In this document: positions 1 to 64,000 of the stretch, piece by piece
How positions within the stretch are numbered: the first letter of the stretch is position 1
Layout of the letters: each line of letters opens with the position of its first letter
Assembly: GCF_033705735.1 (NCBI RefSeq)
Contig: NZ_CP131130.1
Coordinates: 499,001 to 563,000, forward strand
Reading direction: 5' to 3'
Length of the DNA: 64,000 nt
From: Shinella zoogloeoides
Lineage (GTDB): Bacteria > Pseudomonadota > Alphaproteobacteria > Rhizobiales > Rhizobiaceae
The notes under the pieces: generated by a model
Told to the model about the DNA's origin: nothing
What the model saw: only the letters and a program-made list of their open reading frames with translations
Databases searched by the model: none
Made by a program: the position numbers and the translations under genes

Positions 1-294
1 GAGACGGCCTATTCCGCCGCCAAGGCCGGCATGGTCGGCATGACCCATGCGCTGGCGCTGGAGGCGGGGCCGCAGGGCGTCACCATCAATGCCGTCGCGC
101 CGGGCTGGATCGAGACCGGCGCCTCCACGGAAGAGGAGCGCCGTGCCGCAAGGGCAACGCCGCTTGGCCGGGCGGGACGGCCCGAAGAGGTTGCGGCCGC
201 CGTCGCCTTCCTCGCCTCGCCGAAGGCGAGCTACATCAACGGCGCGGTCCTCGTCGTCGACGGCGGCAATATCCTGCAGGAGGCCAAGAGCTAG
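1..294 (+). CDS. SDR family oxidoreductase, C-terminal part (gene starts before the window)
   Basis: The frame is open from base 1 and ends with TAG at 292-294, leaving 97 residues. It begins inside the short-chain dehydrogenase active site: YSAAKAG is the family's Y-x-x-x-K motif. It continues with NAVAPGWIET and the usual C-terminal pattern PLGRAGRPEEVAAAVAFLAS and INGAVLVVDGG, which closes classical SDR enzymes of about 250 residues. The NAD(P)-binding half and the real start lie outside the window. The substrate cannot be told from this piece. It converges with the MocR-type gene, and the two stop codons share four bases. Confidence 0.9.
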   Translation, partial: ETAYSAAKAGMVGMTHALALEAGPQGVTINAVAPGWIETGASTEEERRAARATPLGRAGRPEEVAAAVAFLASPKASYINGAVLVVDGGNILQEAKS

Positions 295-1688
295 GCTGCG
301 TGTCTCATCGCCCGGGCGAGGACCTCGTAGACCCGCGGGTCCTGCATATGGGCGACGTTGAAGCGCATGAAGCCGGCCGCGCTCTGCGAGATGCTGAAGA
401 CGTTGCCGGGGGCGAGGACCACGCCTTCGGCGACGGCGGCCTGCGCGACGAGCGCTGAATCCAGCCCTTCCGGCAGGCGGCACCAGAGGTTGAAGCCGCC
501 GCGTGGCAGGAGCCAGGGCTCGATGCCGAGCCGCTGCAGCCGCTCCACCGTCTCGCGCCGCACCCGCACCAGCCGGCGGCGCAGTTCCTCCATGTGCTTG
601 CGGTAGCCGCCGCCCGACAGCATGTGGGCGATGATCTCCGCGGAAATCGGGTTGGGCCCGCCGAAATTGGTGGCGATCTGGAGGTCGACCAGCCCCTCGA
701 TCCAGTCCGGCCGCGCCGCGATATAGCCGCAGCGCGCCGAGGCGGAGAGCGTCTTGGAATAGCTGCCGATGCGGATGACGCGGGAAAGCCCGTCGAGCGC
801 GGCAAGCCGGGTCGAGGGCTCCGGCTCGAAATCGGCGACGATCTCGTCCTCCACGATGGCCATGTCGATCGCCCCGGCGGCGTTGAGAAGCCGGTGGGCG
901 ACCTGCGGCGAGAGCGTGGCGCCCGTCGGATTGTGGATGGCGGAATTGGTGATGTAGAGCCGCGGCCGCGCGGCGGCAAGCAGCGCCTCGAAGGCGGCGA
1001 CATCGGGGCCCGAGGTCGAATAGGGCACGCCGACGACACTCACCTGATGGGCCTTCAGCAAAGCCTGGAAATTGAAATAGCAGGGATCGTCGACCAGCAC
1101 GGTGTCGCCCTGCCGCAACAGGAAGCGGCAGATCAGGTCGAGCGCCTGCGTGCCCGTATTGGTCAGCATCAGGTGGTCCGGCCCCGCCGCGATGCCGTCT
1201 TCGGTGAGGCGGCCGAGCAGCAGCCGGCGCAGCGCCGGCGAGCCGCGCGTGCTGCCGTAATAGGCGAGGAAGTCGCTGTCGCTGCGCGCAAGGCTGCGGA
1301 TGGCGCGGCGCAGCGCCGCGTCCGGCATCCAGTCGGAAGGCAGCCAGCCGCAGCCCGGCTTGAGCACGGCCTCGCCCGCATCGAGCGCCTGCCGGGAGAC
1401 CCAGAAGGGATCCACCGCCCGCGCCTTCGGGGTTTCCGCCGAAAGTTTCAGCGGCGGCTGGGCGCTGCTCGCGACATAGAAGCCCGAACCCCGCTGCGCC
1501 CGGATCAGCCCTTCCGCCGCGAGGCGGTCATAGGCCTCGACGACCGTCGAGGGCGAGACGCCCATCGTCGCGGCGAAGCGCCGGATCGAGGGAAGCCGGT
1601 CGCCCGGGGCGAGGGCGCGGCCGGCAATGCGGCCGCGGATCGCCGCCATGACGTCGAGGGTCCGGCTGCCGGCGGAGATTTCGGTCAT
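291..1688 (-). CDS. MocR/GntR-type regulator with aminotransferase-like domain
   Basis: This 465-residue protein has two parts. A GntR winged helix-turn-helix occupies about residues 1-75 (APGDRLPSIRRFAATMGVS, then STVVEAYDRLAAEGLI). A fold-type-I aminotransferase domain follows, with the PLP lysine in RIGSYSKTLSAS. MocR proteins are transcription factors that use PLP or an adduct as effector and often control a divergent neighbour. The ATG at 1688 is preferred over in-frame starts at 1703 and 1721 because GGAGAG lies seven bases upstream of it. It is divergent from a DMT permease, which is a likely target. The ligand is unknown. Confidence 0.88.
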   Translation of the reverse strand: MTEISAGSRTLDVMAAIRGRIAGRALAPGDRLPSIRRFAATMGVSPSTVVEAYDRLAAEGLIRAQRGSGFYVASSAQPPLKLSAETPKARAVDPFWVSRQALDAGEAVLKPGCGWLPSDWMPDAALRRAIRSLARSDSDFLAYYGSTRGSPALRRLLLGRLTEDGIAAGPDHLMLTNTGTQALDLICRFLLRQGDTVLVDDPCYFNFQALLKAHQVSVVGVPYSTSGPDVAAFEALLAAARPRLYITNSAIHNPTGATLSPQVAHRLLNAAGAIDMAIVEDEIVADFEPEPSTRLAALDGLSRVIRIGSYSKTLSASARCGYIAARPDWIEGLVDLQIATNFGGPNPISAEIIAHMLSGGGYRKHMEELRRRLVRVRRETVERLQRLGIEPWLLPRGGFNLWCRLPEGLDSALVAQAAVAEGVVLAPGNVFSISQSAAGFMRFNVAHMQDPRVYEVLARAMRHAA

Positions 1689-1699
1689 TGTATGACTCT

Positions 1700-1731
1700 C
1701 CATACCAATACAGTTTGCCATAATTGTACGG
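1700..1731. promoter_or_regulatory. Candidate MocR operator (imperfect direct repeat)
   Basis: Two 14-base elements, at 1700-1713 and 1718-1731, share 9 of 14 positions (CCATA....TAC.G) with an 18-base periodicity in the gap between the divergent regulator and permease genes. MocR regulators often bind direct repeats in such gaps. The first copy overlaps the leader of the regulator gene, which would fit autorepression. The match is modest and has not been compared with other genomes. Confidence 0.35.
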
Positions 1732-1789
1732 TTTTGTTCCTGCCGCCGCCAGTCCCCCCGATGTATCGAGAGGGCGAATGCGAGGTATC

Positions 1790-2653
1790 ATGAAAACAGC
1801 GACGGACGGTTGGGGCAGCGGGCTGCTCGGGGTCATCATCTTCAGCGGATCGCTGCCGGCGACGCGCATCGCGGTATCCGGCTTTTCGCCGATCTTCCTG
1901 ACATCGGCGCGGGCGGTCATCGCCGCGCTGCTCGGCGGCGCGCTGCTCTTCGTGCTGCGCCAGCCGAAGCCGTCGCGGGACGATCTCTTTTCGCTCGTCA
2001 TCATCGCGCTCGGCGTCGTCGTCGGCTTTCCGCTGCTGACGGCGATTGCGCTGCAATATATCACCTCGGCGCATTCCATCGTCTTCATCGGCCTCCTGCC
2101 GCTCTCCACCGCCGTTTTCGGCGTGCTGCGCGGCGGGGAGCGGCCGAAGCCGCTCTTCTGGCTGTTTTCCATTCTCGGCAGCGCGACGGTGGTGGGCTTC
2201 GCGCTCAATTCCGGCGCGGAGGTCTCGCTTGTCGGCGACCTGCTGATGGTCGCCGCCGTCGTCGTCTGCGGCCTTGGCTATGCGGAGGGTGCGGCGCTGT
2301 CGCGCCGGCTGGGCGGCTGGCAGGTCATCTCCTGGGCGCTGGTGCTGTCGCTGCCGGTGATGGTGGTGATCGGGCTCTTCCGGCTTCCCGAAAGCTGGGC
2401 AGGCATCGCCGGCGATGCCTGGGCGGGGCTCGCCTATGTCTCGGTCTTCAGCATGCTGATCGGCTTCATCTTCTGGTATCGCGGCCTTGCCCTCGGCGGC
2501 ATCGCGGCGGTCGGCCAGTTGCAGCTTCTGCAGCCCTTCTTCGGCCTGCTGCTCGCCGCCGGCCTGCTGCACGAGAAGGTGAGCCCGCTGATGGTCTTCA
2601 CGACGCTCGCCATCGTGCTCTGCGTGGCCGGCGCGCGGAAGTTCGCCCGCTAG
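1790..2653 (+). CDS. EamA/DMT-family permease
   Basis: This 287-residue, very hydrophobic protein has the ten-helix pattern of the drug/metabolite transporter superfamily, with two EamA repeats (about residues 8-135 and 147-285). The second repeat ends with LQLLQPFFGLLLAAGLLHEKV, typical of the family. It probably exports a small metabolite across the inner membrane. The ATG at 1790 has GAGG four bases upstream; an alternative ATG lies at 1778. It is divergent from the MocR-type regulator, a common pairing that suggests control by that protein. The substrate is unknown. Confidence 0.87.
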   Translation: MKTATDGWGSGLLGVIIFSGSLPATRIAVSGFSPIFLTSARAVIAALLGGALLFVLRQPKPSRDDLFSLVIIALGVVVGFPLLTAIALQYITSAHSIVFIGLLPLSTAVFGVLRGGERPKPLFWLFSILGSATVVGFALNSGAEVSLVGDLLMVAAVVVCGLGYAEGAALSRRLGGWQVISWALVLSLPVMVVIGLFRLPESWAGIAGDAWAGLAYVSVFSMLIGFIFWYRGLALGGIAAVGQLQLLQPFFGLLLAAGLLHEKVSPLMVFTTLAIVLCVAGARKFAR

Positions 2654-2662
2654 CATGGTATC

Positions 2663-2694
2663 GCCATCCCCGCGGCCGGAGCCGCGGGGATGGC
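2663..2694. other. Perfect 14-bp hairpin between convergent genes
   Basis: GCCATCCCCGCGGC (2663-2676) and GCCGCGGGGATGGC (2681-2694) pair perfectly around a CGGA loop, nine bases after the permease stop and ten before the end of the convergent surface-protein gene. The position suits a bidirectional transcription stop. Neither strand has a clear T-run after the stem, so intrinsic termination is uncertain. Confidence 0.5.
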
Positions 2695-2704
2695 GTCATC
2701 GGCT

Positions 2705-4879
2705 TCAGCCGCAACGGGCGGCGAAGGTGGCGGGGCCGATCTCCTTGCCGTTCACGATGAAGACCGAGCCGCCGGGCTGGTCGATCGAGCCGCTGAGGCC
2801 GCCGTTCCATGACGCATCGGATTTGCAATCGCGCGGCGTGTTCCTGACGGTGACGCTGCCGGCAAGGTCTTCCGTCGGCCCCATGAAGTAGAGGCCGGCC
2901 GTCCTGGCATTGTCGATCACCACATTCTCGAAGGTGATGTCGGAGACCGGGCCGCCCATGAAGCCCCACTCGTCGCCATAGAGGAACATGCCGTAGGTGC
3001 CGGCATTGGTGATCGTCACGTTCTTCAGGTCGATGCCGGAGACCGGGTTGAAGAAGATGCCGGCATTGGTGGTGCCGTCGATCTTCAGGCCGTCCACACT
3101 GACATTCGTCGTCTGCGCCTCGTCCGGCAGCGTGGAGGCGGTGACGAGCATCAGGCCGTTGATGCCGCCCTTCAGCGACATGTCGGTGATCCGGACATTC
3201 GACGTGCCCTGCAGCACGACGAGGTCCATGTCGCGGTCCTGCTCCGTGTTGTCGATCGTCACCCTGTTCATGGTCACGTCGTCGGCCGCGACGAGGAGGA
3301 TGCCCTCGCGGCGCGAGCGGGTGATCGTCACATTGTCGATCGTGATGTTGCTGGCAAGGTCGGTGATCACCGGCGGCCAGTCGCTGTCGTCGATCGCGCT
3401 GCCGGCGAAGATGCCGTAGGTGACGTTGTCGATCGCCGTGTCGCGGACCGTGAGGTTCTTCGTGCCATGGGCGCTGATCGCGGCAAAGGGCGCGCGGTTC
3501 GGGTCGCCGACGGCAAATTCGCAGGTCGTGTTGTTGGTGCAGATGTAAAGGTCGTGGATGGCGCTGTTCTCGATCACCGCGCCGTCGACGCGCGTCAGGC
3601 GGATGCCGTCCTGCGCGGTTCCCGAAACGTCGACCCGGTCGATGGTGAGGCCGGCCGTGCCGGTGCTGCCGATGCCGGCAAGCCCGCCGGTGACCGAAAG
3701 CGTGGAGAGCATGCTGTTCGAGGCCATCGTCACGACGTCCTGCGCCGGATCGTAGCCGGTCAGCGTCGTCGCCGCCCCGCTATTGGTGAAGACGCCGCCG
3801 CTCCGGCTCGAAGCGCCGCGCAGCGCCAGCGTTCCCCCGCCGCCGAGCAGGGCCTGGCCCTCGCCGAGCATCAGCGAGCCGTTGAGGCCGATATTGCCGT
3901 CCGCCAGCACCAGCGCGCCGGTTCCTGCGCCGGCAAGGAGGGCGTTGATGGCCGCGGCATCGCCGCTCGCGCCGGAAATGTTCAGCACGGTGTCGACGGT
4001 CTGCCCGTTGAAGACGAAGACGGCGTCTTCCAGCGCGCCGCTCGCGGCGACCTCGGTGCGGATGCCCGCATTGCGCCGCACGGCCTGCGTCATGGGGTCG
4101 AACGGATCGACCGCTTCGCCCGCCGGTGCGCCGAACGGAATGCGAAGCCGCGCCATCACGCCGCCGGTCAGCTTGTCCTCGTTGTCGTAGGCGGCGCTTG
4201 CGCCGAAGGCGAGCGTCGAGCCGGAAGGAAGGCCGGCGACATTGGCGATGGTGAGTTCCGCGCGCAGCTTGGCGCCGAACATGTCGCTGACATTGCGGCC
4301 GTCGTACCAGTAGCTTCCGGCGAAGAGCTTCAGCTCGGCGTTTCCGTCCGGCGAGATGCCGGGAACCTTGACGCCGACTTCGGCATCCGCGCCCGTGCGG
4401 CCTTCCTCGCGCCCGGCACGGAACTTCAGCGCGCCGTTGCTGATCACGCCTCGGCCAGCTCCGTCGGCCGCCTTGCTGCCGTGCTGCGGCAGGTAGATGT
4501 TGGCGCGGGTCTCGAAGACGGGGCCGAGCGCCTCGGCGCCGAAGGAGAGCTGGTGGAAATCGTTGCCGTAGCTGGAACTGAGATAGTCGTAATAGCCGTA
4601 GAGGCCGAACGTCCACTGGCCCGGCGTCCCGAAGCGGTAGCCCACGCCGAGCGAGCCCTGCCGGATGCCGCCTTCGACGAAAGCGCCGCTGAGGTCGAGG
4701 AAGAACGCCTGGCCATCGTCGAGGCGGAACGGCAGCATGATGCCGAGATTGCCCGCCGCCTCGCCCCCGAGCCAGCGGCCTTCGAATTCGGTGAAGCCAC
4801 GAATATCGGTGGCATGGGCATGCGCGACCCCCACGGCCACCGCTGCTAGCGGCCCGGCTAACCCTTTAACAATGTTCAT
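2705..4879 (-). CDS. Inverse-autotransporter-like surface protein with beta-helix passenger
   Basis: 724 residues. A signal peptide covers residues 1-23 (ending AHAHA). A beta-barrel segment follows at about 25-250, with the intimin/invasin-type signature GSLGVGYRFG, FGLYGYYDYL, LSFGAEALGP and ANIYLP. About residues 390-675 hold repeated parallel beta-helix rungs such as NITIDNVTITRSRREGILL and GIDLKNVTITNAGTYGMFL. In inverse autotransporters the N-terminal barrel sits in the outer membrane and the C-terminal passenger is displayed outside. A beta-helix passenger is unusual there, since Ig-like domains are the norm. No LysM domain is seen. Two cysteines (IC..NTTC) occur in the passenger. The ATG at 4879 is chosen because GGAG stands six to seven bases upstream; an alternative start at 4891 lacks one. 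The ligand is unknown. Confidence 0.75.
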   Translation of the reverse strand: MNIVKGLAGPLAAVAVGVAHAHATDIRGFTEFEGRWLGGEAAGNLGIMLPFRLDDGQAFFLDLSGAFVEGGIRQGSLGVGYRFGTPGQWTFGLYGYYDYLSSSYGNDFHQLSFGAEALGPVFETRANIYLPQHGSKAADGAGRGVISNGALKFRAGREEGRTGADAEVGVKVPGISPDGNAELKLFAGSYWYDGRNVSDMFGAKLRAELTIANVAGLPSGSTLAFGASAAYDNEDKLTGGVMARLRIPFGAPAGEAVDPFDPMTQAVRRNAGIRTEVAASGALEDAVFVFNGQTVDTVLNISGASGDAAAINALLAGAGTGALVLADGNIGLNGSLMLGEGQALLGGGGTLALRGASSRSGGVFTNSGAATTLTGYDPAQDVVTMASNSMLSTLSVTGGLAGIGSTGTAGLTIDRVDVSGTAQDGIRLTRVDGAVIENSAIHDLYICTNNTTCEFAVGDPNRAPFAAISAHGTKNLTVRDTAIDNVTYGIFAGSAIDDSDWPPVITDLASNITIDNVTITRSRREGILLVAADDVTMNRVTIDNTEQDRDMDLVVLQGTSNVRITDMSLKGGINGLMLVTASTLPDEAQTTNVSVDGLKIDGTTNAGIFFNPVSGIDLKNVTITNAGTYGMFLYGDEWGFMGGPVSDITFENVVIDNARTAGLYFMGPTEDLAGSVTVRNTPRDCKSDASWNGGLSGSIDQPGGSVFIVNGKEIGPATFAARCG

Positions 4880-5063
4880 AAATATCTCCAATTCGACAAT
4901 CCGCAGCGCGGATGCGATCGGCGATATTATTCATGAGTTAAAGAGTCAACTTTTAAAATATCAAGGCCCGGACGGCATTGACCGCCGCACGGTCCGCCGG
5001 TGCCGGAAAGGATTTGGGAGGAGGGGTGCGAAAGGTTGAAAAACCAATCGTTAACCATGTCGC

Positions 5064-5103
5064 AAAAAGGACGACCGCCCTTCCTGCTGGAAAGGGCGGT
5101 CGT
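5064..5103 (-). terminator. Intrinsic terminator of the min operon
   Basis: ACGACCGCCCTT (5071-5082) and AAGGGCGGTCGT (5092-5103) form a perfect 12-bp stem around a nine-base loop. Read on the minus strand the stem is followed by CCTTTTTG. It lies just downstream of the small gene that follows minE, so it should end the minCDE transcript. Confidence 0.8.
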
Positions 5104-5150
5104 TCAAAGGCGACAAAATGGCGCAGTTGCGACATCTGCCCCGCAGGGGC

Positions 5151-5336
5151 TCAGTTCGTCCTTGCGGGCGGCTCTTCGGGCGGGATCATGACGCCCGCCG
5201 CCTGCTCGCAGACTTCCACATGTCGTTCCAGCGCCTGGTTGGAGAGGATGGCGCTGATGGTGGTGATGTCACGTCCCTGGTATTTGGGCATCCGTTGGAC
5301 TGCCTTCAGTCTTTCCAGAAGCGCGAAACGGGTCAT
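5151..5336 (-). CDS. Small conserved-looking protein downstream of minE, function unknown
   Basis: A 61-residue product (begins MTRFALLERLKAVQRMPKYQ) starts at an ATG with AAGGAG seven bases upstream and ends 48 bases before a strong terminator. It has no signal peptide or membrane segment. The first half is basic and helix-prone, and the C-terminus is acidic and proline-rich (IPPEEPPARTN). It follows minE by 139 bases in the same direction with no terminator seen between, so it may share the min transcript. I do not recognise the family. A role in division-site placement would be an inference from position alone. Confidence 0.6.
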   Translation of the reverse strand: MTRFALLERLKAVQRMPKYQGRDITTISAILSNQALERHVEVCEQAAGVMIPPEEPPARTN

Positions 5337-5475
5337 GACATTCTCCTTGAACTTGGATGTTGAAAATGGGGTATCGGCCCCCAATGGAGGCCGGTGGCGA
5401 GGTCGCTGTCCTTCGATGGTGCGGGATCGGTGCCCGGCATCCGCCAGATGCACGGGCGCGAGGGGAGGGCGGCCG

Positions 5476-5739
5476 TCAGGCCGCCTTCTTGGTGGGATCG
5501 AACGGGATCTCGATGTCGACGGCAAGCGTGGAGACCTGCGCGCCGCGTTCCATCTTGATGGAAACCTTCTCGTCGTCGACCTGCATGTGCTTGGAAATCG
5601 CCTTCAGGATTTCGTCGCGCAGCTTGTTGACGAGGTCCGAGTCGCCGGTGGAGGCCCGCTCATGGGCGAGCAGCACCTGCAGGCGCTCGCGCGCTGCGGG
5701 GGCCGACTGGCCGCGGGAGAAGAAACGGAACGGGTTCAT
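5476..5739 (-). CDS. minE: Cell division topological specificity factor MinE
   Basis: 87 residues, the usual MinE length. The N-terminal amphipathic membrane-targeting segment ([10 protein letters not shown]) is followed by the MinD-binding stretch ([11 protein letters not shown]) and the C-terminal dimerisation domain with [13 protein letters not shown] and KVSIKMERG. MinE stimulates MinD ATPase and drives pole-to-pole oscillation, keeping the MinC/MinD inhibitor away from mid-cell. Its start overlaps the minD stop by four bases, indicating translational coupling. Confidence 0.97.
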
Positions 5740-6551
5740 GCCGCTTTCCTTCCGAAGATCTTGCCGAGGAAGCTGCGCTTGTCGCCGGGGATGGTGACGG
5801 GCAGGGTTTCGCCCTTGAGGCGGCGGGTCGCTTCGAAATAGGCGAGTGCCGGGGCGCTGCGGCCGTCGGCGAGCGTCACGGGCGCGCCGACGTTCGACGC
5901 GCGCAGCACGTCCATGCTTTCCGGGATGATACCGAGCAGCGGGATGGAGAGGATTTCCAGCACGTCGTCGACCTTCAGCATGTCGCCGCGCTCGGCGCGC
6001 ACGGCGTCGTAGCGGGTCAGCAGCAGGTGCTTCTCGATGCGTTCGCCGTTCTCCGCCTTCAGCGTCTTGGAATCGAGAAGGCCGATGATGCGGTCCGAGT
6101 CGCGCACGGACGAGACTTCCGGATTGGTGACGACGATGGCGACGTCGGCATGGCGCATGGCGAGCGTCGCGCCGCGCTCGATGCCGGCCGGGCTGTCGCA
6201 GATCACCCAGTCGAAGGCGTTCTTGAGGGCCGCGATGACCTTCTCGACGCCTTCGGGCGTCAGGTTGTCCTTGTCGCGGGTCTGCGAGGCCGGCAGCAGG
6301 TAGAGCGATTCCAGGCGCTTGTCGCGGATCAGCGCCTGCGTCAGCTTGGCCTCGCCCTGGATGACGTTGACGAGATCGTAGACGACGCGGCGCTCGGCGC
6401 CCATGACGAGGTCGAGATTGCGCAGGCCGACGTCGAAGTCCACGACGACGACCTTCTCGCCGTTCTGCGCCAGCGCGGCGCCCAATGCGGCCGACGACGT
6501 CGTCTTGCCGACGCCGCCCTTGCCCGATGTGACCACGATTACCTTGCCCAT
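5736..6551 (-). CDS. minD: Septum site-determining ATPase MinD
   Basis: 271 residues with the deviant Walker A motif KGGVGKTT at residues 11-18, the switch [13 protein letters not shown], Walker B-like [11 protein letters not shown], and a C-terminal amphipathic membrane-binding helix ([13 protein letters not shown]). MinD binds the membrane when ATP-loaded, recruits MinC to block FtsZ assembly, and is released by MinE. It is the middle gene of minC-minD-minE: 26 bases separate it from minC and it overlaps minE by four bases. All catalytic features are present. Confidence 0.97.
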
Positions 6552-6577
6552 ATGTCTCTCCAGTCCATTGGATTTCG

Positions 6578-7321
6578 TCAGCCGAGTGTCGCGGCCTTGA
6601 TTGTTTCGCCTTCCAGCCAGACCTGCCCGGGCTTGCCCCGCAGCTCCGGCTCCATGTCGTCCGCCGTCTTGTAGAACCCGTCGATGGCGATCAGCTCGGC
6701 CTCGAGCTTGCGGCAGAAGATGCGCGCCGAGGCATTGCCGGTGGACCCCGCCAGCGCCCGGCCGCGCAGGGGGCCGTAGACGTGGATGGAGCCGCCCGCG
6801 ACGATCTCCGCCCCGGAGGCCACCGAGCCGATGATGGTGACGTCCCCCTCCGGGAAGAAGATCGACTGGCCCGAGCGCACCGGCCGCGAGACAACCAGCG
6901 ACGGCGTCGTCTGGACGGGCGTCGCGGCGACGGGCGCAACATTCCTGACCGGCTCAGCCGCTTCCACCGGCTCCGCAGAGGCCTTTTCCGGCGCCTCGAT
7001 ATCGGCGGCCGGGCGTCCGTCGGTCATGGCCGGCGGCATGTCGGGGCCGAGCAGCGAGGAGCGCGCGCCCTCGATGCCCATGACGCGCACATTGCGCGCA
7101 TTGAGCTGGTCGACCAGCTCGCGCAGCTCCGCCCGGTCGATATCCAGTCCCTCGACGTCCAGCACCACCGGCCGGCGAAGGAAGAAGCCTGCCGAACGGG
7201 CGGCGAGGTCGTCGAGCCGCCGCAGCCAGTCCGCGAAGGGCAGCTCCGGGGTCAGCGCAAGCGCAAGGAAGGACCGCCCCTTGAGGCGGATCGGCCGGGG
7301 TTGAGTTAACACGTCAGTCAT
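6578..7321 (-). CDS. minC: Septum site-determining protein MinC
   Basis: 247 residues. The N-terminal FtsZ-interacting domain (about 1-100) is joined by an Ala/Glu/Pro-rich linker (about 105-140) to the C-terminal right-handed beta-helix domain (about 145-245, with [23 protein letters not shown] and [11 protein letters not shown]), which dimerises and binds MinD. It inhibits FtsZ ring formation at the poles. The ATG at 7321 ([10 protein letters not shown]) fits the family N-terminus; no strong Shine-Dalgarno site precedes it. A perfect CtrA-type box lies 42-56 bases upstream. Confidence 0.95.
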
Positions 7322-7842
7322 CTTGGTTAATTTTCGGTAGCTCCGGTGTAGCGGTGAAATGGTTAACAAAAGGTTAATTTGCAGGTCAGGCTGGCGCGAG
7401 GCATGCCTTCCCGGCGGCGCGGGCGGGAATATCGCGGGCGAAGGAAACGTGGAGGTAGACGTGCCATATTCTTCGCGCCCGGTGCGGGTGGAAAAGGGGT
7501 CTGGCAAGGGGTTGGGGGGGGCTGATTCGATCTTCGGGTCGGGCCGTAGCAGGGAGCATGGCTCTTCAGGCGTTCTCGCAGGCGGCCGGGCTGTCATATG
7601 GGAGGAGGGCAACGTCGAATTCCATAGGAAATGGCCATGCAGGTGGAAGCGTGCCGCCCGCCCATGTGGAAACGGGGGAAAACGGCGCGGCCCGTTTCCC
7701 TTCAGGAAGAGCCGCCGGCAGGGGGAATAACCCGCTTCCCGCACGAAAACGCAGCGTTCCCCCTGTTCGCCGAGCCTTGACCTTTCTCCAGCCCGCATCC
7801 TATCTCGTCTCCAGACAGTGGCGGAACACGGGATAAAGCACG
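7322..7842. other. Intergenic region between minC and the AI-2E permease (521 bp)
   Basis: This gap separates the divergent minC and AI-2E-family permease genes and must hold both promoters. Apart from the CtrA-type box near the minC end I see no convincing gene, RNA or hairpin. Open frames here are arginine/glycine-rich without ribosome-binding sites and look non-coding. Confidence 0.6.
7363..7377. promoter_or_regulatory. CtrA-type binding box upstream of minC
   Basis: TTAA (7363-7366), seven bases (CAAAAGG), then TTAA (7374-7377) match the full TTAA-N7-TTAA consensus of the alphaproteobacterial cell-cycle regulator CtrA. The site is 42 bases upstream of the minC start codon, close enough to overlap the promoter. 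CtrA control of min genes has been reported in Sinorhizobium to my recollection. Confidence 0.65.
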
Positions 7843-8964
7843 ATGGCAGCCCATATCAGCGGCGCGGGATTGAAGCGGCAGGCGGTGTTCTGGCTCATCG
7901 CGCTCGTTTGCTTCGTCCTCTTCCTGCTCGTCTTCTCCGATATCCTGCTGCCCTTCATCGCCGGCATGGCGCTCGCCTATTTCCTCGATCCGGTGGCGGA
8001 CCGGCTGGAGCGCATCGGCCTGTCCCGCATGATGGCGACGGTGGTGATCCTCATCACCTTCGTCGTGCTCTTCGCGCTGTCGCTGATGATCGTCATCCCG
8101 CTGCTGGCGACCCAGGCCGCCGATTTCCTCGAAAAGCTGCCGGGCTACGTCACGCAGCTCCAGGAACTGGTGGCGAGCTTCAATCCCGACCTCCTGCCCA
8201 AATGGATCAGCAGCCAGATGGGCACGATCAAGCAGAGCTTCTCCTCGATCCTCGCCGAGGGCGCGGGCTTCCTGGGCACGGTGTTCAAGCAGCTCTGGAA
8301 TTCCGGCATGGCGCTGGTCAACATCGTCTCGCTGCTGGTCGTCACCCCCGTCGTCGCCTTCTATCTCCTGCTCGACTGGGACCGCATGATCGCCAAGGTG
8401 GACAGCTGGGTGCCGCGCGACTATGTCGACAATGTCCGCCAGATCGCGTCCGAGATGGACGCGGCGATCGCCGGCTTCGTGCGCGGGCAGGGCTCCATCT
8501 GCATCATCCTCGGCCTTTACTACGGCATCGGCCTTTCCTTCGCCGGCCTCAATTTCGGCCTGCTGATCGGCCTCTTCGCCGGCCTCATCAGCTTCATTCC
8601 CTATGTCGGCTCGCTGGTCGGGCTGGTGCTCGCCATCGGCGTCGCCGTCGTGCAGTTCTGGCCGGACTACTGGATGGTCGTGCTCGTCGCCGTCATCTTC
8701 TTCTCCGGCCAGTTCATCGAGGGCAACATCCTCCAGCCGAAGCTCGTCGGCTCGCGCGTCGGGCTGCATCCGGTGTGGCTGATGTTCGCGCTCGTCGCCT
8801 TCGGCGCGCTCTTCGGCTTCGTTGGGCTGATGATCGCGGTGCCGGCGGCCGCCGCCGTGGGCGTGCTTGTCCGCTTCGGCCTCAGGCGCTACCTTGACAG
8901 CGACCTCTATTACGGCAGCAGCAAGCCCATCCTTCTCGAAGAGAGCACGCCGGAAGACGAGTAG
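7843..8964 (+). CDS. AI-2E family (PerM-like) permease
   Basis: 373 residues. Helices near residues 13-32 and 35-52 are followed by a third pair at about 67-90, a soluble helical stretch (AADFLEKLPGYVTQLQELV), and a C-terminal bundle of about five helices with the family signature VVTPVVAFYLLLDW, GLISFIPYVGSLVG and GNILQPKLVGSRVGLHP. Members are inner-membrane proteins credited with export of AI-2 or with ion antiport; the substrate here is unknown. It is followed after 26 bases by hdaA, an arrangement common in rhizobia, and probably shares its transcript. Confidence 0.93.
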   Translation: MAAHISGAGLKRQAVFWLIALVCFVLFLLVFSDILLPFIAGMALAYFLDPVADRLERIGLSRMMATVVILITFVVLFALSLMIVIPLLATQAADFLEKLPGYVTQLQELVASFNPDLLPKWISSQMGTIKQSFSSILAEGAGFLGTVFKQLWNSGMALVNIVSLLVVTPVVAFYLLLDWDRMIAKVDSWVPRDYVDNVRQIASEMDAAIAGFVRGQGSICIILGLYYGIGLSFAGLNFGLLIGLFAGLISFIPYVGSLVGLVLAIGVAVVQFWPDYWMVVLVAVIFFSGQFIEGNILQPKLVGSRVGLHPVWLMFALVAFGALFGFVGLMIAVPAAAAVGVLVRFGLRRYLDSDLYYGSSKPILLEESTPEDE

Positions 8965-8990
8965 GCGGCAAGAGTTCAGAGTACCGAGTA

Positions 8991-9692
8991 ATGTCCATGA
9001 CGTCGCGCAAGACAGCCGAACAGTTGCCGCTGGCCTTCGGGCACGATCCCGCGACGGGCCGCGACGACCTGCTCGTCGCCGAGCCCGTCGATGCGGCGGT
9101 GGCGATGATCGACGCCTGGCCGCACTGGCCGGCGCCTGTCGTCATCATCGCCGGGCCGATCGGCTCGGGCAAGTCGCACCTTGCCGCGATCTGGCGCGAG
9201 AAGGCCGGCGCGGCGCTGATCGAGCCGGAGCCGGGCAGGGGGGCGGAAGCGGCGGCCGAGCACGGCCCCGTCCTCATCGAGGATGCCGACCGCAAGGGCT
9301 TCGACGACCGCACGCTCTTCCACGTCATCAACAATGTGCGCCAGAACGGCCACACGCTGCTCATCACCAGCCGGCTCTGGCCGATGTCCTGGCCGGTCGA
9401 CCTTCCGGACCTGCGCTCGCGCCTCAAGGCGGCGACGGTGGTGGAGATCGGCGAGCCGGACGACGAACTGCTCTCCCAGGTCATCGTCAAGCTTTTCGCC
9501 GACCGCCAGCTCTTCGTCGACGAGAAGCTGGTGGCCTATATCGTCGCGCGCATGGAGCGCTCGCTGGAGGCCGCGCAGACGCTGGTGGAACGGCTCGACC
9601 GCCTCGCGCTCGCCCGCGGCAGCCGCATCACGCGGGCGCTGGCGCAGGAGGTGCTGGGCGAGATGGTGGGCGGCGGGGATTTCGAGGAATAG
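8991..9692 (+). CDS. hdaA: DnaA regulatory inactivator HdaA
   Basis: 233 residues. QLPLAF at residues 11-16 is the beta-clamp-binding motif expected at the N-terminus of Hda. An AAA+ core follows: P-loop GPIGSGKS (55-62), Walker B-like VLIEDADR, and the helical lid TLVERLDRLALARGSRITRALAQEVL. Bound to the DNA-loaded sliding clamp, HdaA stimulates ATP hydrolysis by DnaA and so prevents re-initiation of replication. It is shorter than DnaA because it lacks the DNA-binding domain. It follows the AI-2E permease and precedes ppk. Confidence 0.93.
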   Translation: MSMTSRKTAEQLPLAFGHDPATGRDDLLVAEPVDAAVAMIDAWPHWPAPVVIIAGPIGSGKSHLAAIWREKAGAALIEPEPGRGAEAAAEHGPVLIEDADRKGFDDRTLFHVINNVRQNGHTLLITSRLWPMSWPVDLPDLRSRLKAATVVEIGEPDDELLSQVIVKLFADRQLFVDEKLVAYIVARMERSLEAAQTLVERLDRLALARGSRITRALAQEVLGEMVGGGDFEE

Positions 9693-9731
9693 GTCGGGGG
9701 CAGGGGTGTGCGAAGGCCTGCGAAGACCGGG

Positions 9732-9782
9732 CCCCTCATCCGGCCTGCCGGCCACCTTCTCCTTGGCTGCGGGGAGAAGGGG
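9732..9782 (+). repeat. Palindromic intergenic repeat, family A
   Basis: CCCCTCATCCGGCCTGCCGG followed by a CTTCTCC...GGGGAGAAGG hairpin. The same two-part unit recurs in the gaps at 9830, 14413, 29238, 29350, 29510, 33355, 33467, 40579, 40647, 51193, 51278 and 60078. Confidence 0.8.
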
Positions 9783-9829
9783 ATATGCCGCACTCGTTTC
9801 CCAAACTTTCAACGCTGCGTGGGGCACGT

Positions 9830-9869
9830 CCCCTCTCCCCGCTTGCGGGGAGAGGGCTAGGGTGAGGGG
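9830..9869 (+). repeat. Palindromic intergenic repeat, family A (variant)
   Basis: CCCTCTCCCCGCTTGCGGGGAGAGGG stem followed by CTAGGGTGAGGGG. It differs from the other copies by CTCTCC for CTTCTCC and by its tail. Confidence 0.75.
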
Positions 9870-9917
9870 CAAGGCTCCACACACGATTGTCCCCCGAATT
9901 CCACCGCCCCCGATTGA

Positions 9918-9935
9918 CTGTCACAGTTCTGTCGT
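9918..9935 (+). promoter_or_regulatory. PHO-box-like site upstream of ppk
   Basis: Two 7-base direct repeats, CTGTCAC (9918-9924) and CTGTCGT (9929-9935), are separated by four bases (AGTT). This is the spacing and sequence of the PhoB box (CTGTCAT-N4-CTGTCAT). It lies 90-107 bases upstream of the ppk start, so phosphate starvation would be expected to raise ppk-ppx transcription. Confidence 0.6.
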
Positions 9936-10024
9936 CAAACTGCGCTAAGCGCTTCGTGGAAAAGCATAAATCGTTTCCCGTTCGAAGCTGCGTCGAACAG
10001 GTGGCCAACCGGGCGGAACATCCA

Positions 10025-12238
10025 ATGGATACAGCGACTTCCGATCTTTCTCAGGAAAAGCCCGCCGAGGGCGCGCGCCCCGATGGCGCTTCCGTCGATA
10101 TCGAAGCGCTGATGGCAAGCCCCGAGCGCTTCATCAACCGCGAATTCTCCTGGCTCCAGTTTAACCGCCGCGTCCTGGAAGAAACGCTGAACACCGCCCA
10201 TCCGCTGCTGGAGCGCGTGCGGTTCCTGTCGATCTCCGCCGCCAACCTCGACGAGTTCTTCATGGTGCGCGTCGCCGGCCTCGAAGGGCAGGTGCGCCAG
10301 GGCGTCGGCATCCGCAGCCCGGACGGCAAGACCTCGGCCGAGCAGCTCGACGATATCCTGAAGGAGATCGACAATCTCCAGATGGAGCAGCAGGCCTCGC
10401 TCGCCGTGCTCCAGCAATATCTCGCCAAGGAAGACATTCTCATCGTCCGCCCGACGGCGCTTTCCAGCGACGACAGGGTCTGGCTGCAACAGGAATTCAC
10501 CCAGTCGATCTTCCCGGTGCTGACGCCGCTTTCCATCGACCCGGCGCACCCGTTCCCCTTCATCCCCAATCTCGGCTTCTCCATCGGCCTGCAGCTCGAA
10601 AGCACGATGGGCAAGGAGCCGATGACGGCGCTCCTGCGCCTGCCCGTCGCGCTCGACCGCTTCATCCGCCTGCCCGATGCCGGCGGCGCGATCCGCTACA
10701 TCACGCTGGAGGATGCGGTCGGCCTCTTCATCGGCAAGCTCTTCCCCGGCTATATCGTGCGCGGCTCGGGTACGTTCCGCATCATCCGCGACAGCGATAT
10801 CGAAGTGGAGGAAGAGGCGGAAGACCTCGTGCGCTTTTTCGAGACGGCGCTGAAGCGCCGCCGCCGCGGCTCGGTGATCCGCATCGAGACCGACTCGGAA
10901 ATGCCGGAATCGCTGCGGCGCTTCGTCGTCGGCGAACTGAACGTGCCGGATAACCGCGTCGCCGTCTTGCCGGGCCTGCTCGCCCTCAACACGCTGTCGG
11001 AAATCGCCAAGGCGCCGCGCGACGACCTGAGGTTCGAGCCCTACAATGCCCGATTTCCCGAACGCGTCCGAGAACACGCCGGAGACTGCCTCGCCGCCAT
11101 CCGGGAAAAGGACATGGTCGTCCACCACCCCTACGAAAGCTTCGACGTGGTGGTCCAGTTCCTTCTCCAGGCTGCGCGCGATCCTGACGTCCTGGCGATA
11201 AAGCAGACCCTCTACCGCACCTCCAACGACAGCCCCATCGTGCGCGCGCTGATCGATGCCGCCGAGGCCGGCAAGTCGGTGACGGCGCTGGTGGAGCTGA
11301 AGGCCCGCTTCGACGAGGAGGCCAACATCCGCTGGGCACGCGACCTCGAACGCGCCGGCGTGCAGGTCGTCTTCGGCTTCATCGAGCTGAAGACCCACGC
11401 CAAGATGTCGATGGTCGTGCGCCGCGAGGAGGGCAAGCTTCGCACCTACTGCCATCTCGGCACGGGCAACTACCACCCGGTCACGGCGAAGATCTACACG
11501 GACCTGTCCTTCTTCACCTGCAACCCGACCATCGCCAGCGACATGGCGAACATCTTCAACTTCATCACCGGCTACGGCGAGCCGGAGGCCGGCATGAAGC
11601 TCGCCTTCTCGCCCTATACGCTGCGCCCGCGCATCCTGCGTCACATCGACGAGGAGATCGCCCATGCGAAGAACGGCGCGCCGGCCGCGATCTGGATGAA
11701 GATGAACTCGCTGGTCGATCCCGACATCATCGATGCGCTCTACCGCGCCAGCCAGGCGGGCGTGGAGGTGGACCTCGTGGTGCGCGGCATCTGCTGCCTG
11801 CGCCCGCAGGTTCCGGGGCTTTCCGACAATATCCGCGTCAAGTCCATCGTCGGCCGCTTCCTCGAACATTCCCGCATCTTCTGCTTCGGCAACGGCCACG
11901 GGCTTCCATCGGACAAGGCGCTGGTCTATATAGGCTCGGCGGACATGATGCCGCGCAACCTGGACCGGCGGGTCGAGACACTCGTGCCTCTGATCAACCG
12001 GACGGTGCATGAGCAGGTCCTCTCGCAGATCATGCTGGGCAATCTGATCGATAACCAGCAGAGCTACGAGATTCTTGCGGACGGAACGTCCCGGCGCATG
12101 GAAGTGCAGCCCGGCGCCGAGCCGTTCAACGCTCAGCACTACTTCATGACCAACCCCAGCCTGTCCGGCCGGGGTGAAGCCCTGAAGTCCTCCGCACCGA
12201 AGGCGATCGCGGGCTGGCAAGGCCGGCGCAAGAAGTAA
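10025..12238 (+). CDS. ppk: Polyphosphate kinase 1
   Basis: 737 residues, normal for PPK1. The N-terminal domain begins [19 protein letters not shown], the head domain follows, and the two phospholipase-D-like catalytic lobes carry [10 protein letters not shown] (the autophosphorylated histidine region) and [14 protein letters not shown]1 reversibly polymerises the ATP gamma-phosphate into polyphosphate on the inner membrane. The ATG at 10025 (MDTATSDL) is preferred to upstream in-frame starts, which would add residues without family similarity. It is followed ten bases later by ppx and preceded by a PHO-box-like element. Confidence 0.96.
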
Positions 12239-12248
12239 CTGGATATGC

Positions 12249-13769
12249 ATGGTCGAATCTGAAGCCCAGGGGCGTCTGCCTGGAATTGCCCCGGTGTCGG
12301 TCGTGGATATCGGCTCCAACTCGATTCGCCTGGTGGTCTACGAGGGCATGAGCCGTTCGCCGGCCATTCTCTTCAACGAGAAGGTCATGTGCGGCCTCGG
12401 CCGGGGCCTCGCTAAAACGGGCCGCATGGATCAGGCGAGCGTCGACCGGGCGCTTGCAGCTCTCCACCGTTTCAAGGCTCTTTCAAGGCAGGCCCGCGCC
12501 TCCACCATGTTCGCGCTGGCGACCGCCGCCGCGCGCGAGGCGGAGAACGGCCCCGATTTCATTCACCAGGCCGAGATGATCCTCGGCCAGAAGGTCCGCG
12601 TGCTGACGGGCGAGGAGGAGGCCTATTTCTCGGCGCTTGGCATCGTCAGCGGCTTCCATGACACCGACGGCATCGTCGGCGACCTCGGCGGCGGCTCGCT
12701 GGAGCTGATCGATGTCGCCGGCGGCATGATCGGCAAGGGCGTCACCCTGCCGCTCGGCGGCATCCGCCTGTCGGAAGCCTCCGGCGGCTCGCCCGCCCAG
12801 GCCCGCATCGTCGCGCGCAAGTATCTGCGCACCGCCAATCTTCTGAAGAATGGCGCGGGCCGCGCCTTCTATGCCGTCGGCGGCACCTGGCGCGCCATCG
12901 GCACGCTGAACATGGAGGTGCGCAACTATCCGCTGCATATGATCCAGGGTTACGAGCTCGGCTTTTCCGATGCCATGGATTTCCTGACGGATATCGTCAC
13001 GGCCAAGGATCCCAAGGACGCGGCCTATGCCACGATCTCCAAGAACCGCCGCAACCTCCTGCCCTTCGGCGCCGTCGCCATGCAGGAGGCCATCGCCATC
13101 ATGAAGCCCTCGCGGGTCTTCTTCTCCGCGCAGGGCGTGCGCGAGGGCTATCTCTATTCGCTGCTGCCCGAGCGCGAGAAGGCGCGCGATCCGCTGCTCG
13201 CCGCCGCCGGCGAGCTTGCCATCCTGCGCGCCCGCTCGCCCGAGCATGCCCGCGAGCTTGCCGAATGGACCGGCCGCATGATGCCGCTCTTCGGCATCAC
13301 CGAGACGGACGAGGAGCGGCGCTACCGCGAGGCCGCCTGCCTCCTGGCGGACATAAGCTGGCGCGCCCATCCCGATTATCGCGGCCTCCAGGCGCTGAAC
13401 CTCATCGCGCACGGCACCTTCATCGGCATCACCCATCCCGGCCGCGCCTTCATCGCGCTCACCAACTATTACCGCTTCGAAGGGCTGAACGACGATGCGG
13501 TGAGCAGCTCGCTCGCCGCCGTCGCGACGCCGCGCCTGCGCGAGCTTGCCAAGCTCGTCGGCGGCCTGCTGCGCGTCGTCTATCTTTTCTCGGCCTCCAT
13601 GCCCGGCGTCGTGCCGCGCCTTGCCTTCCGCAAGTCGACGCAGGCGGATGTCGACCTCGATCTCGTCGTGCCGCCGGACTATGCCGAGCTCGCCGGCGAA
13701 CGGCTCGAAGGCCGCCTGCAGCAGCTTGCCCGCCTGACCGGCAGGAAGCTCGCCTTCAGATACCTTTAG
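12249..13769 (+). CDS. ppx: Exopolyphosphatase (Ppx/GppA family)
   Basis: 506 residues. The ASKHA-type phosphate-binding motifs are present: SVVDIGSNSIRLVVYE near the N-terminus and GIVGDLGGGSLELIDV at about residue 140. A helical C-terminal HD-like domain follows (about 320-506). The enzyme releases phosphate from polyphosphate ends and may hydrolyse pppGpp. It begins ten bases after the ppk stop, so synthesis and breakdown enzymes are co-expressed. Confidence 0.95.
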   Translation: MVESEAQGRLPGIAPVSVVDIGSNSIRLVVYEGMSRSPAILFNEKVMCGLGRGLAKTGRMDQASVDRALAALHRFKALSRQARASTMFALATAAAREAENGPDFIHQAEMILGQKVRVLTGEEEAYFSALGIVSGFHDTDGIVGDLGGGSLELIDVAGGMIGKGVTLPLGGIRLSEASGGSPAQARIVARKYLRTANLLKNGAGRAFYAVGGTWRAIGTLNMEVRNYPLHMIQGYELGFSDAMDFLTDIVTAKDPKDAAYATISKNRRNLLPFGAVAMQEAIAIMKPSRVFFSAQGVREGYLYSLLPEREKARDPLLAAAGELAILRARSPEHARELAEWTGRMMPLFGITETDEERRYREAACLLADISWRAHPDYRGLQALNLIAHGTFIGITHPGRAFIALTNYYRFEGLNDDAVSSSLAAVATPRLRELAKLVGGLLRVVYLFSASMPGVVPRLAFRKSTQADVDLDLVVPPDYAELAGERLEGRLQQLARLTGRKLAFRYL

Positions 13770-13775
13770 GTCGCC

Positions 13776-14360
13776 ATGCGGATCGTGTCCTTCCTCGCCG
13801 TTTTCCTCTTCGCCGCAAGTGCGTTCGCGCAGGACTGGCAGGCGGTCGAGCGGGTGGAGCCCTATACGGTTGAGGGCGCGACGGGCCTTGAGATCTACCG
13901 CTCGATCGGCGAGCGCGGCCCGAAGCTCGGGGTCGCCCGCGTCATTGCCCATACCGGCTTCAAGCTCACCTGGACGCGCAAATACGAGCGCAAGGGCAAT
14001 GCCTGCGTGATCACGGTCAACCGGCCGAAACTCATCATCACCTACACGCTGCCCAGGCTGAAAACCAAGCTCGCCGAGCCGATGAAGGGCCGGTGGGACA
14101 CCTTCCTCGCCGGCGTCACCGCGCACGAGAAGGTGCATGGCGACTTCATCCGGGACATGGTGAGGGAGATCGAGGCGATGAGCGTCGGCATGACGGTCGA
14201 GAACGACCCGGACTGCCGGAAGATCCGCCCGCAACTGCAGGCCCGCCTCGGCGAACTCTCCAACGCCCAGCGCGCCCGCAGCCGCGATTTCGACCAGGTC
14301 GAGATGAGCGAGGGCGGCAACGTGCACCAGTTGATCCTGCGGCTGGTCGATCCGCGGTAG
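13776..14360 (+). CDS. DUF922 putative secreted zinc protease
   Basis: 194 residues. A signal peptide ends at about residue 18 (FLFAASAFA|QDW). The metal-binding motif HEKVH (in GVTAHEKVHGDF) is the HExxH hallmark of DUF922, a family annotated as predicted secreted Zn-dependent protease. Two cysteines (NACVIT, DPDCRK) may form a disulphide. It starts six bases after ppx stops and so probably belongs to the same transcript. The substrate is unknown. Confidence 0.85.
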   Translation: MRIVSFLAVFLFAASAFAQDWQAVERVEPYTVEGATGLEIYRSIGERGPKLGVARVIAHTGFKLTWTRKYERKGNACVITVNRPKLIITYTLPRLKTKLAEPMKGRWDTFLAGVTAHEKVHGDFIRDMVREIEAMSVGMTVENDPDCRKIRPQLQARLGELSNAQRARSRDFDQVEMSEGGNVHQLILRLVDPR

Positions 14361-14412
14361 CGGAAAATCGCCTCCCCGGATCGTCACTTGCAGAAGACGG
14401 CGGCGCCTCCTG

Positions 14413-14442
14413 CCCCTTCTCCCCGCCTGCGGGGAGAAGGAG
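14413..14442 (+). repeat. Palindromic intergenic repeat, family A (hairpin part only)
   Basis: CCCCTTCTCCCCGCCTGCGG followed by GGAGAAGGA forms a near-perfect stem between two convergent genes. The GCCGGCAGG tail of full copies is missing. It may act as a transcription stop. Confidence 0.7.
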
Positions 14443-14461
14443 GATGCGGCCCGCTCTCCGA

Positions 14462-15820
14462 TCATTCGGCCTTCAGGAACTCGCCCACTTCCAGCAGCAC
14501 GAACTCGTTGTCGTCCGCCTTGTCCAGCGCGCGGCCGGCGGAGAAGGGCAGGTTGTTGTCGTTGCCGACGATGATGTGCGTGTCGTCCACGCGGTCGACA
14601 TTCTCGATGGTGACGAACGGCATGTCGTAGAAGCCTTCGCCGCCGCCCTGGCGCTTCCTGTTGTCGGGGTCGGCGATCTTGAGGAGGTCGATATAGCCGA
14701 TCTTGCGCACGGCCTTGCCGGCATTCTCGTCGGTCATGGCGATCTTGTAGATGCGCTTGACCTTGGAGGCGGGGGCGAAGCAATCCGGCTTCGGGTCCTT
14801 CGGATCGGCGCAGGCCTTGTCGGCGGTGCCCGCGCCGTTGTCGCGCTCGATCACGAGGGCGGTCGTCGCGTCCAGCATGTTGAAGTCGCCGATCGCTTCG
14901 CCGCCTTCCGAAAGCGGATAGAGCCAGCTCCGGCCCGTCCATGCCTTGGAGGCGACGTCGAGCTCGATGATGCGCAGCGCCGGGCGGCCTTCGGCCTGTT
15001 CGACGCTCTCGCCGTTGAGCCAGATCGGGCCTTCGAGCAGGCCATAGAGCTTCGCGCCGTCCTTCGACATGGCAAGGCCCTCATAGCCGCCGGAGCGCTT
15101 GAGGTTGAAGGCCGGCATTTTCTTGGAGGGATCGGCCTGCACGGCAAGCGTCGGGTTGTCCGGCGAGGTCACCGGCTTGCCGTCGACTTCGGTGGCGATG
15201 ACATCCGTCAGCTTGCCGTCGAGGTCGAATTTCAGGATATAGGGGCCGAATTCCTCGCCGATCCAGAAACCGTCCGCCACCGGCTGGATGGATTCGACGT
15301 CGAAGTCGCCGCCCGTGAGGTAGCGCGTCGCCGCGCCTTCCATGACGATCGGGAAGGGCGCCTTCCTGTCGGGATCGGAAAGGAAGACGGTCTTGATCGG
15401 CTCCATCGTGCCCTTGTCCCAGTCGAAGCGCACATGATGGATCATCAGCATGGCGTCGGTCGAATTCAGCTTGTTGCCGAAGCCGTTGTCCGAGAGTGTC
15501 CAGAACGTGCCGCCCTCCATGGCCTTGATGCCGGAGAAGCCCTGCATCGGCTGGCCGTCGAAGGGCAGCGAAAGGCCGGTTTCGCGCACGCCGTCCTTGC
15601 CCATGATGCTGCCGAGGGCCTCGGCGCGCTTGCGGTCGGGCGTGGTGAACTTGCCGGAGGTCTTCAGGTAGTCGGCGGCATCGGCCGGCGCGGCGAGGAT
15701 CGTGTTGGCCGGAAGGATCGCGTGGGCCTTCAGCGTGGCCGGAAATTCCTTCTCCGCGGCGAAGGTTGCGGTGGACGTCAACAGCGCGAGCGCGGCGGTG
15801 GCGAAAAGGTGCCTGGTCAT
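14462..15820 (-). CDS. Esterase-like activity of phytase family protein, secreted
   Basis: 452 residues. A signal peptide ends TSTATFA|AEKEF. The body shows the beta-propeller repeats of the phytase-like family (COG4222), such as FSGIKAMEGGTFWTLSDNGFGNK, GFWIGEEFGPYILKFD and GYEGLAMSKDGAKLYGLLEGP. Members are periplasmic or secreted and are annotated as phytase-like or phosphodiesterase-like, mostly without assays. The ATG at 15820 is chosen for GGGGA five bases upstream; an in-frame ATG lies at 15832. It stands alone, convergent with the DUF922 gene. Confidence 0.85.
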   Translation of the reverse strand: MTRHLFATAALALLTSTATFAAEKEFPATLKAHAILPANTILAAPADAADYLKTSGKFTTPDRKRAEALGSIMGKDGVRETGLSLPFDGQPMQGFSGIKAMEGGTFWTLSDNGFGNKLNSTDAMLMIHHVRFDWDKGTMEPIKTVFLSDPDRKAPFPIVMEGAATRYLTGGDFDVESIQPVADGFWIGEEFGPYILKFDLDGKLTDVIATEVDGKPVTSPDNPTLAVQADPSKKMPAFNLKRSGGYEGLAMSKDGAKLYGLLEGPIWLNGESVEQAEGRPALRIIELDVASKAWTGRSWLYPLSEGGEAIGDFNMLDATTALVIERDNGAGTADKACADPKDPKPDCFAPASKVKRIYKIAMTDENAGKAVRKIGYIDLLKIADPDNRKRQGGGEGFYDMPFVTIENVDRVDDTHIIVGNDNNLPFSAGRALDKADDNEFVLLEVGEFLKAE

Positions 15821-15920
15821 GAAAATCCCCATGGGTTTGCAAACGGGTCGGCAAGGCGACGCCGCTTGATAGGCGTCGCGCATGACCGCGGCTTGACAGT
15901 TGGGTATCGCTTTCGTGACC

Positions 15921-15982
15921 TCTTTGTTTTGCCGCGTTTCCGAACGCAAAACCGCTTCGCACTTTTGCTGGAAATGCTCTAG
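15921..15982 (+). repeat. Rhizobial intergenic repeat, family D (right part)
   Basis: Ends with CGCAAAACCGCTTCGC, ACTTTTGCTGGAAATGCTCTAG. The same 3' end is found at 63551-63611, and a full copy of about 100 bp lies at 39531-39633. It abuts the end of the AraC-type gene. Confidence 0.8.
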
Positions 15983-15985
15983 GGA

Positions 15986-16888
15986 TCAGTTCCGGTGCCC
16001 GGCGGCCAGCGCCGCGAAGCGCCCGGGCGTCATGCCGAGCGCCTTCTTGAAGTGCCGGTTGAGATGCGCCTGGTCGGCAAAGCCGCTGGCGAAGGCCGCT
16101 TCCGCGATGGTCTCGCCGGCCGTGATCAGCGCTTTCGCCCGCTCCAGCCGCCGCATGACGAGATAGCGGTGCGGGCTGGTGCCGAGGAGCTGGCGGAACT
16201 GGCGGGAAAGCGCGAAGCGGTCGAGCCCTGTCACCGCCTCCAGCTCCGCGGAGCCGACCTGCCGGGAAAGGTTTTCTCGCAGGAAATCGCAGGCCCGCTG
16301 CACCTCCGGCCGCGCCAGCCGCCCCGCCCGCGCCTGCGGCGCCCCGGCATGGTCGAGGAGGGCGCTCGCGATCTCCCCGACGATCTCGTCCAGCTTCAGC
16401 GGCTCGATCGTCTCGTCCATGCTGCCGATGGCGTCGAGCAGCAGGCCCGCAAGGCGCGGATCGTCGACGACGGGCGTGGCAACGAAGGGCAATGTCCGCC
16501 CGCGCCCGGCCGTCGCCGGCAGGAAGCGCTCCGGCGGGATGTAGATCATGCGGTAGGTGAGGCCTTCCTCGGTGCCCGCGCCGCCGTCGTGCAGCTCGTC
16601 GGGATGCAGCACGATCACGTTGCCGGGCGGGCTGAAACGCGCCTCGCCGCGATAGCGGAAGGTCTGGATGCCGGCCATGGTGACGCCGAGCGCATAGGTA
16701 TCGTGCCGGTGCGGCTCGAACCCCTTGCCGCGGAAGCGCGCCTCGATGCGCTCGATGCCGGCAAGCTCCGGCGCGACGACGATGCGGTCCTTCTCCTCGC
16801 ACGAACGTTCAAGCGGATCGTCGAGCGCGCCTGCTATCGCATTGGCCGCGGAATGGTCCGCAGCCTTTTCCCGGGAGAATACCTGCAT
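15986..16888 (-). CDS. AraC-family regulator with cupin sensor domain
   Basis: 300 residues from the ATG at 16888. The N-terminal AraC-binding cupin (about 35-170) shows HRHDTYALGVTMAGIQTFRY and SPPGNVIVLHPDELHDG. Two helix-turn-helix motifs follow at the C-terminus (RFALSRQFRQLLGTSPHRYL and IAEAAFASGFADQAHLNRHF). It is divergent from a DUF2000 gene, and the two ATG codons overlap in the tetramer CATG, so an N-terminus further inside this frame is possible. The DUF2000 gene is the likely target; the effector is unknown. Confidence 0.88.
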   Translation of the reverse strand: MQVFSREKAADHSAANAIAGALDDPLERSCEEKDRIVVAPELAGIERIEARFRGKGFEPHRHDTYALGVTMAGIQTFRYRGEARFSPPGNVIVLHPDELHDGGAGTEEGLTYRMIYIPPERFLPATAGRGRTLPFVATPVVDDPRLAGLLLDAIGSMDETIEPLKLDEIVGEIASALLDHAGAPQARAGRLARPEVQRACDFLRENLSRQVGSAELEAVTGLDRFALSRQFRQLLGTSPHRYLVMRRLERAKALITAGETIAEAAFASGFADQAHLNRHFKKALGMTPGRFAALAAGHRN

Positions 16889-17294
16889 GTTCGATACCAA
16901 GTTCGCCGTGGTGCTGCGCGAGGATCTGGAGGTGTGGCAGAAGCTCAACGTCACCGCCTTCCTGTCCGGCGGCATCATCGGCCGGAAGCCGGAGCTGATC
17001 GGCGAAGCCTACCGCGATGCGCGGGGCAATGTCTACAATGCCCTCAGCGTCCAGCCCGTCATCGTTCTGGCCGCCGACGGCGCGACCCTCGCGAAGATCC
17101 ACGCCCGCGCGCTGGAGCGCGAGGTGCCGGCCTCCGTCTATATCGAGGAAATGTTCGCTACCGGCCACGACGCCGCCAATCGCGCCGTCTTCGAAAAGTT
17201 CGGCCCTGACGACGCAAAAATCGTCGGCATCGCCCTCCACGCCGAGAAGAAAACCGTCGACCGGATCACGAAGGGCGCGAAGCTGCACGCCTAG
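16887..17294 (+). CDS. DUF2000 family protein
   Basis: 135 residues beginning MFDTKFAVVLREDLEVWQKL. It contains the family's GRKPELIGEAYRDARGNVYN and PVIVLAADGATLAKIHARAL segments. DUF2000 proteins are small soluble proteins, structurally related to peptidyl-tRNA hydrolase 2, and are often adjacent to or fused with AraC regulators. Their biochemical role is not established. GGGAGA is nine to ten bases upstream of the ATG, inside the divergent AraC-type gene. Confidence 0.88.
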   Translation: MFDTKFAVVLREDLEVWQKLNVTAFLSGGIIGRKPELIGEAYRDARGNVYNALSVQPVIVLAADGATLAKIHARALEREVPASVYIEEMFATGHDAANRAVFEKFGPDDAKIVGIALHAEKKTVDRITKGAKLHA

Positions 17295-17306
17295 GCTGGA
17301 CGAGGA

Positions 17307-17353
17307 AGTGCACTCGGCGCACTATATCGTTGATTTAGTGCGCCGAGTGCACT
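17307..17353. promoter_or_regulatory. Perfect 18-bp inverted repeat, operator of the DUF4160-DUF2442 pair
   Basis: AGTGCACTCGGCGCACTA (17307-17324) and TAGTGCGCCGAGTGCACT (17336-17353) are perfect reverse complements with an 11-base spacer. The right arm fills the spacer between TTGATT (17330-17335) and TATTTT (17353-17358). A protein bound here would exclude RNA polymerase. Confidence 0.75.
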
Positions 17354-17358
17354 ATTTT
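17330..17358 (+). promoter_or_regulatory. Sigma-70-type promoter of the DUF4160-DUF2442 pair
   Basis: -35 TTGATT (17330-17335), a 17-base spacer, and -10 TATTTT (17353-17358). Transcription would begin near 17365, giving a leader of only about ten bases before the GTG start at 17375. Confidence 0.6.
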
Positions 17359-17374
17359 ATCGCTGGAGTTGGAT

Positions 17375-17605
17375 GTGCCGACACTCTTCATGTTCGGAAA
17401 CTTGAAGATCCGCATGTTCGCCGACGACCATAACCCGCCGCATTTCCGCATCCTGACGCCGGAACATGAAGCGCTGGTGCGGATTGCCGATCTTGCGGTT
17501 CTGGCAGGCTCGATCGACCGCCGGTCCTATGATCTGGCGTGCCGCTGGGCCTTGGAAAACAGGGAGTTGCTGGAACGTGAGTGGCGCCGCTTCAATGAAC
17601 GATGA
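17375..17605 (+). CDS. DUF4160 domain protein (toxin-antitoxin-like pair, first gene)
   Basis: 76 residues from GTG at 17375, which gives the family N-terminus (PTLFMFGNLKIRMFADDHNP followed by PHF). GGAG lies six bases upstream; TTG at 17369 and ATG at 17390 are alternatives. DUF4160 proteins are small and have the conserved (D)DH-x-PPHFH core; the final His is Arg here. They are regularly encoded next to DUF2442 proteins and are suspected toxin-antitoxin modules, without a settled activity. The downstream gene overlaps it by 11 bases. Confidence 0.85.
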   Translation: MPTLFMFGNLKIRMFADDHNPPHFRILTPEHEALVRIADLAVLAGSIDRRSYDLACRWALENRELLEREWRRFNER

Positions 17606-18053
17606 CATCATTTCCGTGGGCCGGCCTTTGCCGCGCATCATGAAAGCCGAGGCGCTTGATGGCCGGCGCGTGCGCGTTGTCTGGCGTGACGGGGCGAGCA
17701 AGGTGGTCGATCTCGGCCCGATGCTGGAAAGCCGGCGCATCTTCATCCCGCTTCGGCAGGACGATGCGCTCTTCCGCGTGCTCGCCGTCAGCGAGGAGGG
17801 GGATGCGTTGGTCTGGCCGGGGGACGACCTCGAATGCTCGGCGGTCTGGATCGAGGCGCTGCCATCCGACGATTTCGAGAATGCGGATTTCAGGGCGGCG
17901 ATGGACCAGCTCGGCATGTCGCTGGATGGCATGGCGGCCGCGCTCGAAGTCTCGCGCCGCCTCGTTGCCTCCTACCGCAAGGACAAGCCGATCCCGCGGC
18001 ATATCGGTCTTGCGACCCGCTACCTTGTCGAGCACGCGCGGCGCAGGGCTTAA
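17595..18053 (+). CDS. DUF2442 domain protein with C-terminal helix-turn-helix
   Basis: 152 residues. DUF2442 occupies about residues 15-90 (RRVRVVWRDGASKVVDLGP). A short Xre-like helix-turn-helix follows at about 100-135 (MDQLGMSLDGMAAALEVS then RRLVASYRKDKPIPRHI). The HTH suggests that it binds the large palindrome upstream and represses its own pair. The ATG at 17595 overlaps the DUF4160 stop. It is convergent with rnd, sharing three bases at the stops. Whether it acts as an antitoxin is an inference from gene order. Confidence 0.85.
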   Translation: MNDDIISVGRPLPRIMKAEALDGRRVRVVWRDGASKVVDLGPMLESRRIFIPLRQDDALFRVLAVSEEGDALVWPGDDLECSAVWIEALPSDDFENADFRAAMDQLGMSLDGMAAALEVSRRLVASYRKDKPIPRHIGLATRYLVEHARRRA

Positions 18054-19201
18054 AGCTCCACCGCCTCGATCTTCCGGTCGACGAAGCGCAAGGCCACCTT
18101 GCCGCCGATGAGGTTGAGGGCGGTCTCGCCGAAGAGGTCGCGGCGCCAGCCGTGGAGGGCGGCGACGTCGGCGGCTTCGCCATCGACGGCGATCTTTTCG
18201 AGGTCGTCGGAATTGGCGATGATCTTGGCGGCGACGCCCTGCTTTTCCGCGACGATCTTGAGGAGCACCTTCAGCATCTCGCTGGCGGCGGCCGCACCCT
18301 CGGGCACATGGTTCTGGCGCGGCAGGCGCGGCAGGTCGGCCTTGGGAATGGCGAGCGCCTCGCCGATGGCCTCGAGCAGGGCGGCGCCCGACTGCGAGCG
18401 CTCCCAGCCCTTGGGAATGGTGCGAAGGCGCGCCAGCGCCTCGGCATCTGCGGGCTGCTGCTGGGCGATCTCGTAGATCGTGTCGTCCTTGAGGATGCGC
18501 GAGCGCGGCACGTTGCGCGCGCGCGCCTCGCGTTCGCGCCAGGCGGCGACCTTCTGCAGGACGGCCAGCTCCATCGGCTTCTTGACGCGCATCTTGAGGC
18601 GCCGCCAGGCGTCGTCCGGATGCAGGTCGTAGGTATCGCGCGATTCCAGCACCGCCATTTCCTCGGTCAGCCACAGCGAGCGGCCGGCGCTTTCCAGCTT
18701 CTCCTTGAGCGCCAGATAGACGTCGCGCAGGTGCGTCACGTCGGCGAGCGCATATTCGAGCTGCTTGTCGGTGAGCGGCCGGCGGCTCCAGTCGGTGAAG
18801 CGCGAGGACTTGTCGATATGCACGCCCTTGATCTTCTGCACGAGCTGGTCGTAGGAAACGCTGTCGCCGAAGCCGCAGACCATGGCGGCGACCTGCGTGT
18901 CGAAGATCGGATGCGGGATCAGCCCGCCGCGGTTGAAGATGATCTCGATGTCCTGCCGCGCGGCGTGGAACACCTTCAGCACGGCGGGATTGGCCATCAG
19001 CTCGAAGAACGGCTGCAGGTCGAGGCCCTTGGCGAGCGGATCGACGATCACCTCGGTCTCGGGACCGGCGAGCTGGATCAGGCAGAGCTCCGGCCAGAAC
19101 GTCGTCTCCCGCAGGAACTCCGTGTCGATCGTCAGATACTCGGAACGGGCGAGCGTCTCACAGGCGTCGCGAAGGGCTGCGGTTGTCTCGATGATCTGCA
19201 T
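18050..19201 (-). CDS. rnd: Ribonuclease D
   Basis: 383 residues. The DEDDy exonuclease domain (about 1-170) has LTIDTEFLRE (Exo I), FHAARQDIEIIF (Exo II) and the Exo III tyrosine/aspartate in LEYALADVTHL. One or two HRDC-type domains follow, starting at RVKKPMELAVLQKVAAWRE. RNase D trims 3' ends of tRNA precursors and other small RNAs. It appears monocistronic. Confidence 0.95.
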   Translation of the reverse strand: MQIIETTAALRDACETLARSEYLTIDTEFLRETTFWPELCLIQLAGPETEVIVDPLAKGLDLQPFFELMANPAVLKVFHAARQDIEIIFNRGGLIPHPIFDTQVAAMVCGFGDSVSYDQLVQKIKGVHIDKSSRFTDWSRRPLTDKQLEYALADVTHLRDVYLALKEKLESAGRSLWLTEEMAVLESRDTYDLHPDDAWRRLKMRVKKPMELAVLQKVAAWREREARARNVPRSRILKDDTIYEIAQQQPADAEALARLRTIPKGWERSQSGAALLEAIGEALAIPKADLPRLPRQNHVPEGAAAASEMLKVLLKIVAEKQGVAAKIIANSDDLEKIAVDGEAADVAALHGWRRDLFGETALNLIGGKVALRFVDRKIEAVEL

Positions 19202-19321
19202 AGGCGGCTCTGGCGGGCTTTTCTTGAAATTTTTGATCGGGCAGCTTTAGACGTTCCACCCTTTTGCCACAATCAAAAACTTGCGCCGGAGGCGGCGCGG
19301 CAAGAGCGGTTACACGCGAAA

Positions 19322-19347
19322 GGCCCGGATGCAGGCACATCCGGGCC
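19322..19347 (-). terminator. Intrinsic terminator of the small secreted-protein gene
   Basis: GGCCCGGATG (19322-19331) and CATCCGGGCC (19338-19347) form a perfect 10-bp stem with a six-base loop. On the minus strand it is followed by TTTCGCG. It starts 26 bases after the stop of the small gene at 19373. Confidence 0.7.
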
Positions 19348-19372
19348 CTTTCGAAGGTCAGCATACGCGGGA

Positions 19373-19549
19373 CTACTTGCAGACCTTGAACTTCCTGATG
19401 ATGACGTTGCCGTAGTCGTCGTAGGACTTCACCTTCTTGATGAAGCAATGCGGCTTGTGGCCGTAGCCGTAGTAGCCGGCCTGGGAAGGGGCAGCGAAGG
19501 AAATGGCGGCGACGGCCGCGATGGCGGACGAAACGATGATCTTGCGCAT
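19373..19549 (-). CDS. Small secreted protein, function unknown
   Basis: 58 residues. A signal peptide (MRKIIVSSAIAAVAAISFAA, then PSQA) is followed by a mature part of about 34 residues: Gly/Tyr-rich GYYGYGHK, two cysteines (PHCFIK, KVCK) and several lysines. The ATG at 19549 has GGGAGAGACC directly upstream, and a terminator follows. Similar short periplasmic proteins with Tyr-Gly and two Cys occur widely in rhizobia, but I know of no assigned function. Confidence 0.7.
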   Translation of the reverse strand: MRKIIVSSAIAAVAAISFAAPSQAGYYGYGHKPHCFIKKVKSYDDYGNVIIRKFKVCK

Positions 19550-19641
19550 GGGTCTCTCCCGATCGGTTCGGACGAGCCTCTCTCATCCGGTGATCCGAAT
19601 GTCCCATGCCGCCTCGCCGTCCGCTGTTTCCCCGGAAACAG

Positions 19642-19670
19642 AAAGGCCGCCCGCGGGGCGGACGGCCTTT
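19642..19670 (-). terminator. Terminator downstream of ohr
   Basis: AAAGGCCG (19642-19649) pairs with CGGCCTTT (19663-19670), with further GC pairing inside the loop. On the minus strand the stem ends CGGCCTTTCTGTTT. It lies 24 bases after the ohr stop. Confidence 0.7.
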
Positions 19671-19693
19671 CGTTCGGTCGGGGCAGGGAAGCG

Positions 19694-20116
19694 TCAGGCG
19701 ACCGTGGTCTTGACGTCGAGATTGCCGCGGGTGGCGTGGCTGTAGGGGCAGACGACGTGGGCCTTCTTGACGAGGTCTTCCAGCACGGCCTTGTCGACGC
19801 CGGGGGCGGAGACTTCGAGCGCCGCCTCGATGCCGAAGCCGCCGCCGTCCTCGCGCGGGCCGATGCCGACCGTCGCGGTGACTTTCGCGTCATCCGGGAT
19901 CTTAACCTTTTCCTTGCCGGCGACGAATTTCAGCGCGCCGAGGAAGCAGGCGGAATAGCCGACCGCGAAGAGCTTTTCCGGGTTTGCGCCGGACGCGCCG
20001 TCGCCGCCGAGTTCCTTCGGCACGGTCAGCGTCACGTCGACGGTGCCGTCTTCCGTTGCGCCATGGCCGGCGCGGCCGCCCGTTGCAGAAGCCTTGGTCC
20101 TGTAGAGAATGGGCAT
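19694..20116 (-). CDS. ohr: Organic hydroperoxide resistance protein Ohr
   Basis: 140 residues, typical for Ohr. The two redox-active cysteines are Cys57 in YSACFLGAL and Cys123 in VVCPYSHATRGN. Ohr reduces organic and fatty-acid hydroperoxides with lipoyl-dependent reductant. The ATG at 20116 has GGAAGGAG eight bases upstream. It is divergent from the OhrR-type repressor gene, and palindromes lie in the gap. Confidence 0.95.
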   Translation of the reverse strand: MPILYRTKASATGGRAGHGATEDGTVDVTLTVPKELGGDGASGANPEKLFAVGYSACFLGALKFVAGKEKVKIPDDAKVTATVGIGPREDGGGFGIEAALEVSAPGVDKAVLEDLVKKAHVVCPYSHATRGNLDVKTTVA

Positions 20117-20170
20117 GGTTGTCTCCTTCCTGTCGTCGTTGATGATGGCTATTTGATAGCGCAAAACTAG

Positions 20171-20204
20171 ATTGTGCGCAATATGATTTTGCAAATTGCA
20201 ATTT
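20171..20204. promoter_or_regulatory. OhrR-type operators in the ohr-ohrR gap
   Basis: AAATTGCAATTT (20193-20204) is a perfect 12-bp palindrome, and ATTGTGCGCAAT (20171-20182) is a near-palindrome. Both lie in the 113-base gap between the divergent genes, where a MarR/OhrR dimer would repress both promoters. Confidence 0.5.
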
Positions 20205-20229
20205 CGGCCGTTTATGCGAGAATGGCAGC

Positions 20230-20721
20230 ATGAGCGACAAACGTGACGAAGCTGAGACGAACGACATTGCGCCGGGCATGCTGGCCCTCGACCAGCAGCT
20301 CTGTTTCGCCGTCTATTCCGCGGCCCATGCGCTCAACCGCACCTACAAGCCGCTGCTCGATCCCTATGGCCTCACCTATCCGCAATATATCGCGCTGATG
20401 ACGCTGTGGGAGGAGGATGGCCGCACGGTCAAGGCGCTCGGCGAGACGCTGGGGCTCGATTCCGGCACGCTCTCGCCGCTGCTCAAGCGCCTGGAGGCGG
20501 CGGGCTACATCCACCGCGCCCGCGACAAGGCCGACGAGCGGCAGGTTCTCGTCACCCTCACCGACAAGGGCCGCGCCATGCAAAGCGAGGCTGTCGCCAT
20601 CCGCATGGCGATCGGCAAGGCGACGGGCTGTTCCATCGAGGCGCTGCAATCCCTTACGGTCGAGCTGCAGGCGCTGGCCGGGCGGCTCGAGGGCGCGGAC
20701 AGGCGCGACGACGCGGCATAG
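20230..20721 (+). CDS. ohrR: OhrR-type MarR-family repressor
   Basis: 163 residues. The N-terminal LDQQLCFAVYSAAHAL carries the peroxide-sensing cysteine (Cys25) found in OhrR. A winged helix follows (LGETLGLDSGTLSPLLKRLE, with the wing ARDKADERQVLVTLT). Oxidation of the cysteine by organic peroxides releases DNA and induces ohr. The divergent placement next to ohr supports the call. Confidence 0.93.
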   Translation: MSDKRDEAETNDIAPGMLALDQQLCFAVYSAAHALNRTYKPLLDPYGLTYPQYIALMTLWEEDGRTVKALGETLGLDSGTLSPLLKRLEAAGYIHRARDKADERQVLVTLTDKGRAMQSEAVAIRMAIGKATGCSIEALQSLTVELQALAGRLEGADRRDDAA

Positions 20722-20800
20722 GGGTAGTTTTTCACCTCTTCACCCTGCAAGGCCTTCGGGTTAAGGTCCGCGCGGCGTCGCAAGCGCCAAGGGGGCAGGG

Positions 20801-22720
20801 GTGAACGGGCAGGGGTCCTGGCAGAAGGCGAGTGTCGCGGCGGGCCTTTGGTGCGTCGCGGTCGGTGTCGTCATGTTGACGCTGTGGCTCGCCGAGCCGG
20901 CGGCGCTCGCCGCGCGCCATCCCGCTCTTTTCGGCATGAAGTTCAATGCGGCGCTCGCCTTCGCCGCCATGGGTTCCGCCGTGCTTCTGGCCGGCCGCGG
21001 TTTCCGGCGTCTTCCGGCCGCGCTCTTCCTCATGGTCTTCGTCTATGGCGCGCTGGCGCTCGCCCAGCATCTCTTCAGCATCGATGCGGGCATCGACACG
21101 CTGCTCGACCGGCCCTTCGTCGATATCGGCACCAGCCGGCCCGGCCGCATCGCGCCCAATACCGCGCTGTGCTTCATGCTGGCAGGCCTTGCCTTCCTGC
21201 AACGCGCGCTGCAGGGCAGGAGCGGGATGCTGCAGGTGGCGCTCGGCATGGCCTGCGTCATCATCGCGGCGGCCGCGCTGATCGGCTATGCCATCGCGCT
21301 CGATTTCGCCCATGACTGGGTGCGCTATACGCGCATGTCCTTCCAGAGCGCGAGCTGCTTCGTCGCGCTCGGCCTCGTGCTGGTCTTCGTGGGCGCGGAG
21401 ACGACCGGCTACCACCGGATCGCGCTGGCCGGCGCGCTCGGCCTCGGCACCTATCTCCTGCTGCTCGCCATGACCTATTACGAGCTGGCGCGCTACGAGA
21501 AGGCCTTCGGCATCACCTTCTCCAGCGGCGACAACACCGCCCGCTCGACGCTGTCCTCGCTCGTCCTGATTTCCGGCGCGCTCTACAGCGCGCTGATCGC
21601 CCATCTCTATCTCTCCTCGCGCCGGGCGCGCCGCATGGCCGGCGAGCTTGCCGAAAGCCGCGCCCGCCTTGCCGCCATCATCGACAATGCGGTGGACGGC
21701 ATCGTCACCATCGACGAGCGCGGCATCGTCCTTTCCGTCAACGCCGCCTCAACGCGCATCTTCGGCTATGCGCCGGAGGAGGTGGTCGGGCGGAACGTGA
21801 AGATGCTGATGCCCGAGCCCTATCACGGCGAGCACGACGGCTATCTTTCCAGCTACCGCCGCACCGGCGAGGCGAAGATCATCGGCATCGGCCGCGAGGT
21901 GGAGGGCCGGCGCCGCGACGGCACGGTCTTCCCGCTCGACCTCGCCGTCGCGCGGGTGGAACTGAACGGCGCGACGATCTACAGCGGCATCGTGCGCGAC
22001 ATTTCCGAGCGCAAGGCGAACGAGCAGGCGCTGATCGAGGCGAATGCCGAGCTGGAGGAATTCGCCTACCGCACCTCGCACGACCTGCGCTCGCCGATCG
22101 CCTCCTCGCTCGGCCTGCTCGGCATTTCGCGCGAGATGATGGCGGAGGGCGACATGGCCGGGCTCGGCGAGATGCTCCAGCGCATGGAAGGCAATTTCCG
22201 CCGCCTCGACCACCTGATCCAGAACATCATCACCGTCACGCGCACCCGCCTCCTGGAAGAGGAGGACCGGCCGGTGGGCCTGCGCGCGCTCGTCGCCGAG
22301 GCGGTGGATGCCCTGTCGCATCTCGACGACGTCCGGCGTATCCGCATCGAAAATCATGTGCCGCCAGAATTGACAATCGTCAGCAAGCCGTCGAAATTCC
22401 AGGTCGTCGTCGGCAACATGCTGTCCAACGCGGTCAAGTACCACGACCCGAAGGAAGCCGAGCCGGCGATCGATATCCGCGCCTTCCGCTATGCCGGCAG
22501 GCTGCGGCTGTCGGTGGAGGACAACGGCCTGGGCGTTCCGCCCTCCAGCCGCCATTTGTTGTTCCAGATGTTCAAACGGCTGCACCCGAACCGCTCCTTC
22601 GGCAGCGGGCTCGGCCTCTATATTTTGAAGAAGACCGCGGAATCCCTCGGCGGGACCGCACTTTACGAAGCAAGGGATAAGGGCAGCCGCTTCATCGTGG
22701 AACTGCCCGATGGGGAATAG
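20801..22720 (+). CDS. Membrane PAS sensor histidine kinase with FixL-like PAS domain
   Basis: 639 residues from a GTG preceded by a G-rich site. About eight transmembrane helices fill residues 10-270. A PAS domain follows at about 288-405, then HisKA (phospho-acceptor His427 in SHDLRSPIASS) and HATPase_c (N box GNMLSNAVKYHD, G1 VEDNGLGVP, G2 GSGLGLYILKK). The PAS contains MLMPEPYHGEHDGYL and KIIGIGREVEG. Aligned by eye with Bradyrhizobium FixL, His345, Ile360 and Arg365 correspond to the haem ligand His200, Ile215 and Arg220, so haem or oxygen sensing is possible. A stand-alone receiver protein follows immediately and is the likely partner. Confidence 0.85.
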   Translation: MNGQGSWQKASVAAGLWCVAVGVVMLTLWLAEPAALAARHPALFGMKFNAALAFAAMGSAVLLAGRGFRRLPAALFLMVFVYGALALAQHLFSIDAGIDTLLDRPFVDIGTSRPGRIAPNTALCFMLAGLAFLQRALQGRSGMLQVALGMACVIIAAAALIGYAIALDFAHDWVRYTRMSFQSASCFVALGLVLVFVGAETTGYHRIALAGALGLGTYLLLLAMTYYELARYEKAFGITFSSGDNTARSTLSSLVLISGALYSALIAHLYLSSRRARRMAGELAESRARLAAIIDNAVDGIVTIDERGIVLSVNAASTRIFGYAPEEVVGRNVKMLMPEPYHGEHDGYLSSYRRTGEAKIIGIGREVEGRRRDGTVFPLDLAVARVELNGATIYSGIVRDISERKANEQALIEANAELEEFAYRTSHDLRSPIASSLGLLGISREMMAEGDMAGLGEMLQRMEGNFRRLDHLIQNIITVTRTRLLEEEDRPVGLRALVAEAVDALSHLDDVRRIRIENHVPPELTIVSKPSKFQVVVGNMLSNAVKYHDPKEAEPAIDIRAFRYAGRLRLSVEDNGLGVPPSSRHLLFQMFKRLHPNRSFGSGLGLYILKKTAESLGGTALYEARDKGSRFIVELPDGE

Positions 22721-22721
22721 A

Positions 22722-23099
22722 ATGAAGATCACCTCCATTCTCGTCGTCGACGATGACGAGAACGACCAGTTCATCTGCGAATACACGATCCGCAAGTTCG
22801 ACCCGTCGATCCGCGTCACGAAGGCCTTCGACGGCACGGAGGCGCTGGACGCGCTGCGCACTGACACGCCCGACGCCATCATCCTCGACATCAACATGCC
22901 GGTCATGAACGGTTTCGAGTTCCTCGACCGCTATGCCGAGGAGTTCGAGGTCCACGCCCCCGTCGTCGCCATGCTCACCAGCTCCCATCTCGGCAAGGAC
23001 CGCGAGCGCGCCCTGCAATACAGCTTCGTGAAGAGCTATTTCGAAAAGCCCCTGGCGGCCGACCATCTGCGGGTCATGACGGATTTGCTGGAGGGGTGA
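22722..23099 (+). CDS. Single-domain response regulator (CheY/RcpA-like)
   Basis: 125 residues consisting only of a receiver domain: acidic pocket VVDDDEND, phospho-acceptor Asp56 in IILDINMP, Thr/Ser in MLTSSHLGKDRE, and Lys in YFEKPLAADH. There is no output domain, so it must act by phosphotransfer or protein contact. The ATG at 22722 (GGGGA seven bases upstream) follows the kinase stop by one base; an ATG at 22710 would overlap it. The two genes form a two-component pair. Confidence 0.9.
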   Translation: MKITSILVVDDDENDQFICEYTIRKFDPSIRVTKAFDGTEALDALRTDTPDAIILDINMPVMNGFEFLDRYAEEFEVHAPVVAMLTSSHLGKDRERALQYSFVKSYFEKPLAADHLRVMTDLLEG

Positions 23100-23119
23100 G
23101 GGAAGGAGGGCGGATCTGC

Positions 23120-23289
23120 GGATGCCACCCCCCTCTGCCCTGCCGGGCATCTCCCCCACACGGGGGGAGATTGGATGGAGCGCCGTCTCGCCCATCTCCA
23201 GCGTTGTTGATTGAGCAAGGTTTTCGCGTCTTGCCGATCTCCCCCCTTGTGGGGGAGATGCCCGGCAGGGCAGAGGGGGTATGGCATCC
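23120..23289. repeat. MITE-like repeat with about 40-bp terminal inverted repeats, family C
   Basis: The left arm (23120-23160) and right arm (23247-23289) are near-perfect reverse complements, GGATGCCA...CTCCCCCACA and TGTGGGGGAG...TGGCATCC. They flank about 85 bases beginning GGGGGAGATTGGATGGAGC and ending TCTTGCCGATCTCC. A second copy with the same interior lies at 38144-38309. There is no coding capacity. It fills the gap between the receiver gene and the MFS gene. Confidence 0.8.
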
Positions 23290-23367
23290 GCCGCCGTTGC
23301 ATACAATTTCCGCATCCTCCGCCGCTTTCCCTCTCCCTTTCCGCAAAACCTTCGCCATAGTGGCCGC

Positions 23368-24609
23368 ATGTCCACGATTCGCCCGCTGATTCCCCTTCTC
23401 GTGACCGCAGGCATCCTGATCGGGGGCAACGGGCTGCAGGGCACGTTCATCGCGCTGCGGGCCTCCGACGAGGGCTTTTCCACCTCCGTCATCGGCTTCG
23501 TCGGCGCGGGCTATTCCATCGGCTTCGCCATCGGCTGCATCTATGTGACGCGCGTGCTGCGCGCCATCGGCCATATCCGCACCTTCTCGGCCATGGCGGC
23601 CATCGCCTCGGCCTCGGCCATCGCCATGGTGCTGGTCATCGACCCGGTCTTCTGGTTCCTGATGCGCCTCGTCGCCGGCGTCTGCTTCGCCAGCCTCTTC
23701 GCCACGGTCGAAAGCTGGCTGAACGCCGCCGTCACCAATGCCAACCGGGCGCGCACGCTCTCCGTCTACCGCCTCGTCGATCTCGGCTCGGTCACGGCGG
23801 CGCAATATGTCATTCCCGGCGTCGGCGTCGGCGGCTTCGAGATTTTCGCCATCATCGCCATGGCGCTGTCGCTGTCGCTGGTGCCGATCTCGCTTGCCGA
23901 CCGCTCCAGCCCCACCGTGCCGGAGGCGATCCGCTTCGATGTGAAGAAGCTCTGGAACATCTCGCCGCTCGCCACCGTCGGCTGCATCGTCGTCGGCCTC
24001 ACCAATGCGGCCTTCCGCAATCTCGGGCCGATCTACGCCCACGATATCGGCCTGTCGGTGACGGCGATCGCCAGCTTCATGAGCGCCGGCATCGTCGGCG
24101 GCGTGGTGCTGCAATATCCGCTCGGCATCTATTCCGACCGGCTCGACCGGCGCCTCGTCATCCTCTTCGCCACGCTCGGCTCGACATTCGCCGCGCTGTA
24201 CCTCGCCCTCTTCGCCGGCGGCGACGAATGGAAGAACCTCGTCGGCATCTTCGTCTTCGGCGCCTTCGCCATGCCGCTCTATTCGCTCTGCTCGGCCCAT
24301 GCCAACGACCATGCGGGCGAGGGCGAGCATGCGCTGGTCTCGGCCGGCATGCTGTTCTTCTGGTCCTGCGGGGCGATCATCGGGCCGCTCTTCGCCTCCG
24401 TCCTCCTGCAGTTCCTCGGGCCGCAGGCGCTCTTCCTCTATACCGCCGTCGTGCTCGTCGCCTTCATGGCCTATACGGCGCTGCGCATGACCGCGCGCCC
24501 CGCCGTGCCGGCCGGGGAGCGGCGCCGCCGCTTCCGCACCCTGCTGCGCACCTCCTTCTTCTTCAACAAGCTCGCCGCACCCGAGAAGGACCGCAACGGT
24601 AGGCCCTAG
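23368..24609 (+). CDS. MFS transporter
   Basis: 413 residues with about twelve transmembrane helices. It begins PLIPLLVTAGILIGGNGLQG. The loop-2 region is YVTRVLRAIGHIRTFS, and a charged loop with IYSDRLDRRLVI lies between helices 8 and 9. The pattern fits the YcaD/UMF1-like branch of the major facilitator superfamily. The substrate is unknown. The ATG at 23368 is used because upstream in-frame codons come from the adjacent repeat. A basic tail (RRRRFRTLLRTSFFFNKLA) is cytoplasmic. Confidence 0.85.
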   Translation: MSTIRPLIPLLVTAGILIGGNGLQGTFIALRASDEGFSTSVIGFVGAGYSIGFAIGCIYVTRVLRAIGHIRTFSAMAAIASASAIAMVLVIDPVFWFLMRLVAGVCFASLFATVESWLNAAVTNANRARTLSVYRLVDLGSVTAAQYVIPGVGVGGFEIFAIIAMALSLSLVPISLADRSSPTVPEAIRFDVKKLWNISPLATVGCIVVGLTNAAFRNLGPIYAHDIGLSVTAIASFMSAGIVGGVVLQYPLGIYSDRLDRRLVILFATLGSTFAALYLALFAGGDEWKNLVGIFVFGAFAMPLYSLCSAHANDHAGEGEHALVSAGMLFFWSCGAIIGPLFASVLLQFLGPQALFLYTAVVLVAFMAYTALRMTARPAVPAGERRRRFRTLLRTSFFFNKLAAPEKDRNGRP

Positions 24610-24706
24610 ACCCCAACAACGGCCTGCGGCAATCTGGTCGCAGCATGCTTATTGATGAGCGCTGTCCTCAGGTTTAGAAACGGGTCACATACCCGGAGGG
24701 ACCGCC

Positions 24707-26092
24707 ATGCTGACACGCCGCACGCTGTTGAAGAGCACTCTTGCCGCCGGGGCCTATGCCGGCGGGCTCGGCCTTGCCGGGTATTTCGGCGGCATTGCCA
24801 GCGCGAAGGCCGCCATGCCGCTCGTCGCCCGCCGCACCGAGGCGCTGATCACCGACAAGGGCCCGACGAAGGGCGCCATGACCTATGGCGAGGCGGAGAT
24901 CCCGCCGGTGCTGCGCATGCGCCGCGGCGAACTCTTCAACCTGCGCCTCGACAACCAGTTGGACGAGCCGACGACGATCCACTGGCACGGCCTTCGCATC
25001 GACAACCGCATGGACGGCGTGCCCTTCCTCACGCAGCCCTATGTCTATGGCGGCGACGGCTTCGACTATGCCTTCACCCCGCCCGATGCCGGCACCTTCT
25101 GGTATCACCCCCATTGCAACACGCTGGAGCAGATGGGCCGCGGCCTTGCCGGCCTCGTCGTCGTGGAGGACCCGGCCGACCCGGTCTTCGACGCCGAGAT
25201 CGTGCTGAACCTTCGCGACTGGCGGCTCGGCGGCGACGGGCAGTTCATCGCCCAGTTCCGCCCGCGCGATGCCGCCCGCGCCGGCACCTTCGGCACCGTT
25301 CGCACCGCCAACTGGCGCCGGGAGCCGCAATATGACGCGCCGGCCGGCGGCCTCGTGCGCCTGCGCCTTGCCGCCACCGACGTCACCCGCATCCTCGCCC
25401 TCGTCGTCGACGGGGCGGCGGCCGAGGTCATCGCCGCCGACGGCAATCCCGTGGCCGAGCGTTTCGCGCTGGACCATCTCCTTGTCGGCCCCGGCCAGCG
25501 TCTCGATCTCGTGCTGCGCATGCCGGACGGCGAAGGCGCGGTCGCGGTCCTCAAGGACCTGCGCGGCACGAAGCCGGCCACGCTCGCCACCTTCCGCGCC
25601 ACCGGTGCCTCGCTGAAGCGGGACATCAGGGACCTGCCGGCGCTGGCCGCCAATCCCATGGCCGAGCCCGATCTGTCCGCCGCCACGCAGCTTCCCTTCA
25701 TCCTCAGCGCCTCGGCGGAGGAACGGCCGAAGGACGGCATCTGCGGCTCGCTCGGCTATAATTTCTGGGCGATCAACAAGGTGCCGTGGGCGGACGACAC
25801 GGGCGACCCGACCGCCCCGCTCGCCGAGATGAAGACGGGCCGGACCTATGTCTTCAACGTCGAGAACCCAACGCCGCAGGCCCACCCGCTGCACCTGCAC
25901 GGCCTCGCCTTCCGGCCGATGAACTCCAACAAGCAGGCCGTCCGCCCGCATTTCACCGATACCTACCTCATCCTGCCGGACGAGAAGGTGCAGCTCGCCC
26001 TCGTCGCCGACAATCCCGGCGACTGGGTGTTCCATTGCCACATCATCGAGCACCAGAAGACCGGCATGACGAGTTACGTCCGGGTGGCGTGA
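24707..26092 (+). CDS. Multicopper oxidase with Tat signal
   Basis: 461 residues. An N-terminal Tat-type signal (TRRTLLKSTLAAGAYAGG) is followed by three cupredoxin domains. All copper motifs are present: HWHG (TTIHWHGLR), WYHPHC, HPLHLHG and the C-terminal HCHIIEHQKTGM, with the type 1 site Cys-His and an axial Met. Such periplasmic laccase-like enzymes oxidise Cu(I), metals or phenols. No copper-resistance genes adjoin it, so the physiological substrate is open. Confidence 0.93.
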   Translation: MLTRRTLLKSTLAAGAYAGGLGLAGYFGGIASAKAAMPLVARRTEALITDKGPTKGAMTYGEAEIPPVLRMRRGELFNLRLDNQLDEPTTIHWHGLRIDNRMDGVPFLTQPYVYGGDGFDYAFTPPDAGTFWYHPHCNTLEQMGRGLAGLVVVEDPADPVFDAEIVLNLRDWRLGGDGQFIAQFRPRDAARAGTFGTVRTANWRREPQYDAPAGGLVRLRLAATDVTRILALVVDGAAAEVIAADGNPVAERFALDHLLVGPGQRLDLVLRMPDGEGAVAVLKDLRGTKPATLATFRATGASLKRDIRDLPALAANPMAEPDLSAATQLPFILSASAEERPKDGICGSLGYNFWAINKVPWADDTGDPTAPLAEMKTGRTYVFNVENPTPQAHPLHLHGLAFRPMNSNKQAVRPHFTDTYLILPDEKVQLALVADNPGDWVFHCHIIEHQKTGMTSYVRVA

Positions 26093-26110
26093 GGCCAGAT
26101 CGCATCTTGT

Positions 26111-26144
26111 CATGGGAAATATAAAGCCTATATTGTTTCCCATG
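26111..26144. promoter_or_regulatory. Palindromic operator of the Xre-RES toxin-antitoxin operon
   Basis: CATGGGAAA (26111-26119) and TTTCCCATG (26136-26144) form a perfect 9-bp inverted repeat. They enclose a second, slightly offset repeat, AATATA (26118-26123) and TATATT (26129-26134), which may double as the -10 region. The site ends 15 bases before the antitoxin start, as expected for autorepression. Confidence 0.6.
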
Positions 26145-26159
26145 AAAGGAGATCGCCCC

Positions 26160-26537
26160 ATGCAGCGCAAACCCCTCTTGCAAGCCAATGCCGAAGGCAC
26201 CGTGCTCACCAAGGCGACCGTGCGCGCGGCGGACGGGCTGGGGCTGACGGCGCGCATCCTCTCGGCGGTCATCGGCGTTTCCGAGGCGACGGTCTCGCGG
26301 CTGAAGCGGCAGGACGTGCTGCTGGAGCGCGGCACCAAGCCCTTCGAGCTTGCCGTGCTGCTCGTGCGCCTCTTCCGCTCGCTCGATGCCATCACCGGCG
26401 GCGACGAGCGCGTCGCCCGCGCCTGGATGACGGCCGACAACACCGTGCTCGGCGCCCGCCCCGTCGACCGCATCGTCTCCATTGCAGGCCTTGTCGATGT
26501 CCTTGCCTATCTGGACGCCCGCCGCGCTCTCGTCTGA
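26160..26537 (+). CDS. Xre/MbcA/ParS-type antitoxin of a RES module
   Basis: 125 residues. An N-terminal helix-turn-helix (LTARILSAVIGVSEATVSRL) is followed by the DUF2384 toxin-binding domain (FELAVLLVRLFRSLDAITGG, then ARAWMTADNTVLGARPVDRI). Such antitoxins neutralise RES NAD-degrading toxins and repress their own promoter. The ATG at 26160 has AAGGAG upstream. It overlaps the RES gene by 41 bases. Confidence 0.9.
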   Translation: MQRKPLLQANAEGTVLTKATVRAADGLGLTARILSAVIGVSEATVSRLKRQDVLLERGTKPFELAVLLVRLFRSLDAITGGDERVARAWMTADNTVLGARPVDRIVSIAGLVDVLAYLDARRALV

Positions 26538-27246
26538 GGCGCGGCCTTTCAAGGGCGGCGTCTGGCGGTTCGTCGAGGCGCAGCACCGCGTCTCGACCCT
26601 GAAGCTCGTCGATACGCTGGACGAGCAGGCGCTTCTCGAGGACCTTCTGGAAGAGAGCAAGCCGGTCCTGCCGCCCGAATGCGCCGGGCTCGACTATCTG
26701 CTGGCCACGCCCTTCCGCTACGGCGCCGTCTATCCGCACGGCTCGCGCTTCCGCCGGGCGGGGCGCACGCTCGGCGTCTACTATGCGGCGCTGACGGTGG
26801 AGACGGCGCTTGCCGAAATGGCCTTCTACCGCCTGCTGTTCTTTGCCGAATCGCCGGCAACGCCGCTGCCGGGCAACGCCGCCGACTACACCGCATTCCG
26901 CGCCGCCGTCGCGACGCAAAGCGCCATCGACCTCACCTTGCCGCCGCTCGACCGCGACGCCGTGCACTGGACGCATCCGACCGACTATGCCGCCTGCCAG
27001 TCGCTGGCCGACGGCGCGCGGCAGGGCGGCATCGCCGCCATCCTCTACCGCTCGGTGCGCGATCCCGCCGCCGGCACCAACATGGCCCTCCTGACGGCCG
27101 CCGGCTTCGCCGAGCCGCGGCCGGTGGAGCGCCAGACCTGGCGCATCCGCCTCTCCCCCCTCGGCGTGCAGGCTCTCTGCGACCATCCGCCAAGGCGCAT
27201 CGGCTTTTCCCGCGAGGATTTTCGCGGGGATCCGCGTATCGGGTGA
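26497..27246 (+). CDS. RES-domain toxin
   Basis: 249 residues with the RES family landmarks: Arg in GGVWRFVEAQHR, Tyr/Gly-rich FRYGAVYPHGSRFRRAG, Glu in LTVETALAEMAFYRL, and Ser-containing GIAAILYRSVRDPAAGTN. RES toxins deplete NAD+ and stop growth until neutralised by the partner DUF2384 antitoxin encoded just upstream. The ATG at 26497 lies inside the antitoxin gene. A TTG at 26482 is an alternative. Translational coupling is likely. Confidence 0.9.
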   Translation: MSLPIWTPAALSSEARPFKGGVWRFVEAQHRVSTLKLVDTLDEQALLEDLLEESKPVLPPECAGLDYLLATPFRYGAVYPHGSRFRRAGRTLGVYYAALTVETALAEMAFYRLLFFAESPATPLPGNAADYTAFRAAVATQSAIDLTLPPLDRDAVHWTHPTDYAACQSLADGARQGGIAAILYRSVRDPAAGTNMALLTAAGFAEPRPVERQTWRIRLSPLGVQALCDHPPRRIGFSREDFRGDPRIG

Positions 27247-27316
27247 GGCGGGGCCTTTCCACCTCTCTGCCCAAGCGACGCCCGGGCTGCTGACAACCCT
27301 TGCCCCGCCCACCGGC

Positions 27317-27402
27317 GTCATCCTCGGCCTCGTGCCGAGGATCTGCCGACGCGTCGAAAAACCGCGACGGTGGCAGATGCTCGGGACAAGCCCGAGCATG
27401 AC
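27317..27402. repeat. Double-palindrome intergenic repeat, family F
   Basis: Two hairpins, GTCATCCTCGGCCTCGTGCC..GAGGATCTG (27317-27345) and CAGATGCTCGGGACAAGCCC..GAGCATGAC (27374-27402), are themselves related as inverted copies. A sister element lies at 47191-47278. It sits between convergent genes. Confidence 0.75.
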
Positions 27403-27438
27403 GAAAGAAAGGGGTGAATTTCGCGAAACCAGTCCCGC

Positions 27439-28959
<1,521 letters not shown>

Positions 28960-28965
28960 GGAAAT

Positions 28966-29074
28966 TCTCTGGTCTTCATGGCCCCGCGGCGCGGCGTCAG
29001 CCGTCAGGCGCGCGCAAGGGCAGGGGCGTTGATGCGGGCGCAAGGCCGCATCGCCGGATAGGGCAGACCAGAGA
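28966..29074 (-). promoter_or_regulatory. Structured 5' leader of the ABC-F gene
   Basis: TCTCTGGTCT and AGACCAGAGA form a perfect 10-bp inverted repeat (28966-28975 and 29065-29074) enclosing 89 bases. The 3' arm ends about seven bases from the ABC-F ATG and covers the AGAGAA that serves as its ribosome-binding region. Inside the loop, an ATG at 29051 opens a 15-codon frame (MRPCARINAPALARA, stop at 29004). Such leaders control ABC-F resistance genes in other bacteria; here it is inferred. Confidence 0.4.
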
Positions 29075-29096
29075 GAAGGTGTGTTCGTTCCGATCA

Positions 29097-29120
29097 GCCC
29101 TGCAAACGCATTTGCAGGGC
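29097..29120. other. Perfect 24-base palindrome, hairpin
   Basis: GCCCTGCAAA (29097-29106), CGCA, TTTGCAGGGC (29111-29120). It lies about 140 bases upstream of the ABC-F start and could be an operator, or a hairpin in the leader transcript. Confidence 0.5.
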
Positions 29121-29237
29121 AAGATCAGGGCCATGTGTGCGATGTGGCAGGAAGCCGAACTTCACGGCACAGCCCTCTCTTTCGTGTTGCGAACGGGATA
29201 TGGGTAGCACCAGATACAGCCATTGGCAACGCCGCCG

Positions 29238-29287
29238 CCCCTCATCCCGCTGCCGCGACCTTCTCCCCGCAGGCGGGGAGAAGGGGA
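29238..29287 (+). repeat. Palindromic intergenic repeat, family A
   Basis: CCCCTCATCCCGCTGCCGCG then CTTCTCCCCGCAGGCGGGGA and GAAGGGG. First of three copies in the same gap. Confidence 0.8.
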
Positions 29288-29349
29288 ATCCCGCACAGGT
29301 TTCCTGCAAATCGGACGGATGAGAGAAGAGCGCGGCAGTCCCACATGTT

Positions 29350-29396
29350 CCTTCTCCCCGCTTGCGGGGAGAAGGTGCCGGCAGGCGAATGAGGGG
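29350..29396 (-). repeat. Palindromic intergenic repeat, family A
   Basis: CCTTCTCCCCGCTTGCGGGG followed by AGAAGGTGCCGGCAGGCGAA and TGAGGGG. Opposite orientation to the copy at 29238. Confidence 0.8.
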
Positions 29397-29509
29397 CTAT
29401 CGCGGCCGCGCTTACGACCAATCGCCGCCACCACCTCGCAAGCGGCGGGATGCTGCCGGTCTCCCAAAAATCGCGCCGATGAAGCTGGAACGCGGCAGCA
29501 CCACAACTC

Positions 29510-29556
29510 CCTTCTCCCCGCTTGCGGGGAGAAGGTGCCGGCAGGCGGATGAGGGG
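29510..29556 (-). repeat. Palindromic intergenic repeat, family A
   Basis: Nearly identical to the copy at 29350; differs by GGCGGATGAGGGG at the tail. The two are about 113 bases apart and in the same orientation. Confidence 0.8.
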
Positions 29557-29574
29557 CCTGCCAGACCTCGCAGC

Positions 29575-31137
29575 CTACCGCCGCAGGCTCCCCAGAATTC
29601 CCCGCACCAGCGCCCGCCCGAGCGAGGAGGCCACCGTGCGGGCGACGGATTTCATCGCCGCTTCCGCCACCGTCTCGCGCTGGTAGCCCGCACGCGGCTT
29701 GGCCTGCTTGGGAGCGGCCGGTTCCTCGTCGCCGAAGCCGGGCAGCGTCCAGCGGCTGCCGCCGGAGGGCTGCTGGCCGGCCTGATCGGCCTCGGCCTGC
29801 TGCGCGGCGGCGTCGGCCGCCTTCTTGGCGCGGGCCATCAGGATCTCGTAGGCCGATTCGCGGTCGAAATCCTCGTCGTAGAGGCCGGCGACGGGGCTGA
29901 CCTTCATGATGTCCTGCCGCTCGGCATCGCTGATCGGCCCGAGGCGCGAGGCCGGCGGGCGAATGAGGGTGCGCTCCACCATGGAGGGCGCGCCCTTGCC
30001 TTCGAGCGTGGAGACCAGCGCCTCGCCGGTGCCGAGCTGGGTGATGACGGTGGCGCAGTCGAAATCCGGGTTGGGGCGGAACGTGTCGGCGGCGGTCTTC
30101 ACCGCCTTCTGCTCGCGCGGCGTATAGGCGCGCAGCGCATGCTGCACGCGGTTGCCGAGCTGGGCGAGCACCGTCTCCGGCACGTCGAGCGGGTTCTGCG
30201 TGACGAAATAGACGCCGACGCCCTTCGAGCGGATGAGGCGCACCACCTGCTCGACGCGCTCGATCAGCACCTTGGGCGCATCGTTGAAGAGCAGGTGCGC
30301 CTCGTCGAAGAAGAAGACGAGCTTGGGCTTTTCCGGATCGCCCACTTCCGGCAGCACCTCGAAGAGCTCGGAGAGCATCCAGAGCAGGAACGTGCCGTAG
30401 AGCCGCGGGTTCATCATCAGCTTGTCGGCGGCGAGCACCGAGATCGCGCCGCGCCCGTCATTGGTGGTGCGCATGATGTCGGAGATCTTCAGCGCCGGCT
30501 CGCCGAAGAACTGCACGGCGCCCTGCTGCTCGAGGATCAGCAGCTCGCGCTGGATCGAGCCGACGGAGGCCTTGGAGATGAAGCCGAACTGGTTGGAAAG
30601 CGCCGAGGCGTTCTCGCCCATATAGTTGAGCAGCGCCTGAAGGTCCTTCAGGTCGAGCAGCGGCAGGCCGCCCTGGTCGGCGATCTTGAAGGCGATGTTG
30701 ATGACGCCTTCCTGCGCGTCCGTCGCGTTCATCAGGCGCGACAGCAGGAGCGGCCCCATCTCGGAGATGGTGGTGCGCACCCGGTGGCCCTTCTCGCCGA
30801 AGAGGTCCCAGAAGATCACCGGGAACTCCTGGAAGTCGTAGGGTTCCAGTCCGATCTGCTGGGCGCGCTTTTCCAGGAAGTCCTTGGCCTCGCCCATCGC
30901 GCCGATGCCGGAAAGGTCGCCCTTCACGTCGGCGCAGAAGACGGGCACGCCCGCATTGGAAAAGCCCTCGGCGAGGATCTGCAGCGTCACGGTCTTGCCG
31001 GTGCCGGTCGCGCCGGTGACGAGGCCGTGGCGATTGCCGAACTTCAGCTCCAGATATTCGGGCTTGTTGTTCGTGTCGTCCGGCTTGCGGCTGGTGCCGA
31101 TATAGAGTTTTCCGTCTTGAAGAATGGAATCCGCCAC
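29575..31137 (-). CDS. HerA-like ATPase (DUF853 family)
   Basis: 520 residues from a GTG at 31137 with AAGGAG seven bases upstream. The Walker A motif is VTGATGTGKTVTLQ, Walker B is PKLVFFFDEAHLLF, and YFVTQNPLDVPE is the sensor region. The family (YjgR/DUF853) is related to HerA/FtsK-type hexameric DNA pumps, but no cellular role is firmly established. A disordered Ala/Gln/Pro-rich stretch lies at about 425-470, before a helical C-terminus with RTVASSLGRALVRGILGSLRR. No nuclease gene (NurA) is adjacent. Confidence 0.9.
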   Translation of the reverse strand: MADSILQDGKLYIGTSRKPDDTNNKPEYLELKFGNRHGLVTGATGTGKTVTLQILAEGFSNAGVPVFCADVKGDLSGIGAMGEAKDFLEKRAQQIGLEPYDFQEFPVIFWDLFGEKGHRVRTTISEMGPLLLSRLMNATDAQEGVINIAFKIADQGGLPLLDLKDLQALLNYMGENASALSNQFGFISKASVGSIQRELLILEQQGAVQFFGEPALKISDIMRTTNDGRGAISVLAADKLMMNPRLYGTFLLWMLSELFEVLPEVGDPEKPKLVFFFDEAHLLFNDAPKVLIERVEQVVRLIRSKGVGVYFVTQNPLDVPETVLAQLGNRVQHALRAYTPREQKAVKTAADTFRPNPDFDCATVITQLGTGEALVSTLEGKGAPSMVERTLIRPPASRLGPISDAERQDIMKVSPVAGLYDEDFDRESAYEILMARAKKAADAAAQQAEADQAGQQPSGGSRWTLPGFGDEEPAAPKQAKPRAGYQRETVAEAAMKSVARTVASSLGRALVRGILGSLRR

Positions 31138-31306
31138 GTTGAAACTCCTTGGGCTGCCGGTTCTGCGATTCGCGGCAAGGCGTCGCCGCGGCGATGTTTT
31201 CATTGAATCGTCGTGCTCAGTTTATAAGGATAGTCCGGCAGGCAAACAACACGCTTTCAAGGCCTTGCCATGGCGGGGTCAAGATGGGAAAGCGCGCCGG
31301 GCTCGC

Positions 31307-31335
31307 TTGAGTTTGCCGGCAAATTCATTTACCTT
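31307..31335 (+). promoter_or_regulatory. Candidate promoter of the DUF2267-like gene
   Basis: -35 TTGAGT (31307-31312), a 17-base spacer, and -10 TACCTT (31330-31335). The palindrome at 31334-31349 begins at the -10 end. Confidence 0.4.
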
Positions 31336-31349
31336 GACGTTAACGTCAA
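31334..31349. promoter_or_regulatory. Perfect 16-bp palindrome, operator-like
   Basis: TTGACGTTAACGTCAA lies 20 bases before the start codon of the DUF2267-like gene. The sequence resembles operators of MerR-family regulators of fatty-acid or branched-chain amino-acid degradation (LiuR-type), an inference from memory of the motif. Confidence 0.6.
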
Positions 31350-31368
31350 TTCCTTCGGAGGATTTTCC

Positions 31369-31761
31369 ATGAACGATCTCGTCTCCCGCGTTGCCGATGC
31401 CGTCGGCATCGATGCCGCCCTTGCCGAAAAGGCGATCGGCATGATGCTCGGTTTCCTGCAGCGCGAGGCGGCCGACGGCCCGGTCGCGAAGATGATCGAG
31501 GCCATTCCCGGCGCCTCCGACCTCGTCGCCCAGTATAATGGCGAAGGCGAGGGCAAGGGCCTGCTCGGCGGCCTGATGAGCGCCCTCGGCGCCGGTGGCG
31601 GCGTCATGGGCCTCGGCCAGCAGCTGATGAGCCAGGGCCTCGGCATGGGCGAGATCACCGGCCTTGCCAAGGAAACCATCGCGGTCGCCCGCGAGCATGC
31701 CGGCAGCGACGTGGTCGACGAAGTCGTTGCCTCGGTTCCGGGCCTCAGCCAGTTCGTCTGA
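31369..31761 (+). CDS. DUF2267-like small helical protein
   Basis: 130 residues beginning MNDLVSRVADAVGIDAALAE. It is a helical repeat with a glycine-rich middle (KGLLGGLMSALGAGGGVMGL). GGAGGA precedes the ATG at 31369. It has no signal peptide and no cysteines. The N-terminal part resembles DUF2267 and DUF2780 proteins, which have no known activity. A perfect 16-bp palindrome overlaps the presumed transcription start, suggesting tight regulation. It is divergent from the HerA-like gene. Confidence 0.65.
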   Translation: MNDLVSRVADAVGIDAALAEKAIGMMLGFLQREAADGPVAKMIEAIPGASDLVAQYNGEGEGKGLLGGLMSALGAGGGVMGLGQQLMSQGLGMGEITGLAKETIAVAREHAGSDVVDEVVASVPGLSQFV

Positions 31762-31778
31762 TCGGGCGGGGTTGAAGA

Positions 31779-31912
31779 CCCCTCCCCAACCCCTCCCCAC
31801 AAGGGGGAGGGGCTTACCGTGCCGCACCCTTGGCATTCGATTTTTCGGACGATGAGCAAGCCTCCATCTTTCTCCCCCCTTGTGGGGGAGATGCCCGGCA
31901 GGGCAGAGGGGG
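31779..31912 (+). repeat. Composite intergenic repeat, family E, copy 1
   Basis: Order of parts: hairpin CCCTCCCCACAAGGGGGAGG; linker with CTTACCGTGCCGCACCCTTGG and GATGAGCAAGCCT; hairpin CTCCCCCCTTGTGGGGGAG; tail ATGCCCGGCAGGGCAGAGGG. Copy 2 follows in direct orientation at 31947, and an inverted copy lies at 55507-55640. Confidence 0.8.
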
Positions 31913-31946
31913 TGGCCCCGCGCAGCAGGGGCGCTACACGGGAACA

Positions 31947-32076
31947 CCCCTCCCTAAATCCCTCCCCACAAGGGGGAGGGACTTACCGTGCAGCACCCTT
32001 GGGATTCAAATTTTGAACGGGAGCAAGCCTCCTCCTTCTCCCCTTGTGGGGGAGATGCCCGGCAGGGCAGAGGGGG
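31947..32076 (+). repeat. Composite intergenic repeat, family E, copy 2
   Basis: Same arrangement as copy 1, with a slightly shorter linker (ATTCAAATTTTGAACGGGAGC). Confidence 0.8.
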
Positions 32077-32081
32077 CCTTT

Positions 32082-33236
32082 CTACCGCCGCCGCGCCAGA
32101 ACCAGCGCCGCGGTGAAGACGGCAAGGCCGAGGCCGACCGAGAGCGGCCCGGCCTTCGGCCCGCCGGCCTCCATGATCGCGCCGGTGACGCTGGAGCCCG
32201 CGCCGCTGCCCGCCGCATAGGCGAGCGCGAAAGCCGCGCTGCCGGCCACCAGCATCGCGCCGTTGTAGCGCTCGCCGAGCATGGTGAGCGCGCAGGTATA
32301 GAGCGAGAAGGTTGCCGTGCCCATCAGCGCGAAGACGGCGAGGATCGCGATTTCCGATTCCATCGACGGCAGGATGAGATAGCTCGCGGCGGCGACGGTC
32401 ACGGCGCTCAGCGCCACGCGCTCGCGCGGCAGCTTGTCGAGCATCAGGCCGATGAAGGGCTGGGCGATGGCGGTCGGCAGGGCGAGCACCGTCACGCTGA
32501 CGGCGGCGAAGGCCTGGCTGTAGCCCATCTTCACGAAATAGACCGGCATGGCGGAGATCGCCGCGATATCGGCGAAGCCGAAGACGAAGACCATGCCGAC
32601 GAGCAGGGGCGCCGCCCGGAAGAAGCGGAAGACGGCACCCGTCGAGGAGGGCTCCGGCACCGTCCGTGTCGAGAACATCAGCATGCCGGTCGCGAAGGCG
32701 ACGATGGCGAGATAGACCGCCGTCAGCGCGAAGCCGAGCCCGCCCTCGCTGCCGAGCAGCGGAATGGCGAGCGGCCCCGCGGCGAAGCCGGCGCACATGC
32801 CCGCCCCGTAGGCGCCGGAGATCCGGCCGCGCAGCCGGTCCGGGCATGCGGCGCTCAGCCACGCTTCGCCCAGCATGAAGATGAGGCTGGCGAAGAAGCC
32901 GAGCAGGAAGCGCGCGCCGAGCCAGACGGCGAAGGACGTGGAGGCGGCGAAGGTGGCAAGGCAGAGCGAGCAGCCGACGAGGCTGGCGATGATCAGCCGG
33001 TCGGCCCGCCAGCGCGCGGTGAGGCTGCCGAGCAGCAGCGTCGAGGCTGCAAGCCCACCGGCGAAGGCGAGCGCATTGACCCCGATCAGCGCCGGCGAAT
33101 AGCCGCGCGATTCCAGCGTCAGCGAGATCAGCGGATAGGTGAGCCCCTGCGCCACGGAAAAGGCGGTGACGCCGAGGATGACGGCGGCAATGGCCGGCCA
33201 GTCCGGCGCAAAGACGGTCGGGGACGAGGTCTGCAT
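32082..33236 (-). CDS. MFS transporter
   Basis: 384 residues with twelve predicted membrane helices. Loop 2-3 carries LTARWRADRLII and the mid-protein loop follows FSTRTVPEPSSTG. Conserved MFS features include LGEAWLSAACPDRLRGRISG and FIGLMLDKLPRERVA. It is related to YcaD-type exporters; the substrate is unknown. The ATG at 33236 (MQTSSPTVFA) has GGGAG seven bases upstream, and the longer frame reads into repeat sequence. Confidence 0.85.
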   Translation of the reverse strand: MQTSSPTVFAPDWPAIAAVILGVTAFSVAQGLTYPLISLTLESRGYSPALIGVNALAFAGGLAASTLLLGSLTARWRADRLIIASLVGCSLCLATFAASTSFAVWLGARFLLGFFASLIFMLGEAWLSAACPDRLRGRISGAYGAGMCAGFAAGPLAIPLLGSEGGLGFALTAVYLAIVAFATGMLMFSTRTVPEPSSTGAVFRFFRAAPLLVGMVFVFGFADIAAISAMPVYFVKMGYSQAFAAVSVTVLALPTAIAQPFIGLMLDKLPRERVALSAVTVAAASYLILPSMESEIAILAVFALMGTATFSLYTCALTMLGERYNGAMLVAGSAAFALAYAAGSGAGSSVTGAIMEAGGPKAGPLSVGLGLAVFTAALVLARRR

Positions 33237-33354
33237 GAAGGGCTCCCAGCCGCTCGCGGCGCGGCACATCACCCATATCCGGCCGGCGGGCCTTTGGGAA
33301 GCCGGCCCGAGGGGCGGCGAGGGTATCGCCATAGGGCAAACCGGTCCACATCCG

Positions 33355-33394
33355 CCTCTCCCCTCGGGGAGAAGGTGCCGGCAGGCGGGTGAGA
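33355..33394 (-). repeat. Palindromic intergenic repeat, family A
   Basis: CCTCTCCCCTCGGGGAGAAG followed by GTGCCGGCAGGCGGGTGAGA. Located between convergent genes. Confidence 0.75.
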
Positions 33395-33466
33395 CGACAC
33401 GGCAGGCGGGATTCATGATGCGCTAAAGCCGGATGGTGAGGAAAAGCCTCGCATCCGACCCTTAGG

Positions 33467-33494
33467 GTCCCCCTCTCCCCGACGGGAGAAGGGG
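33467..33494. repeat. Palindromic intergenic repeat, family A (hairpin only)
   Basis: CCCCTCTCCCCGACGGGAGA followed by AGGGG, just downstream of the aldo/keto reductase gene; may serve as its transcription stop. Confidence 0.65.
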
Positions 33495-33516
33495 ATTTTC
33501 AAGTAAGGCGTGCCTT

Positions 33517-34350
33517 TTACGCCGCCTTGTCCCATGCCGGAGCAAGCCCGTCGGGACTGACAATGCGGCCGTCCGGGCGGGCGAGCTTGTGGATGCGCAT
33601 CATCTCGCCGGGCGTCAGCACGAAGTCGAAGATGGCGAGGTTTTCGGCAAGCCGGCTGTCTGTCGCGGTCTTGGTGAGGGCCACCACGTCCGGCTGCTGC
33701 ACCAGCCAGCGCAGCGCGACCTGCGCCGCCGACTTGCCGTGTGCCGCGCCGATTTCCTTGAGCACCGGATCGTTCGGTACCTTGCCGTCGGCCATGGCGT
33801 AATAGGCGGTCAGCGCCATGCCATAGGTCTCCGCGGCCTCCAGCACCTTCATCTGGTCGAGATAGGGATGGTATTCGACCTGATTGGTGGCAAGCGGCGC
33901 AGCGCTGAGGCGCACGGCCTCGGCCATCAGCGCCGTGTTGAAATTGCTGACGCCGATATGTCTGGCAAGGCCCCGCTCGCGCACGGCGTTGAGTTCGCCG
34001 ATCTGCACCTCGAGCGGCACGGCCTCGTTCGGCCAGTGCAGGAGGAGGAGATCGACATGGTCGGTCTTCAGCTTCTTCAGGCTTTCCTCGACGGAGGCGG
34101 CAAAGCGGTCCCTGCCGTAATTGCCGACCCAGACCTTGGTGGTGAGGAAGATGCTGTCGCGGGCGACGCCGGACGTCCGGATGGCCTCGCCGACGGCGGC
34201 CTCGTTCTCGTAGATCTGGGCGGTATCGACATGGTTGAAGCCGCTCTGGAGCGCCTTCGGCAGGATCGAAATTACCTCGGCTTCGGGCATGCGGAACGTG
34301 CCGAAGCCGAGCTGGGGAATATGGGCGCCATTGGCCCTGACGGTTTTCAT
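33517..34350 (-). CDS. Aldo/keto reductase
   Basis: 277 residues. The AKR catalytic tetrad is visible: Asp42 and Tyr47 in VDTAQIYENE, Lys72 in TTKVWVGNY, and His105 in LLLLHWPNE. NADPH-binding loops follow (SNFN, NQVEYHPYL, TKTATDSRLAENL). It resembles the 2,5-diketogluconate reductase group (AKR5-like). It starts 70 bases after the MFS gene upstream ends, in the same direction, so both may be transcribed together and controlled by the divergent LysR protein. Confidence 0.93.
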   Translation of the reverse strand: MKTVRANGAHIPQLGFGTFRMPEAEVISILPKALQSGFNHVDTAQIYENEAAVGEAIRTSGVARDSIFLTTKVWVGNYGRDRFAASVEESLKKLKTDHVDLLLLHWPNEAVPLEVQIGELNAVRERGLARHIGVSNFNTALMAEAVRLSAAPLATNQVEYHPYLDQMKVLEAAETYGMALTAYYAMADGKVPNDPVLKEIGAAHGKSAAQVALRWLVQQPDVVALTKTATDSRLAENLAIFDFVLTPGEMMRIHKLARPDGRIVSPDGLAPAWDKAA

Positions 34351-34420
34351 GGGTTTTCTCCTTGTGAGGTTGGTGGCCCGCCGGAGCTCTTTGGAGGAAC
34401 GCCCCGGCGGTCGAAGGGTT

Positions 34421-35614
34421 TCAGGCGGGCTGGCAGGCGGCGTCCGGCTGGCTGCGTTCGCGCCGGTCGAGCGCGCCGCTGGCAAGGGTCAGGCCGAGCG
34501 CGCCGGCAACGAGGATTGCGCCGACCCATGGCGTTGCGCCGAGGCCGAGCGGGGAGGCGACGACCAGGCCGCCGATCCATGCGCCGGCGGCGATGCCGAG
34601 ATTGAAGGCGGCGATGTTGAGCGCCGATGCGACGTCGACGGCGGCCGGGCGGTGGCGCTGCGCCATGGCGACGACATAGAGCTGGAGACCCGGCACGTTG
34701 GCGAAGGACAGGAAGCCGAGCGCGGCGAGGGTGACGAGCGCCAGGGCCGGCGAGGGGGCGGTGAAGGTGAAGAGCACCAGCACGGCGGCCTGCAGGGCGA
34801 AGAGCACGACGAGCGCCCGGACGGGATCGCGGTCCGCCACCTTGCCGCCGACGACATTGCCGAGCGCGATGGCCGCGCCATAGAGCACCAGCACGAGGCT
34901 GACCGTACTTTCGGAAAGGCCGGTGACCTGCTGCAGCAGCGGCGAGAGGAAGGTGAACGTCACGAAGGTGCCGCCATAGCCGAGCGCCGTCATGGCGAAG
35001 ACGATCAGCAGGCGGCCGGAGCCGAGCACGCGCACCTGTTCCATGAGGCCGGCCGGCTCCTCGCGCTTGAGGTTTGCCGGCAGCAGGAGGGCGATGGCGG
35101 CGAAGGCGACGAGGCCAAGGCCGGCCACGGCCCAGAAGGTGGCGCGCCAGCCGAAGGTCTGGCCGATGAAGGTGCCGAGCGGCACGCCGGTGACGATGGC
35201 GACCGTCAGCCCCATGAACATCATGGCGATGGCGGAGGCGCGCTTGTCCGGCGCGACGAGATCGGCCGCTATGGTGGCGCCGACGGAGAAGAAGACGCCA
35301 TGCGCGAAGGCCGACAGCACCCGGCCGGAAAGCAGCATGCCGTAGCTCGGCGCGAGCGCCGCCAGCGCGTTGCCGGCGATGAAGAGGGCCATGAGGCCGA
35401 GGAGCAGCGGCTTGCGGCCGAGCTTTCCGGTAAGCGCCGTCAAAACGGGTGCGCCGAAAGTGACGCCGAGCGCATAGACGGAAACGATAAGGCCGGCGAG
35501 CGGCAGGGTGATGTGAAGGTCGGAGGCGACGGTCGGCAGCAGGCCGACGATCACGAATTCCGTGGTGCCGATCGCATAGGCCGCGACGGTCAGGGCAAGG
35601 AGGGCAAGTGGCAT
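34421..35614 (-). CDS. MFS transporter, DHA1/AraJ-like
   Basis: 397 residues with twelve membrane helices. It begins LALLALTVAAYAIGTTEFVI, the signature start of the AraJ/YdhP/NepI branch of DHA1 drug or sugar exporters. The family A motif between helices 2 and 3 is LTGKLGRKPLLL. The helix-5 motif is GVPLGTFIGQTFGWRATFW. The ATG at 35614 is followed by 12 clear helices. It is divergent from a LysR regulator (137-base gap) and upstream of an aldo/keto reductase. Confidence 0.9.
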   Translation of the reverse strand: MPLALLALTVAAYAIGTTEFVIVGLLPTVASDLHITLPLAGLIVSVYALGVTFGAPVLTALTGKLGRKPLLLGLMALFIAGNALAALAPSYGMLLSGRVLSAFAHGVFFSVGATIAADLVAPDKRASAIAMMFMGLTVAIVTGVPLGTFIGQTFGWRATFWAVAGLGLVAFAAIALLLPANLKREEPAGLMEQVRVLGSGRLLIVFAMTALGYGGTFVTFTFLSPLLQQVTGLSESTVSLVLVLYGAAIALGNVVGGKVADRDPVRALVVLFALQAAVLVLFTFTAPSPALALVTLAALGFLSFANVPGLQLYVVAMAQRHRPAAVDVASALNIAAFNLGIAAGAWIGGLVVASPLGLGATPWVGAILVAGALGLTLASGALDRRERSQPDAACQPA

Positions 35615-35751
35615 GGTTCAATCCCCGCGCCCGGTGGCCGGGCGTCCAGTTGGTGGGTGATCAGGTTCGGGACGGAATATGGGGCAGGGCCACTTGCGCG
35701 TTAATCGGGGGCAGTGGATAAGCATATGTGAAGTGAATTCACAGGTGATGC

Positions 35752-36642
35752 ATGGATAACCGGGCCGGCGAAATGGAGGTCTTCGTGCTGGCGGCGGAGC
35801 TGAAGAGCTTTTCCGCCGCGGGTCGCAAGCTGCGCCTGTCGCCCTCCGCCGTCAGCAAACTCGTCACCCGCATCGAGGACCGGCTCGGCGCGCGGCTTCT
35901 CGTGCGCACCACGCGCCGGCTGGAGCTGACGCCGGAAGGTGAGGTCTATCTAGGCCGGGCGCGGCGCATCCTGTCGGAGATTGCAGAGACGGAGCGGATC
36001 GTCGCCGAGGGCGCGAAGGTCGTGCCGCGCGGCCCGCTTCGGGTCAATGCGTCGGTGGGCTTCGGCGAGCGCTACATCCTGCCGCTGCTGCCGGCCTTCC
36101 TGGCGCTCTACCCTGATATCGAGCTGGACCTGACGCTGACGGACGGGGTGATCGACGTGATCGGCGAGCGCACCGACGTCGCCATCCGCTCCGGGCCGTT
36201 ACGCGATTCATCGCTGAAGGCGCGCAAGCTGCTGGAAAGCCGCAAGGTCGTCATCGCCTCGCCGGATTATCTTGCAAGATGCGGCACACCGCAGCACCCA
36301 GCCGATCTCTCGGCCCACAATTGCCTGCGCTTCAACTTCCGCCGCAGCATGGACGACTGGCCCTTCCTGTCGGAAGAGGGCGCCGCCGAGCCCTATGAGA
36401 TCACCGGTAACATGCTGGTCTCCAGCGGCGCGATCCTGCGCCAGCTCTGCCTCGATGGCCTCGGCCTCGGCCGCATCGGCCGCTTCCATGTCGAGCCCGA
36501 CATCGCCGCCGGCACGCTGGTGCCGGTGCTGGAGGCCTTCAATCCCGGTGATATCGAGATCGTGCACGCCGTCTTCGCCGGCCACGAGCATCTGGCCGCG
36601 CGCATTCGCGCCTTCATCGATTTTCTCGTGGAGAAGATCTGA
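35752..36642 (+). CDS. LysR-family transcriptional regulator
   Basis: 296 residues. The N-terminal winged HTH is FSAAGRKLRLSPSAVSKLVT then RIEDRLGARLLVRTTRRLEL. The periplasmic-binding-protein-like effector domain starts at about residue 90 (GPLRVNASVGFGERYILPLL) and ends with a conserved GLGRIGRFHVE. It is of the type that controls neighbouring MFS/oxidoreductase genes. GTGAATTCAC, a perfect 10-bp palindrome at 35733-35742, lies just before the ATG and could be part of its binding site. The effector is unknown. Confidence 0.93.
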   Translation: MDNRAGEMEVFVLAAELKSFSAAGRKLRLSPSAVSKLVTRIEDRLGARLLVRTTRRLELTPEGEVYLGRARRILSEIAETERIVAEGAKVVPRGPLRVNASVGFGERYILPLLPAFLALYPDIELDLTLTDGVIDVIGERTDVAIRSGPLRDSSLKARKLLESRKVVIASPDYLARCGTPQHPADLSAHNCLRFNFRRSMDDWPFLSEEGAAEPYEITGNMLVSSGAILRQLCLDGLGLGRIGRFHVEPDIAAGTLVPVLEAFNPGDIEIVHAVFAGHEHLAARIRAFIDFLVEKI

Positions 36643-36645
36643 GGT

Positions 36646-37419
36646 TCAGGCCTTCACCGCGATGATGAAGAGCCGCGGGAAGCGCAGCAGGCGCCGCCCG
36701 TCCGCCATCGGCCGGTAGGCCTTGCCGATGCGCGCCTCGTAATCCGCAAGGAAGCCGTCGCGCTCTTGCGCCGGGATACGGTCGAGATAGGGGCGCAGCC
36801 CCGTGCCCTTGACCCATTCGACGATGGCGGCCGCATCCGGCATCGGGTGGTTGTAGGCGGTGTGCCAGACGTCGACACGCGCCGCCTTCGGCCCGAGCGC
36901 ATCGAAATAGGCGGCGGGGCCGGGCAGCGGCTTGCGGCGCGGCGTGCCCTCGGCAAAGGCGCTGTGCCAGGGGCCGGCCAGCGCGCTTTCCTCCATCAGG
37001 AGATGGGAGGGTTCGGAAAGATTGTCCGGCATCTGCACGGCTAGCACGCCGCCGGGGCGAAGTCCGTCCATCAGCCGCGTCATCAGCGCCACATGATCGG
37101 GCAGCCACTGGAAGACGGCATTGGCGAAGAGCAGGGCGGCCGGCTCCGGCGGCTGCCATTCGGCAAGGTCGCATTCGACGAAATCCACGCCCGGCAGGCG
37201 CTGGCGCGCCGCCTTCAGCATGTCGGCCGCGCTGTCGACGCCGCGCACGCCCCGGCCGGGGAAACGCCTGACCAGCAGTTCCGTCGAATTGCCGGGGCCG
37301 CAACCGAGGTCATAGACCGTGCCGGCCCGGAGATCGGCGGGCACCTGGGCGAGAAGGTCGGCGGCCGGGCGCGTGCGCTCGTCCTCGAATTTCAGGTACT
37401 GTGCGGCGGACCAGGCCAT
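36646..37419 (-). CDS. tam: Trans-aconitate 2-methyltransferase
   Basis: 257 residues, the usual Tam length. The class I SAM-binding motif is [15 protein letters not shown], followed by [11 protein letters not shown]. The family signature includes [19 protein letters not shown] at the N-terminus and [27 protein letters not shown]. The enzyme methylates trans-aconitate, an inhibitor of the citric-acid cycle that forms spontaneously. One base separates it from the haloacid dehalogenase gene upstream, so the two are co-transcribed. Confidence 0.95.
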
Positions 37420-37420
37420 C

Positions 37421-38071
37421 TTACAGGCTCTCCAGCGAAGGCAGGATCAGGGACGGGCCGAGGTCGAAATATTCGTCCGGCATGTTGGACCGGTTGATCC
37501 AGACGGTGCGGAAGCCGAATTTCGTCGCCCCGGCAATGTCCCAGCGGTTGGAGGACTGGAAGGAGACGGCATTCGGATAGAGCCGGTAATTCGTCGTCAC
37601 CAGATCGTAGACGGCCGGGGCGGTCTTGTAGGTCTTCAGCGCATCCACCGAGAAGATGTCGTCGATCACGGTATCGAGCGCCGCATTCTTCACCGCCGAG
37701 GCCAGCATGGCGGGCGAGCCGTTGGAAAGGATGGCGATATGCGCGCCGCGCTGCTTCAGCGCCTTCAGCACGGCCGGCACTTCCGGATAGCAGTCGAGCT
37801 TCCAGTAGGCGTCGAGCAGCTTTTGCCGCAGCGAGGGATCGACGCCGCCGATGCGCTGGAACGTATAGTCGAGCGCCTGTTCGGTGAGCTGCCAGAAATC
37901 CGCATAGGCGCCCATCAGCGCCCGCGTCCAGGAATATTCGAGCTGCTTGGCGCGCCAGATCTCGGAGAAGATCTGGTAGTTCGGCCCCACATCCCCCGCA
38001 TGCCGCCGCACCGCCGCATGCACATCGAACAGCGTGCCATAGGCGTCGAACACATAGGCGGCATGGGACAT
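37421..38071 (-). CDS. Haloacid dehalogenase, type II
   Basis: 216 residues. HAD motif [11 protein letters not shown] has the nucleophile Asp9. Motif II is AILSNGSP, motif III lysine is in [14 protein letters not shown], and [20 protein letters not shown] is the type II 2-haloacid dehalogenase signature. These enzymes hydrolyse (S)-2-haloacids such as 2-chloropropionate, though many homologues have unknown substrates. The ATG at 38071 has AGGAG about ten bases upstream. It overlaps nothing and precedes tam by one base. Confidence 0.93.
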
Positions 38072-38143
38072 GGCTGCGATTCTCCTGCACTCTTGCCGTC
38101 GATTGGCGGTTATCGGGCGGTGAATGTCAATTGTCCGTATCGG

Positions 38144-38309
38144 GTGGGGCACCCCCCTCTGGCCTGCCGGCCATCTCCCCCTCAAGGGGGGAGATTGGAT
38201 GGAGCAACGTTTCGCCTATCTTCAACGTCGCTGATTGAGTGAGGTTCTCACTTCTTGCCGATCTCCCTCCTTGTGGGGGAGATGGCCGGCAGGCCAGAGG
38301 GGGTATCCA
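38144..38309. repeat. MITE-like repeat, family C, second copy
   Basis: The left arm (CCCCCCTCTGGCCTGCCGGC and CATCTCCCCC) and right arm (GGGGGAGATGGCCGGCAGGC and CAGAGGGGG) are inverted. The interior starts GGGGGAGATTGGATGGAGC and ends TCTTGCCGATCTCC, as in the copy at 23120. Arm substitutions relative to that copy (GGCC for GCCC) occur on both sides, preserving pairing. Confidence 0.8.
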
Positions 38310-38322
38310 CGCCCTCCACCCC

Positions 38323-39363
38323 TCAGAACCGCGTAATCACGCTGATCCCCAGCTCCGTCGCCCGGTCCATCGCCATCAGAGCAGGCACGGCTTCCTCCAG
38401 CCCGATATGCCGGCCGATCAATTTTTGCGGCGAAAGCTTGCCGCTTTCGATCATCGCCAGCATGGCGTCGTAGCGCCATGCCTGCATGCCGTGGCTGCCG
38501 TAAATCTCCAGTTCGTGGCCGATGACCTGCGCCATGGGGATCTGCGGCGTCGCATGATCGGCCAGCATCAGCCCCACCTGCACATGCCGCCCGCGCCGGC
38601 GCAAGTTCTTGATCGAGTTGAAGCAGGTGACGGGCGAACCCAGCGCATCGACGGAGGCATGCGCCCCGCCGCCGGTGATCTCCCGCACCGCCTCGGCGAC
38701 GTCGGCCACCTCGCGGGCATTGATCGCCGCGACCGCGCCCATCTTCCTCGCGAAGTCCAGTTTCTCGGGGGAGATGTCGATGGCGATGGGGTTCGCCCCC
38801 AGCGCGGCGGCGATCATGATGGCGGAAAGGCCGACGCCCCCGCAGCCATGCACCGCCACCCATTCCCCGCCCGTCACCCGCGCCTGGTCCACCACCGCGC
38901 GGAAGGAGGTGGCGAAGCGGCAGCCGAGGCTGGCGGCCGTGGCATAGTCGATGGCCTCGGGCAGGTGCACGAGGTTCTGGTCGGCATGGTCGATGGCGAC
39001 ATATTCGGCGAAGGACCCCCAATGGGTGAAGCCCGGCTGGAACTGTTCTTCGCAGACCTGTTGATTGCCCGAGCGGCACTCGCCGCAATGGCCGCAGCCG
39101 GAGACGAAGGGCACGGTCACGCGCTCGCCCTCGCGGAAGCGGGTAACGGCCTTGCCGACCGCCGCCACCGTGCCGGCGAGCTCGTGCCCCGGCACATGCG
39201 GCAGTTTGATATCGGGATCGTGACCCATCCAGCCGTGCCAGTCGCTGCGGCACAGCCCCGTCGCCTCGACCTTGATCACCACGCCGCCGGGCGTCGGCAC
39301 CGGATCCGGCAGGACGCGGATATCCGGTTTCGCTTCAAAGGCTTCGTAGTACATCGCGCGCAT
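38323..39363 (-). CDS. Zinc-dependent alcohol dehydrogenase (MDR family)
   Basis: 346 residues. The catalytic zinc ligands are Cys in [10 protein letters not shown] and His in [10 protein letters not shown]. The structural zinc lobe has four cysteines ([15 protein letters not shown]). The NAD(P)-binding Rossmann motif is [23 protein letters not shown] at the N-terminus and the length fit medium-chain alcohol/polyol dehydrogenases. The ATG at 39363 has GGGAG seven bases upstream. The substrate is not predictable. It stands alone. Confidence 0.93.
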
Positions 39364-39530
39364 GGCCGTCTCCCTTTGCTCTTCTATCGCATGCACCCGG
39401 AAGGCCCTCAACCGGGCCATCCATGACAAGACCTGATGCACCCATTCAACATCTTGAATGGACATGCGGCGCGCTCTGGCGGAAGGCAGGGGCGACTTGA
39501 CCGCTCATCCCGGTCGGGCCTTGATGGGCC

Positions 39531-39633
39531 AGGGCATTTCCGCTTTTCTCGCGAACCGCGAAACCGCTCCGGCTCTTTGGTTCTTCGCATTGGCGGACGC
39601 GGAACCGCTCCGCCCTTTGCCGGAAATGCTCTG
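39531..39633 (+). repeat. Rhizobial intergenic repeat, family D, full-length copy
   Basis: About 103 bases with inverted ends (GGGCATTTCCGC ... CCGGAAATGCTCT). Internal motifs are CGAAACCGCTCCGGCTCTTT and GGACGCGGAACCGCTC. Partial copies are found at 15921 and 63551, with fragments near 41324 and 42726. Confidence 0.75.
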
Positions 39634-39648
39634 GAAGGAGTTTGAAAC

Positions 39649-40533
39649 ATGCCAGTCGATACCTCACCGCGCTCCGCCACCTGGACCTTCGTGGACGGCG
39701 AATGGATTTCCGGCAACCCGCCGCTCATCGGCCCCACCTCGCATGCCATGTGGCTCGGCTCGACCGTCTTCGACGGCGCGCGCTGGTTCGACGGCATCGC
39801 GCCGGACCTCGACCTGCATTGCCAGCGCATCAACCGCTCCGCCGAGGCGCTCGGCCTTGCGGCGACCGTCTCCCCGGAAGAGATCGAGGCGCTCGCCTGG
39901 GAAGGCGTCAAGAAATTCGACGGCAGGACGGCGATCTATATCAAGCCGATGTACTGGGCCGAGCACGGCTCGCCGATCAGCGTCGTGGCGCCGGATGCGG
40001 GCTCCACCTGCTTCGCGCTCTGCCTGTTCGAGGCCTCGCTGGGCGATCCGAATGCCCGTTCCTCGCTCACCGTCTCGCCCTTCCGCCGCCCGACGGTGGA
40101 ATGCATGCCGACGGATGCCAAGGCCGGCTGCCTCTATCCGAACAATGCCCGCATGCTGGTGGAGGCCCGCAAGCGCGGCTTCGACAACGCGCTGGTGCGC
40201 GACATGCTGGGCAATGTCGCCGAGACCGCCTCGTCCAACATCTTCATGGTGCGCGACGGCGTCGTCTTCACCCCCGCCGCCAACCACACCTTCCTTGCCG
40301 GCATCACGCGCAGCCGCGTCATCGGCCTTTTGCGGGACGCGGGCTTCGACGTGGTCGAGACCACGCTCACCCCGGCCGATTTTTCAGCCGCCGACGAGAT
40401 CTTCACCTCCGGCAACTATTCCAAGGTCGTCCCCGTCACCCGCTTCGAGGACCGCGACCTTCCCCACGGCCCCATCACCGCCAAGGCCCGCGACCTCTAT
40501 TTCGACTGGGCGCATTCGAACGGCGATGCGTGA
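39649..40533 (+). CDS. Branched-chain-type aminotransferase (PLP class IV)
   Basis: 294 residues. The fold-type-IV signature is present with the PLP lysine at Lys158 (PTDAKAGCLYPNNARML) and ALVRDMLGNVAETASSNIF, FLAGITRSRVIGLLRD. It acts in the ilvE/D-amino-acid aminotransferase family; a branched-chain substrate is likely but not proven. AAGGAG is eight bases upstream of the ATG. The start lies 16 bases after the family D repeat. Confidence 0.92.
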   Translation: MPVDTSPRSATWTFVDGEWISGNPPLIGPTSHAMWLGSTVFDGARWFDGIAPDLDLHCQRINRSAEALGLAATVSPEEIEALAWEGVKKFDGRTAIYIKPMYWAEHGSPISVVAPDAGSTCFALCLFEASLGDPNARSSLTVSPFRRPTVECMPTDAKAGCLYPNNARMLVEARKRGFDNALVRDMLGNVAETASSNIFMVRDGVVFTPAANHTFLAGITRSRVIGLLRDAGFDVVETTLTPADFSAADEIFTSGNYSKVVPVTRFEDRDLPHGPITAKARDLYFDWAHSNGDA

Positions 40534-40578
40534 ATGAGGAAAGGCCGGCGGGAAGGCCGCTTCGGTCATACCGGCGGT

Positions 40579-40626
40579 CCCCCTCATCCGCCTGCCGGCC
40601 CCTTTTCCCCGTCGAGGAGAAGGGGG
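40579..40626 (+). repeat. Palindromic intergenic repeat, family A
   Basis: CCCCTCATCCGCCTGCCGGC then CCCTTTTCCCCGTCGAGGAG and AAGGGG. Between convergent genes. Confidence 0.75.
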
Positions 40627-40646
40627 AATGCTGCCAGCGTCTCATT

Positions 40647-40692
40647 TTCCCTTCTCCCTTCGGGGAGAAGGTGGCCCGAAGGGTCGGATGAG
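40647..40692 (-). repeat. Palindromic intergenic repeat, family A (variant tail)
   Basis: CCCTTCTCCCTTCGGGGAGA followed by AGGTGGCCCGAAGGGTCGGA and TGAG. Inverted relative to the copy at 40579. Confidence 0.7.
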
Positions 40693-40742
40693 CGGGCTGC
40701 CGCCAGTAGCGATGCCTGTCGAAGCCCAGCAAGGTCCTTGCC

Positions 40743-41135
40743 CTATTCCTGCCCCGCCGCATCCTGCGTCGTATTGTCCCCCGTCTCGGCGCGCTTCTTC
40801 GCCGCCGCCTCGCGCTCGCTTTCCCGCACCACATGCAGGAATTCCGCGGCAATCGGCGGGGAGACTTCCACCGTCTTCTTCTGCTTGTCGTAGATGCAGA
40901 CATAGGTGATCTGGCTCTTCGATTCCGGCGAAAGCCCCTCGATCGCCGCGATGCCGAAGGATTGCGTGCCGGTCGGCTCGACGAAGACGTTCGGCGTTCC
41001 CAGCACTTCCGGCAGGCTGGCAAGGCAGCTTTTCTCCACATCCGCGCGGAATTCCTCCCAGGCATCGGAGGAAGAGGCATGGGCGCCGGCGGCGGCAAGC
41101 GAGAGGGCGAGGGCGGAAAGGGGGATGATGCGCAT
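40743..41135 (-). CDS. Secreted protein of unknown function
   Basis: 130 residues. A signal peptide (MRIIPLSALALSLAAAGAHA) is followed by a mature part with two cysteines (KSCLASLPEVLG and TYVCIYDKQ), possibly a disulphide, and a long charged C-terminal helix (VVRESEREAAAKKRAETGD). The ATG at 41135 fits the signal peptide. I do not recognise the family. It is divergent from sodB, 264 bases away. Confidence 0.7.
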   Translation of the reverse strand: MRIIPLSALALSLAAAGAHASSSDAWEEFRADVEKSCLASLPEVLGTPNVFVEPTGTQSFGIAAIEGLSPESKSQITYVCIYDKQKKTVEVSPPIAAEFLHVVRESEREAAAKKRAETGDNTTQDAAGQE

Positions 41136-41399
41136 GGAGGGCTCCGGGTTGGCGGGAAGGGGCGAAACGCCGCGAATCGGAAAGGGGTTCCGCCCGCCCT
41201 TGATCCGGCACGCGAAACGGGAAGGATTTTGCCGCATGTCAGGAAAATTTGGAAGGCGGGCGGTTGCCTCTTCCGGTTGCCGCTCCTATGTTCCGCTCAC
41301 GGATTTCCTTCACAAAATTCCGTCGCCAGAGCAATTCCAGCATTGGCCGGGAAACCGGCCCGCCTTCGGAATTGCGGCAAACAAAGAGGAGACACCATC

Positions 41400-42002
41400 A
41401 TGGCTTTCGAACTTCCGCCGCTTCCCTACGATTACGACGCGCTCGCGCCCTTCATGTCGCGCGAGACCCTCGAATATCACCACGACAAGCACCACAAGGC
41501 CTATGTCGACAACGGCAACAAGCTGGCGGAGGAAGCGGGCCTTGCGAACCTCTCCCTCGAAGAGATCGTCAAGAAGTCCTACGGCACCAACCAGGGCCTC
41601 TTCAACAATGCCGGCCAGCACTACAACCACGTCCATTTCTGGAAGTGGATGAAGAAGGGCGGCGGCGGCAAGAGCCTGCCGGGCGCGCTGCAGAAGGCGA
41701 TCGACAGCGATCTGGGCGGCTATGACAAGTTCAAGGCCGATTTCGTCGCCGCCGGCACCACGCAGTTCGGCTCCGGCTGGGCCTGGCTCTCCGTCAAGGA
41801 CGGCAAGCTCGCCATCTCCAAGACCCCGAACGGCGAGAACCCGCTGGTCCACGGCGCGGAACCGATCCTCGGCGTCGATGTGTGGGAACACTCCTACTAC
41901 ATCGACTACCGCAACGCCCGCCCGAAATACCTCGAAGCCTTCGTCGACAGCCTGATCAACTGGGACTACGTCCTGGAGCGCTACGAAGCCGCAACGAAGT
42001 AA
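41400..42002 (+). CDS. sodB: Superoxide dismutase, Fe-type (Fe/Mn family)
   Basis: 200 residues. Metal ligands are in LEYHHDKHHKAYV (His), NHVHFWKWM (His) and DVWEHSYYIDY (Asp, His). FNNAGQHYNH has Gln in the position that marks iron-type enzymes, and FGSGWAWL is also Fe-type, though cambialistic activity is possible. No signal peptide, so it is cytosolic. AGAGGAG lies upstream of the ATG. A strong terminator follows, so it is monocistronic. Confidence 0.96.
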   Translation: MAFELPPLPYDYDALAPFMSRETLEYHHDKHHKAYVDNGNKLAEEAGLANLSLEEIVKKSYGTNQGLFNNAGQHYNHVHFWKWMKKGGGGKSLPGALQKAIDSDLGGYDKFKADFVAAGTTQFGSGWAWLSVKDGKLAISKTPNGENPLVHGAEPILGVDVWEHSYYIDYRNARPKYLEAFVDSLINWDYVLERYEAATK

Positions 42003-42028
42003 GCTTTCGGCTTATCGGATTTTGGAAA

Positions 42029-42055
42029 CCCCGGTCGGAAACGGCCGGGGTTTTT
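42029..42055 (+). terminator. Intrinsic terminator of sodB
   Basis: CCCCGGTCG (42029-42037) and CGGCCGGGG (42042-42050) form a stem with one T-G pair and a GAAA-type loop, followed by TTTTT. It lies 26 bases after the stop codon. Confidence 0.85.
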
Positions 42056-42123
42056 GTTTGGCTAGCCTTCTTCTCCAGCTGCCGAAAAGGAACGGGTTTT
42101 TCAATTTCGTCCGATGTGTGATA

Positions 42124-42148
42124 TTGTGCTGGCATGTACACAAGCCAG
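42124..42148. promoter_or_regulatory. Operator-like repeats of the ParD/ParE-like pair
   Basis: TTGTGCTGGC (42124-42133) and CACAAGCCAG (42139-42148) contain two interleaved inverted pairs: TTGTG/CACAA and CTGGC/GCCAG. They lie just before the antitoxin start, where a ribbon-helix-helix antitoxin would bind. GATATT at 42120 is a possible -10. Confidence 0.45.
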
Positions 42149-42153
42149 TACGG

Positions 42154-42420
42154 ATGGCCACCATGAGCAGCACGACGATGACGATCCGCGTCAGCACCGA
42201 CATCAAGGAAAAGCTCGACAGGCTGGCGGCGGACACGCGCCGCAGCCGCTCCTTCCTCGCCGCCGAGGCGGTCTCGGCCTATGTCGCAAGGGAACTGGCG
42301 ATCGTAGAGGGCATCAGCGAAGGCCTTGAGGACGTTCGCAAGGGGCGGACGGTTTCGCATGAGGAAGCCATGTCCGAACTCGCCTCCGCGATCGATACGG
42401 CTGAGCGCGACCGGTCGTGA
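42154..42420 (+). CDS. Ribbon-helix-helix antitoxin (ParD/CopG-like)
   Basis: 88 residues. The N-terminal strand and helices MTIRVSTDIKEKLDRLAADT then RRSRSFLAAEAVSAYVAREL are an RHH DNA-binding fold of the ParD kind. The acidic C-terminus (VSHEEAMSELASAIDTAERD) would wrap the toxin. The start is uncertain among ATGs at 42154, 42163 and 42178, none with a clear ribosome-binding site. The stop overlaps the toxin GTG by four bases. Confidence 0.85.
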   Translation: MATMSSTTMTIRVSTDIKEKLDRLAADTRRSRSFLAAEAVSAYVARELAIVEGISEGLEDVRKGRTVSHEEAMSELASAIDTAERDRS

Positions 42421-42725
42421 AGCGTCCCGTCCGATGGTCCAGCGCGGCCCTCGATGACCTGAAGCAGCAGGTCCGCCACATCGCGAAGGACGATCCCGCA
42501 GCGGCACGCTCGGTTGCCGCGCGGATCGGTGCGGCGGCGGTCCTGCTGGGCGAACGCGCCGTCGGCCGGCCGGGCCGGGTCGGCGGCACCTACGAGAAAT
42601 CGGTGAGCGGTCTTCCCTATGTTCTCGCCTATTGCATGAAGATGACCGAGGGGCGGGAGACCCTGTTCATCCTGCGTGTCATCCATGCCGCGCGGCAATG
42701 GCCGCGCGAGGAATGGCCGGAATAG
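42417..42725 (+). CDS. ParE/RelE-family toxin
   Basis: 102 residues from GTG. It has the RelE-superfamily pattern: WSSAALDDLKQQVRHIAKDD then PAAARSVAARI, GRPGRVGGTYEKSVSGLPYV and the C-terminal IHAARQWPREEWPE. RelE/ParE toxins cut ribosome-bound mRNA or poison gyrase; this ParE-like length and RHH partner favour the latter. Coupled by the GTGA overlap to the antitoxin. Confidence 0.87.
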   Translation: MKRPVRWSSAALDDLKQQVRHIAKDDPAAARSVAARIGAAAVLLGERAVGRPGRVGGTYEKSVSGLPYVLAYCMKMTEGRETLFILRVIHAARQWPREEWPE

Positions 42726-42778
42726 GGCAAATCCCGCAAAAGTGCATCGCGGTTTTTCGTCCGGAATGCGTGAAACGC

Positions 42779-43480
42779 TTAGGAACCTGTCGCCGCCCGG
42801 TTCTCCGCCCAGCCGGAAATCCAGATCTGCCGCAGCCCGTCGCCTTCGCCGCGAAAGTGCCCGCCCGTCGCTTCGCAGGCCTCCACCCGGTCCGCGCGGA
42901 AATTGCGGATGGCCTGGCGCAGCTCGCACCAGGCGACGATGTTCGCCGTTTCCGAATAGTAGATGAGCGCGATGGGGCGGATGGTGCGCTCGGTGGCGCG
43001 GGCATATTCGTCGCGGTAGTCGATGAGCAGCTTCTCCTCGTCGCGGATCGCCCGGCGCACCGTGGCAAGGTCGATGCCCTCGGGCTGGCGCGGCGCGGTG
43101 CCCCAGGCGTGCAGCGCGCGGGCGGAAAGCGTTTGGCGCAGCGGCGGCGGCACGGCGCCGGCGACCTTCTCGCCCACCCTTCTGGCGGCCGCCTTCAGCT
43201 CCGCGTCCCCTGTTCGCTCCAGAAGGGCGAGCGCCAGCACCACGGCCTCCGTCTCCTCGATGGTGAACATCAGCGGCGGCAGGTCGAAGCCGGGACGCAG
43301 GATATAGCCGATGCCGCGCTCGCCCTCGACCGGCACGCGCATCGCCTGCAGCGCGGCGATGTCGCGGTAGATCGAGCGCGCCGTCACCTCCAGCCGTTCG
43401 GCGATCTCGGCCGCGGTCACCGGCTGGCGGGCGAGCCTGAGGATCTGGATGATCTCGAAGAGCCGGGATGCCTTGCGCAT
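42779..43480 (-). CDS. YafY-type WYL-domain transcriptional regulator
   Basis: 233 residues. An N-terminal DeoR-like winged HTH (RLFEIIQILRLARQPVTAAE then IAERLEVTARSIYRDIAALQ) is followed by a WYL ligand-binding domain at about 130-210 (KLLIDYRDEYARATERTIRP, IALIYYSETANIVAWCELRQ). WYL proteins often respond to small ligands or DNA. The ATG at 43480 has GGAG. A 22-base inverted repeat with AACTGACA arms lies 16 bases upstream and its half-site recurs at the divergent LysE gene, so it probably represses that gene. Confidence 0.9.
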   Translation of the reverse strand: MRKASRLFEIIQILRLARQPVTAAEIAERLEVTARSIYRDIAALQAMRVPVEGERGIGYILRPGFDLPPLMFTIEETEAVVLALALLERTGDAELKAAARRVGEKVAGAVPPPLRQTLSARALHAWGTAPRQPEGIDLATVRRAIRDEEKLLIDYRDEYARATERTIRPIALIYYSETANIVAWCELRQAIRNFRADRVEACEATGGHFRGEGDGLRQIWISGWAENRAATGS

Positions 43481-43495
43481 GGTTTTCTCCGTCAC

Positions 43496-43517
43496 AACTG
43501 ACACACCCCTGTCAGTT
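43496..43517. promoter_or_regulatory. Inverted-repeat operator for the WYL regulator
   Basis: AACTGACA (43496-43503) and TGTCAGTT (43510-43517) are perfect inverted arms with a six-base spacer, located between the WYL regulator and the divergent LysE gene. A further AACTGACA half-site lies at 43595-43602 on the LysE start. Confidence 0.6.
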
Positions 43518-43601
43518 GGCCTTCGCTATAGCACGCCTCAAGCGCTTGAAACGAAAGGCAGCATAGGGCTGCGGCGCGGCAAAAGGCAACGGCCAACTGA
43601 C

Positions 43602-44237
43602 ATGACCTATAGCGAAAACCTCTGGCTCTTCTTCCTGCTCGTCTCCGGCATCATCATCGTGCCGGGCATGGACATGGTCTTCGTGCTGGCAAGCGCGCTT
43701 TCCGGCGGTCGCAGGGCGGGGCTCTCGGCGACCTTCGGCATCATGGCGGGCGGTCTGGTGCACACGCTTTATGCCGCCCTCGGCGTCGGCATGCTGCTGC
43801 ATTTCGCGCCGAAACTCTTCAACGGGCTGCTGGTGCTCGGTGCGGCCTATGTCGCCTTCATCGGCTGGCAACTCTTCCGCAGCTCCATCGTCATCGGCGA
43901 CGTCGATGGCCTCGAGCGGCGCGGCCTTGCCACGCGTTTCCGCCAGGGCGCGCTGACGAGCCTCATGAACCCCAAGGCCTATCTCTTCATGCTCGCCGTC
44001 TTCCCGCAGTTCCTGCGCCCGGAATTCGGGCCGCTCTGGCGCCAGACGCTCGTCATGCTGCTGATGATCTGGGCGACGCAGCTTGCCGTCTATGGCGGCC
44101 TCGCATTCGCCGCCGCCAAGAGCCGCGCCGCGCTCGTCGGCAGTCCCGCCGCCACCCGCCTGATCGGCCGCGCGGCGGGCGTGCTGCTCGTCGCGATCGC
44201 CATGGTCACGGTATGGCGGGGCTGGGGGACGGTTTGA
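43602..44237 (+). CDS. LysE/RhtB-family amino-acid exporter
   Basis: 211 residues with about six membrane helices. It has the RhtB signature FFLLVSGIIIVPGMDMVFVL near the N-terminus and RFRQGALTSLMNPKAYLFML in the middle. Members export amino acids such as homoserine or threonine. It is divergent from the WYL regulator, whose operator half-site covers this start. The end overlaps the convergent PAP2 gene by 32 bases. Confidence 0.9.
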   Translation: MTYSENLWLFFLLVSGIIIVPGMDMVFVLASALSGGRRAGLSATFGIMAGGLVHTLYAALGVGMLLHFAPKLFNGLLVLGAAYVAFIGWQLFRSSIVIGDVDGLERRGLATRFRQGALTSLMNPKAYLFMLAVFPQFLRPEFGPLWRQTLVMLLMIWATQLAVYGGLAFAAAKSRAALVGSPAATRLIGRAAGVLLVAIAMVTVWRGWGTV

Positions 44238-45267
44238 GGTCTTCGGCCGGTGCCGCGGGCCTTGCCGCGAACAGGCGCTTCAGCGCGACATGCAGGAGAA
44301 GGACGACCAATATGGAGGTATAGCCGTCGATCAGGTAGTGCCAGCCGAAGAGCGCCGAGCTCATGAGGATGATGAAGACATAGGCAAAGCCGAGAAAGCC
44401 GGCGGTGCGGCTGAATTCCCGCAGGAAGAGGGCGTTCATCATCGTGACGCCGACATGGACGCTCGGGAAGGCGGAAATGCCCGTCCCGAGCCCCGCGACG
44501 TCCTGAAGATGGTTCTGCCACAGATAGGTCTGGAAGGCCGCCACCACGCCATTGTCGAGCATCCGCAACTGCGCCGCGAAGCGCGCGGCATCGCCGGTGA
44601 CGTGCCCGTAGAAGGCGGGACCGGCGGAAAGAAAGAGGCAGGCGAGAAGATTGCCGAGTACCGCCCAGACGAGGGCGAAGCCGAGGCAATAGCGCAGGCG
44701 GAAAGCGCCCCTTGCGCGCAGCACGATGAAGAAGAGCGGCACGAAGGCGAAGGCCGTCCAGGCGACGGAATAGTTCCATTCGAGGATGGAGAGGATATGC
44801 GGATTGCCGAAGAGCGCCATCAGCCGCGGCCCGGGATCGACGCCGCCGAAGAACAGAGCATCCAGATCGGCCTGCACGCGGTCGTAGGGAAAGCCGTTCC
44901 TCAGGGCCGGCATCATCGTCTTGAACGTCGTGAACGATCCCATGAAGAGGATGACGGAGCCGAAGACGGCGGCGGCGCCGGCCAGATGGCCGAGCAGCGC
45001 GGGCGTCGGCAGCGTCACCCAGGCGAGCGGCGCCTTCGGGTTGCGGAACACGCCGGCAACGAGCTTGCCGAGGAGGAGAATGGCCGGAAGCCCCAGGAAA
45101 TAGACCGGGCCGAATTGCGCGGCATATTGCAGGTAGGCCGCCGCCGTGAAATCGGCATGCCAGGTGAGGATGCCGACCACCAGCGCCATATGCGCGAGCA
45201 CGAAGACATGGAACGGCAGCATCTGCCGCAGGTCGGCGGACAGGGTCTTGAGGAATGCGTTCCGCAT
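44206..45267 (-). CDS. PAP2-family membrane phosphatase/transferase (inositolphosphotransferase-like)
   Basis: 353 residues with about seven membrane helices. The PAP2 phosphatase motifs are seen in order: SAGPAFYGH, SAFPSVHVGVTMM and FGWHYLIDGYTS (active-site His residues). The arrangement is like the PAP2_3 subfamily (Aur1/Ipt1-type), which includes lipid phosphotransferases. The substrate could be a lipid phosphate or an envelope polymer. The start has GAGGACC upstream. Confidence 0.85.
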   Translation of the reverse strand: MRNAFLKTLSADLRQMLPFHVFVLAHMALVVGILTWHADFTAAAYLQYAAQFGPVYFLGLPAILLLGKLVAGVFRNPKAPLAWVTLPTPALLGHLAGAAAVFGSVILFMGSFTTFKTMMPALRNGFPYDRVQADLDALFFGGVDPGPRLMALFGNPHILSILEWNYSVAWTAFAFVPLFFIVLRARGAFRLRYCLGFALVWAVLGNLLACLFLSAGPAFYGHVTGDAARFAAQLRMLDNGVVAAFQTYLWQNHLQDVAGLGTGISAFPSVHVGVTMMNALFLREFSRTAGFLGFAYVFIILMSSALFGWHYLIDGYTSILVVLLLHVALKRLFAARPAAPAEDLKPSPSPAIP

Positions 45268-45478
45268 GCTGGTGGTCCTCGGACCGATACTGTGTCGATG
45301 CCCGAGTTGTGCTTATAAAAGATCAAGAAACGTTGAAGATGCGGCCGCCCGTGGCGTTCCGCGCGTCGCCGGCATCAAAAAGATTTTACTGTCGTGGATT
45401 TTCTAAAATGCAATCATGGCCGCGCATCGCAAATCGGCGGCGCGGCCCCGGCCGGCCGCCAGCAACGGGGAGAACTCC

Positions 45479-45922
45479 ATGAAGTTCAGGACTTTGGCGG
45501 CCGCGGCCGCGCTTGCAGTCATCGGCGCGGGTGCTGTCGTGGCGGCGGACGAGCCGCAGGTCGTGCGCCAGCAGATGATGAAGAAGGTGGGCGGGGCCAT
45601 GGGCGCGCTTTCCGGCATCGCCAAGGGCGAGAAGCCCTATGATGCAGAGGTCGTCAAGGCATCGCTGACCACGATGAGCGAGGTGGCGAAGGCCTTCCCG
45701 GAGCAGTTCCCCGTAGGCTCCGAGACCGGCCACGACACGGAAGCCAAGGCGACGATCTGGGAAAAGATGGACGACTTCAAGGCCCATGCCGCCAAGCTCG
45801 GCGCGGCCGCCGACACGGCCCTTGCGAGCCTTCCGGCGGACCAGACGGGTGTCGTCGCGGCGCTCGGCGCGATCGGCCCCAATTGCGGCGGCTGTCATGA
45901 GGTCTACCGCGTCAAGAAGTGA
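45479..45922 (+). CDS. Cytochrome c' (class II)
   Basis: 147 residues. A signal peptide ends at about residue 23 (GAVVAADEP). The haem-binding CxxCH is at the C-terminus (NCGGCHEVYRVKK), the class II hallmark. The middle is a four-helix bundle (VRQQMMKKVGGAMGALSGIA, then FKAHAAKLGAAADTALASLP). Cytochromes c' bind NO and other gases in the periplasm. GGGGAG precedes the ATG. Followed by a di-haem cytochrome. Confidence 0.93.
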   Translation: MKFRTLAAAAALAVIGAGAVVAADEPQVVRQQMMKKVGGAMGALSGIAKGEKPYDAEVVKASLTTMSEVAKAFPEQFPVGSETGHDTEAKATIWEKMDDFKAHAAKLGAAADTALASLPADQTGVVAALGAIGPNCGGCHEVYRVKK

Positions 45923-46048
45923 CCGCGGTGGACCGGATCATCCCGAAAGAATGAACACCGTCCCGGTGCCGGCCGCCGGGATGGAACCTTTGTGTTTATG
46001 CGCCGCGGCCTCTTCGTCGGAAGGGGCGGGCGCAGGCGGGGAGGGCCC

Positions 46049-46957
46049 ATGGCACTCAAAAGACTTCTTGGCGGCGTGGTGCTGCTCGGCGCGATCGGCG
46101 CGGGCGCATTCGTTTTCCTGACGGCGCCCGAGCGGCTTCCGGCCGAGACCTGGGCCGCCGCCGGCGAGCCGGACCTTGCCAATGGGGAACGCATCTTCCA
46201 TGCGGGCGGCTGCGTGAGCTGTCACGCGGCGCCGGGCGCGCCGGACGACCAGAAGCTGGTGCTGGCCGGCGGGCTCGCGCTGAAGAGCCCCTTCGGCACC
46301 TTCCATGCGCCGAACATCTCGCCGGACGAGACGGCGGGCATCGGCGCCTGGACGCTGGCGGAATTCGGCGACGCCATGAAGCGCGGCACCGGCCGCGACG
46401 GCGAGCACCTCTATCCCTCCTTCCCCTACGCCTCCTATGCGCGCATGACGGTCAAGGACATCGGCGATCTCTACGCCTATCTGAAGACCCTGCCGAAGAG
46501 CGGCAATGTCGCGCCGGGGCACGAGCTGCCGTTCCCCTTCAACATCCGCCTCGCGCTCGGCGGCTGGAAGTTGCTCTACCTCAACGAGGCGCCGCGCGTG
46601 GCGCTCGCCGATGCCGACGAGACGGTCAGGCACGGCCAGTATCTCGTCGAGGGGCCGGGCCATTGCGGCGAATGCCACACGCCGCGCGACATGCTGGGCG
46701 GCCTGAAGATCGACCAGTGGCTCGCCGGCGGGCCGAACCCGGAGGGCGAGGGCCGCATCCCCGACATCACCCCCGTCGAGGGCCGCTTCGGCAGCTGGAG
46801 CGCAGGCGATATCGTCAACTATCTCGAAACCGGCTTCACGCCGGAATTCGACAGCGTCGGCGGCGCCATGGTCTCCGTGCAGAAGAACATGGCGCTGCTG
46901 CCGAAGGAAGACCGCGAGGCGATCGCCGCCTACCTGAAGGCGATCCCGGCGCGGTGA
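46049..46957 (+). CDS. Di-haem c-type cytochrome, membrane-anchored
   Basis: 302 residues. An N-terminal membrane anchor (LLGGVVLLGAIGAGAFVFLT) is followed by two c-type domains with haem motifs CVSCH (GGCVSCHAAPG) and CGECH (GHCGECHTPRD). It resembles the cytochrome subunits of alcohol/aldehyde dehydrogenases. The ATG at 46049 is chosen for GGGGAGGG upstream; ATG at 45998 or GTG at 45992 would add residues. It lies 126 bases after the cytochrome c' gene, probably the same operon. No dehydrogenase gene is adjacent. Confidence 0.9.
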   Translation: MALKRLLGGVVLLGAIGAGAFVFLTAPERLPAETWAAAGEPDLANGERIFHAGGCVSCHAAPGAPDDQKLVLAGGLALKSPFGTFHAPNISPDETAGIGAWTLAEFGDAMKRGTGRDGEHLYPSFPYASYARMTVKDIGDLYAYLKTLPKSGNVAPGHELPFPFNIRLALGGWKLLYLNEAPRVALADADETVRHGQYLVEGPGHCGECHTPRDMLGGLKIDQWLAGGPNPEGEGRIPDITPVEGRFGSWSAGDIVNYLETGFTPEFDSVGGAMVSVQKNMALLPKEDREAIAAYLKAIPAR

Positions 46958-47023
46958 GGTTCGGGGGCGGGGTCTGGCGGTTTGGGGCCAGGCCTGACGG
47001 GGTCTGACGGTTTGGCGGAGCTT

Positions 47024-47140
47024 GAACGCTCGGTCGGCGGAACGCTCAGCGGGCCGGAACGTTCGGCGGGCCTAAGCGTCCGGTAGGCCCGACGCCCCGT
47101 GGGCCTCAACGCCCCGTGAGCCTGAACGCCCGGGGCCTTG
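47024..47140. repeat. Degenerate tandem repeat, period about 17 bases
   Basis: Roughly seven units such as GAACGCTCAGCGGGCCG, GAACGTTCGGCGGGCCT, AAGCGTCCGGTAGGCCC, GACGCCCCGTGGGCCTC and AACGCCCCGTGAGCCTG. Unit similarity decays along the array. There is no open frame across it. Confidence 0.6.
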
Positions 47141-47190
47141 CGCGAGCCGCATCCTCTCTGCCGCCTTGACGGGACACTCGCCTCTCCTTT

Positions 47191-47278
47191 GTCATCCTCG
47201 GGCTTGCCCCGAGGATCCATGAGTCACGGCACGACCTGAGCTTGGGGCGTGGGTCCTCGCGGCAATCCCGAGGATGAC
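47191..47278. repeat. Double-palindrome intergenic repeat, family F, second copy
   Basis: Begins GTCATCCTCGGGCTTGCCCC and GAGGATCC and ends CAATCCCGAGGATGAC. The outer ends are inverted copies, as in the element at 27317-27402. Confidence 0.7.
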
Positions 47279-47502
47279 GATGGAGGATGGGGTGAGCAGC
47301 CTCCTGCCGCCGTGCAGGGCATGGCCGCCACCAAGTCGGAATGCTTCAGGCCGGGTGCCCAAGCCGAGATGCCTTCAGGCTGGCGAAATGCCGCCAAGCC
47401 GCGACAATGCCGACAAGTCGGGTGCTGCGGCCATCAGGTCCGGCATTTCCGCGGCGCGGTCAGTCGCTCCTGCGTCGTCCGACATGCGTTCCGCGCCAGC
47501 CC

Positions 47503-48096
47503 TCAACACTCCTCAGCCCTTCGCCGCCCATGCTCATCCCCGTACATTGCCAGATAATCCCGCAGCTCCGCCGAGCCGAGACCGATGGCCTCGAGGATTT
47601 CGCGGGCGAAGGTGGCGGGTGCCGCGCCGGAGGCGGTGATGACGCCGCGGTCGTTCACTGCCTGCGGCTGGTCGCGGTAATGCGCCGCGCCGCGATAGTC
47701 CGGCACGAGCTTGCCGAGCTGGCCGGGATAGTTGCCGGTATGCGCCCGGGTATCGAACAGGCCGAGGCGGGCAAATTCCAGCGTGGCGTCGCAGATCGCC
47801 GCCACCGGCTTGCCGGCGCTGACGAAACGCCCGACCGGAGCCGAGAGGTCGGGCGCCGCGCCGGATTGCCATATCGTGCCGCCGCACACGACCAGCACGT
47901 CGAAATCGGCGGGCATGGCGGCTTCCGCCTTGCCGGCGGATTTGACGGCGAGGCCGCCGAGCGAGGTGACGTCGGCCCCGCCGGGCGTCAGCACCACGGT
48001 CTCCGCCCCGCAGTCGCCCCGCGCGGTCGCCATCAGGAGGGCGCATTCCCAGTCCGCGTAGCCTTCCGTCAGCACGATTGCCAGTCGCTTCGCCAT
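47503..48096 (-). CDS. DJ-1/PfpI family protein
   Basis: 197 residues. The nucleophilic cysteine lies in the elbow AAICDATLEFARLG, with the family's VLTEGYADWE and VLVVCGGTIWQ near the N-terminus. Members include glyoxalase III, deglycase and chaperone proteins; the activity of this one is unknown. GGAGG stands three to seven bases upstream of the ATG. It begins 16 bases after the GNAT stop, so it belongs to the same operon and under the same leader. Confidence 0.9.
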   Translation of the reverse strand: MAKRLAIVLTEGYADWECALLMATARGDCGAETVVLTPGGADVTSLGGLAVKSAGKAEAAMPADFDVLVVCGGTIWQSGAAPDLSAPVGRFVSAGKPVAAICDATLEFARLGLFDTRAHTGNYPGQLGKLVPDYRGAAHYRDQPQAVNDRGVITASGAAPATFAREILEAIGLGSAELRDYLAMYGDEHGRRRAEEC

Positions 48097-48112
48097 GCCG
48101 GCCTCCGTCGCT

Positions 48113-48613
48113 TCAGCCCAATGCCTGGACGTAGCGCATACCCGTCACCGGGCCGGCGCGGAAGTTCATCTGCTCGTAGAAGCGGTGCGCGCCGAAATTG
48201 CCGGTCGCCGCGCTCACCGAGAGGTAGCCGCAGCCGGAGATGCGGGCATGCTCGCGGGCGCGGGAAACGAGATGGCGGCCGATGCCGTGGCCGCGATGGC
48301 CGTCGCGCACGAAGATCTGGTGCAGCTCCATGCCGCGCACGCCTTCCATGGCGCGGTACATCGGCACCATCAGCGCGTAGCCGATCAGCCGGCCGCCGGC
48401 TTCCGCGACGAGGGCGGTGATCCAGGGATGGGTGCCGAAGAGGTCACGGTCGAGGTCGACGGCGGTGATCTTCGCGGTGTCGCCGTGGCATTCGGCGTGC
48501 AGCGCGATCATGTCGAGTATCTGCTGCAGGTCGCCCTGGCGCGCGGCGCGGATGGTCAGCATCGGCGGGCGTTCGACGGCGTGGGGATCGAGCTTGATGA
48601 CGGTATTCAGCAT
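48113..48613 (-). CDS. GNAT family N-acetyltransferase
   Basis: 166 residues. The acetyl-CoA-binding motif A is VRDGHRGHGIGRHLVSRARE, and the C-terminal motif NFGAHRFYEQMNFRAGPVTG is typical. The acceptor substrate cannot be predicted. The ATG at 48613 has AAGGAG seven bases upstream. Transcription appears to begin well upstream, passing a short aromatic-rich leader peptide and a terminator hairpin (48650-48754), so expression is probably attenuated. pfpI follows 16 bases later. Confidence 0.9.
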   Translation of the reverse strand: MLNTVIKLDPHAVERPPMLTIRAARQGDLQQILDMIALHAECHGDTAKITAVDLDRDLFGTHPWITALVAEAGGRLIGYALMVPMYRAMEGVRGMELHQIFVRDGHRGHGIGRHLVSRAREHARISGCGYLSVSAATGNFGAHRFYEQMNFRAGPVTGMRYVQALG

Positions 48614-48649
48614 TTCGGGCTCCTTGGTTTTCGTGCCATCAGGTGCCCT

Positions 48650-48681
48650 AAAACAACAAAGCCGCCTGATGGCGGCTTGTT
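48650..48681 (-). terminator. Attenuator terminator hairpin upstream of the GNAT gene
   Basis: On the minus strand AACAAGCCGCC (48681-48671), loop ATCA, GGCGGC (48666-48661), followed by TTTGTTGTTTT. It stands 36 bases before the GNAT start and 22 bases after the leader-peptide stop. The arm AACAAGCCGC can instead pair with GCGGCTGTT (48700-48692). Confidence 0.7.
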
Positions 48682-48703
48682 GACATGATCGAACAGCCGC
48701 TCC

Positions 48704-48754
48704 TTATCGGAACAGCCAAAAATACGTTGCGGCGATGTGCGTGCTCTTGATCAT
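48704..48754 (-). CDS. Leader peptide MIKSTHIAATYFWLFR (putative attenuator)
   Basis: A 16-codon frame from ATG at 48754 to TAA at 48706-48704. It ends in Tyr-Phe-Trp-Leu-Phe-Arg, an aromatic cluster typical of leader peptides that sense charged aromatic tRNAs. GGGAG stands 12 bases upstream, a rather long spacing. GCCGC in its Ala codons and AUCG can pair with the segment GCGG...CGAU after the stop, giving the classical 1:2 / 2:3 / 3:4 alternatives. It has not been matched to a known leader. Confidence 0.6.
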   Translation of the reverse strand: MIKSTHIAATYFWLFR

Positions 48755-48832
48755 GATCGCGATATTCTCCCTTTCGTGCCGTTTGTCAACCGGCTTTCTT
48801 ACGGAAAGAGGAAGGATGAAAGCGAAGGCCGG

Positions 48833-49288
48833 TCAGGCCTTCGCTTCCTCCGTGCCGGCCGCGGATTGCCCTTCCGCGGGGCCGGCCTGTTGGGTGTCGT
48901 CGATGCCCAGCCGCTCCTTGATGGCGCGGCGGATCTCCTCTTCGATCGCGTCGCGCTGCTCGGGTGGCAGCGCGGCGAGGCTCTCCTCGGTGAGGCCCAT
49001 CGATTCGAGCAGCTCCTTGCGCAGGCGCTCGATCGGGTTCATCTTCGAAAGCTCCATGAAATCGGAGAGAAGCCCCTCGCTCTCCCGCTCGGCCTTCTCC
49101 TGCTTGTTGACCCACAGCGCATTGGCAAGGCCGGAAGGCATGGTGGAGGAGGTCTCCACCGTCGGGATGTTGCGTTTCCACGCGCCGCCGCCATCGCCCA
49201 TGCCATTGGAAAGGCTGTCGCCAGCGCCGGCGGCGGGCCGCTGCCGGCCGAGCGCATAGGCGGAAAGCATGTTGCCGTCGATCTTCAT
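48833..49288 (-). CDS. Hypothetical cytoplasmic protein, charged and helical
   Basis: 151 residues from ATG at 49288 (GGGAG seven bases upstream). The N-terminal third is Gly/Ser-rich and probably disordered. The middle is strongly helical (KQEKAERESEGLLSDFMELS, NPIERLRKELLESMGLTEES) and the C-terminus is acidic/Gln/Ala-rich. It has no signal peptide and no cysteine. The family is not recognised, though proteins of this shape are common in rhizobia. The ATG of the divergent-side ABC gene lies on the same strand further upstream, 62 bases after its stop. Confidence 0.65.
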   Translation of the reverse strand: MKIDGNMLSAYALGRQRPAAGAGDSLSNGMGDGGGAWKRNIPTVETSSTMPSGLANALWVNKQEKAERESEGLLSDFMELSKMNPIERLRKELLESMGLTEESLAALPPEQRDAIEEEIRRAIKERLGIDDTQQAGPAEGQSAAGTEEAKA

Positions 49289-49350
49289 GAAAGGCTCCCT
49301 CGAATTCCTTTGGGAAACCATTAGCGGTTGCGGCTTTTGCGAGACTTGTC

Positions 49351-51027
49351 TCAGGTCTCGCTCTCGATGCGCCCGGCGCCGAGGGTGACGACGTGGTCGA
49401 GGGGGGCGATCACGCCTTTCCGGTGGGTGACGGCAAGGATCGTCACGTCGCCGGCAAGGCTGCGGATATGCTGCATGATCTCCGCCTCCGTCGCCTCGTC
49501 CAGCGCCGAGCTCGCCTCGTCGAGGAAGAGGAACTGCGGATCGGCATAGAGCGCCCGGGCGATGGCGATGCGCTGGCGCTCGCCGCCGGAGAGCTTCATA
49601 CCCCGCTCGCCGACTATGGTCTCGAAACCGTCGGGCAGGGCCTCGACGAAGGCGAGGATCGCCGCCTTCTCCGCCGCGCGCCGCAGCCGCTCCGGGTCCA
49701 TCGGCCGGCCGAGCGCGATGTTGACGGCGAGCGTGTCGTTGAGCAGCGTCGGCTCCTGCGGCACGATGCCGACGGCGGTGTACCAGTCGCGCTGGGAGAC
49801 GGCTTCGAGGTCCATGCCATCGACGGCGATGCGGCCCGAGGCGGGGCTGAGCGATTTGAGGGCGAGGCGCAGCAGCGTCGACTTGCCCGAGCCGGTTTCG
49901 CCGACGAGATAGGTGATGCGCCCGCGCTCCGCCGAAAAGCTGATATCCGCGACGCCCCGGCCGTTTTCATGGGCATAGGAGACCCTCTCGAAGGCGAGGC
50001 GGCCGTCTCGCGGCAAGAAGCCGCCGGGCGTTACGGCATCCTCTTCCTCCGGCGCGGCCCAGATGCGGGCGAGCGGCAGCAGCGAGGCCCGGGCGCGCAC
50101 CACGTCGTCCAGCGCATGGCCGATCATCTCGAAGGGCATGTTGAGCTGGAGCAGCAGCGTGTTGAAGAGGACGAGGTCGCCGACGCTGAGCTCGCCCGCC
50201 CGGTAGCGCGGCAGGAGCAGGAGGAAGGTGACGACGAATTGCAGCGCCAGTCCCGCGCCGAGCACCGCGCTGTAGCCGATGCGGCGGCGGCAGAAGGCGG
50301 CCCAGTTGTCGCGCTCCTCGCGGGCCTTGTCGGCAAAGCGCGCCTGCATCCAGCCGTGGCTGCCGAAATGGCGCAGCGTCTCCATCGCCGCCATGGCGTT
50401 GCCGACGAATTTCGCATTCTCCTGCCCGGCCTCGATGGCCGCGTCGAGGAAGCGGCGCGTGCGGTGGTTGGCAAGGGCGGTGAGGGCGACGAAGCCGGTG
50501 CCGTAGACGATGACGATCAGCACGACCTCGATATTGATCGTCGCCCCCAGCATGGCGAGCGCGAGCACGATCTGCGTCGTGCCCGGAATGAAGACGATGA
50601 GGCCGAGCTGCACGAGCGTCATCAGCGCGCCCTGTCCGCGCCGCCGCGCGCCTTCGATCTCGGCCGGGTTGTGCTCGACGAAGAAGCCGGCCGTCTTCCT
50701 CAGCAGGCGGTCGAACAGGCTGGTGCTGGCGATGAAGCTGAGGTTCTCCGCGCTCATGTAGGAGAGATACTGCACCATATGCTGCAGCGCCGCCGCGATG
50801 CCGATGAGCAGGGCATAGACGACGAGGCCGGCGGCCAGTCCCTCGGCGAACCGGTCGGCGGCCATGGTGTCGATGAGGCGCGAGAAGAGATAGGGCGCGG
50901 CGACGGCGGAAACGGCCGAAAGAAAGACGATGACCGCGACCAGCGCCAGAAGGCCGCGCGAGGCGCGCCCGTAATTGGCAAGGATGATCTGCACCGGCGC
51001 GGCGATCAGCCGCCAGTCGTCTTTCAT
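49351..51027 (-). CDS. ABC exporter, fused permease-ATPase
   Basis: 558 residues. A six-helix membrane domain occupies about 1-310 and an ATPase domain about 335-558: Walker A VGETGSGKSTLLRL, Q-loop GIVPQEPTLLND, signature LSGGERQRIAIARAL, Walker B FLFLDEASSALDE and the switch His in AVTHRKGV. This is a half-transporter that works as a dimer; the substrate may be a lipid, peptide or drug. GGGAG lies six bases upstream of the ATG at 51027. Confidence 0.93.
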   Translation of the reverse strand: MKDDWRLIAAPVQIILANYGRASRGLLALVAVIVFLSAVSAVAAPYLFSRLIDTMAADRFAEGLAAGLVVYALLIGIAAALQHMVQYLSYMSAENLSFIASTSLFDRLLRKTAGFFVEHNPAEIEGARRRGQGALMTLVQLGLIVFIPGTTQIVLALAMLGATINIEVVLIVIVYGTGFVALTALANHRTRRFLDAAIEAGQENAKFVGNAMAAMETLRHFGSHGWMQARFADKAREERDNWAAFCRRRIGYSAVLGAGLALQFVVTFLLLLPRYRAGELSVGDLVLFNTLLLQLNMPFEMIGHALDDVVRARASLLPLARIWAAPEEEDAVTPGGFLPRDGRLAFERVSYAHENGRGVADISFSAERGRITYLVGETGSGKSTLLRLALKSLSPASGRIAVDGMDLEAVSQRDWYTAVGIVPQEPTLLNDTLAVNIALGRPMDPERLRRAAEKAAILAFVEALPDGFETIVGERGMKLSGGERQRIAIARALYADPQFLFLDEASSALDEATEAEIMQHIRSLAGDVTILAVTHRKGVIAPLDHVVTLGAGRIESET

Positions 51028-51192
51028 GGCGAATCTCCCGGGGAGGATGGGCAGGGCGGCATAATGGAAAGACCGGCGCGGAGAGGCAACCCCGCCCGGT
51101 ATTTCCGTGGTCAAGGCTACGTGAAGTGCTTGCCGCAGCCGCCGCTCTGTCCAGCCGGGCATCTCCCTCATGGAGTTGGACATTGCCGCGCT

Positions 51193-51239
51193 TTCCTTCT
51201 CCCCTCGGGGGGGGTGGCGCGTAGGGCCGGATGAGGGGA
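51193..51239 (-). repeat. Palindromic intergenic repeat, family A (degenerate)
   Basis: CCTTCTCCCCTCGGGGGGGG followed by TGGCGCGTAGGGCCGGATGA and GGGG. Confidence 0.6.
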
Positions 51240-51277
51240 TAAGGCAGCGTAAGCCTTGCATGCTCGTGCTGGAGAGG

Positions 51278-51322
51278 CCCCTCATCCGCCTGCCGGGACC
51301 TTCTCCCCGAGGGGGAGAAGGG
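51278..51322 (+). repeat. Palindromic intergenic repeat, family A
   Basis: CCCCTCATCCGCCTGCCGGG then ACCTTCTCCCCGAGGGGGAG and AAGGG. Inverted relative to the copy at 51193. Confidence 0.75.
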
Positions 51323-51409
51323 AAAAGCGGCAGCGCCGAATTCCCTGACGGGCAGCCCCTTGTGGAGGAGAAGCCCGGCAGGGCAGACGGGGATGAACCT
51401 CACGCCCCC

Positions 51410-53743
51410 TTACGGCAGCGTATAGGCGATCACGTAATCCCCCGGCTTCGTGCCCACCGAGCCGTGGCCGCCGGCGACGATCAGCACATATTGCTTGTCG
51501 CCGACCGTGTAGGTCATGGGCGTCGCCTGTCCGCCGGCGGGAAGGCGGGCTTCCCAGAGCTGGCGGCCGGTGGTCACGTCATAGGCGCGCAGATAATCGT
51601 CCACCGCCGCGCCGAGGAAGGCGACGCCGCCCTTGGTCATCATCGGGCCGCCGATGCCGGGCACGCCCACCTTGAAGGGCAGCGGCAGCGGCGTCATGTC
51701 CATGACCGTGCCGTTCTTGTGCTTCCAGGCGATCTTGCCGGTGGCAAGGTCAGCGCCCGCGACATAGCCCCATGGCGGCGCCTGGCAGGGAATGCCGAGC
51801 GGTCCGAGGAACGGGCCCATATAGACGCCGTAGGGCGCGCCGTCGTTGCGGTTGAGGCCCTGTTCGGAACCCTTCTCGTCCTGCCCCTTCGGCGGCACCT
51901 GGTCGCGCGGCACGAGGCGGGAGGTGAAGGCGAGGTAGGTCGGCATGCCGAACATCACCTGCCGCTCGGGATCGACCGCGACCGAGCCCCAGTTGAACGT
52001 GCCGAAATTGCCGGGATAGACGATGGTGCCCTCAAGCGAGGGCGGCGTGTAGCGGCCCTCGTATTTCATCGACAGGAAGTCGATGCGGCACATCATCTGG
52101 TCGAACATGGTGATGCCCCACATGTTCTTCTCGGTCAGCGGATCGGGCATGAAGGTGAGGTCGGAGACCGGCTGGGTCGGCGCGGAGAAATCCTCCGGGA
52201 TCGCGCCGGTCGGGGCGGGCACTTCCTTGACCGGGATGATCGGCTCGCCGGTGCGCCGGTCGAGCACGTAGATGTCGCCCTGCTTGGTGGCGCCGACGAG
52301 GGCGGGAACGGTCGTGCCGTCCCGGGTGATGTCGATCAGCGCCGGCTGGGCGGGCACGTCCATGTCCCACAGGTCATGATGCACCGTCTGGCGCACCCAG
52401 CGCAGCGCGCCGGTCTTGATGTCGAGCGCCACGATGGAGGAGGAGAACTTCTCCACATTCTCGCTGCGCCCCATGCCGAGCTGGTCCGGCACCTGGTTGC
52501 CGAGCGGGACATAGACGAGGCCGAGCGCCTCGTCATAACTGAACACCGACCAGGAATTCGGCGAGTTGACGGTGTAGACCTGCCCCTCGGGCAGCGGCGT
52601 CGTCACGTCCGGATTGCCGGAATCCCAGTTCCAGACCAGCGCGCCGGAATTGACGTCGAAGGCGCGGATGACGCCGGACTGTTCCTTGGTGGAATAGTTG
52701 TCGTTCACCGCCCCGCCGATGATGATCTTGCCGTCGGTGATGACGGGCGGCGAGGTGGAGTAGTAGTAGCCGGCCGGATTGTAGGGCATGCCCTTTTCGA
52801 GATGCAGCACGCCGTTCTCGGCAAAGCCGGTGCAGACGTCGCCGGTCTCGGCGTCCAGCGCGATCAGCCGGGCGTCGGAGGTCGGCAGGTAGACGCGCGT
52901 GGCGCAGGCCGTGCCGGCGGTGGCGGCGGGGTCGGCATAATATGTCACGCCGCGGCAGGTCTGGTGCTGGCGGTCCGGGTTCATGCCGGAATTGGAATCG
53001 TATTTCCATTTCTCCTTGCCGCTTGCCGCGTCGAGCGCGATCGCCCAGTTGTGCGGGGTGCACATGTAGAGCGTGTCGCCGACCTTCAGCGGCGTCACCT
53101 GATAGGTGGTCTCGCCGACGTCCGCCGGCTGCTTCACGTCGCCGGTCTGGTACTGCCAGGCGACCTTCAGCGTGGAGACGTTATCGGCATTGATCTGGTC
53201 GAGCGGCGAATAGCGCTGGCCGTATTGCGTGCGGCCGTACTGGTGCCATTCGCCGGCCGGCACGTTGCCGCCGAGCGCGGGCGTCGCATTGGCGATCTCC
53301 TTCGGCAGGCTGCCGGCAAGGTCGTGCGGGTCCTGCGTCATCGAATAGCCGGCGACCGCGATGGCGACGAGGACGGCGACGGCAAGCGGCATCGCCGAGG
53401 CGGGGTAGGGCGTGCCGGTGGGGCTCGCAAAACCGAGCGGCCGGCGGATGGCCGGCAGCATCAGCCACAGGCCGATGAGCACGATGACGCCGCCGCGCGG
53501 GCCGAGCTGCCACCAGTCGAAGCCGACCTCCCAGACCGCCCAGCCGAGCGAGCCGAGGACGATGAGGGCATAGAGCCAGAGCGCCGCCGCCGAGCGGCGG
53601 AAGAGCAGGGCGGCGGTGACGAGGAAGGCAAGGCCGGTGACGAGATAATAGGGGCTGCCGCCGAGCGACAGCAGCCACCCGCCTCCGCCCGTCAGCACCA
53701 GTCCTATGATGGTGAAGAGGACAGCGGTCAGCGTGAGCAACAT
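51410..53743 (-). CDS. gcd: Membrane-bound PQQ-dependent glucose dehydrogenase
   Basis: 777 residues, normal for Gcd. Five N-terminal membrane helices (about 1-145) anchor the enzyme. A PQQ-type beta-propeller follows with GEWHQYGRTQYGQRYSPLDQ, TPLKVGDTLYMCTPHNW, VHHDLWDMDVPAQP and the C-terminal GHGSVGTKPGDYVIAYTLP. The enzyme oxidises glucose and related aldoses in the periplasm and feeds electrons to ubiquinone. No PQQ-synthesis genes are in the window. CGGAG stands six bases upstream of the ATG. Confidence 0.95.
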   Translation of the reverse strand: MLLTLTAVLFTIIGLVLTGGGGWLLSLGGSPYYLVTGLAFLVTAALLFRRSAAALWLYALIVLGSLGWAVWEVGFDWWQLGPRGGVIVLIGLWLMLPAIRRPLGFASPTGTPYPASAMPLAVAVLVAIAVAGYSMTQDPHDLAGSLPKEIANATPALGGNVPAGEWHQYGRTQYGQRYSPLDQINADNVSTLKVAWQYQTGDVKQPADVGETTYQVTPLKVGDTLYMCTPHNWAIALDAASGKEKWKYDSNSGMNPDRQHQTCRGVTYYADPAATAGTACATRVYLPTSDARLIALDAETGDVCTGFAENGVLHLEKGMPYNPAGYYYSTSPPVITDGKIIIGGAVNDNYSTKEQSGVIRAFDVNSGALVWNWDSGNPDVTTPLPEGQVYTVNSPNSWSVFSYDEALGLVYVPLGNQVPDQLGMGRSENVEKFSSSIVALDIKTGALRWVRQTVHHDLWDMDVPAQPALIDITRDGTTVPALVGATKQGDIYVLDRRTGEPIIPVKEVPAPTGAIPEDFSAPTQPVSDLTFMPDPLTEKNMWGITMFDQMMCRIDFLSMKYEGRYTPPSLEGTIVYPGNFGTFNWGSVAVDPERQVMFGMPTYLAFTSRLVPRDQVPPKGQDEKGSEQGLNRNDGAPYGVYMGPFLGPLGIPCQAPPWGYVAGADLATGKIAWKHKNGTVMDMTPLPLPFKVGVPGIGGPMMTKGGVAFLGAAVDDYLRAYDVTTGRQLWEARLPAGGQATPMTYTVGDKQYVLIVAGGHGSVGTKPGDYVIAYTLP

Positions 53744-53888
53744 GATGATCTCCGTGGTTATGCCGGCCGGGGAGATGCCGACATGACGTCCGGCTCAAGG
53801 AGGGACGTTTGTGAAACTAGGGCACAAGCGTGACGCTTCAATGCTGCCGCATTTCAAGTTTCGGAGCAATCTATAGGTGTGGTTTCTC

Positions 53889-55397
53889 CTATGTGCCGCA
53901 GAAGGTTGCCGTCACCTCCTCGCCCGGTTTCGGCGGCTGCGCATAGGCGTCAAAGGCCGGCTGGTCCTCGTAGGGGCGGGCAAGCACGTCGTTGAGCGCC
54001 TCGAACAGCGAGAAATCGCCATGATCGACGGCCTCCGTCAGGGCTTCCTCGACCTTGTGATTGCGCGGGATGAAGGCGGGATTGACCCGGTGCATCGCCG
54101 CCGTGCGCGCCTGCGGGGAGGTTGCCTCCCGCGACAATCGCTCGCGCCAGACGGCGAGCCACGGTGCAAGGGCGCCCGGATCTTCGAGCAGCGCGCCGAG
54201 CGCGGCATCCCCGCCGCTGTCTTCCGCCGCATCCGCCAGCCGGCGGAAGGCCAGCGTATAATCGGCCTTCTGCTCGTAAAGCAGGATGAGCAGGTCGCGG
54301 ATCAGCGCCTGGTCGCCCTCTTCTTCATGCTCGCCGAGCCCGATCTTGGCGCGGATGACATCTTTCCAGTGCTCCTGGAAGCGCTCCATGAAGCGCCCGA
54401 CGGCCGCGTTCGCCGCCTCCACCGCCTTGTCCTGGTCGTCGTCGAGAATGGCGAGCATCGCCTCGGCGAGCCGGGCGATGTTCCACTGGCCGATCATCGG
54501 CTGGTTGCCGAAGGCATAGCGCCCACCATGATCGATGGAGGAATAAACGGTGCGCGGATCGTAGCGGTCCATGAAGGCGCAGGGGCCGAAATCGATGGTC
54601 TCGCCCGAGATCGTCATGTTGTCCGTATTCATCACGCCATGGATGAACCCGACGCCGAGCCACTTGGCGATCAGCGCCGCCTGCCGCTCGGCCACCGCGT
54701 CGAGCAGCGCGAGATAGGGCTTTTCCGCGCCCTTCAGCTCCGGATAGTGCCGCTCGATGACATGGTCCGCCAGCACGCGCACGTTTTCGGTATCGCCGCG
54801 CGCGGCGAAGAACTGGAAGGTGCCGACGCGGACATGGCTGGAGGCGACGCGGGTGAAGACCGCGCCCGGCAGCACCCGGTCGCGATAGACCGGCTGGCCG
54901 GTGGCGACGGCCGCGAGCGCCCGCGTCGTCGGGATGCCGAGCGCATGCATCGCCTCGCTGATAATATATTCGCGCAGCACCGGCCCCAGCGCCGCCCGCC
55001 CGTCGCCGCGCCGCGAATAGGGCGTCTGGCCGGCGCCCTTGAGCTGGATGTCGCGGCGCTTGCCGTTTCGGTCGATCACCTCGCCGAGCAGGATGGCCCG
55101 CCCGTCGCCGAGCTGCGGCACGAACTGGCCGAACTGGTGGCCGGCATAGGCCATGGCGAGCGGCAGCGAGCCGGGCAGGGGCGTATTGCCGGAGAAATAG
55201 GCCGCGCCATGCCGCTCCAGCGCATCGGCGTCGAGCCCGAGCTCTTCGGCGAGCGGCCGGTTGAACTTGATCAGCCGCGGCGCCTCGACCGGCGTGGGGT
55301 CGACCGGCGCGAAGAAGGCGTCCGGCAGCCGCGCATAGCTGTTGTCGAAGGGAATGGGGCGGGTCTTGTCCGCCGCTGCCGTCGTCGTACCGCTCAT
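53889..55397 (-). CDS. selO: Protein adenylyltransferase SelO (YdiU)
   Basis: 502 residues, the expected length for bacterial SelO. The pseudokinase motifs are AYAGHQFGQFVPQLGDGRAI, QLKGAGQTPYSRRGDGRAAL, GFIHGVMNTDNMTISGETID and DFGPCAFMD. It AMPylates Ser/Thr/Tyr residues of stress proteins. A C-terminal cysteine (TFCGT) occupies the position of the eukaryotic selenocysteine motif. It lies 145 bases upstream of gcd, same strand. Confidence 0.95.
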   Translation of the reverse strand: MSGTTTAAADKTRPIPFDNSYARLPDAFFAPVDPTPVEAPRLIKFNRPLAEELGLDADALERHGAAYFSGNTPLPGSLPLAMAYAGHQFGQFVPQLGDGRAILLGEVIDRNGKRRDIQLKGAGQTPYSRRGDGRAALGPVLREYIISEAMHALGIPTTRALAAVATGQPVYRDRVLPGAVFTRVASSHVRVGTFQFFAARGDTENVRVLADHVIERHYPELKGAEKPYLALLDAVAERQAALIAKWLGVGFIHGVMNTDNMTISGETIDFGPCAFMDRYDPRTVYSSIDHGGRYAFGNQPMIGQWNIARLAEAMLAILDDDQDKAVEAANAAVGRFMERFQEHWKDVIRAKIGLGEHEEEGDQALIRDLLILLYEQKADYTLAFRRLADAAEDSGGDAALGALLEDPGALAPWLAVWRERLSREATSPQARTAAMHRVNPAFIPRNHKVEEALTEAVDHGDFSLFEALNDVLARPYEDQPAFDAYAQPPKPGEEVTATFCGT

Positions 55398-55506
55398 GAT
55401 CTCCGTCCCTTGCTGCCTTTCCTATCAGATAGGGTGTCGCGGGGCGGAGCGAAAGGTTTTCGTGTTTTGTCGGAGAATTGCGGTAACGCCCCTGCTTCGC
55501 GGGGCT

Positions 55507-55640
55507 ACCCCCTCTGCCTGCCGGCTTCTCCCCCACAAGGGGGGAGAACGATAAAGGCTTGCTCATCGTTTCATAATGAAATGCCAACGGAGCGGCGCGG
55601 TAAGTCCCTCCCCCTTGTGGGGAGGGATTTAGGGAGGGGC
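55507..55640 (-). repeat. Composite intergenic repeat, family E, third copy (inverted)
   Basis: Reverse complement of the unit at 31779/31947: the linker with GGCTTGCTCATCG and GCGGTAAGTCCC links the two hairpins, ending CCTCCCCACAAGGGGGAGGG on the minus strand. Located between selO and the oligopeptidase gene. Confidence 0.8.
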
Positions 55641-55653
55641 CTTCCCGTCTACC

Positions 55654-57747
55654 CTACATCTTCCCCGCCACCTTGATCGCGAAGGCATATTCGAAGGCGA
55701 TCTCCTCCAGCCGCTGGAAGCGGCCCGAAGCGCCGCCGTGGCCGGCGCCCATATTGGTCTTGAGGAGGATGGGCTCGCTGCCCGTCGTCTTCTCGCGCAG
55801 GCGCGCCACCCATTTGGTGGGCTCCCAATAGGTCACGCGCGGATCGGTGAGGCCGGAAAGGGCGAGGATGGCAGGGTAGGGCTTTTGCCCGACATTGTCA
55901 TAGGGCGAATAGCTCGCCATGAGCTGGTAGAAGTCCTTGCTCTCGATCGGGTTGCCCCATTCCGGCCATTCCGGCGGGGTGAGCGGCAGCGTGTCGTCGA
56001 GCATCGTGTTGAGCACGTCGACGAAGGGCACGGCGGCGATGATGCCGCCGAACTTTTCCGGCGCCATGTTGGCGATGGCGCCCATCAGCATGCCGCCGGC
56101 CGAGCCGCCTTCGGCGACGATGTTCGCGTAGGACGTGAACTTCTCCTGATTCAGATAGTCCGCCGCGGCGATGAAGTCCTTGAAGGTATTGGTCTTCTTG
56201 TCCATCTTGCCGTCTTCGTACCAGGCAAAGCCCTTGTCCTTGCCGCCGCGGATATGGGCGATGGCATAGACGAAGCCGCGGTCGACCAGCGACAGGCAAT
56301 TGGTGTTGAAGGATGCCGGGATGGTGATGCCGTAGGCGCCGTAGCCGTAGAGAAGGCACGGCGCGGAACCGTCGAGCGGCGTGTCCTTGCGGTAGAGCAG
56401 GGTGACGGGCACCTTTTCACCGTCCCATGCGGGGGCGAAGACGCGGCGGGTGACATAGTCGTCCGGGTTGTGGCCCGAGGGGACCTCCTGTGTCTTCAGC
56501 AGCCTGCGCTCGCGCGTCGTCATGTCGTAGTCGAAGAGCTGCGAAGGCGTCGTCATCGAGGAATAGGAGAAGCGGATGACGTCGGTGTCGTATTCCGCCG
56601 CGCCCGAAAGGCCGAGCGAATAGGCCTCCTCGGCAAACGCGATGGCATGTTCCGCGCCGCTCTCGCGTTCGCGCACCACGATGCGCGGCAGGCCCTCGTG
56701 GCGCTCCAGCCAGACGAGGTGGCGGGCAAAGGCCATGTGGCTGAGGATCAGCGTGCCGGGGCGGTGCGGCACGACCTCGGTCCAGTTCTCCCGGCCGGGC
56801 GCCGTTACCGGCGTCTGCATGATCTTGAAGTCCTTCGCGCCGTCGGCATTGGTGAGGATGTAGAAGACGTCGCCGCCCTCCGTCATCGAATATTCGAGGC
56901 CCGTCTGGCGCGGGGTGACGACGACCGGATTGGCCGTCAGGTCCCTGGTCGAGAGGAGGCGGTACTCGCTCGTCTCGTGGTCGTGGATGTCGATATAGAT
57001 GAAGTCATCGAGCAGCGACCCGCCGACCGACATGAAGAAGCCCGCGTCCTTCTCCTCGTAGACCAGCCGGTCGTTCTCCTGCCGCTCGCCGAGGATGTGG
57101 TGGTAGATCTTCGATGGGCGGTGGTTCTCGTCGAGCGCGGTGTAGAAGAAGCTCTTCGCATCGGGCGCCCAGACGCCGCCGCCGCCCGAATTGACGATCT
57201 CGTCGGCATGGTCCCTGCCGGTCGCAAGGTCGCGCACCTTCAGCGTGAAATATTCCGAGCCCCTGTCGTCATAGCCCCAGATGCCGACGGAATGGTCGGT
57301 GGAATGGTCGATACCGGAGAGGCGGAAATAATCCTTGCCTTCGGCCTCCTTGTCGCCGTCGAGCAGGACGGTGCGTGTCCCCCCGTCGCGCGGCTCGCGG
57401 AAATAGCGCGGCTGCTCGCCGCCGGTGACGAAGGACGTGCCGTAGGCGAAGGGACCGTCCTTGACCGGCACGGAGCTGTCGTCCTCCTTGATGCGCCCGC
57501 GCATCTCGGCGAACAGCGTCTTCTGCAGTGTCTCGGTATCGGCCATGGCGGCGGCCATATAGGTGTTCTCGGCCTCCAGATGGGCGCGGATCTCCGGCTG
57601 GAGGATGGAAGGATCTTTGAACATCGCCTGCCAGTTCTCGTCGCGGAACCAGGCATAGTCGTCGGTGCGGGTGATGCCGTGGCGGGTGTCGGAAACGGGC
57701 TTCCTGGCGGCGACGGGGGCGGCGGGCAGGTTTTTGAAGACGGACAA
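55654..57747 (-). CDS. ptrB: S9-family oligopeptidase (oligopeptidase B-like)
   Basis: 697 residues. An N-terminal beta-propeller is followed by an alpha/beta-hydrolase domain. The catalytic Ser is in EGGSAGGMLMG, Asp in SGLTDPRVTYWEP and His in MGAGHGGASGR. Oligopeptidase B cleaves after basic residues in short peptides. The TTG at 57747 is proposed because GGAG lies upstream and it gives the family N-terminus SVFKNLPAAPVAARKPVSDT; TTG at 57762 is another candidate. Confidence 0.9.
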   Translation of the reverse strand: MSVFKNLPAAPVAARKPVSDTRHGITRTDDYAWFRDENWQAMFKDPSILQPEIRAHLEAENTYMAAAMADTETLQKTLFAEMRGRIKEDDSSVPVKDGPFAYGTSFVTGGEQPRYFREPRDGGTRTVLLDGDKEAEGKDYFRLSGIDHSTDHSVGIWGYDDRGSEYFTLKVRDLATGRDHADEIVNSGGGGVWAPDAKSFFYTALDENHRPSKIYHHILGERQENDRLVYEEKDAGFFMSVGGSLLDDFIYIDIHDHETSEYRLLSTRDLTANPVVVTPRQTGLEYSMTEGGDVFYILTNADGAKDFKIMQTPVTAPGRENWTEVVPHRPGTLILSHMAFARHLVWLERHEGLPRIVVRERESGAEHAIAFAEEAYSLGLSGAAEYDTDVIRFSYSSMTTPSQLFDYDMTTRERRLLKTQEVPSGHNPDDYVTRRVFAPAWDGEKVPVTLLYRKDTPLDGSAPCLLYGYGAYGITIPASFNTNCLSLVDRGFVYAIAHIRGGKDKGFAWYEDGKMDKKTNTFKDFIAAADYLNQEKFTSYANIVAEGGSAGGMLMGAIANMAPEKFGGIIAAVPFVDVLNTMLDDTLPLTPPEWPEWGNPIESKDFYQLMASYSPYDNVGQKPYPAILALSGLTDPRVTYWEPTKWVARLREKTTGSEPILLKTNMGAGHGGASGRFQRLEEIAFEYAFAIKVAGKM

Positions 57748-57887
57748 GGGCTCACTCCGCAAATCGGTAGATGGGAATGAGACAGATAGAGAGCCCCGTC
57801 CACCGCATCAAGCGGCAAGCTCGCGCGCATGCGAAAGCGCCGGAAGGGGCGCGCGGCATGCCGGCAGGGGCGCGAAGGGAGGCCCCT

Positions 57888-58229
57888 TTAGAAAGGGGGC
57901 TTTGGTTCCGAAGGGAAAATGGCACCGAGCGCGCCCATCAGCTGGACGGCTCTTTCATCGGTCAGCCTGTAGAAAATCTGCTTGCCTTCCCGGCGCGATT
58001 CGACCAGTCCCGCCTCGCGCAGCACGTTGAGCTGCTGGGACAGGGTGGGTTGGTGAACGCAAAGTTCCTCTTCCAGTTCGCTGACAGAGGCTTCTTTTTC
58101 GCAGAGTGTACAGACCAGCATAAGTCGGGCCGGGTGGGCCAGTGACTTCAAGAGGCTGGCGACTCTTGCCGCACGAATGGCCCGGGCCCGCGAGGCAGGC
58201 ATTGCCTCCCGGAACGGGATGATGACCAC
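57888..58229 (-). CDS. ArsR-family regulator (BigR-like)
   Basis: 113 residues from GTG (GGAG six bases upstream; ATG at 58202 alternative). The winged HTH is VSELEEELCVHQPTLSQQLN and VLREAGLVESRREGKQIFYR. Three cysteines (LVCTLCEKE, ELCVHQ) sit near the HTH, suggesting a metal or redox/sulphur sensor. BigR-like proteins usually have a cysteine near the C-terminus, which is missing here. The promoter TTGGTT..16..TAAAAT runs through 58245-58275. No dioxygenase or ETHE1 gene is adjacent. Confidence 0.88.
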   Translation of the reverse strand: MVIIPFREAMPASRARAIRAARVASLLKSLAHPARLMLVCTLCEKEASVSELEEELCVHQPTLSQQLNVLREAGLVESRREGKQIFYRLTDERAVQLMGALGAIFPSEPKPPF

Positions 58230-58294
58230 AGGATACTCCGTACATTAGTAGTCTATTTTATATTATACCATATGTTAACCAAGAGCCAACCCTG

Positions 58295-59422
58295 TCAGCC
58301 CGGCAGGTTGGGCTTGGCCTTGCGTTTTGCGGGGCGCAGCTCGTCGGCGATGGTCATGCCGATGATGGAAAGGGGCAGGGCCAGCATCGCACCGGCGGCT
58401 CCCCACATCCAGGTCCAGAAGATGATGGCGGTGAAGATGATGAAGGCGTTGACCTCCAGCCGCTTTCCCATCACCGCCGGCATGATGAGGTTCTCCATGG
58501 TTAGGTGCACCAGGAAGAAGGCGAGCGCCGGCAGGAGGCCCATGGTCAGCGTCTCGTGCGTCAGCAGGCCCGCTACGGCGAGCGAGATCGTCATCAGCGT
58601 GACGCCGAGGAACGGCACGAAGCTGGAGATGAAGGCGAAGAGCCCCCACAGCGCCGGCATGGCGAGCCCGCCGCCCCAGGTGATCAGCGCCGTAACGACG
58701 CCGAGCGCCGCATAGACCAGCGAGGCCGTGGCGAAATAGTAGCCGAGCGCGCTGTCGATGGCGTTCATGATGCGGATGGTGGTCAGCCGCTGGTTGCGGC
58801 GCGGAAAGGCCATGATGATCATCTGCCGCAGCTTCAGCCGCGCCGAGAGGAAGAGCACCAGGGCCGCGAAGAAGATCATGCCCTGCAGAAGGGCGGGCGT
58901 CAGGCTGCCCGACACGATGCTGAGCACGCTGCCGGTGTTTTCCAGCACCTTTTCCATCGACATCTGCCCGCTCTCGAACATCTGCGGGCTGATGTTCAGC
59001 CAGCCGAAGCGGGAAAAGAGCGGGGTGATGCGGTCATAGGCGCCGCGCACGAGGTCCGGTGCGTTGGCGGCGAGCTGAGCGATCGGATCGGCAAGCGTGC
59101 CGGCCACGAAGAAGACGCCGAGCCCGAACAGCCCCGCCAGCAGCAGCGCGGTCGGCAGCGGCGGAATGCCGAGGTCGTTCAGCTTTTCCGCCGCCACGCC
59201 GAAGATCAGCCCGGTGACGACGGCAAGGCAGAGCGGAGTGAGGATCGGCGCCATGAGATAGACGACGCCCATCGCCATGATGAAGAAAATACCGATGGCC
59301 GCCCAGGCGGCGGCGATGTCGAGCCCGTAGCGGCGCGGCTTGCCGGCGGCAGCCTCTCCGTCCGGCTCGATGCTGCCCTGCAAGAGCCGGCGTTCGGCCG
59401 GTTTTCCGGATATGTCATGCAT
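58295..59422 (-). CDS. AI-2E family (PerM-like) permease, second copy
   Basis: 375 residues with seven to eight membrane helices, about 30 residues of hydrophilic N-terminus, and the family's FAFISSFVPFLGVTLMTISL, MENLIMPAVMGKRLEVNAF motifs. The window has another member at 7843, but sequence similarity between the two is low apart from the motifs. It ends 65 bases upstream of the ArsR-type gene, in the same direction. Confidence 0.9.
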   Translation of the reverse strand: MHDISGKPAERRLLQGSIEPDGEAAAGKPRRYGLDIAAAWAAIGIFFIMAMGVVYLMAPILTPLCLAVVTGLIFGVAAEKLNDLGIPPLPTALLLAGLFGLGVFFVAGTLADPIAQLAANAPDLVRGAYDRITPLFSRFGWLNISPQMFESGQMSMEKVLENTGSVLSIVSGSLTPALLQGMIFFAALVLFLSARLKLRQMIIMAFPRRNQRLTTIRIMNAIDSALGYYFATASLVYAALGVVTALITWGGGLAMPALWGLFAFISSFVPFLGVTLMTISLAVAGLLTHETLTMGLLPALAFFLVHLTMENLIMPAVMGKRLEVNAFIIFTAIIFWTWMWGAAGAMLALPLSIIGMTIADELRPAKRKAKPNLPG

Positions 59423-59586
59423 GGCGCACCCCTCGATTTCGCGCTACAAACGCGGGTCGCGACGATAAGTTCCAGCAATGACTCATGAAACCTTGGGTAG
59501 GTTGCAGCCCGTCGTCAAATAGACATATTGCGCGCTAACCCCGAATTAAGACGTCAGGCATGACGCCAAGAAGAGGAGGCAGAGAG

Positions 59587-59997
59587 TTGAAACCGCATGC
59601 AATCGGGCTCCATATCGCCCTTTGCACTCTTGCGTTCGCACCGCTTTTCGCCGAGCCCGCCATGGCGATAGACACCCGCGTGCGCAACCAGTTGCAGAAG
59701 CTGACCCCGGACGAACGGCTGGAGCAGCGCTGCGATATCGAGGCGATGGACGAGATCAGCGGCGCCAGGGCCGGCTTCCGCCCGGACAAGGTGATCGCCT
59801 ACGCCTTCGGCGACCCCAAGCTCGACGGCACGACCTTCAAGACGAAGGGCGCCGTCTTCCGCAGCAAGGGCGAATGGTATCGCCTGTCCTACAAGTGCGA
59901 GGCGAGCTCCGACCGGCTCGACATCCACGCCTTCAAATACAAGATCGGCGACCAGGTTCCCCATGAGGACTGGGCCGAGCATTATCTCTACGATTGA
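59587..59997 (+). CDS. DUF930 domain protein, secreted
   Basis: 136 residues from TTG at 59587, chosen because AGGAGG lies seven bases before it; an ATG at 59560 without such a site is the alternative. A signal peptide ends FAEPAMAID. The mature part has EQRCDIEAMDEIS and RLSYKCEASSDRLDIHAFKY, the DUF930 signature with two cysteines. The family is limited mostly to rhizobia and relatives; its function is unknown. Confidence 0.85.
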   Translation: MKPHAIGLHIALCTLAFAPLFAEPAMAIDTRVRNQLQKLTPDERLEQRCDIEAMDEISGARAGFRPDKVIAYAFGDPKLDGTTFKTKGAVFRSKGEWYRLSYKCEASSDRLDIHAFKYKIGDQVPHEDWAEHYLYD

Positions 59998-60077
59998 GAT
60001 CGTCGGTAACTTTTGAGTGATCGGCCTCTCCCTGCGGGCGGTGAGACGGTCGTATTCGGCGTCAACGTTGCCCCTTT

Positions 60078-60128
60078 TCCCTTCTCCCCGCTTGCGGGGA
60101 AAAGGTGGCCGGCAGGCCGGATGAGGGG
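60078..60128 (-). repeat. Palindromic intergenic repeat, family A
   Basis: CCCTTCTCCCCGCTTGCGGG followed by GAAAAGGTGGCCGGCAGGCC and GGATGAGGGG; between convergent genes. Confidence 0.8.
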
Positions 60129-60157
60129 CAGCATACGCGTCTGCCCCGTCCGATGGT

Positions 60158-61111
60158 TCAGGCCGAAAGCCTCAGACCGATCCCCCACGGATCGACCAGC
60201 GAGACCGCGCCGCCCGAGCGGGTGGTGGGGATCGCCAGTTCGTCGAGCTTTTTCGTCGCCGCTTCGAGCTTTGCCGCATCGTTGAAGCGGATCGTGTAGT
60301 CCGAAAGGCCGGTCATGCCGTCCTCGCGCTTCGGCTGGCCGCGCGAATTCCAGACATTCGCCGCGACATGATGGTGGTATTTGCCGGTGGCGAAGAAGCT
60401 CGCGCCCGGATAGCGCGCCATGACGTCGAGGCCGAGCACGTCGCGGAAGAAGGCGTCGGCTTCGGGGATATCGGAGACCTGCAAATGGATATGGCCGATG
60501 ACGGTGCCGTTCTCCTGCCCCGTCCAGCCGTCCTTCGGCGCCTCGTCGTAGAGCGCCTGCAGGTCGAGCCGGTGCGTCGCCATCTTCACCGTACCGTCCG
60601 GCACATAGGTCCATTCGGCGCGGTCGCGGTCGCGATAGATCTCGATGCCGTTGCCTTCCGGGTCGTCGAGATAGATCGCCTCGCTGACCAGGTGGTCCGA
60701 AGCGCCGGTCAGCGCCACGTTGTTATGGGCGGCATGGGCGAGCCAGCGGCCGAGCTCCCTGCGGTTCGGCACGAGGAAGGCGGTGTGGAAAAGGCCGGGC
60801 GCATTGCGCGGCGCGCGGGCGGCGTTGCTGCCCGTCGTCAGCGTGAGCAGCGGCCGCTCGCCGACGCCGAGCGTCTCGCCCGAGGCCGATCCGTCGAGCA
60901 CCGAAAGGCCCATGACCTTCTGGTAGAAGGAAGAGACCATCGGCAGGTCGATCACCGTCAGGTGCGAATGGTCGACGAAGGCCGGCATGTCGACGGCGTG
61001 GCTGGCATTGTCTGTCATGGATGCGGTCTCCGCGCGAAGGGGCCCGGCCTTGCCGGCGGCGATGCCCGCGGCGGCGGCGCCGAGGAATGTCCGTCTGTCG
61101 AGGTCCGTCAT
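60158..61111 (-). CDS. VOC-family ring-cleavage dioxygenase-like protein with Tat-like leader
   Basis: 317 residues. Two glyoxalase/bleomycin-resistance modules (about 45-165 and 185-310) carry VDHSHLTVIDLP, GLFHTAFLVPNR, GNGIEIYRDR and VIGHIHLQVSD, resembling catechol 2,3-dioxygenases (CatE-type). The first 30 residues (DRRTFLGAAAAGIAAGKAGP) resemble a Tat signal. The ATG at 61018 would give a cytoplasmic form; both have possible ribosome-binding sites. The substrate is unknown. Confidence 0.8.
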   Translation of the reverse strand: MTDLDRRTFLGAAAAGIAAGKAGPLRAETASMTDNASHAVDMPAFVDHSHLTVIDLPMVSSFYQKVMGLSVLDGSASGETLGVGERPLLTLTTGSNAARAPRNAPGLFHTAFLVPNRRELGRWLAHAAHNNVALTGASDHLVSEAIYLDDPEGNGIEIYRDRDRAEWTYVPDGTVKMATHRLDLQALYDEAPKDGWTGQENGTVIGHIHLQVSDIPEADAFFRDVLGLDVMARYPGASFFATGKYHHHVAANVWNSRGQPKREDGMTGLSDYTIRFNDAAKLEAATKKLDELAIPTTRSGGAVSLVDPWGIGLRLSA

Positions 61112-61210
61112 GATATGATCCCTGTCTCGGTTTCCCTCGGAAACCGTTCTGTCGGGAGGAATATGGCGGAGCCGCAGCGTTCACGAAAGATGGCGTTTCG
61201 GCGATTTACC

Positions 61211-61227
61211 GTCAACATGGTGTTGAC
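61211..61227. promoter_or_regulatory. Inverted repeat upstream of the DksA-like gene
   Basis: GTCAACA (61211-61217) and TGTTGAC (61221-61227) are perfect 7-bp inverted arms around TGG. It may be an operator. It lies within the in-frame extension that could also be translated. Confidence 0.35.
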
Positions 61228-61315
61228 GAAGCGCGGCCGGGACTTGATTCCGATCAATGCCGATCGACAATCGCAATGCCAGTTTCACGCCCATCGAGAA
61301 AAGGAGACCCGCATC

Positions 61316-61639
61316 GTGAAGGACCTGGCGCATTATAAAGACATTCTTCTCACCCGCAAACGCGAGCTTTACGGCCGCCTGAACAAGATCGAGAAGGATC
61401 TCGACACGCTCAAGAGCGGCGACAGCGGCGACCGCGCCATCGAGCGCGAGAACGACGAGGTGCTGGAAGAATTCGGCACGACGGGCCTCAAGGAGCTTCA
61501 GGCCATCGAGGCCGCCCTCGACCGCATCGCGGCCGGCACCTTCGGCCTCTGTGCCAAGTGCGGCGAGCCGATCTCGCCCGCGCGCCTTGCGGCCGTGCCG
61601 CATGCTGCCCTGTGCGAGGAATGCATCGCACGGCAGTGA
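61316..61639 (+). CDS. DksA/TraR-type C4 zinc-finger protein
   Basis: 107 residues from GTG with AAAAGGAG upstream. A coiled-coil N-terminus (VKDLAHYKDILLTRKRELYG ... LKSGDSGDRAIEREND) is followed by the zinc finger FGLCAKCGEPISPARL ... ALCEECIARQ. Short DksA-like proteins of this kind bind the secondary channel of RNA polymerase. An ATG at 61163 in the same frame has its own GGAGGAAT, allowing a 158-residue form. Confidence 0.88.
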   Translation: MKDLAHYKDILLTRKRELYGRLNKIEKDLDTLKSGDSGDRAIERENDEVLEEFGTTGLKELQAIEAALDRIAAGTFGLCAKCGEPISPARLAAVPHAALCEECIARQ

Positions 61640-61754
61640 GGACGGGCTGCATGTCGCGCGGCAAACTTTCGTGATGGCCGCGCGGCGCGGGAAATCTTGC
61701 CTGCGAGGCGAAAACGCGACACCATGAGGAGAGGTTATCGCAGGCAGGACACCC

Positions 61755-62411
61755 ATGGAAATCAAGGGCATCAAATGGGACTATGACCGCTACGAGGTGA
61801 TCGCCGACGGCATCGTGCATGGCGTCGGGGTGGTCTTCGCGCTGGTGGGCGTCACCGCTCTCATCTTCTACGCCACGGTCTGGGCGACGAGCGGGCAGCT
61901 GGCCGCGGCCTGGATCTACGGCATCGGCCTCGTCCTCGCGCTGGCGACGTCCTTCGCCTACAATCTCTGGCCGGTCTCGACGGTGAAGTGGCACCTGCGC
62001 CGCTTCGACCATTCGGCGATCTTCGTGCTGATCGCCGCCACCTATACGCCCTTCCTGCAGCGCGGCATCGAGGACCCGTTCCTCGCCGGCATGCTCGTCT
62101 TCATCTGGGTAATGGCGGGGGCGGGCGTGGCGCTGAAGTTCCTCTTTCCCGGCCGCTACGACAGGCTGGCGATCCTCATCTATCTCGGCATGGGCTGGAG
62201 CGGCGTCTTCGCCGCCGGCCCGCTGCTGACGCATCTTTCCGTCGCCACCCTGACGCTGATCGTCGTCGGCGGCCTGCTCTATTCGGTCGGCGTCATCTTC
62301 CATGTCTGGGAGCGCCTTCGCTTCCAGAACGCCATCTGGCACGCCTTCGTCGTCGCGGCCGCGGCCGTCCACTATTCGGCCGTCGTCACCAGCGTCGTTT
62401 CCGGCATCTGA
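61755..62411 (+). CDS. trhA: Hemolysin III family protein TrhA
   Basis: 218 residues with seven predicted membrane helices. The PAQR zinc-site motifs are present: ADGIVHGVGVVFAL, RRFDHSAIFVLIAATYTPF and NAIWHAFVVAAAAVHYSAV. TrhA proteins are inner-membrane and are linked to membrane fluidity and fatty-acid composition. It is convergent with a small secreted-protein gene. Confidence 0.93.
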   Translation: MEIKGIKWDYDRYEVIADGIVHGVGVVFALVGVTALIFYATVWATSGQLAAAWIYGIGLVLALATSFAYNLWPVSTVKWHLRRFDHSAIFVLIAATYTPFLQRGIEDPFLAGMLVFIWVMAGAGVALKFLFPGRYDRLAILIYLGMGWSGVFAAGPLLTHLSVATLTLIVVGGLLYSVGVIFHVWERLRFQNAIWHAFVVAAAAVHYSAVVTSVVSGI

Positions 62412-62417
62412 TCCCGC

Positions 62418-62912
62418 TTACTGCGCGGCCGGCGCGGCGCCCTGCGCGCTGGAGCAGCCCTCCGCCGCATGCAGCGACTTCACGAGGCGACCGAGCAGCG
62501 GCGAAATCTCCGCCTTCATCGCCGCCGGATAATCCAGCACGAAGGAGGAGACGGCATCGTCGCAGAGCCGGACGACGCGGTGATAGAGGATCCGGTCACC
62601 GCGCGTGCCGGAAAGGCTGGCCCAGCCGGCCGTCTGCCGGTCATAGGACATGTCCCAGCCGTCCTTGCGGTAGGTCTCCCGCCGCCCGGCGACCTCGTCC
62701 TTGAAATCCCCCTCCGCGAGATAATGCCCCCAGACGGCAAGCGTCGCCGCGCCGCGCGCATAGGTGCGGCCGTCGCCATTGTCGGCCTCCTGCACCATCG
62801 CGAAGCCCGGGGGGATCTCGACGGCGAAGCCGAAGCGCGGATTGGCATAGGGCTCCCAGCCGGCGGCGAGGGCTGCGGCGGGGAGAAGGAAGAGCAAAAG
62901 GAAGCGTTGCAC
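62418..62912 (-). CDS. Secreted protein of unknown function
   Basis: 164 residues from GTG. The signal peptide (MQRFLLLFLLPAAALAAG) is followed by a beta-rich body with PYANPRFGFAVEIPPGFAMV, and two cysteine regions (VVRLCDDAV, EGCSSAQ). The ribosome-binding site is weak. Proteins of this pattern occur as unknowns in rhizobia; no function is assigned. Confidence 0.7.
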   Translation of the reverse strand: MQRFLLLFLLPAAALAAGWEPYANPRFGFAVEIPPGFAMVQEADNGDGRTYARGAATLAVWGHYLAEGDFKDEVAGRRETYRKDGWDMSYDRQTAGWASLSGTRGDRILYHRVVRLCDDAVSSFVLDYPAAMKAEISPLLGRLVKSLHAAEGCSSAQGAAPAAQ

Positions 62913-63042
62913 GGCGGTCTACTCGTCGATGATGTTCTGCGGGGAACGGATGAGAGCGGGCGTTTCATCGACCCGCCGTTGAAGCAGGCTGGACAGCTTT
63001 CCCGCTCCTCCTGTATGGCATGGGCAAAGGCAGGGGGGAACC

Positions 63043-63546
63043 ATGGACATCACGATACGCGACGCCGCGGAGGCCGATCTCCCCGGTATCATGGACATCT
63101 ACAACGATGCCGTCGCCAACACGACGGCGATCTGGAACGAGGCCGTGGTCGACCTCGAGAACCGCAGGGCGTGGTTTTCCGCCCGCCGCGAGCGCGGCTT
63201 TCCGGTCCTCGTCGCGGTTCGCGGCAAGCAGGTGCTCGGCTATGCCTCCTACGGCGACTGGCGCGCCTTCGACGGCTTCCGCCACACCGTGGAGCACTCC
63301 GTCTACGTGCAGAAGGATGCGCGCGGCACCGGCACGGGCAAGCGCCTCCTGAAAGCGCTGATCGACCGGGCGGGCTTCAATGGCATCCATGTCATGGTGG
63401 GCTGTATCGAGGCGGAGAACACCGCCTCGATCAGGCTGCACGAAAAGCTCGGCTTCCGCGTCGTCGGCCGCTTCAGCGAGGTCGGCATCAAGTTCGGCCG
63501 CTGGCTGGACCTGACCTGCATGGAGCTGAAGGTTCCGGCACGCTGA
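63043..63546 (+). CDS. GNAT acetyltransferase, phosphinothricin/methionine-sulfoximine type
   Basis: 167 residues. MDITIRDAAEADLPGIMDIY, then GYASYGDWRAFDGFRHTVEH and RGTGTGKRLLKALID are the Pat/MddA signature, with RLHEKLGFRVVGRFSEVGIK at the end. These enzymes acetylate phosphinothricin, methionine sulfoximine or related amino acids; which one here is unknown. AGGGGGGAACC lies before the ATG. Confidence 0.9.
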   Translation: MDITIRDAAEADLPGIMDIYNDAVANTTAIWNEAVVDLENRRAWFSARRERGFPVLVAVRGKQVLGYASYGDWRAFDGFRHTVEHSVYVQKDARGTGTGKRLLKALIDRAGFNGIHVMVGCIEAENTASIRLHEKLGFRVVGRFSEVGIKFGRWLDLTCMELKVPAR

Positions 63547-63550
63547 TTGG

Positions 63551-63611
63551 AGCGTCTCCGCTTTTCTCCGAACCGCAAAACCGCTTCGCACTTTTGCTGG
63601 AAATGCTCTAG
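63551..63611 (+). repeat. Rhizobial intergenic repeat, family D (partial, ending at the msrB stop)
   Basis: AGCGTCTCCGCTTTTCTCCG then CGCAAAACCGCTTCGCACTT and TTGCTGGAAATGCTCTAG. The terminal CTAG supplies the TAG stop codon of the convergent msrB gene. Confidence 0.8.
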
Positions 63612-64000
63612 TCCTCGTCGAAGCTGAGCGCCACGCCGTTCATGCAGTAGCGCAGGCCCGTCGGCGGCGGGCCGTCCGGGAAGACGTGGCCGAGATGGGC
63701 GTCGCAATCCGCACAGCGGATTTCCGTGCGCGTCATGCCGTAGGAATAGTCGGAATGATCCGTGACCGCGCCCGGCTCGATCGGCTGGTAGAAGCTCGGC
63801 CAGCCAGTGCCGGAATTGTACTTCGCCTCGGATCGGTAGAGCGGCCTGTTGCAGCAGATGCAGCGATAGGTGCCCTTCTTGGAAAGGTCGAAGTCGGGGC
63901 TGGAGAAGGCGCGTTCCGTGCCGTGCTCGCGCGTGATGCGGAATTGCTCCGGCGTCAGAACCTGCCGCCATTCTTCCTTGGTCTTGTTAACCTTCAACGT
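63608..64000 (-). CDS. msrB: Peptide-methionine (R)-S-oxide reductase MsrB (start may lie outside the window)
   Basis: At least 129 residues are seen, starting at TTG 63997 ([20 protein letters not shown]). Catalytic Cys is in [12 protein letters not shown]. Zinc cysteines are in [10 protein letters not shown] and [23 protein letters not shown] is the family signature. It reduces methionine-R-sulfoxide in proteins. The true start may be beyond base 64000, since ATG is absent at the expected position. The stop codon TAG is supplied by an adjoining family D repeat. Confidence 0.92.

Follow-up and report, generated by a model that had tools for sequence, protein, structure and literature searches.

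Why should the gene for a GNAT acetyltransferase lie behind a 16-codon reading frame that carries adjacent tyrosine, phenylalanine and tryptophan codons and is followed by a terminator? We examined this question in a 64,000-nucleotide stretch of the 5.79-Mb genome of Shinella zoogloeoides, a member of the Rhizobiaceae (contig NZ_CP131130.1, positions 499,001 to 563,000; the whole stretch is hereafter called the window). The first-pass annotation of this DNA had proposed an attenuator, and when checked on the sequence the leader ORF, aromatic codons, antiterminator core and terminator were located where it had placed them (Table 1). Comparison of codons, spacing and terminator among related genomes leads us to read the GNAT leader, with a probability of about 0.86, as a ribosome-mediated transcription attenuator that would act as a sensor of any of three aromatic amino acids.

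Both strands of the 64-kb window were scanned for ATG-initiated ORFs of 8-25 codons with three adjacent aromatic codons and a terminator behind them. The GNAT leader was the only instance, and the same scan on first-order Markov sequences gave none in each of 60. Relative to dinucleotide shuffles, the leader fold showed added stability (z = -2.47), which 3 of 200 shuffles matched. An Rfam search of window positions 48000-49400 returned four matches attributable to chance (E values up to 5) and no Trp, Phe, His or other leader or RcsR1; likewise, three further GNAT loci (L016, L077 and L084) had no match at the gathering thresholds.

Table 1. Features of the GNAT leader and of the genes behind it, in window coordinates.
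Feature	Position	Strand	Basis or remark
-35 element TTGACA	48784..48789	-	conserved upstream of leader ATG
Likely -10 element AATATC	48761..48766	-	17 nt 3' of TTGACA
Leader ORF MIKSTHIAATYFWLFR + TAA, 16 codons and stop	48754-48704	-	sequence
Regulatory codons TAT TTT TGG (Tyr-Phe-Trp)	48716..48724	-	sequence and conservation
Segment 2 GCGGCTGTT, antiterminator 5' strand	48700-48692	-	GCGG starts 3 nt past stop
GATCAT, complement of leader start ATGATC (48754-48749)	48685..48690	-	pairing count and swap test
Segment 3 AACAAGCCGC, antiterminator 3' strand	48681-48672	-	sequence
Segment 3 as AACAAGCCGCC, antiterminator 3' strand and terminator 5' strand	48671..48681	-	
Terminator AACAAGCCGCC / loop ATCA / segment 4 GGCGGC	48681-48661	-	hairpin reported by terminator scan
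T tract TTTGTTGTTTT after terminator	48660-48650	-	sequence
Segment 5 CCTGATGGC, complement of GCCATCAGG (48673-48665) spanning terminator loop	48635..48643	-	
GGGCACC, likely partner of GNAT ribosome-binding site	48642..48648	-	swap test and accessibility
GNAT ribosome-binding site AAGGAG and the CCC after it	48617..48625	-	sequence
GNAT acetyltransferase gene, 166 aa	48613-48113	-	Pfam PF00583, 1.8e-17
DJ-1/PfpI gene, second in unit here	48096-47503	-	PF01965, 4.1e-20

To follow the leader through the family, GNAT was searched at E <= 1e-20 and found in 68 of 297 Rhizobiaceae genomes (23 of 109 genera). Together with 14 further Shinella loci these gave a set of 82; an unrelated partial match (L046) was left out, and the set includes repeats: L001 is the window itself, and some Shinella loci come from genomes already present, for example L033 with L005 and L038 with L006. 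A leader ORF with an aromatic cluster was found upstream of GNAT in 82/82 loci, both by a loose scan and by a stricter one (13-20 codons; cluster YF[WTS], WYF or WFYY; TTGAC 33-38 nt upstream). Leader length was 15-17 codons throughout, and all 82 loci had the same order of TTGAC, leader ATG, aromatic cluster near the end, stop, segment 2, terminator and GNAT. The leader was kept even before a GNAT protein with 43% identity. The proposal that ribosome-mediated attenuation tied to aromatic aminoacyl-tRNA operates before GNAT is well supported by this comparison within the Rhizobiaceae, with leaders in 82/82 loci.

The clusters were of the types YFW (70 leaders), WYF (10), WFYY (1) and YF without W (1); the last, in L076, is the one leader lacking Trp, which was present in the other 81. 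The Phe codon was TTT in every cluster, and the Tyr codons were TAT (78) or TAC (5). Across six window genes, by comparison, TTT accounted for 7 of 75 Phe codons. The distance from cluster to stop was three codons in 71 loci and four in 11, and the GCGG of segment 2 began 1-3 nt past the leader stop in 82/82. The residues C-terminal to the cluster differed (LFR, AYL, TLLP, TLHS, ANLP, GYR). Such shifts in the order and content of the cluster are expected if the codons are sensed. Among distant GNAT relatives, which were matched in 59 genomes and had an identity of at most 38% in 50 of them, 21 of the loci at this identity were scanned (L157-L177) and no comparable leader was found. A short aromatic ORF before one of these genes (L161) was judged spurious.

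The -35 hexamer was TTGACA in 80/82 loci and TTGACT in 2/82. The first base of TTGAC lay 34-38 nt ahead of the leader ATG in all 82 loci; since the stricter scan demanded such spacing, this figure reflects a filter which every locus passed. The AATATC hexamer of the window was found in 25/82 loci, with variable sequence in the others, and a promoter scan of the window did not report the proposed leader promoter. With a spacer of normal length, the distance from TTGAC to ATG would have transcripts begin at the ATG or right next to it, so we infer from promoter spacing that the ORF is leaderless. For trpL of S. meliloti, published work puts the transcription start in the same place relative to the uORF (PMC7298713, PMC10117765). 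The GGGAG upstream of the leader had originally been taken for its ribosome site. A GGAG, AGGA or GAGG motif was present at -18 to -5 from the leader ATG in only 25/82 loci and lies inside the promoter spacer; given the leaderless geometry, GGGAG is better read as promoter spacer than as a ribosome site.

In the mechanism that these elements suggest, RNA polymerase would initiate on, or immediately beside, the start codon of the leaderless 16-codon ORF. With Tyr-, Phe- and Trp-tRNA all charged, the ribosome would proceed to the stop codon and cover segment 2, whereupon segments 3 and 4 would form the terminator and the RNA would end after about 106 nt. With any of the three charged tRNAs in short supply, the ribosome would stall on UAU-UUU-UGG and leave segment 2 free; segment 2 would then pair with segment 3, no terminator would form, and GNAT (here with pfpI) would be transcribed. 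A single leader would in this way be able to respond to three amino acids with a single codon for each. The ORF, its codons, their spacing, the terminator and segment 5 are established by comparison of the aligned loci. Stalling of the ribosome, termination and the response to aromatic shortage we infer from that arrangement.

To examine the alternative structures, we used the 82 loci together with an alignment of 52 less redundant loci picked from them (alignment A2). The CCGCC/GGCGG hairpin was present in 82/82 loci and was followed by a T-rich tail (at least 6 T in the 12 nt past the hairpin) in 78/82. The predicted terminated RNA measured 102-113 nt, with a median of 106 nt for the 82 leaders. 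The antiterminator and the terminator are mutually exclusive, as segment 3 is common to both. In the 52 loci, the five core pairs between segments 2 and 3 formed in 98.5% of cells, and the two outermost pairs formed in 19-20 of the loci. Because the core pairs are nearly invariant, they provide no compensatory evidence for the antiterminator, and in A2 it did not rise above shuffles (79.7 versus 79.3% paired; covariation 67/500). Exchange of partners among loci weakened the antiterminator pairing in 2000/2000 permutations, yet only 25/52 loci did better than their row mean. Both the shuffle and the swap controls used here and below remove relatedness among loci only in part.

We also modelled the nascent RNA of the 52 loci, ending after segment 3, with a ribosome placed on either the aromatic codons or the stop codon. 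With the ribosome stalled at the aromatic codons, the pairing probability of segments 2 and 3 was above 0.5 in 52/52 loci; with the ribosome at the stop it was 0, as the spacing is such that the ribosome covers GCGG. When the ribosome was omitted, the probability was below 0.5 in 37/52, and this model suggests that termination would be the default state.

Three other pairings within the leader were considered. The leader start ATGATC is complementary to the GATCAT behind segment 2, and 90.7% of 257 cells were paired; one cell, in L076, had changed on both sides, and 21 of 2000 swap permutations scored as well as the true partners. We rejected a local hairpin in which the final codons of the leader would pair with segment 2 (GGCUGUUCC/GGAGCGGCU). 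It was 80.8% paired, a level reached by 67 of 500 shuffles (covariation 158/500), and was not clearly above them. The pairing of AUCG-CCGC in the leader codons with GCGG...CGAU, which had been put forward for the window, turned out to be limited to a clade, with its leader sequence ATCGCCGC present in only 22/82 loci.

Downstream of the terminator, the helix of segment 5 with the sequence across the terminator loop was paired in 92.0% of 464 cells of A2. It contained 35 cells changed on both sides compared with 12.4 in shuffles, a level that 0 of 500 shuffles reached, and slid versions of the helix were 25-53% paired. Exchange of partners among loci weakened the pairing in 2000/2000 permutations. 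Two of five measures were not above shuffles, namely double-change pairs (120/500) and further pair types (77/500). This comparison establishes a conserved fifth segment 3' of the terminator, whose predicted pairing with the terminator loop carries compensatory changes.

The GGGCACC element beside segment 5 was analyzed for pairing with the GNAT ribosome-binding site. None of 2000 swap permutations did as well as the true partners, and the ribosome site was less accessible than with a shuffled upstream segment in 47/52 loci (P = 1.3e-8). A count of contiguous pairs was weak, with 24% of shuffles reaching it and the ribosome site included in the best run in 30/52 loci. On these sequence measures, the GNAT ribosome site is apt to be masked by GGGCACC. 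At equilibrium the site was not clearly freed when pairing with segment 2 held segment 3 (30/52, P = 0.07), nor was its release distinguishable from that obtained with a shuffled loop (24/52, P = 0.48). A translational switch at equilibrium was therefore rejected. When folding stopped at the ribosome site, pairing of segment 4 and the loop with the downstream part exceeded that with a shuffled one in 52/52 loci; the shuffled parts also pair, so that the difference is one of 9.1 versus 6.3 expected pairs. In the full RNA at equilibrium, at least 4 expected pairs between segments 4 and 5 were seen in only 3/52. By these folding models, antitermination may free the GNAT ribosome site during transcription. 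Whether segment 5 and the sequestered ribosome site amount to a translational lock, such that accidental read-through would be poorly translated, we regard as an even bet.

These pairings also bear on the idea that the leader is an independent small RNA gene, complete with terminator, which merely adjoins GNAT and does not regulate it. In favour of this idea, PMC2573895 lists an independent small RNA candidate with promoter and terminator. Against it, segment 5 and the pairing at the ribosome site link the leader to the sequence that precedes GNAT. The promoter scan of the window found no separate GNAT promoter, a result that says little since the same scan missed the leader promoter. We consider a free-standing gene highly improbable.

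A covariance model built from 48 GNAT leaders was run on 397 genomes of the order and 297 of the family. In the family run, 72 matches were obtained at E <= 1e-8, of which 68 lay before GNAT, as expected given that most of them had trained the model, and four were tyrS leaders (L139, L140, L141 and L142). Two of the four precede an intact tyrS, one (L141) a truncated tyrS, and in the last (L142) tyrS has been lost and the leader is a relic. Outside the family, Tyr-Tyr leaders were found before tyrS (L094, L095 and L096; E 1e-16 to 1e-17) and before prephenate dehydrogenase (L097, L098 and L099, E 1e-9 to 1e-13; L107, E 1e-4), and Tyr-Phe-Tyr-Tyr leaders before tyrS (L101, L102, L105 and L108; E 1e-4 to 1e-6). 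Within the family, a Trp-Trp-Trp leader was identified before trpE (L150, E 1e-4). Gene identities were checked for L097, L098, L099, L107, L140, L101 and L150, and the other tyrS genes were assigned by a tyrS search. Matches without a leader ORF, among the 30 loci that were read, look like plain terminators.

All 9 genomes with an intact leader-borne tyrS carry a second tyrS, which marks the leader-controlled gene as an accessory copy. Tyr control is not general for tyrS: among the 30 best-scoring tyrS loci (tyrS was matched in 194 of 199 genomes), 29 had no short ORF with two near Tyr codons, and the other, L233, had a short Tyr ORF without a terminator. The Tyr leaders resemble the GNAT leader in that they were found by its model and combine an ORF, a terminator and a gene; they differ in having Tyr-Tyr or Tyr-Phe-Tyr-Tyr codons and other genes, and some of the matches are at E 1e-4 to 1e-6. 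Wherever the function of the gene is known, the codons of the sister leader match it. No other observation speaks as strongly for the view that the GNAT leader likewise reads tRNA charging, in its case for all three aromatics.

The sister leaders with Tyr codons before tyrS and prephenate dehydrogenase speak against an arrest peptide, in which the nascent peptide would stall the ribosome on a drug or another ligand, or on slowed translation, and induce a resistance-like GNAT. Drug acetyltransferases do occur among the relatives and folds of GNAT, and the rarity of TTT in the six window genes would suit slow translation. The residues past the cluster vary and Trp changes sides, unlike a peptide that is read as a ligand-binding sequence. 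We judge an arrest peptide very unlikely.

An RNA from upstream of an acetyltransferase gene has been described in S. meliloti 2011. According to PMC2573895, sm145 is encoded in the interval separating SMc00108 from SMc00109 and is read in the same direction as these two genes; it has a sigma-70 promoter and a terminator, is predicted to be 100-120 nt long, appeared as two Northern bands of about 120 and 110 nt, and is listed as a small RNA gene. In the same report its level rose more than 6-fold in high salt and more than 2-fold when SDS or ethanol was present or the temperature was 37 degrees C, and fell in saturated cultures. PMC2873474 relists it as SmelC222, of the type mRNA leader (153 nt, 67% overlap), and PMC3511301 names SMc00108 as a putative acetyltransferase. 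In S. meliloti Ak57, the leader MIKNAPISSVYFWLFR stands before GNAT, with the gene upstream on the same strand. Set against this leader and the median length of 106 nt, the reported position, strand and size of sm145, upstream of SMc00108, make it likely to be the GNAT leader RNA. None of the increases reported for sm145 is a response to aromatic shortage, and they count against the attenuator reading. A search of the literature available without subscription found no description of the GNAT leader as an aromatic attenuator. Reading it as one gives a probable mechanism to an RNA so far known as the small RNA sm145 or as SmelC222, an unspecified mRNA leader.

The terminated leader could instead act mainly in trans, as a small RNA, a peptide or both, with attenuation as a secondary role, a proposal that is compatible with an attenuator. 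The listing of sm145 as a small RNA gene (PMC2573895) and of SmelC222 as an mRNA leader (PMC2873474), and the precedent of rnTrpL/peTrpL in S. meliloti (PMC7298713) speak for such a role. The leader is found directly before the same gene in 82/82 loci and its conserved parts are those that an attenuator needs, and a chiefly trans-acting function appears rather unlikely to us.

The controlled gene belongs to the GNAT superfamily by both domain and fold (PF00583; model pLDDT 88.0, pTM 0.81). The first-pass annotation had supposed that the enzymes might act on aromatic amines or amino acids. Among solved structures, those closest to GNAT in fold are thialysine and spermidine acetyltransferases, with little to separate the entries of the fold list. 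In the window, pfpI starts 16 nt past the GNAT stop, and a GNAT-pfpI operon had been named as the target; GNAT follows the leader in 82/82 loci, while pfpI directly follows GNAT in only 45/82, which leaves GNAT alone as the constant target. Aromatic control would be a strong and unexpected clue to the function of this acetyltransferase. One detailed scheme is a two-lock aromatic OR gate, in which the leader would sense a shortage of any aromatic aminoacyl-tRNA and also couple termination to translation: segment 4, freed by antitermination, would capture segment 5 and release the GNAT ribosome site during its transcription. GNAT, if of the thialysine/spermidine-acetyltransferase type, would then inactivate by N-acetylation an antimetabolite that limits charging of the aromatic tRNAs, in a regulon with accessory tyrosyl-tRNA synthetases controlled by similar switches. 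We offer this scheme as speculation and think it unlikely to hold as a whole.

Two neighbouring genes were also recorded. Upstream of the leader, 48833-49321 (minus strand) encodes a 162-aa protein that has no Pfam or NCBIfam family and is matched in 20/82 loci, mainly in Shinella. The other gene, for a PQQ-dependent dehydrogenase, precedes the GNAT unit both in the window (51410-53743, minus strand) and in S. meliloti Ak57 (L155:839-3172), where the annotation assigns it to the glucose/quinate/shikimate family. It could conceivably have a connection with aromatic metabolism.

Several known systems invite comparison. uORFC-8-2 (cysS, Rhodobacterales) and uORFC-13-1 (aroF, Acholeplasma) are described in PMC8632094 as predicted attenuators with amino-acid-matched uORFs; they represent the same kind of matched uORF as the GNAT leader, one of them aromatic, with other amino acids, genes and lineages. 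Another is trpL (rnTrpL) of S. meliloti and relatives, which has a leaderless uORF (PMC7298713, PMC10117765), as proposed here for the GNAT leader. It shares the aromatic codons just 5' of the stop, the GC-rich terminator and a segment complementary to the terminator loop; it differs in sensing Trp only and in controlling trpE. Adjacent Trp codons were present in the leader of each of 30 trpE loci (the best trpE matches; L178-L207), and in these loci a segment behind the terminator is complementary to the terminator loop and the 3' stem (swap test 0/2000; 20/30 loci better than the row mean). The trpL leader at L150:1517-1614 matches Rfam RcsR1 (RF02552); the GNAT leader has no Rfam match.

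The classical enterobacterial trp, phe and his attenuators rely on codons of a leader peptide and on alternative antiterminator and terminator structures, and the GNAT leader resembles them in both respects. It departs from them in having one codon for each of three amino acids instead of a run of a single residue, in being probably leaderless, and in having a target that is not biosynthetic. To our knowledge, the classical attenuator model includes no fifth segment. The fifth RNA segment common to the GNAT leader and to trpL of the same bacteria goes beyond that model and is directly testable.
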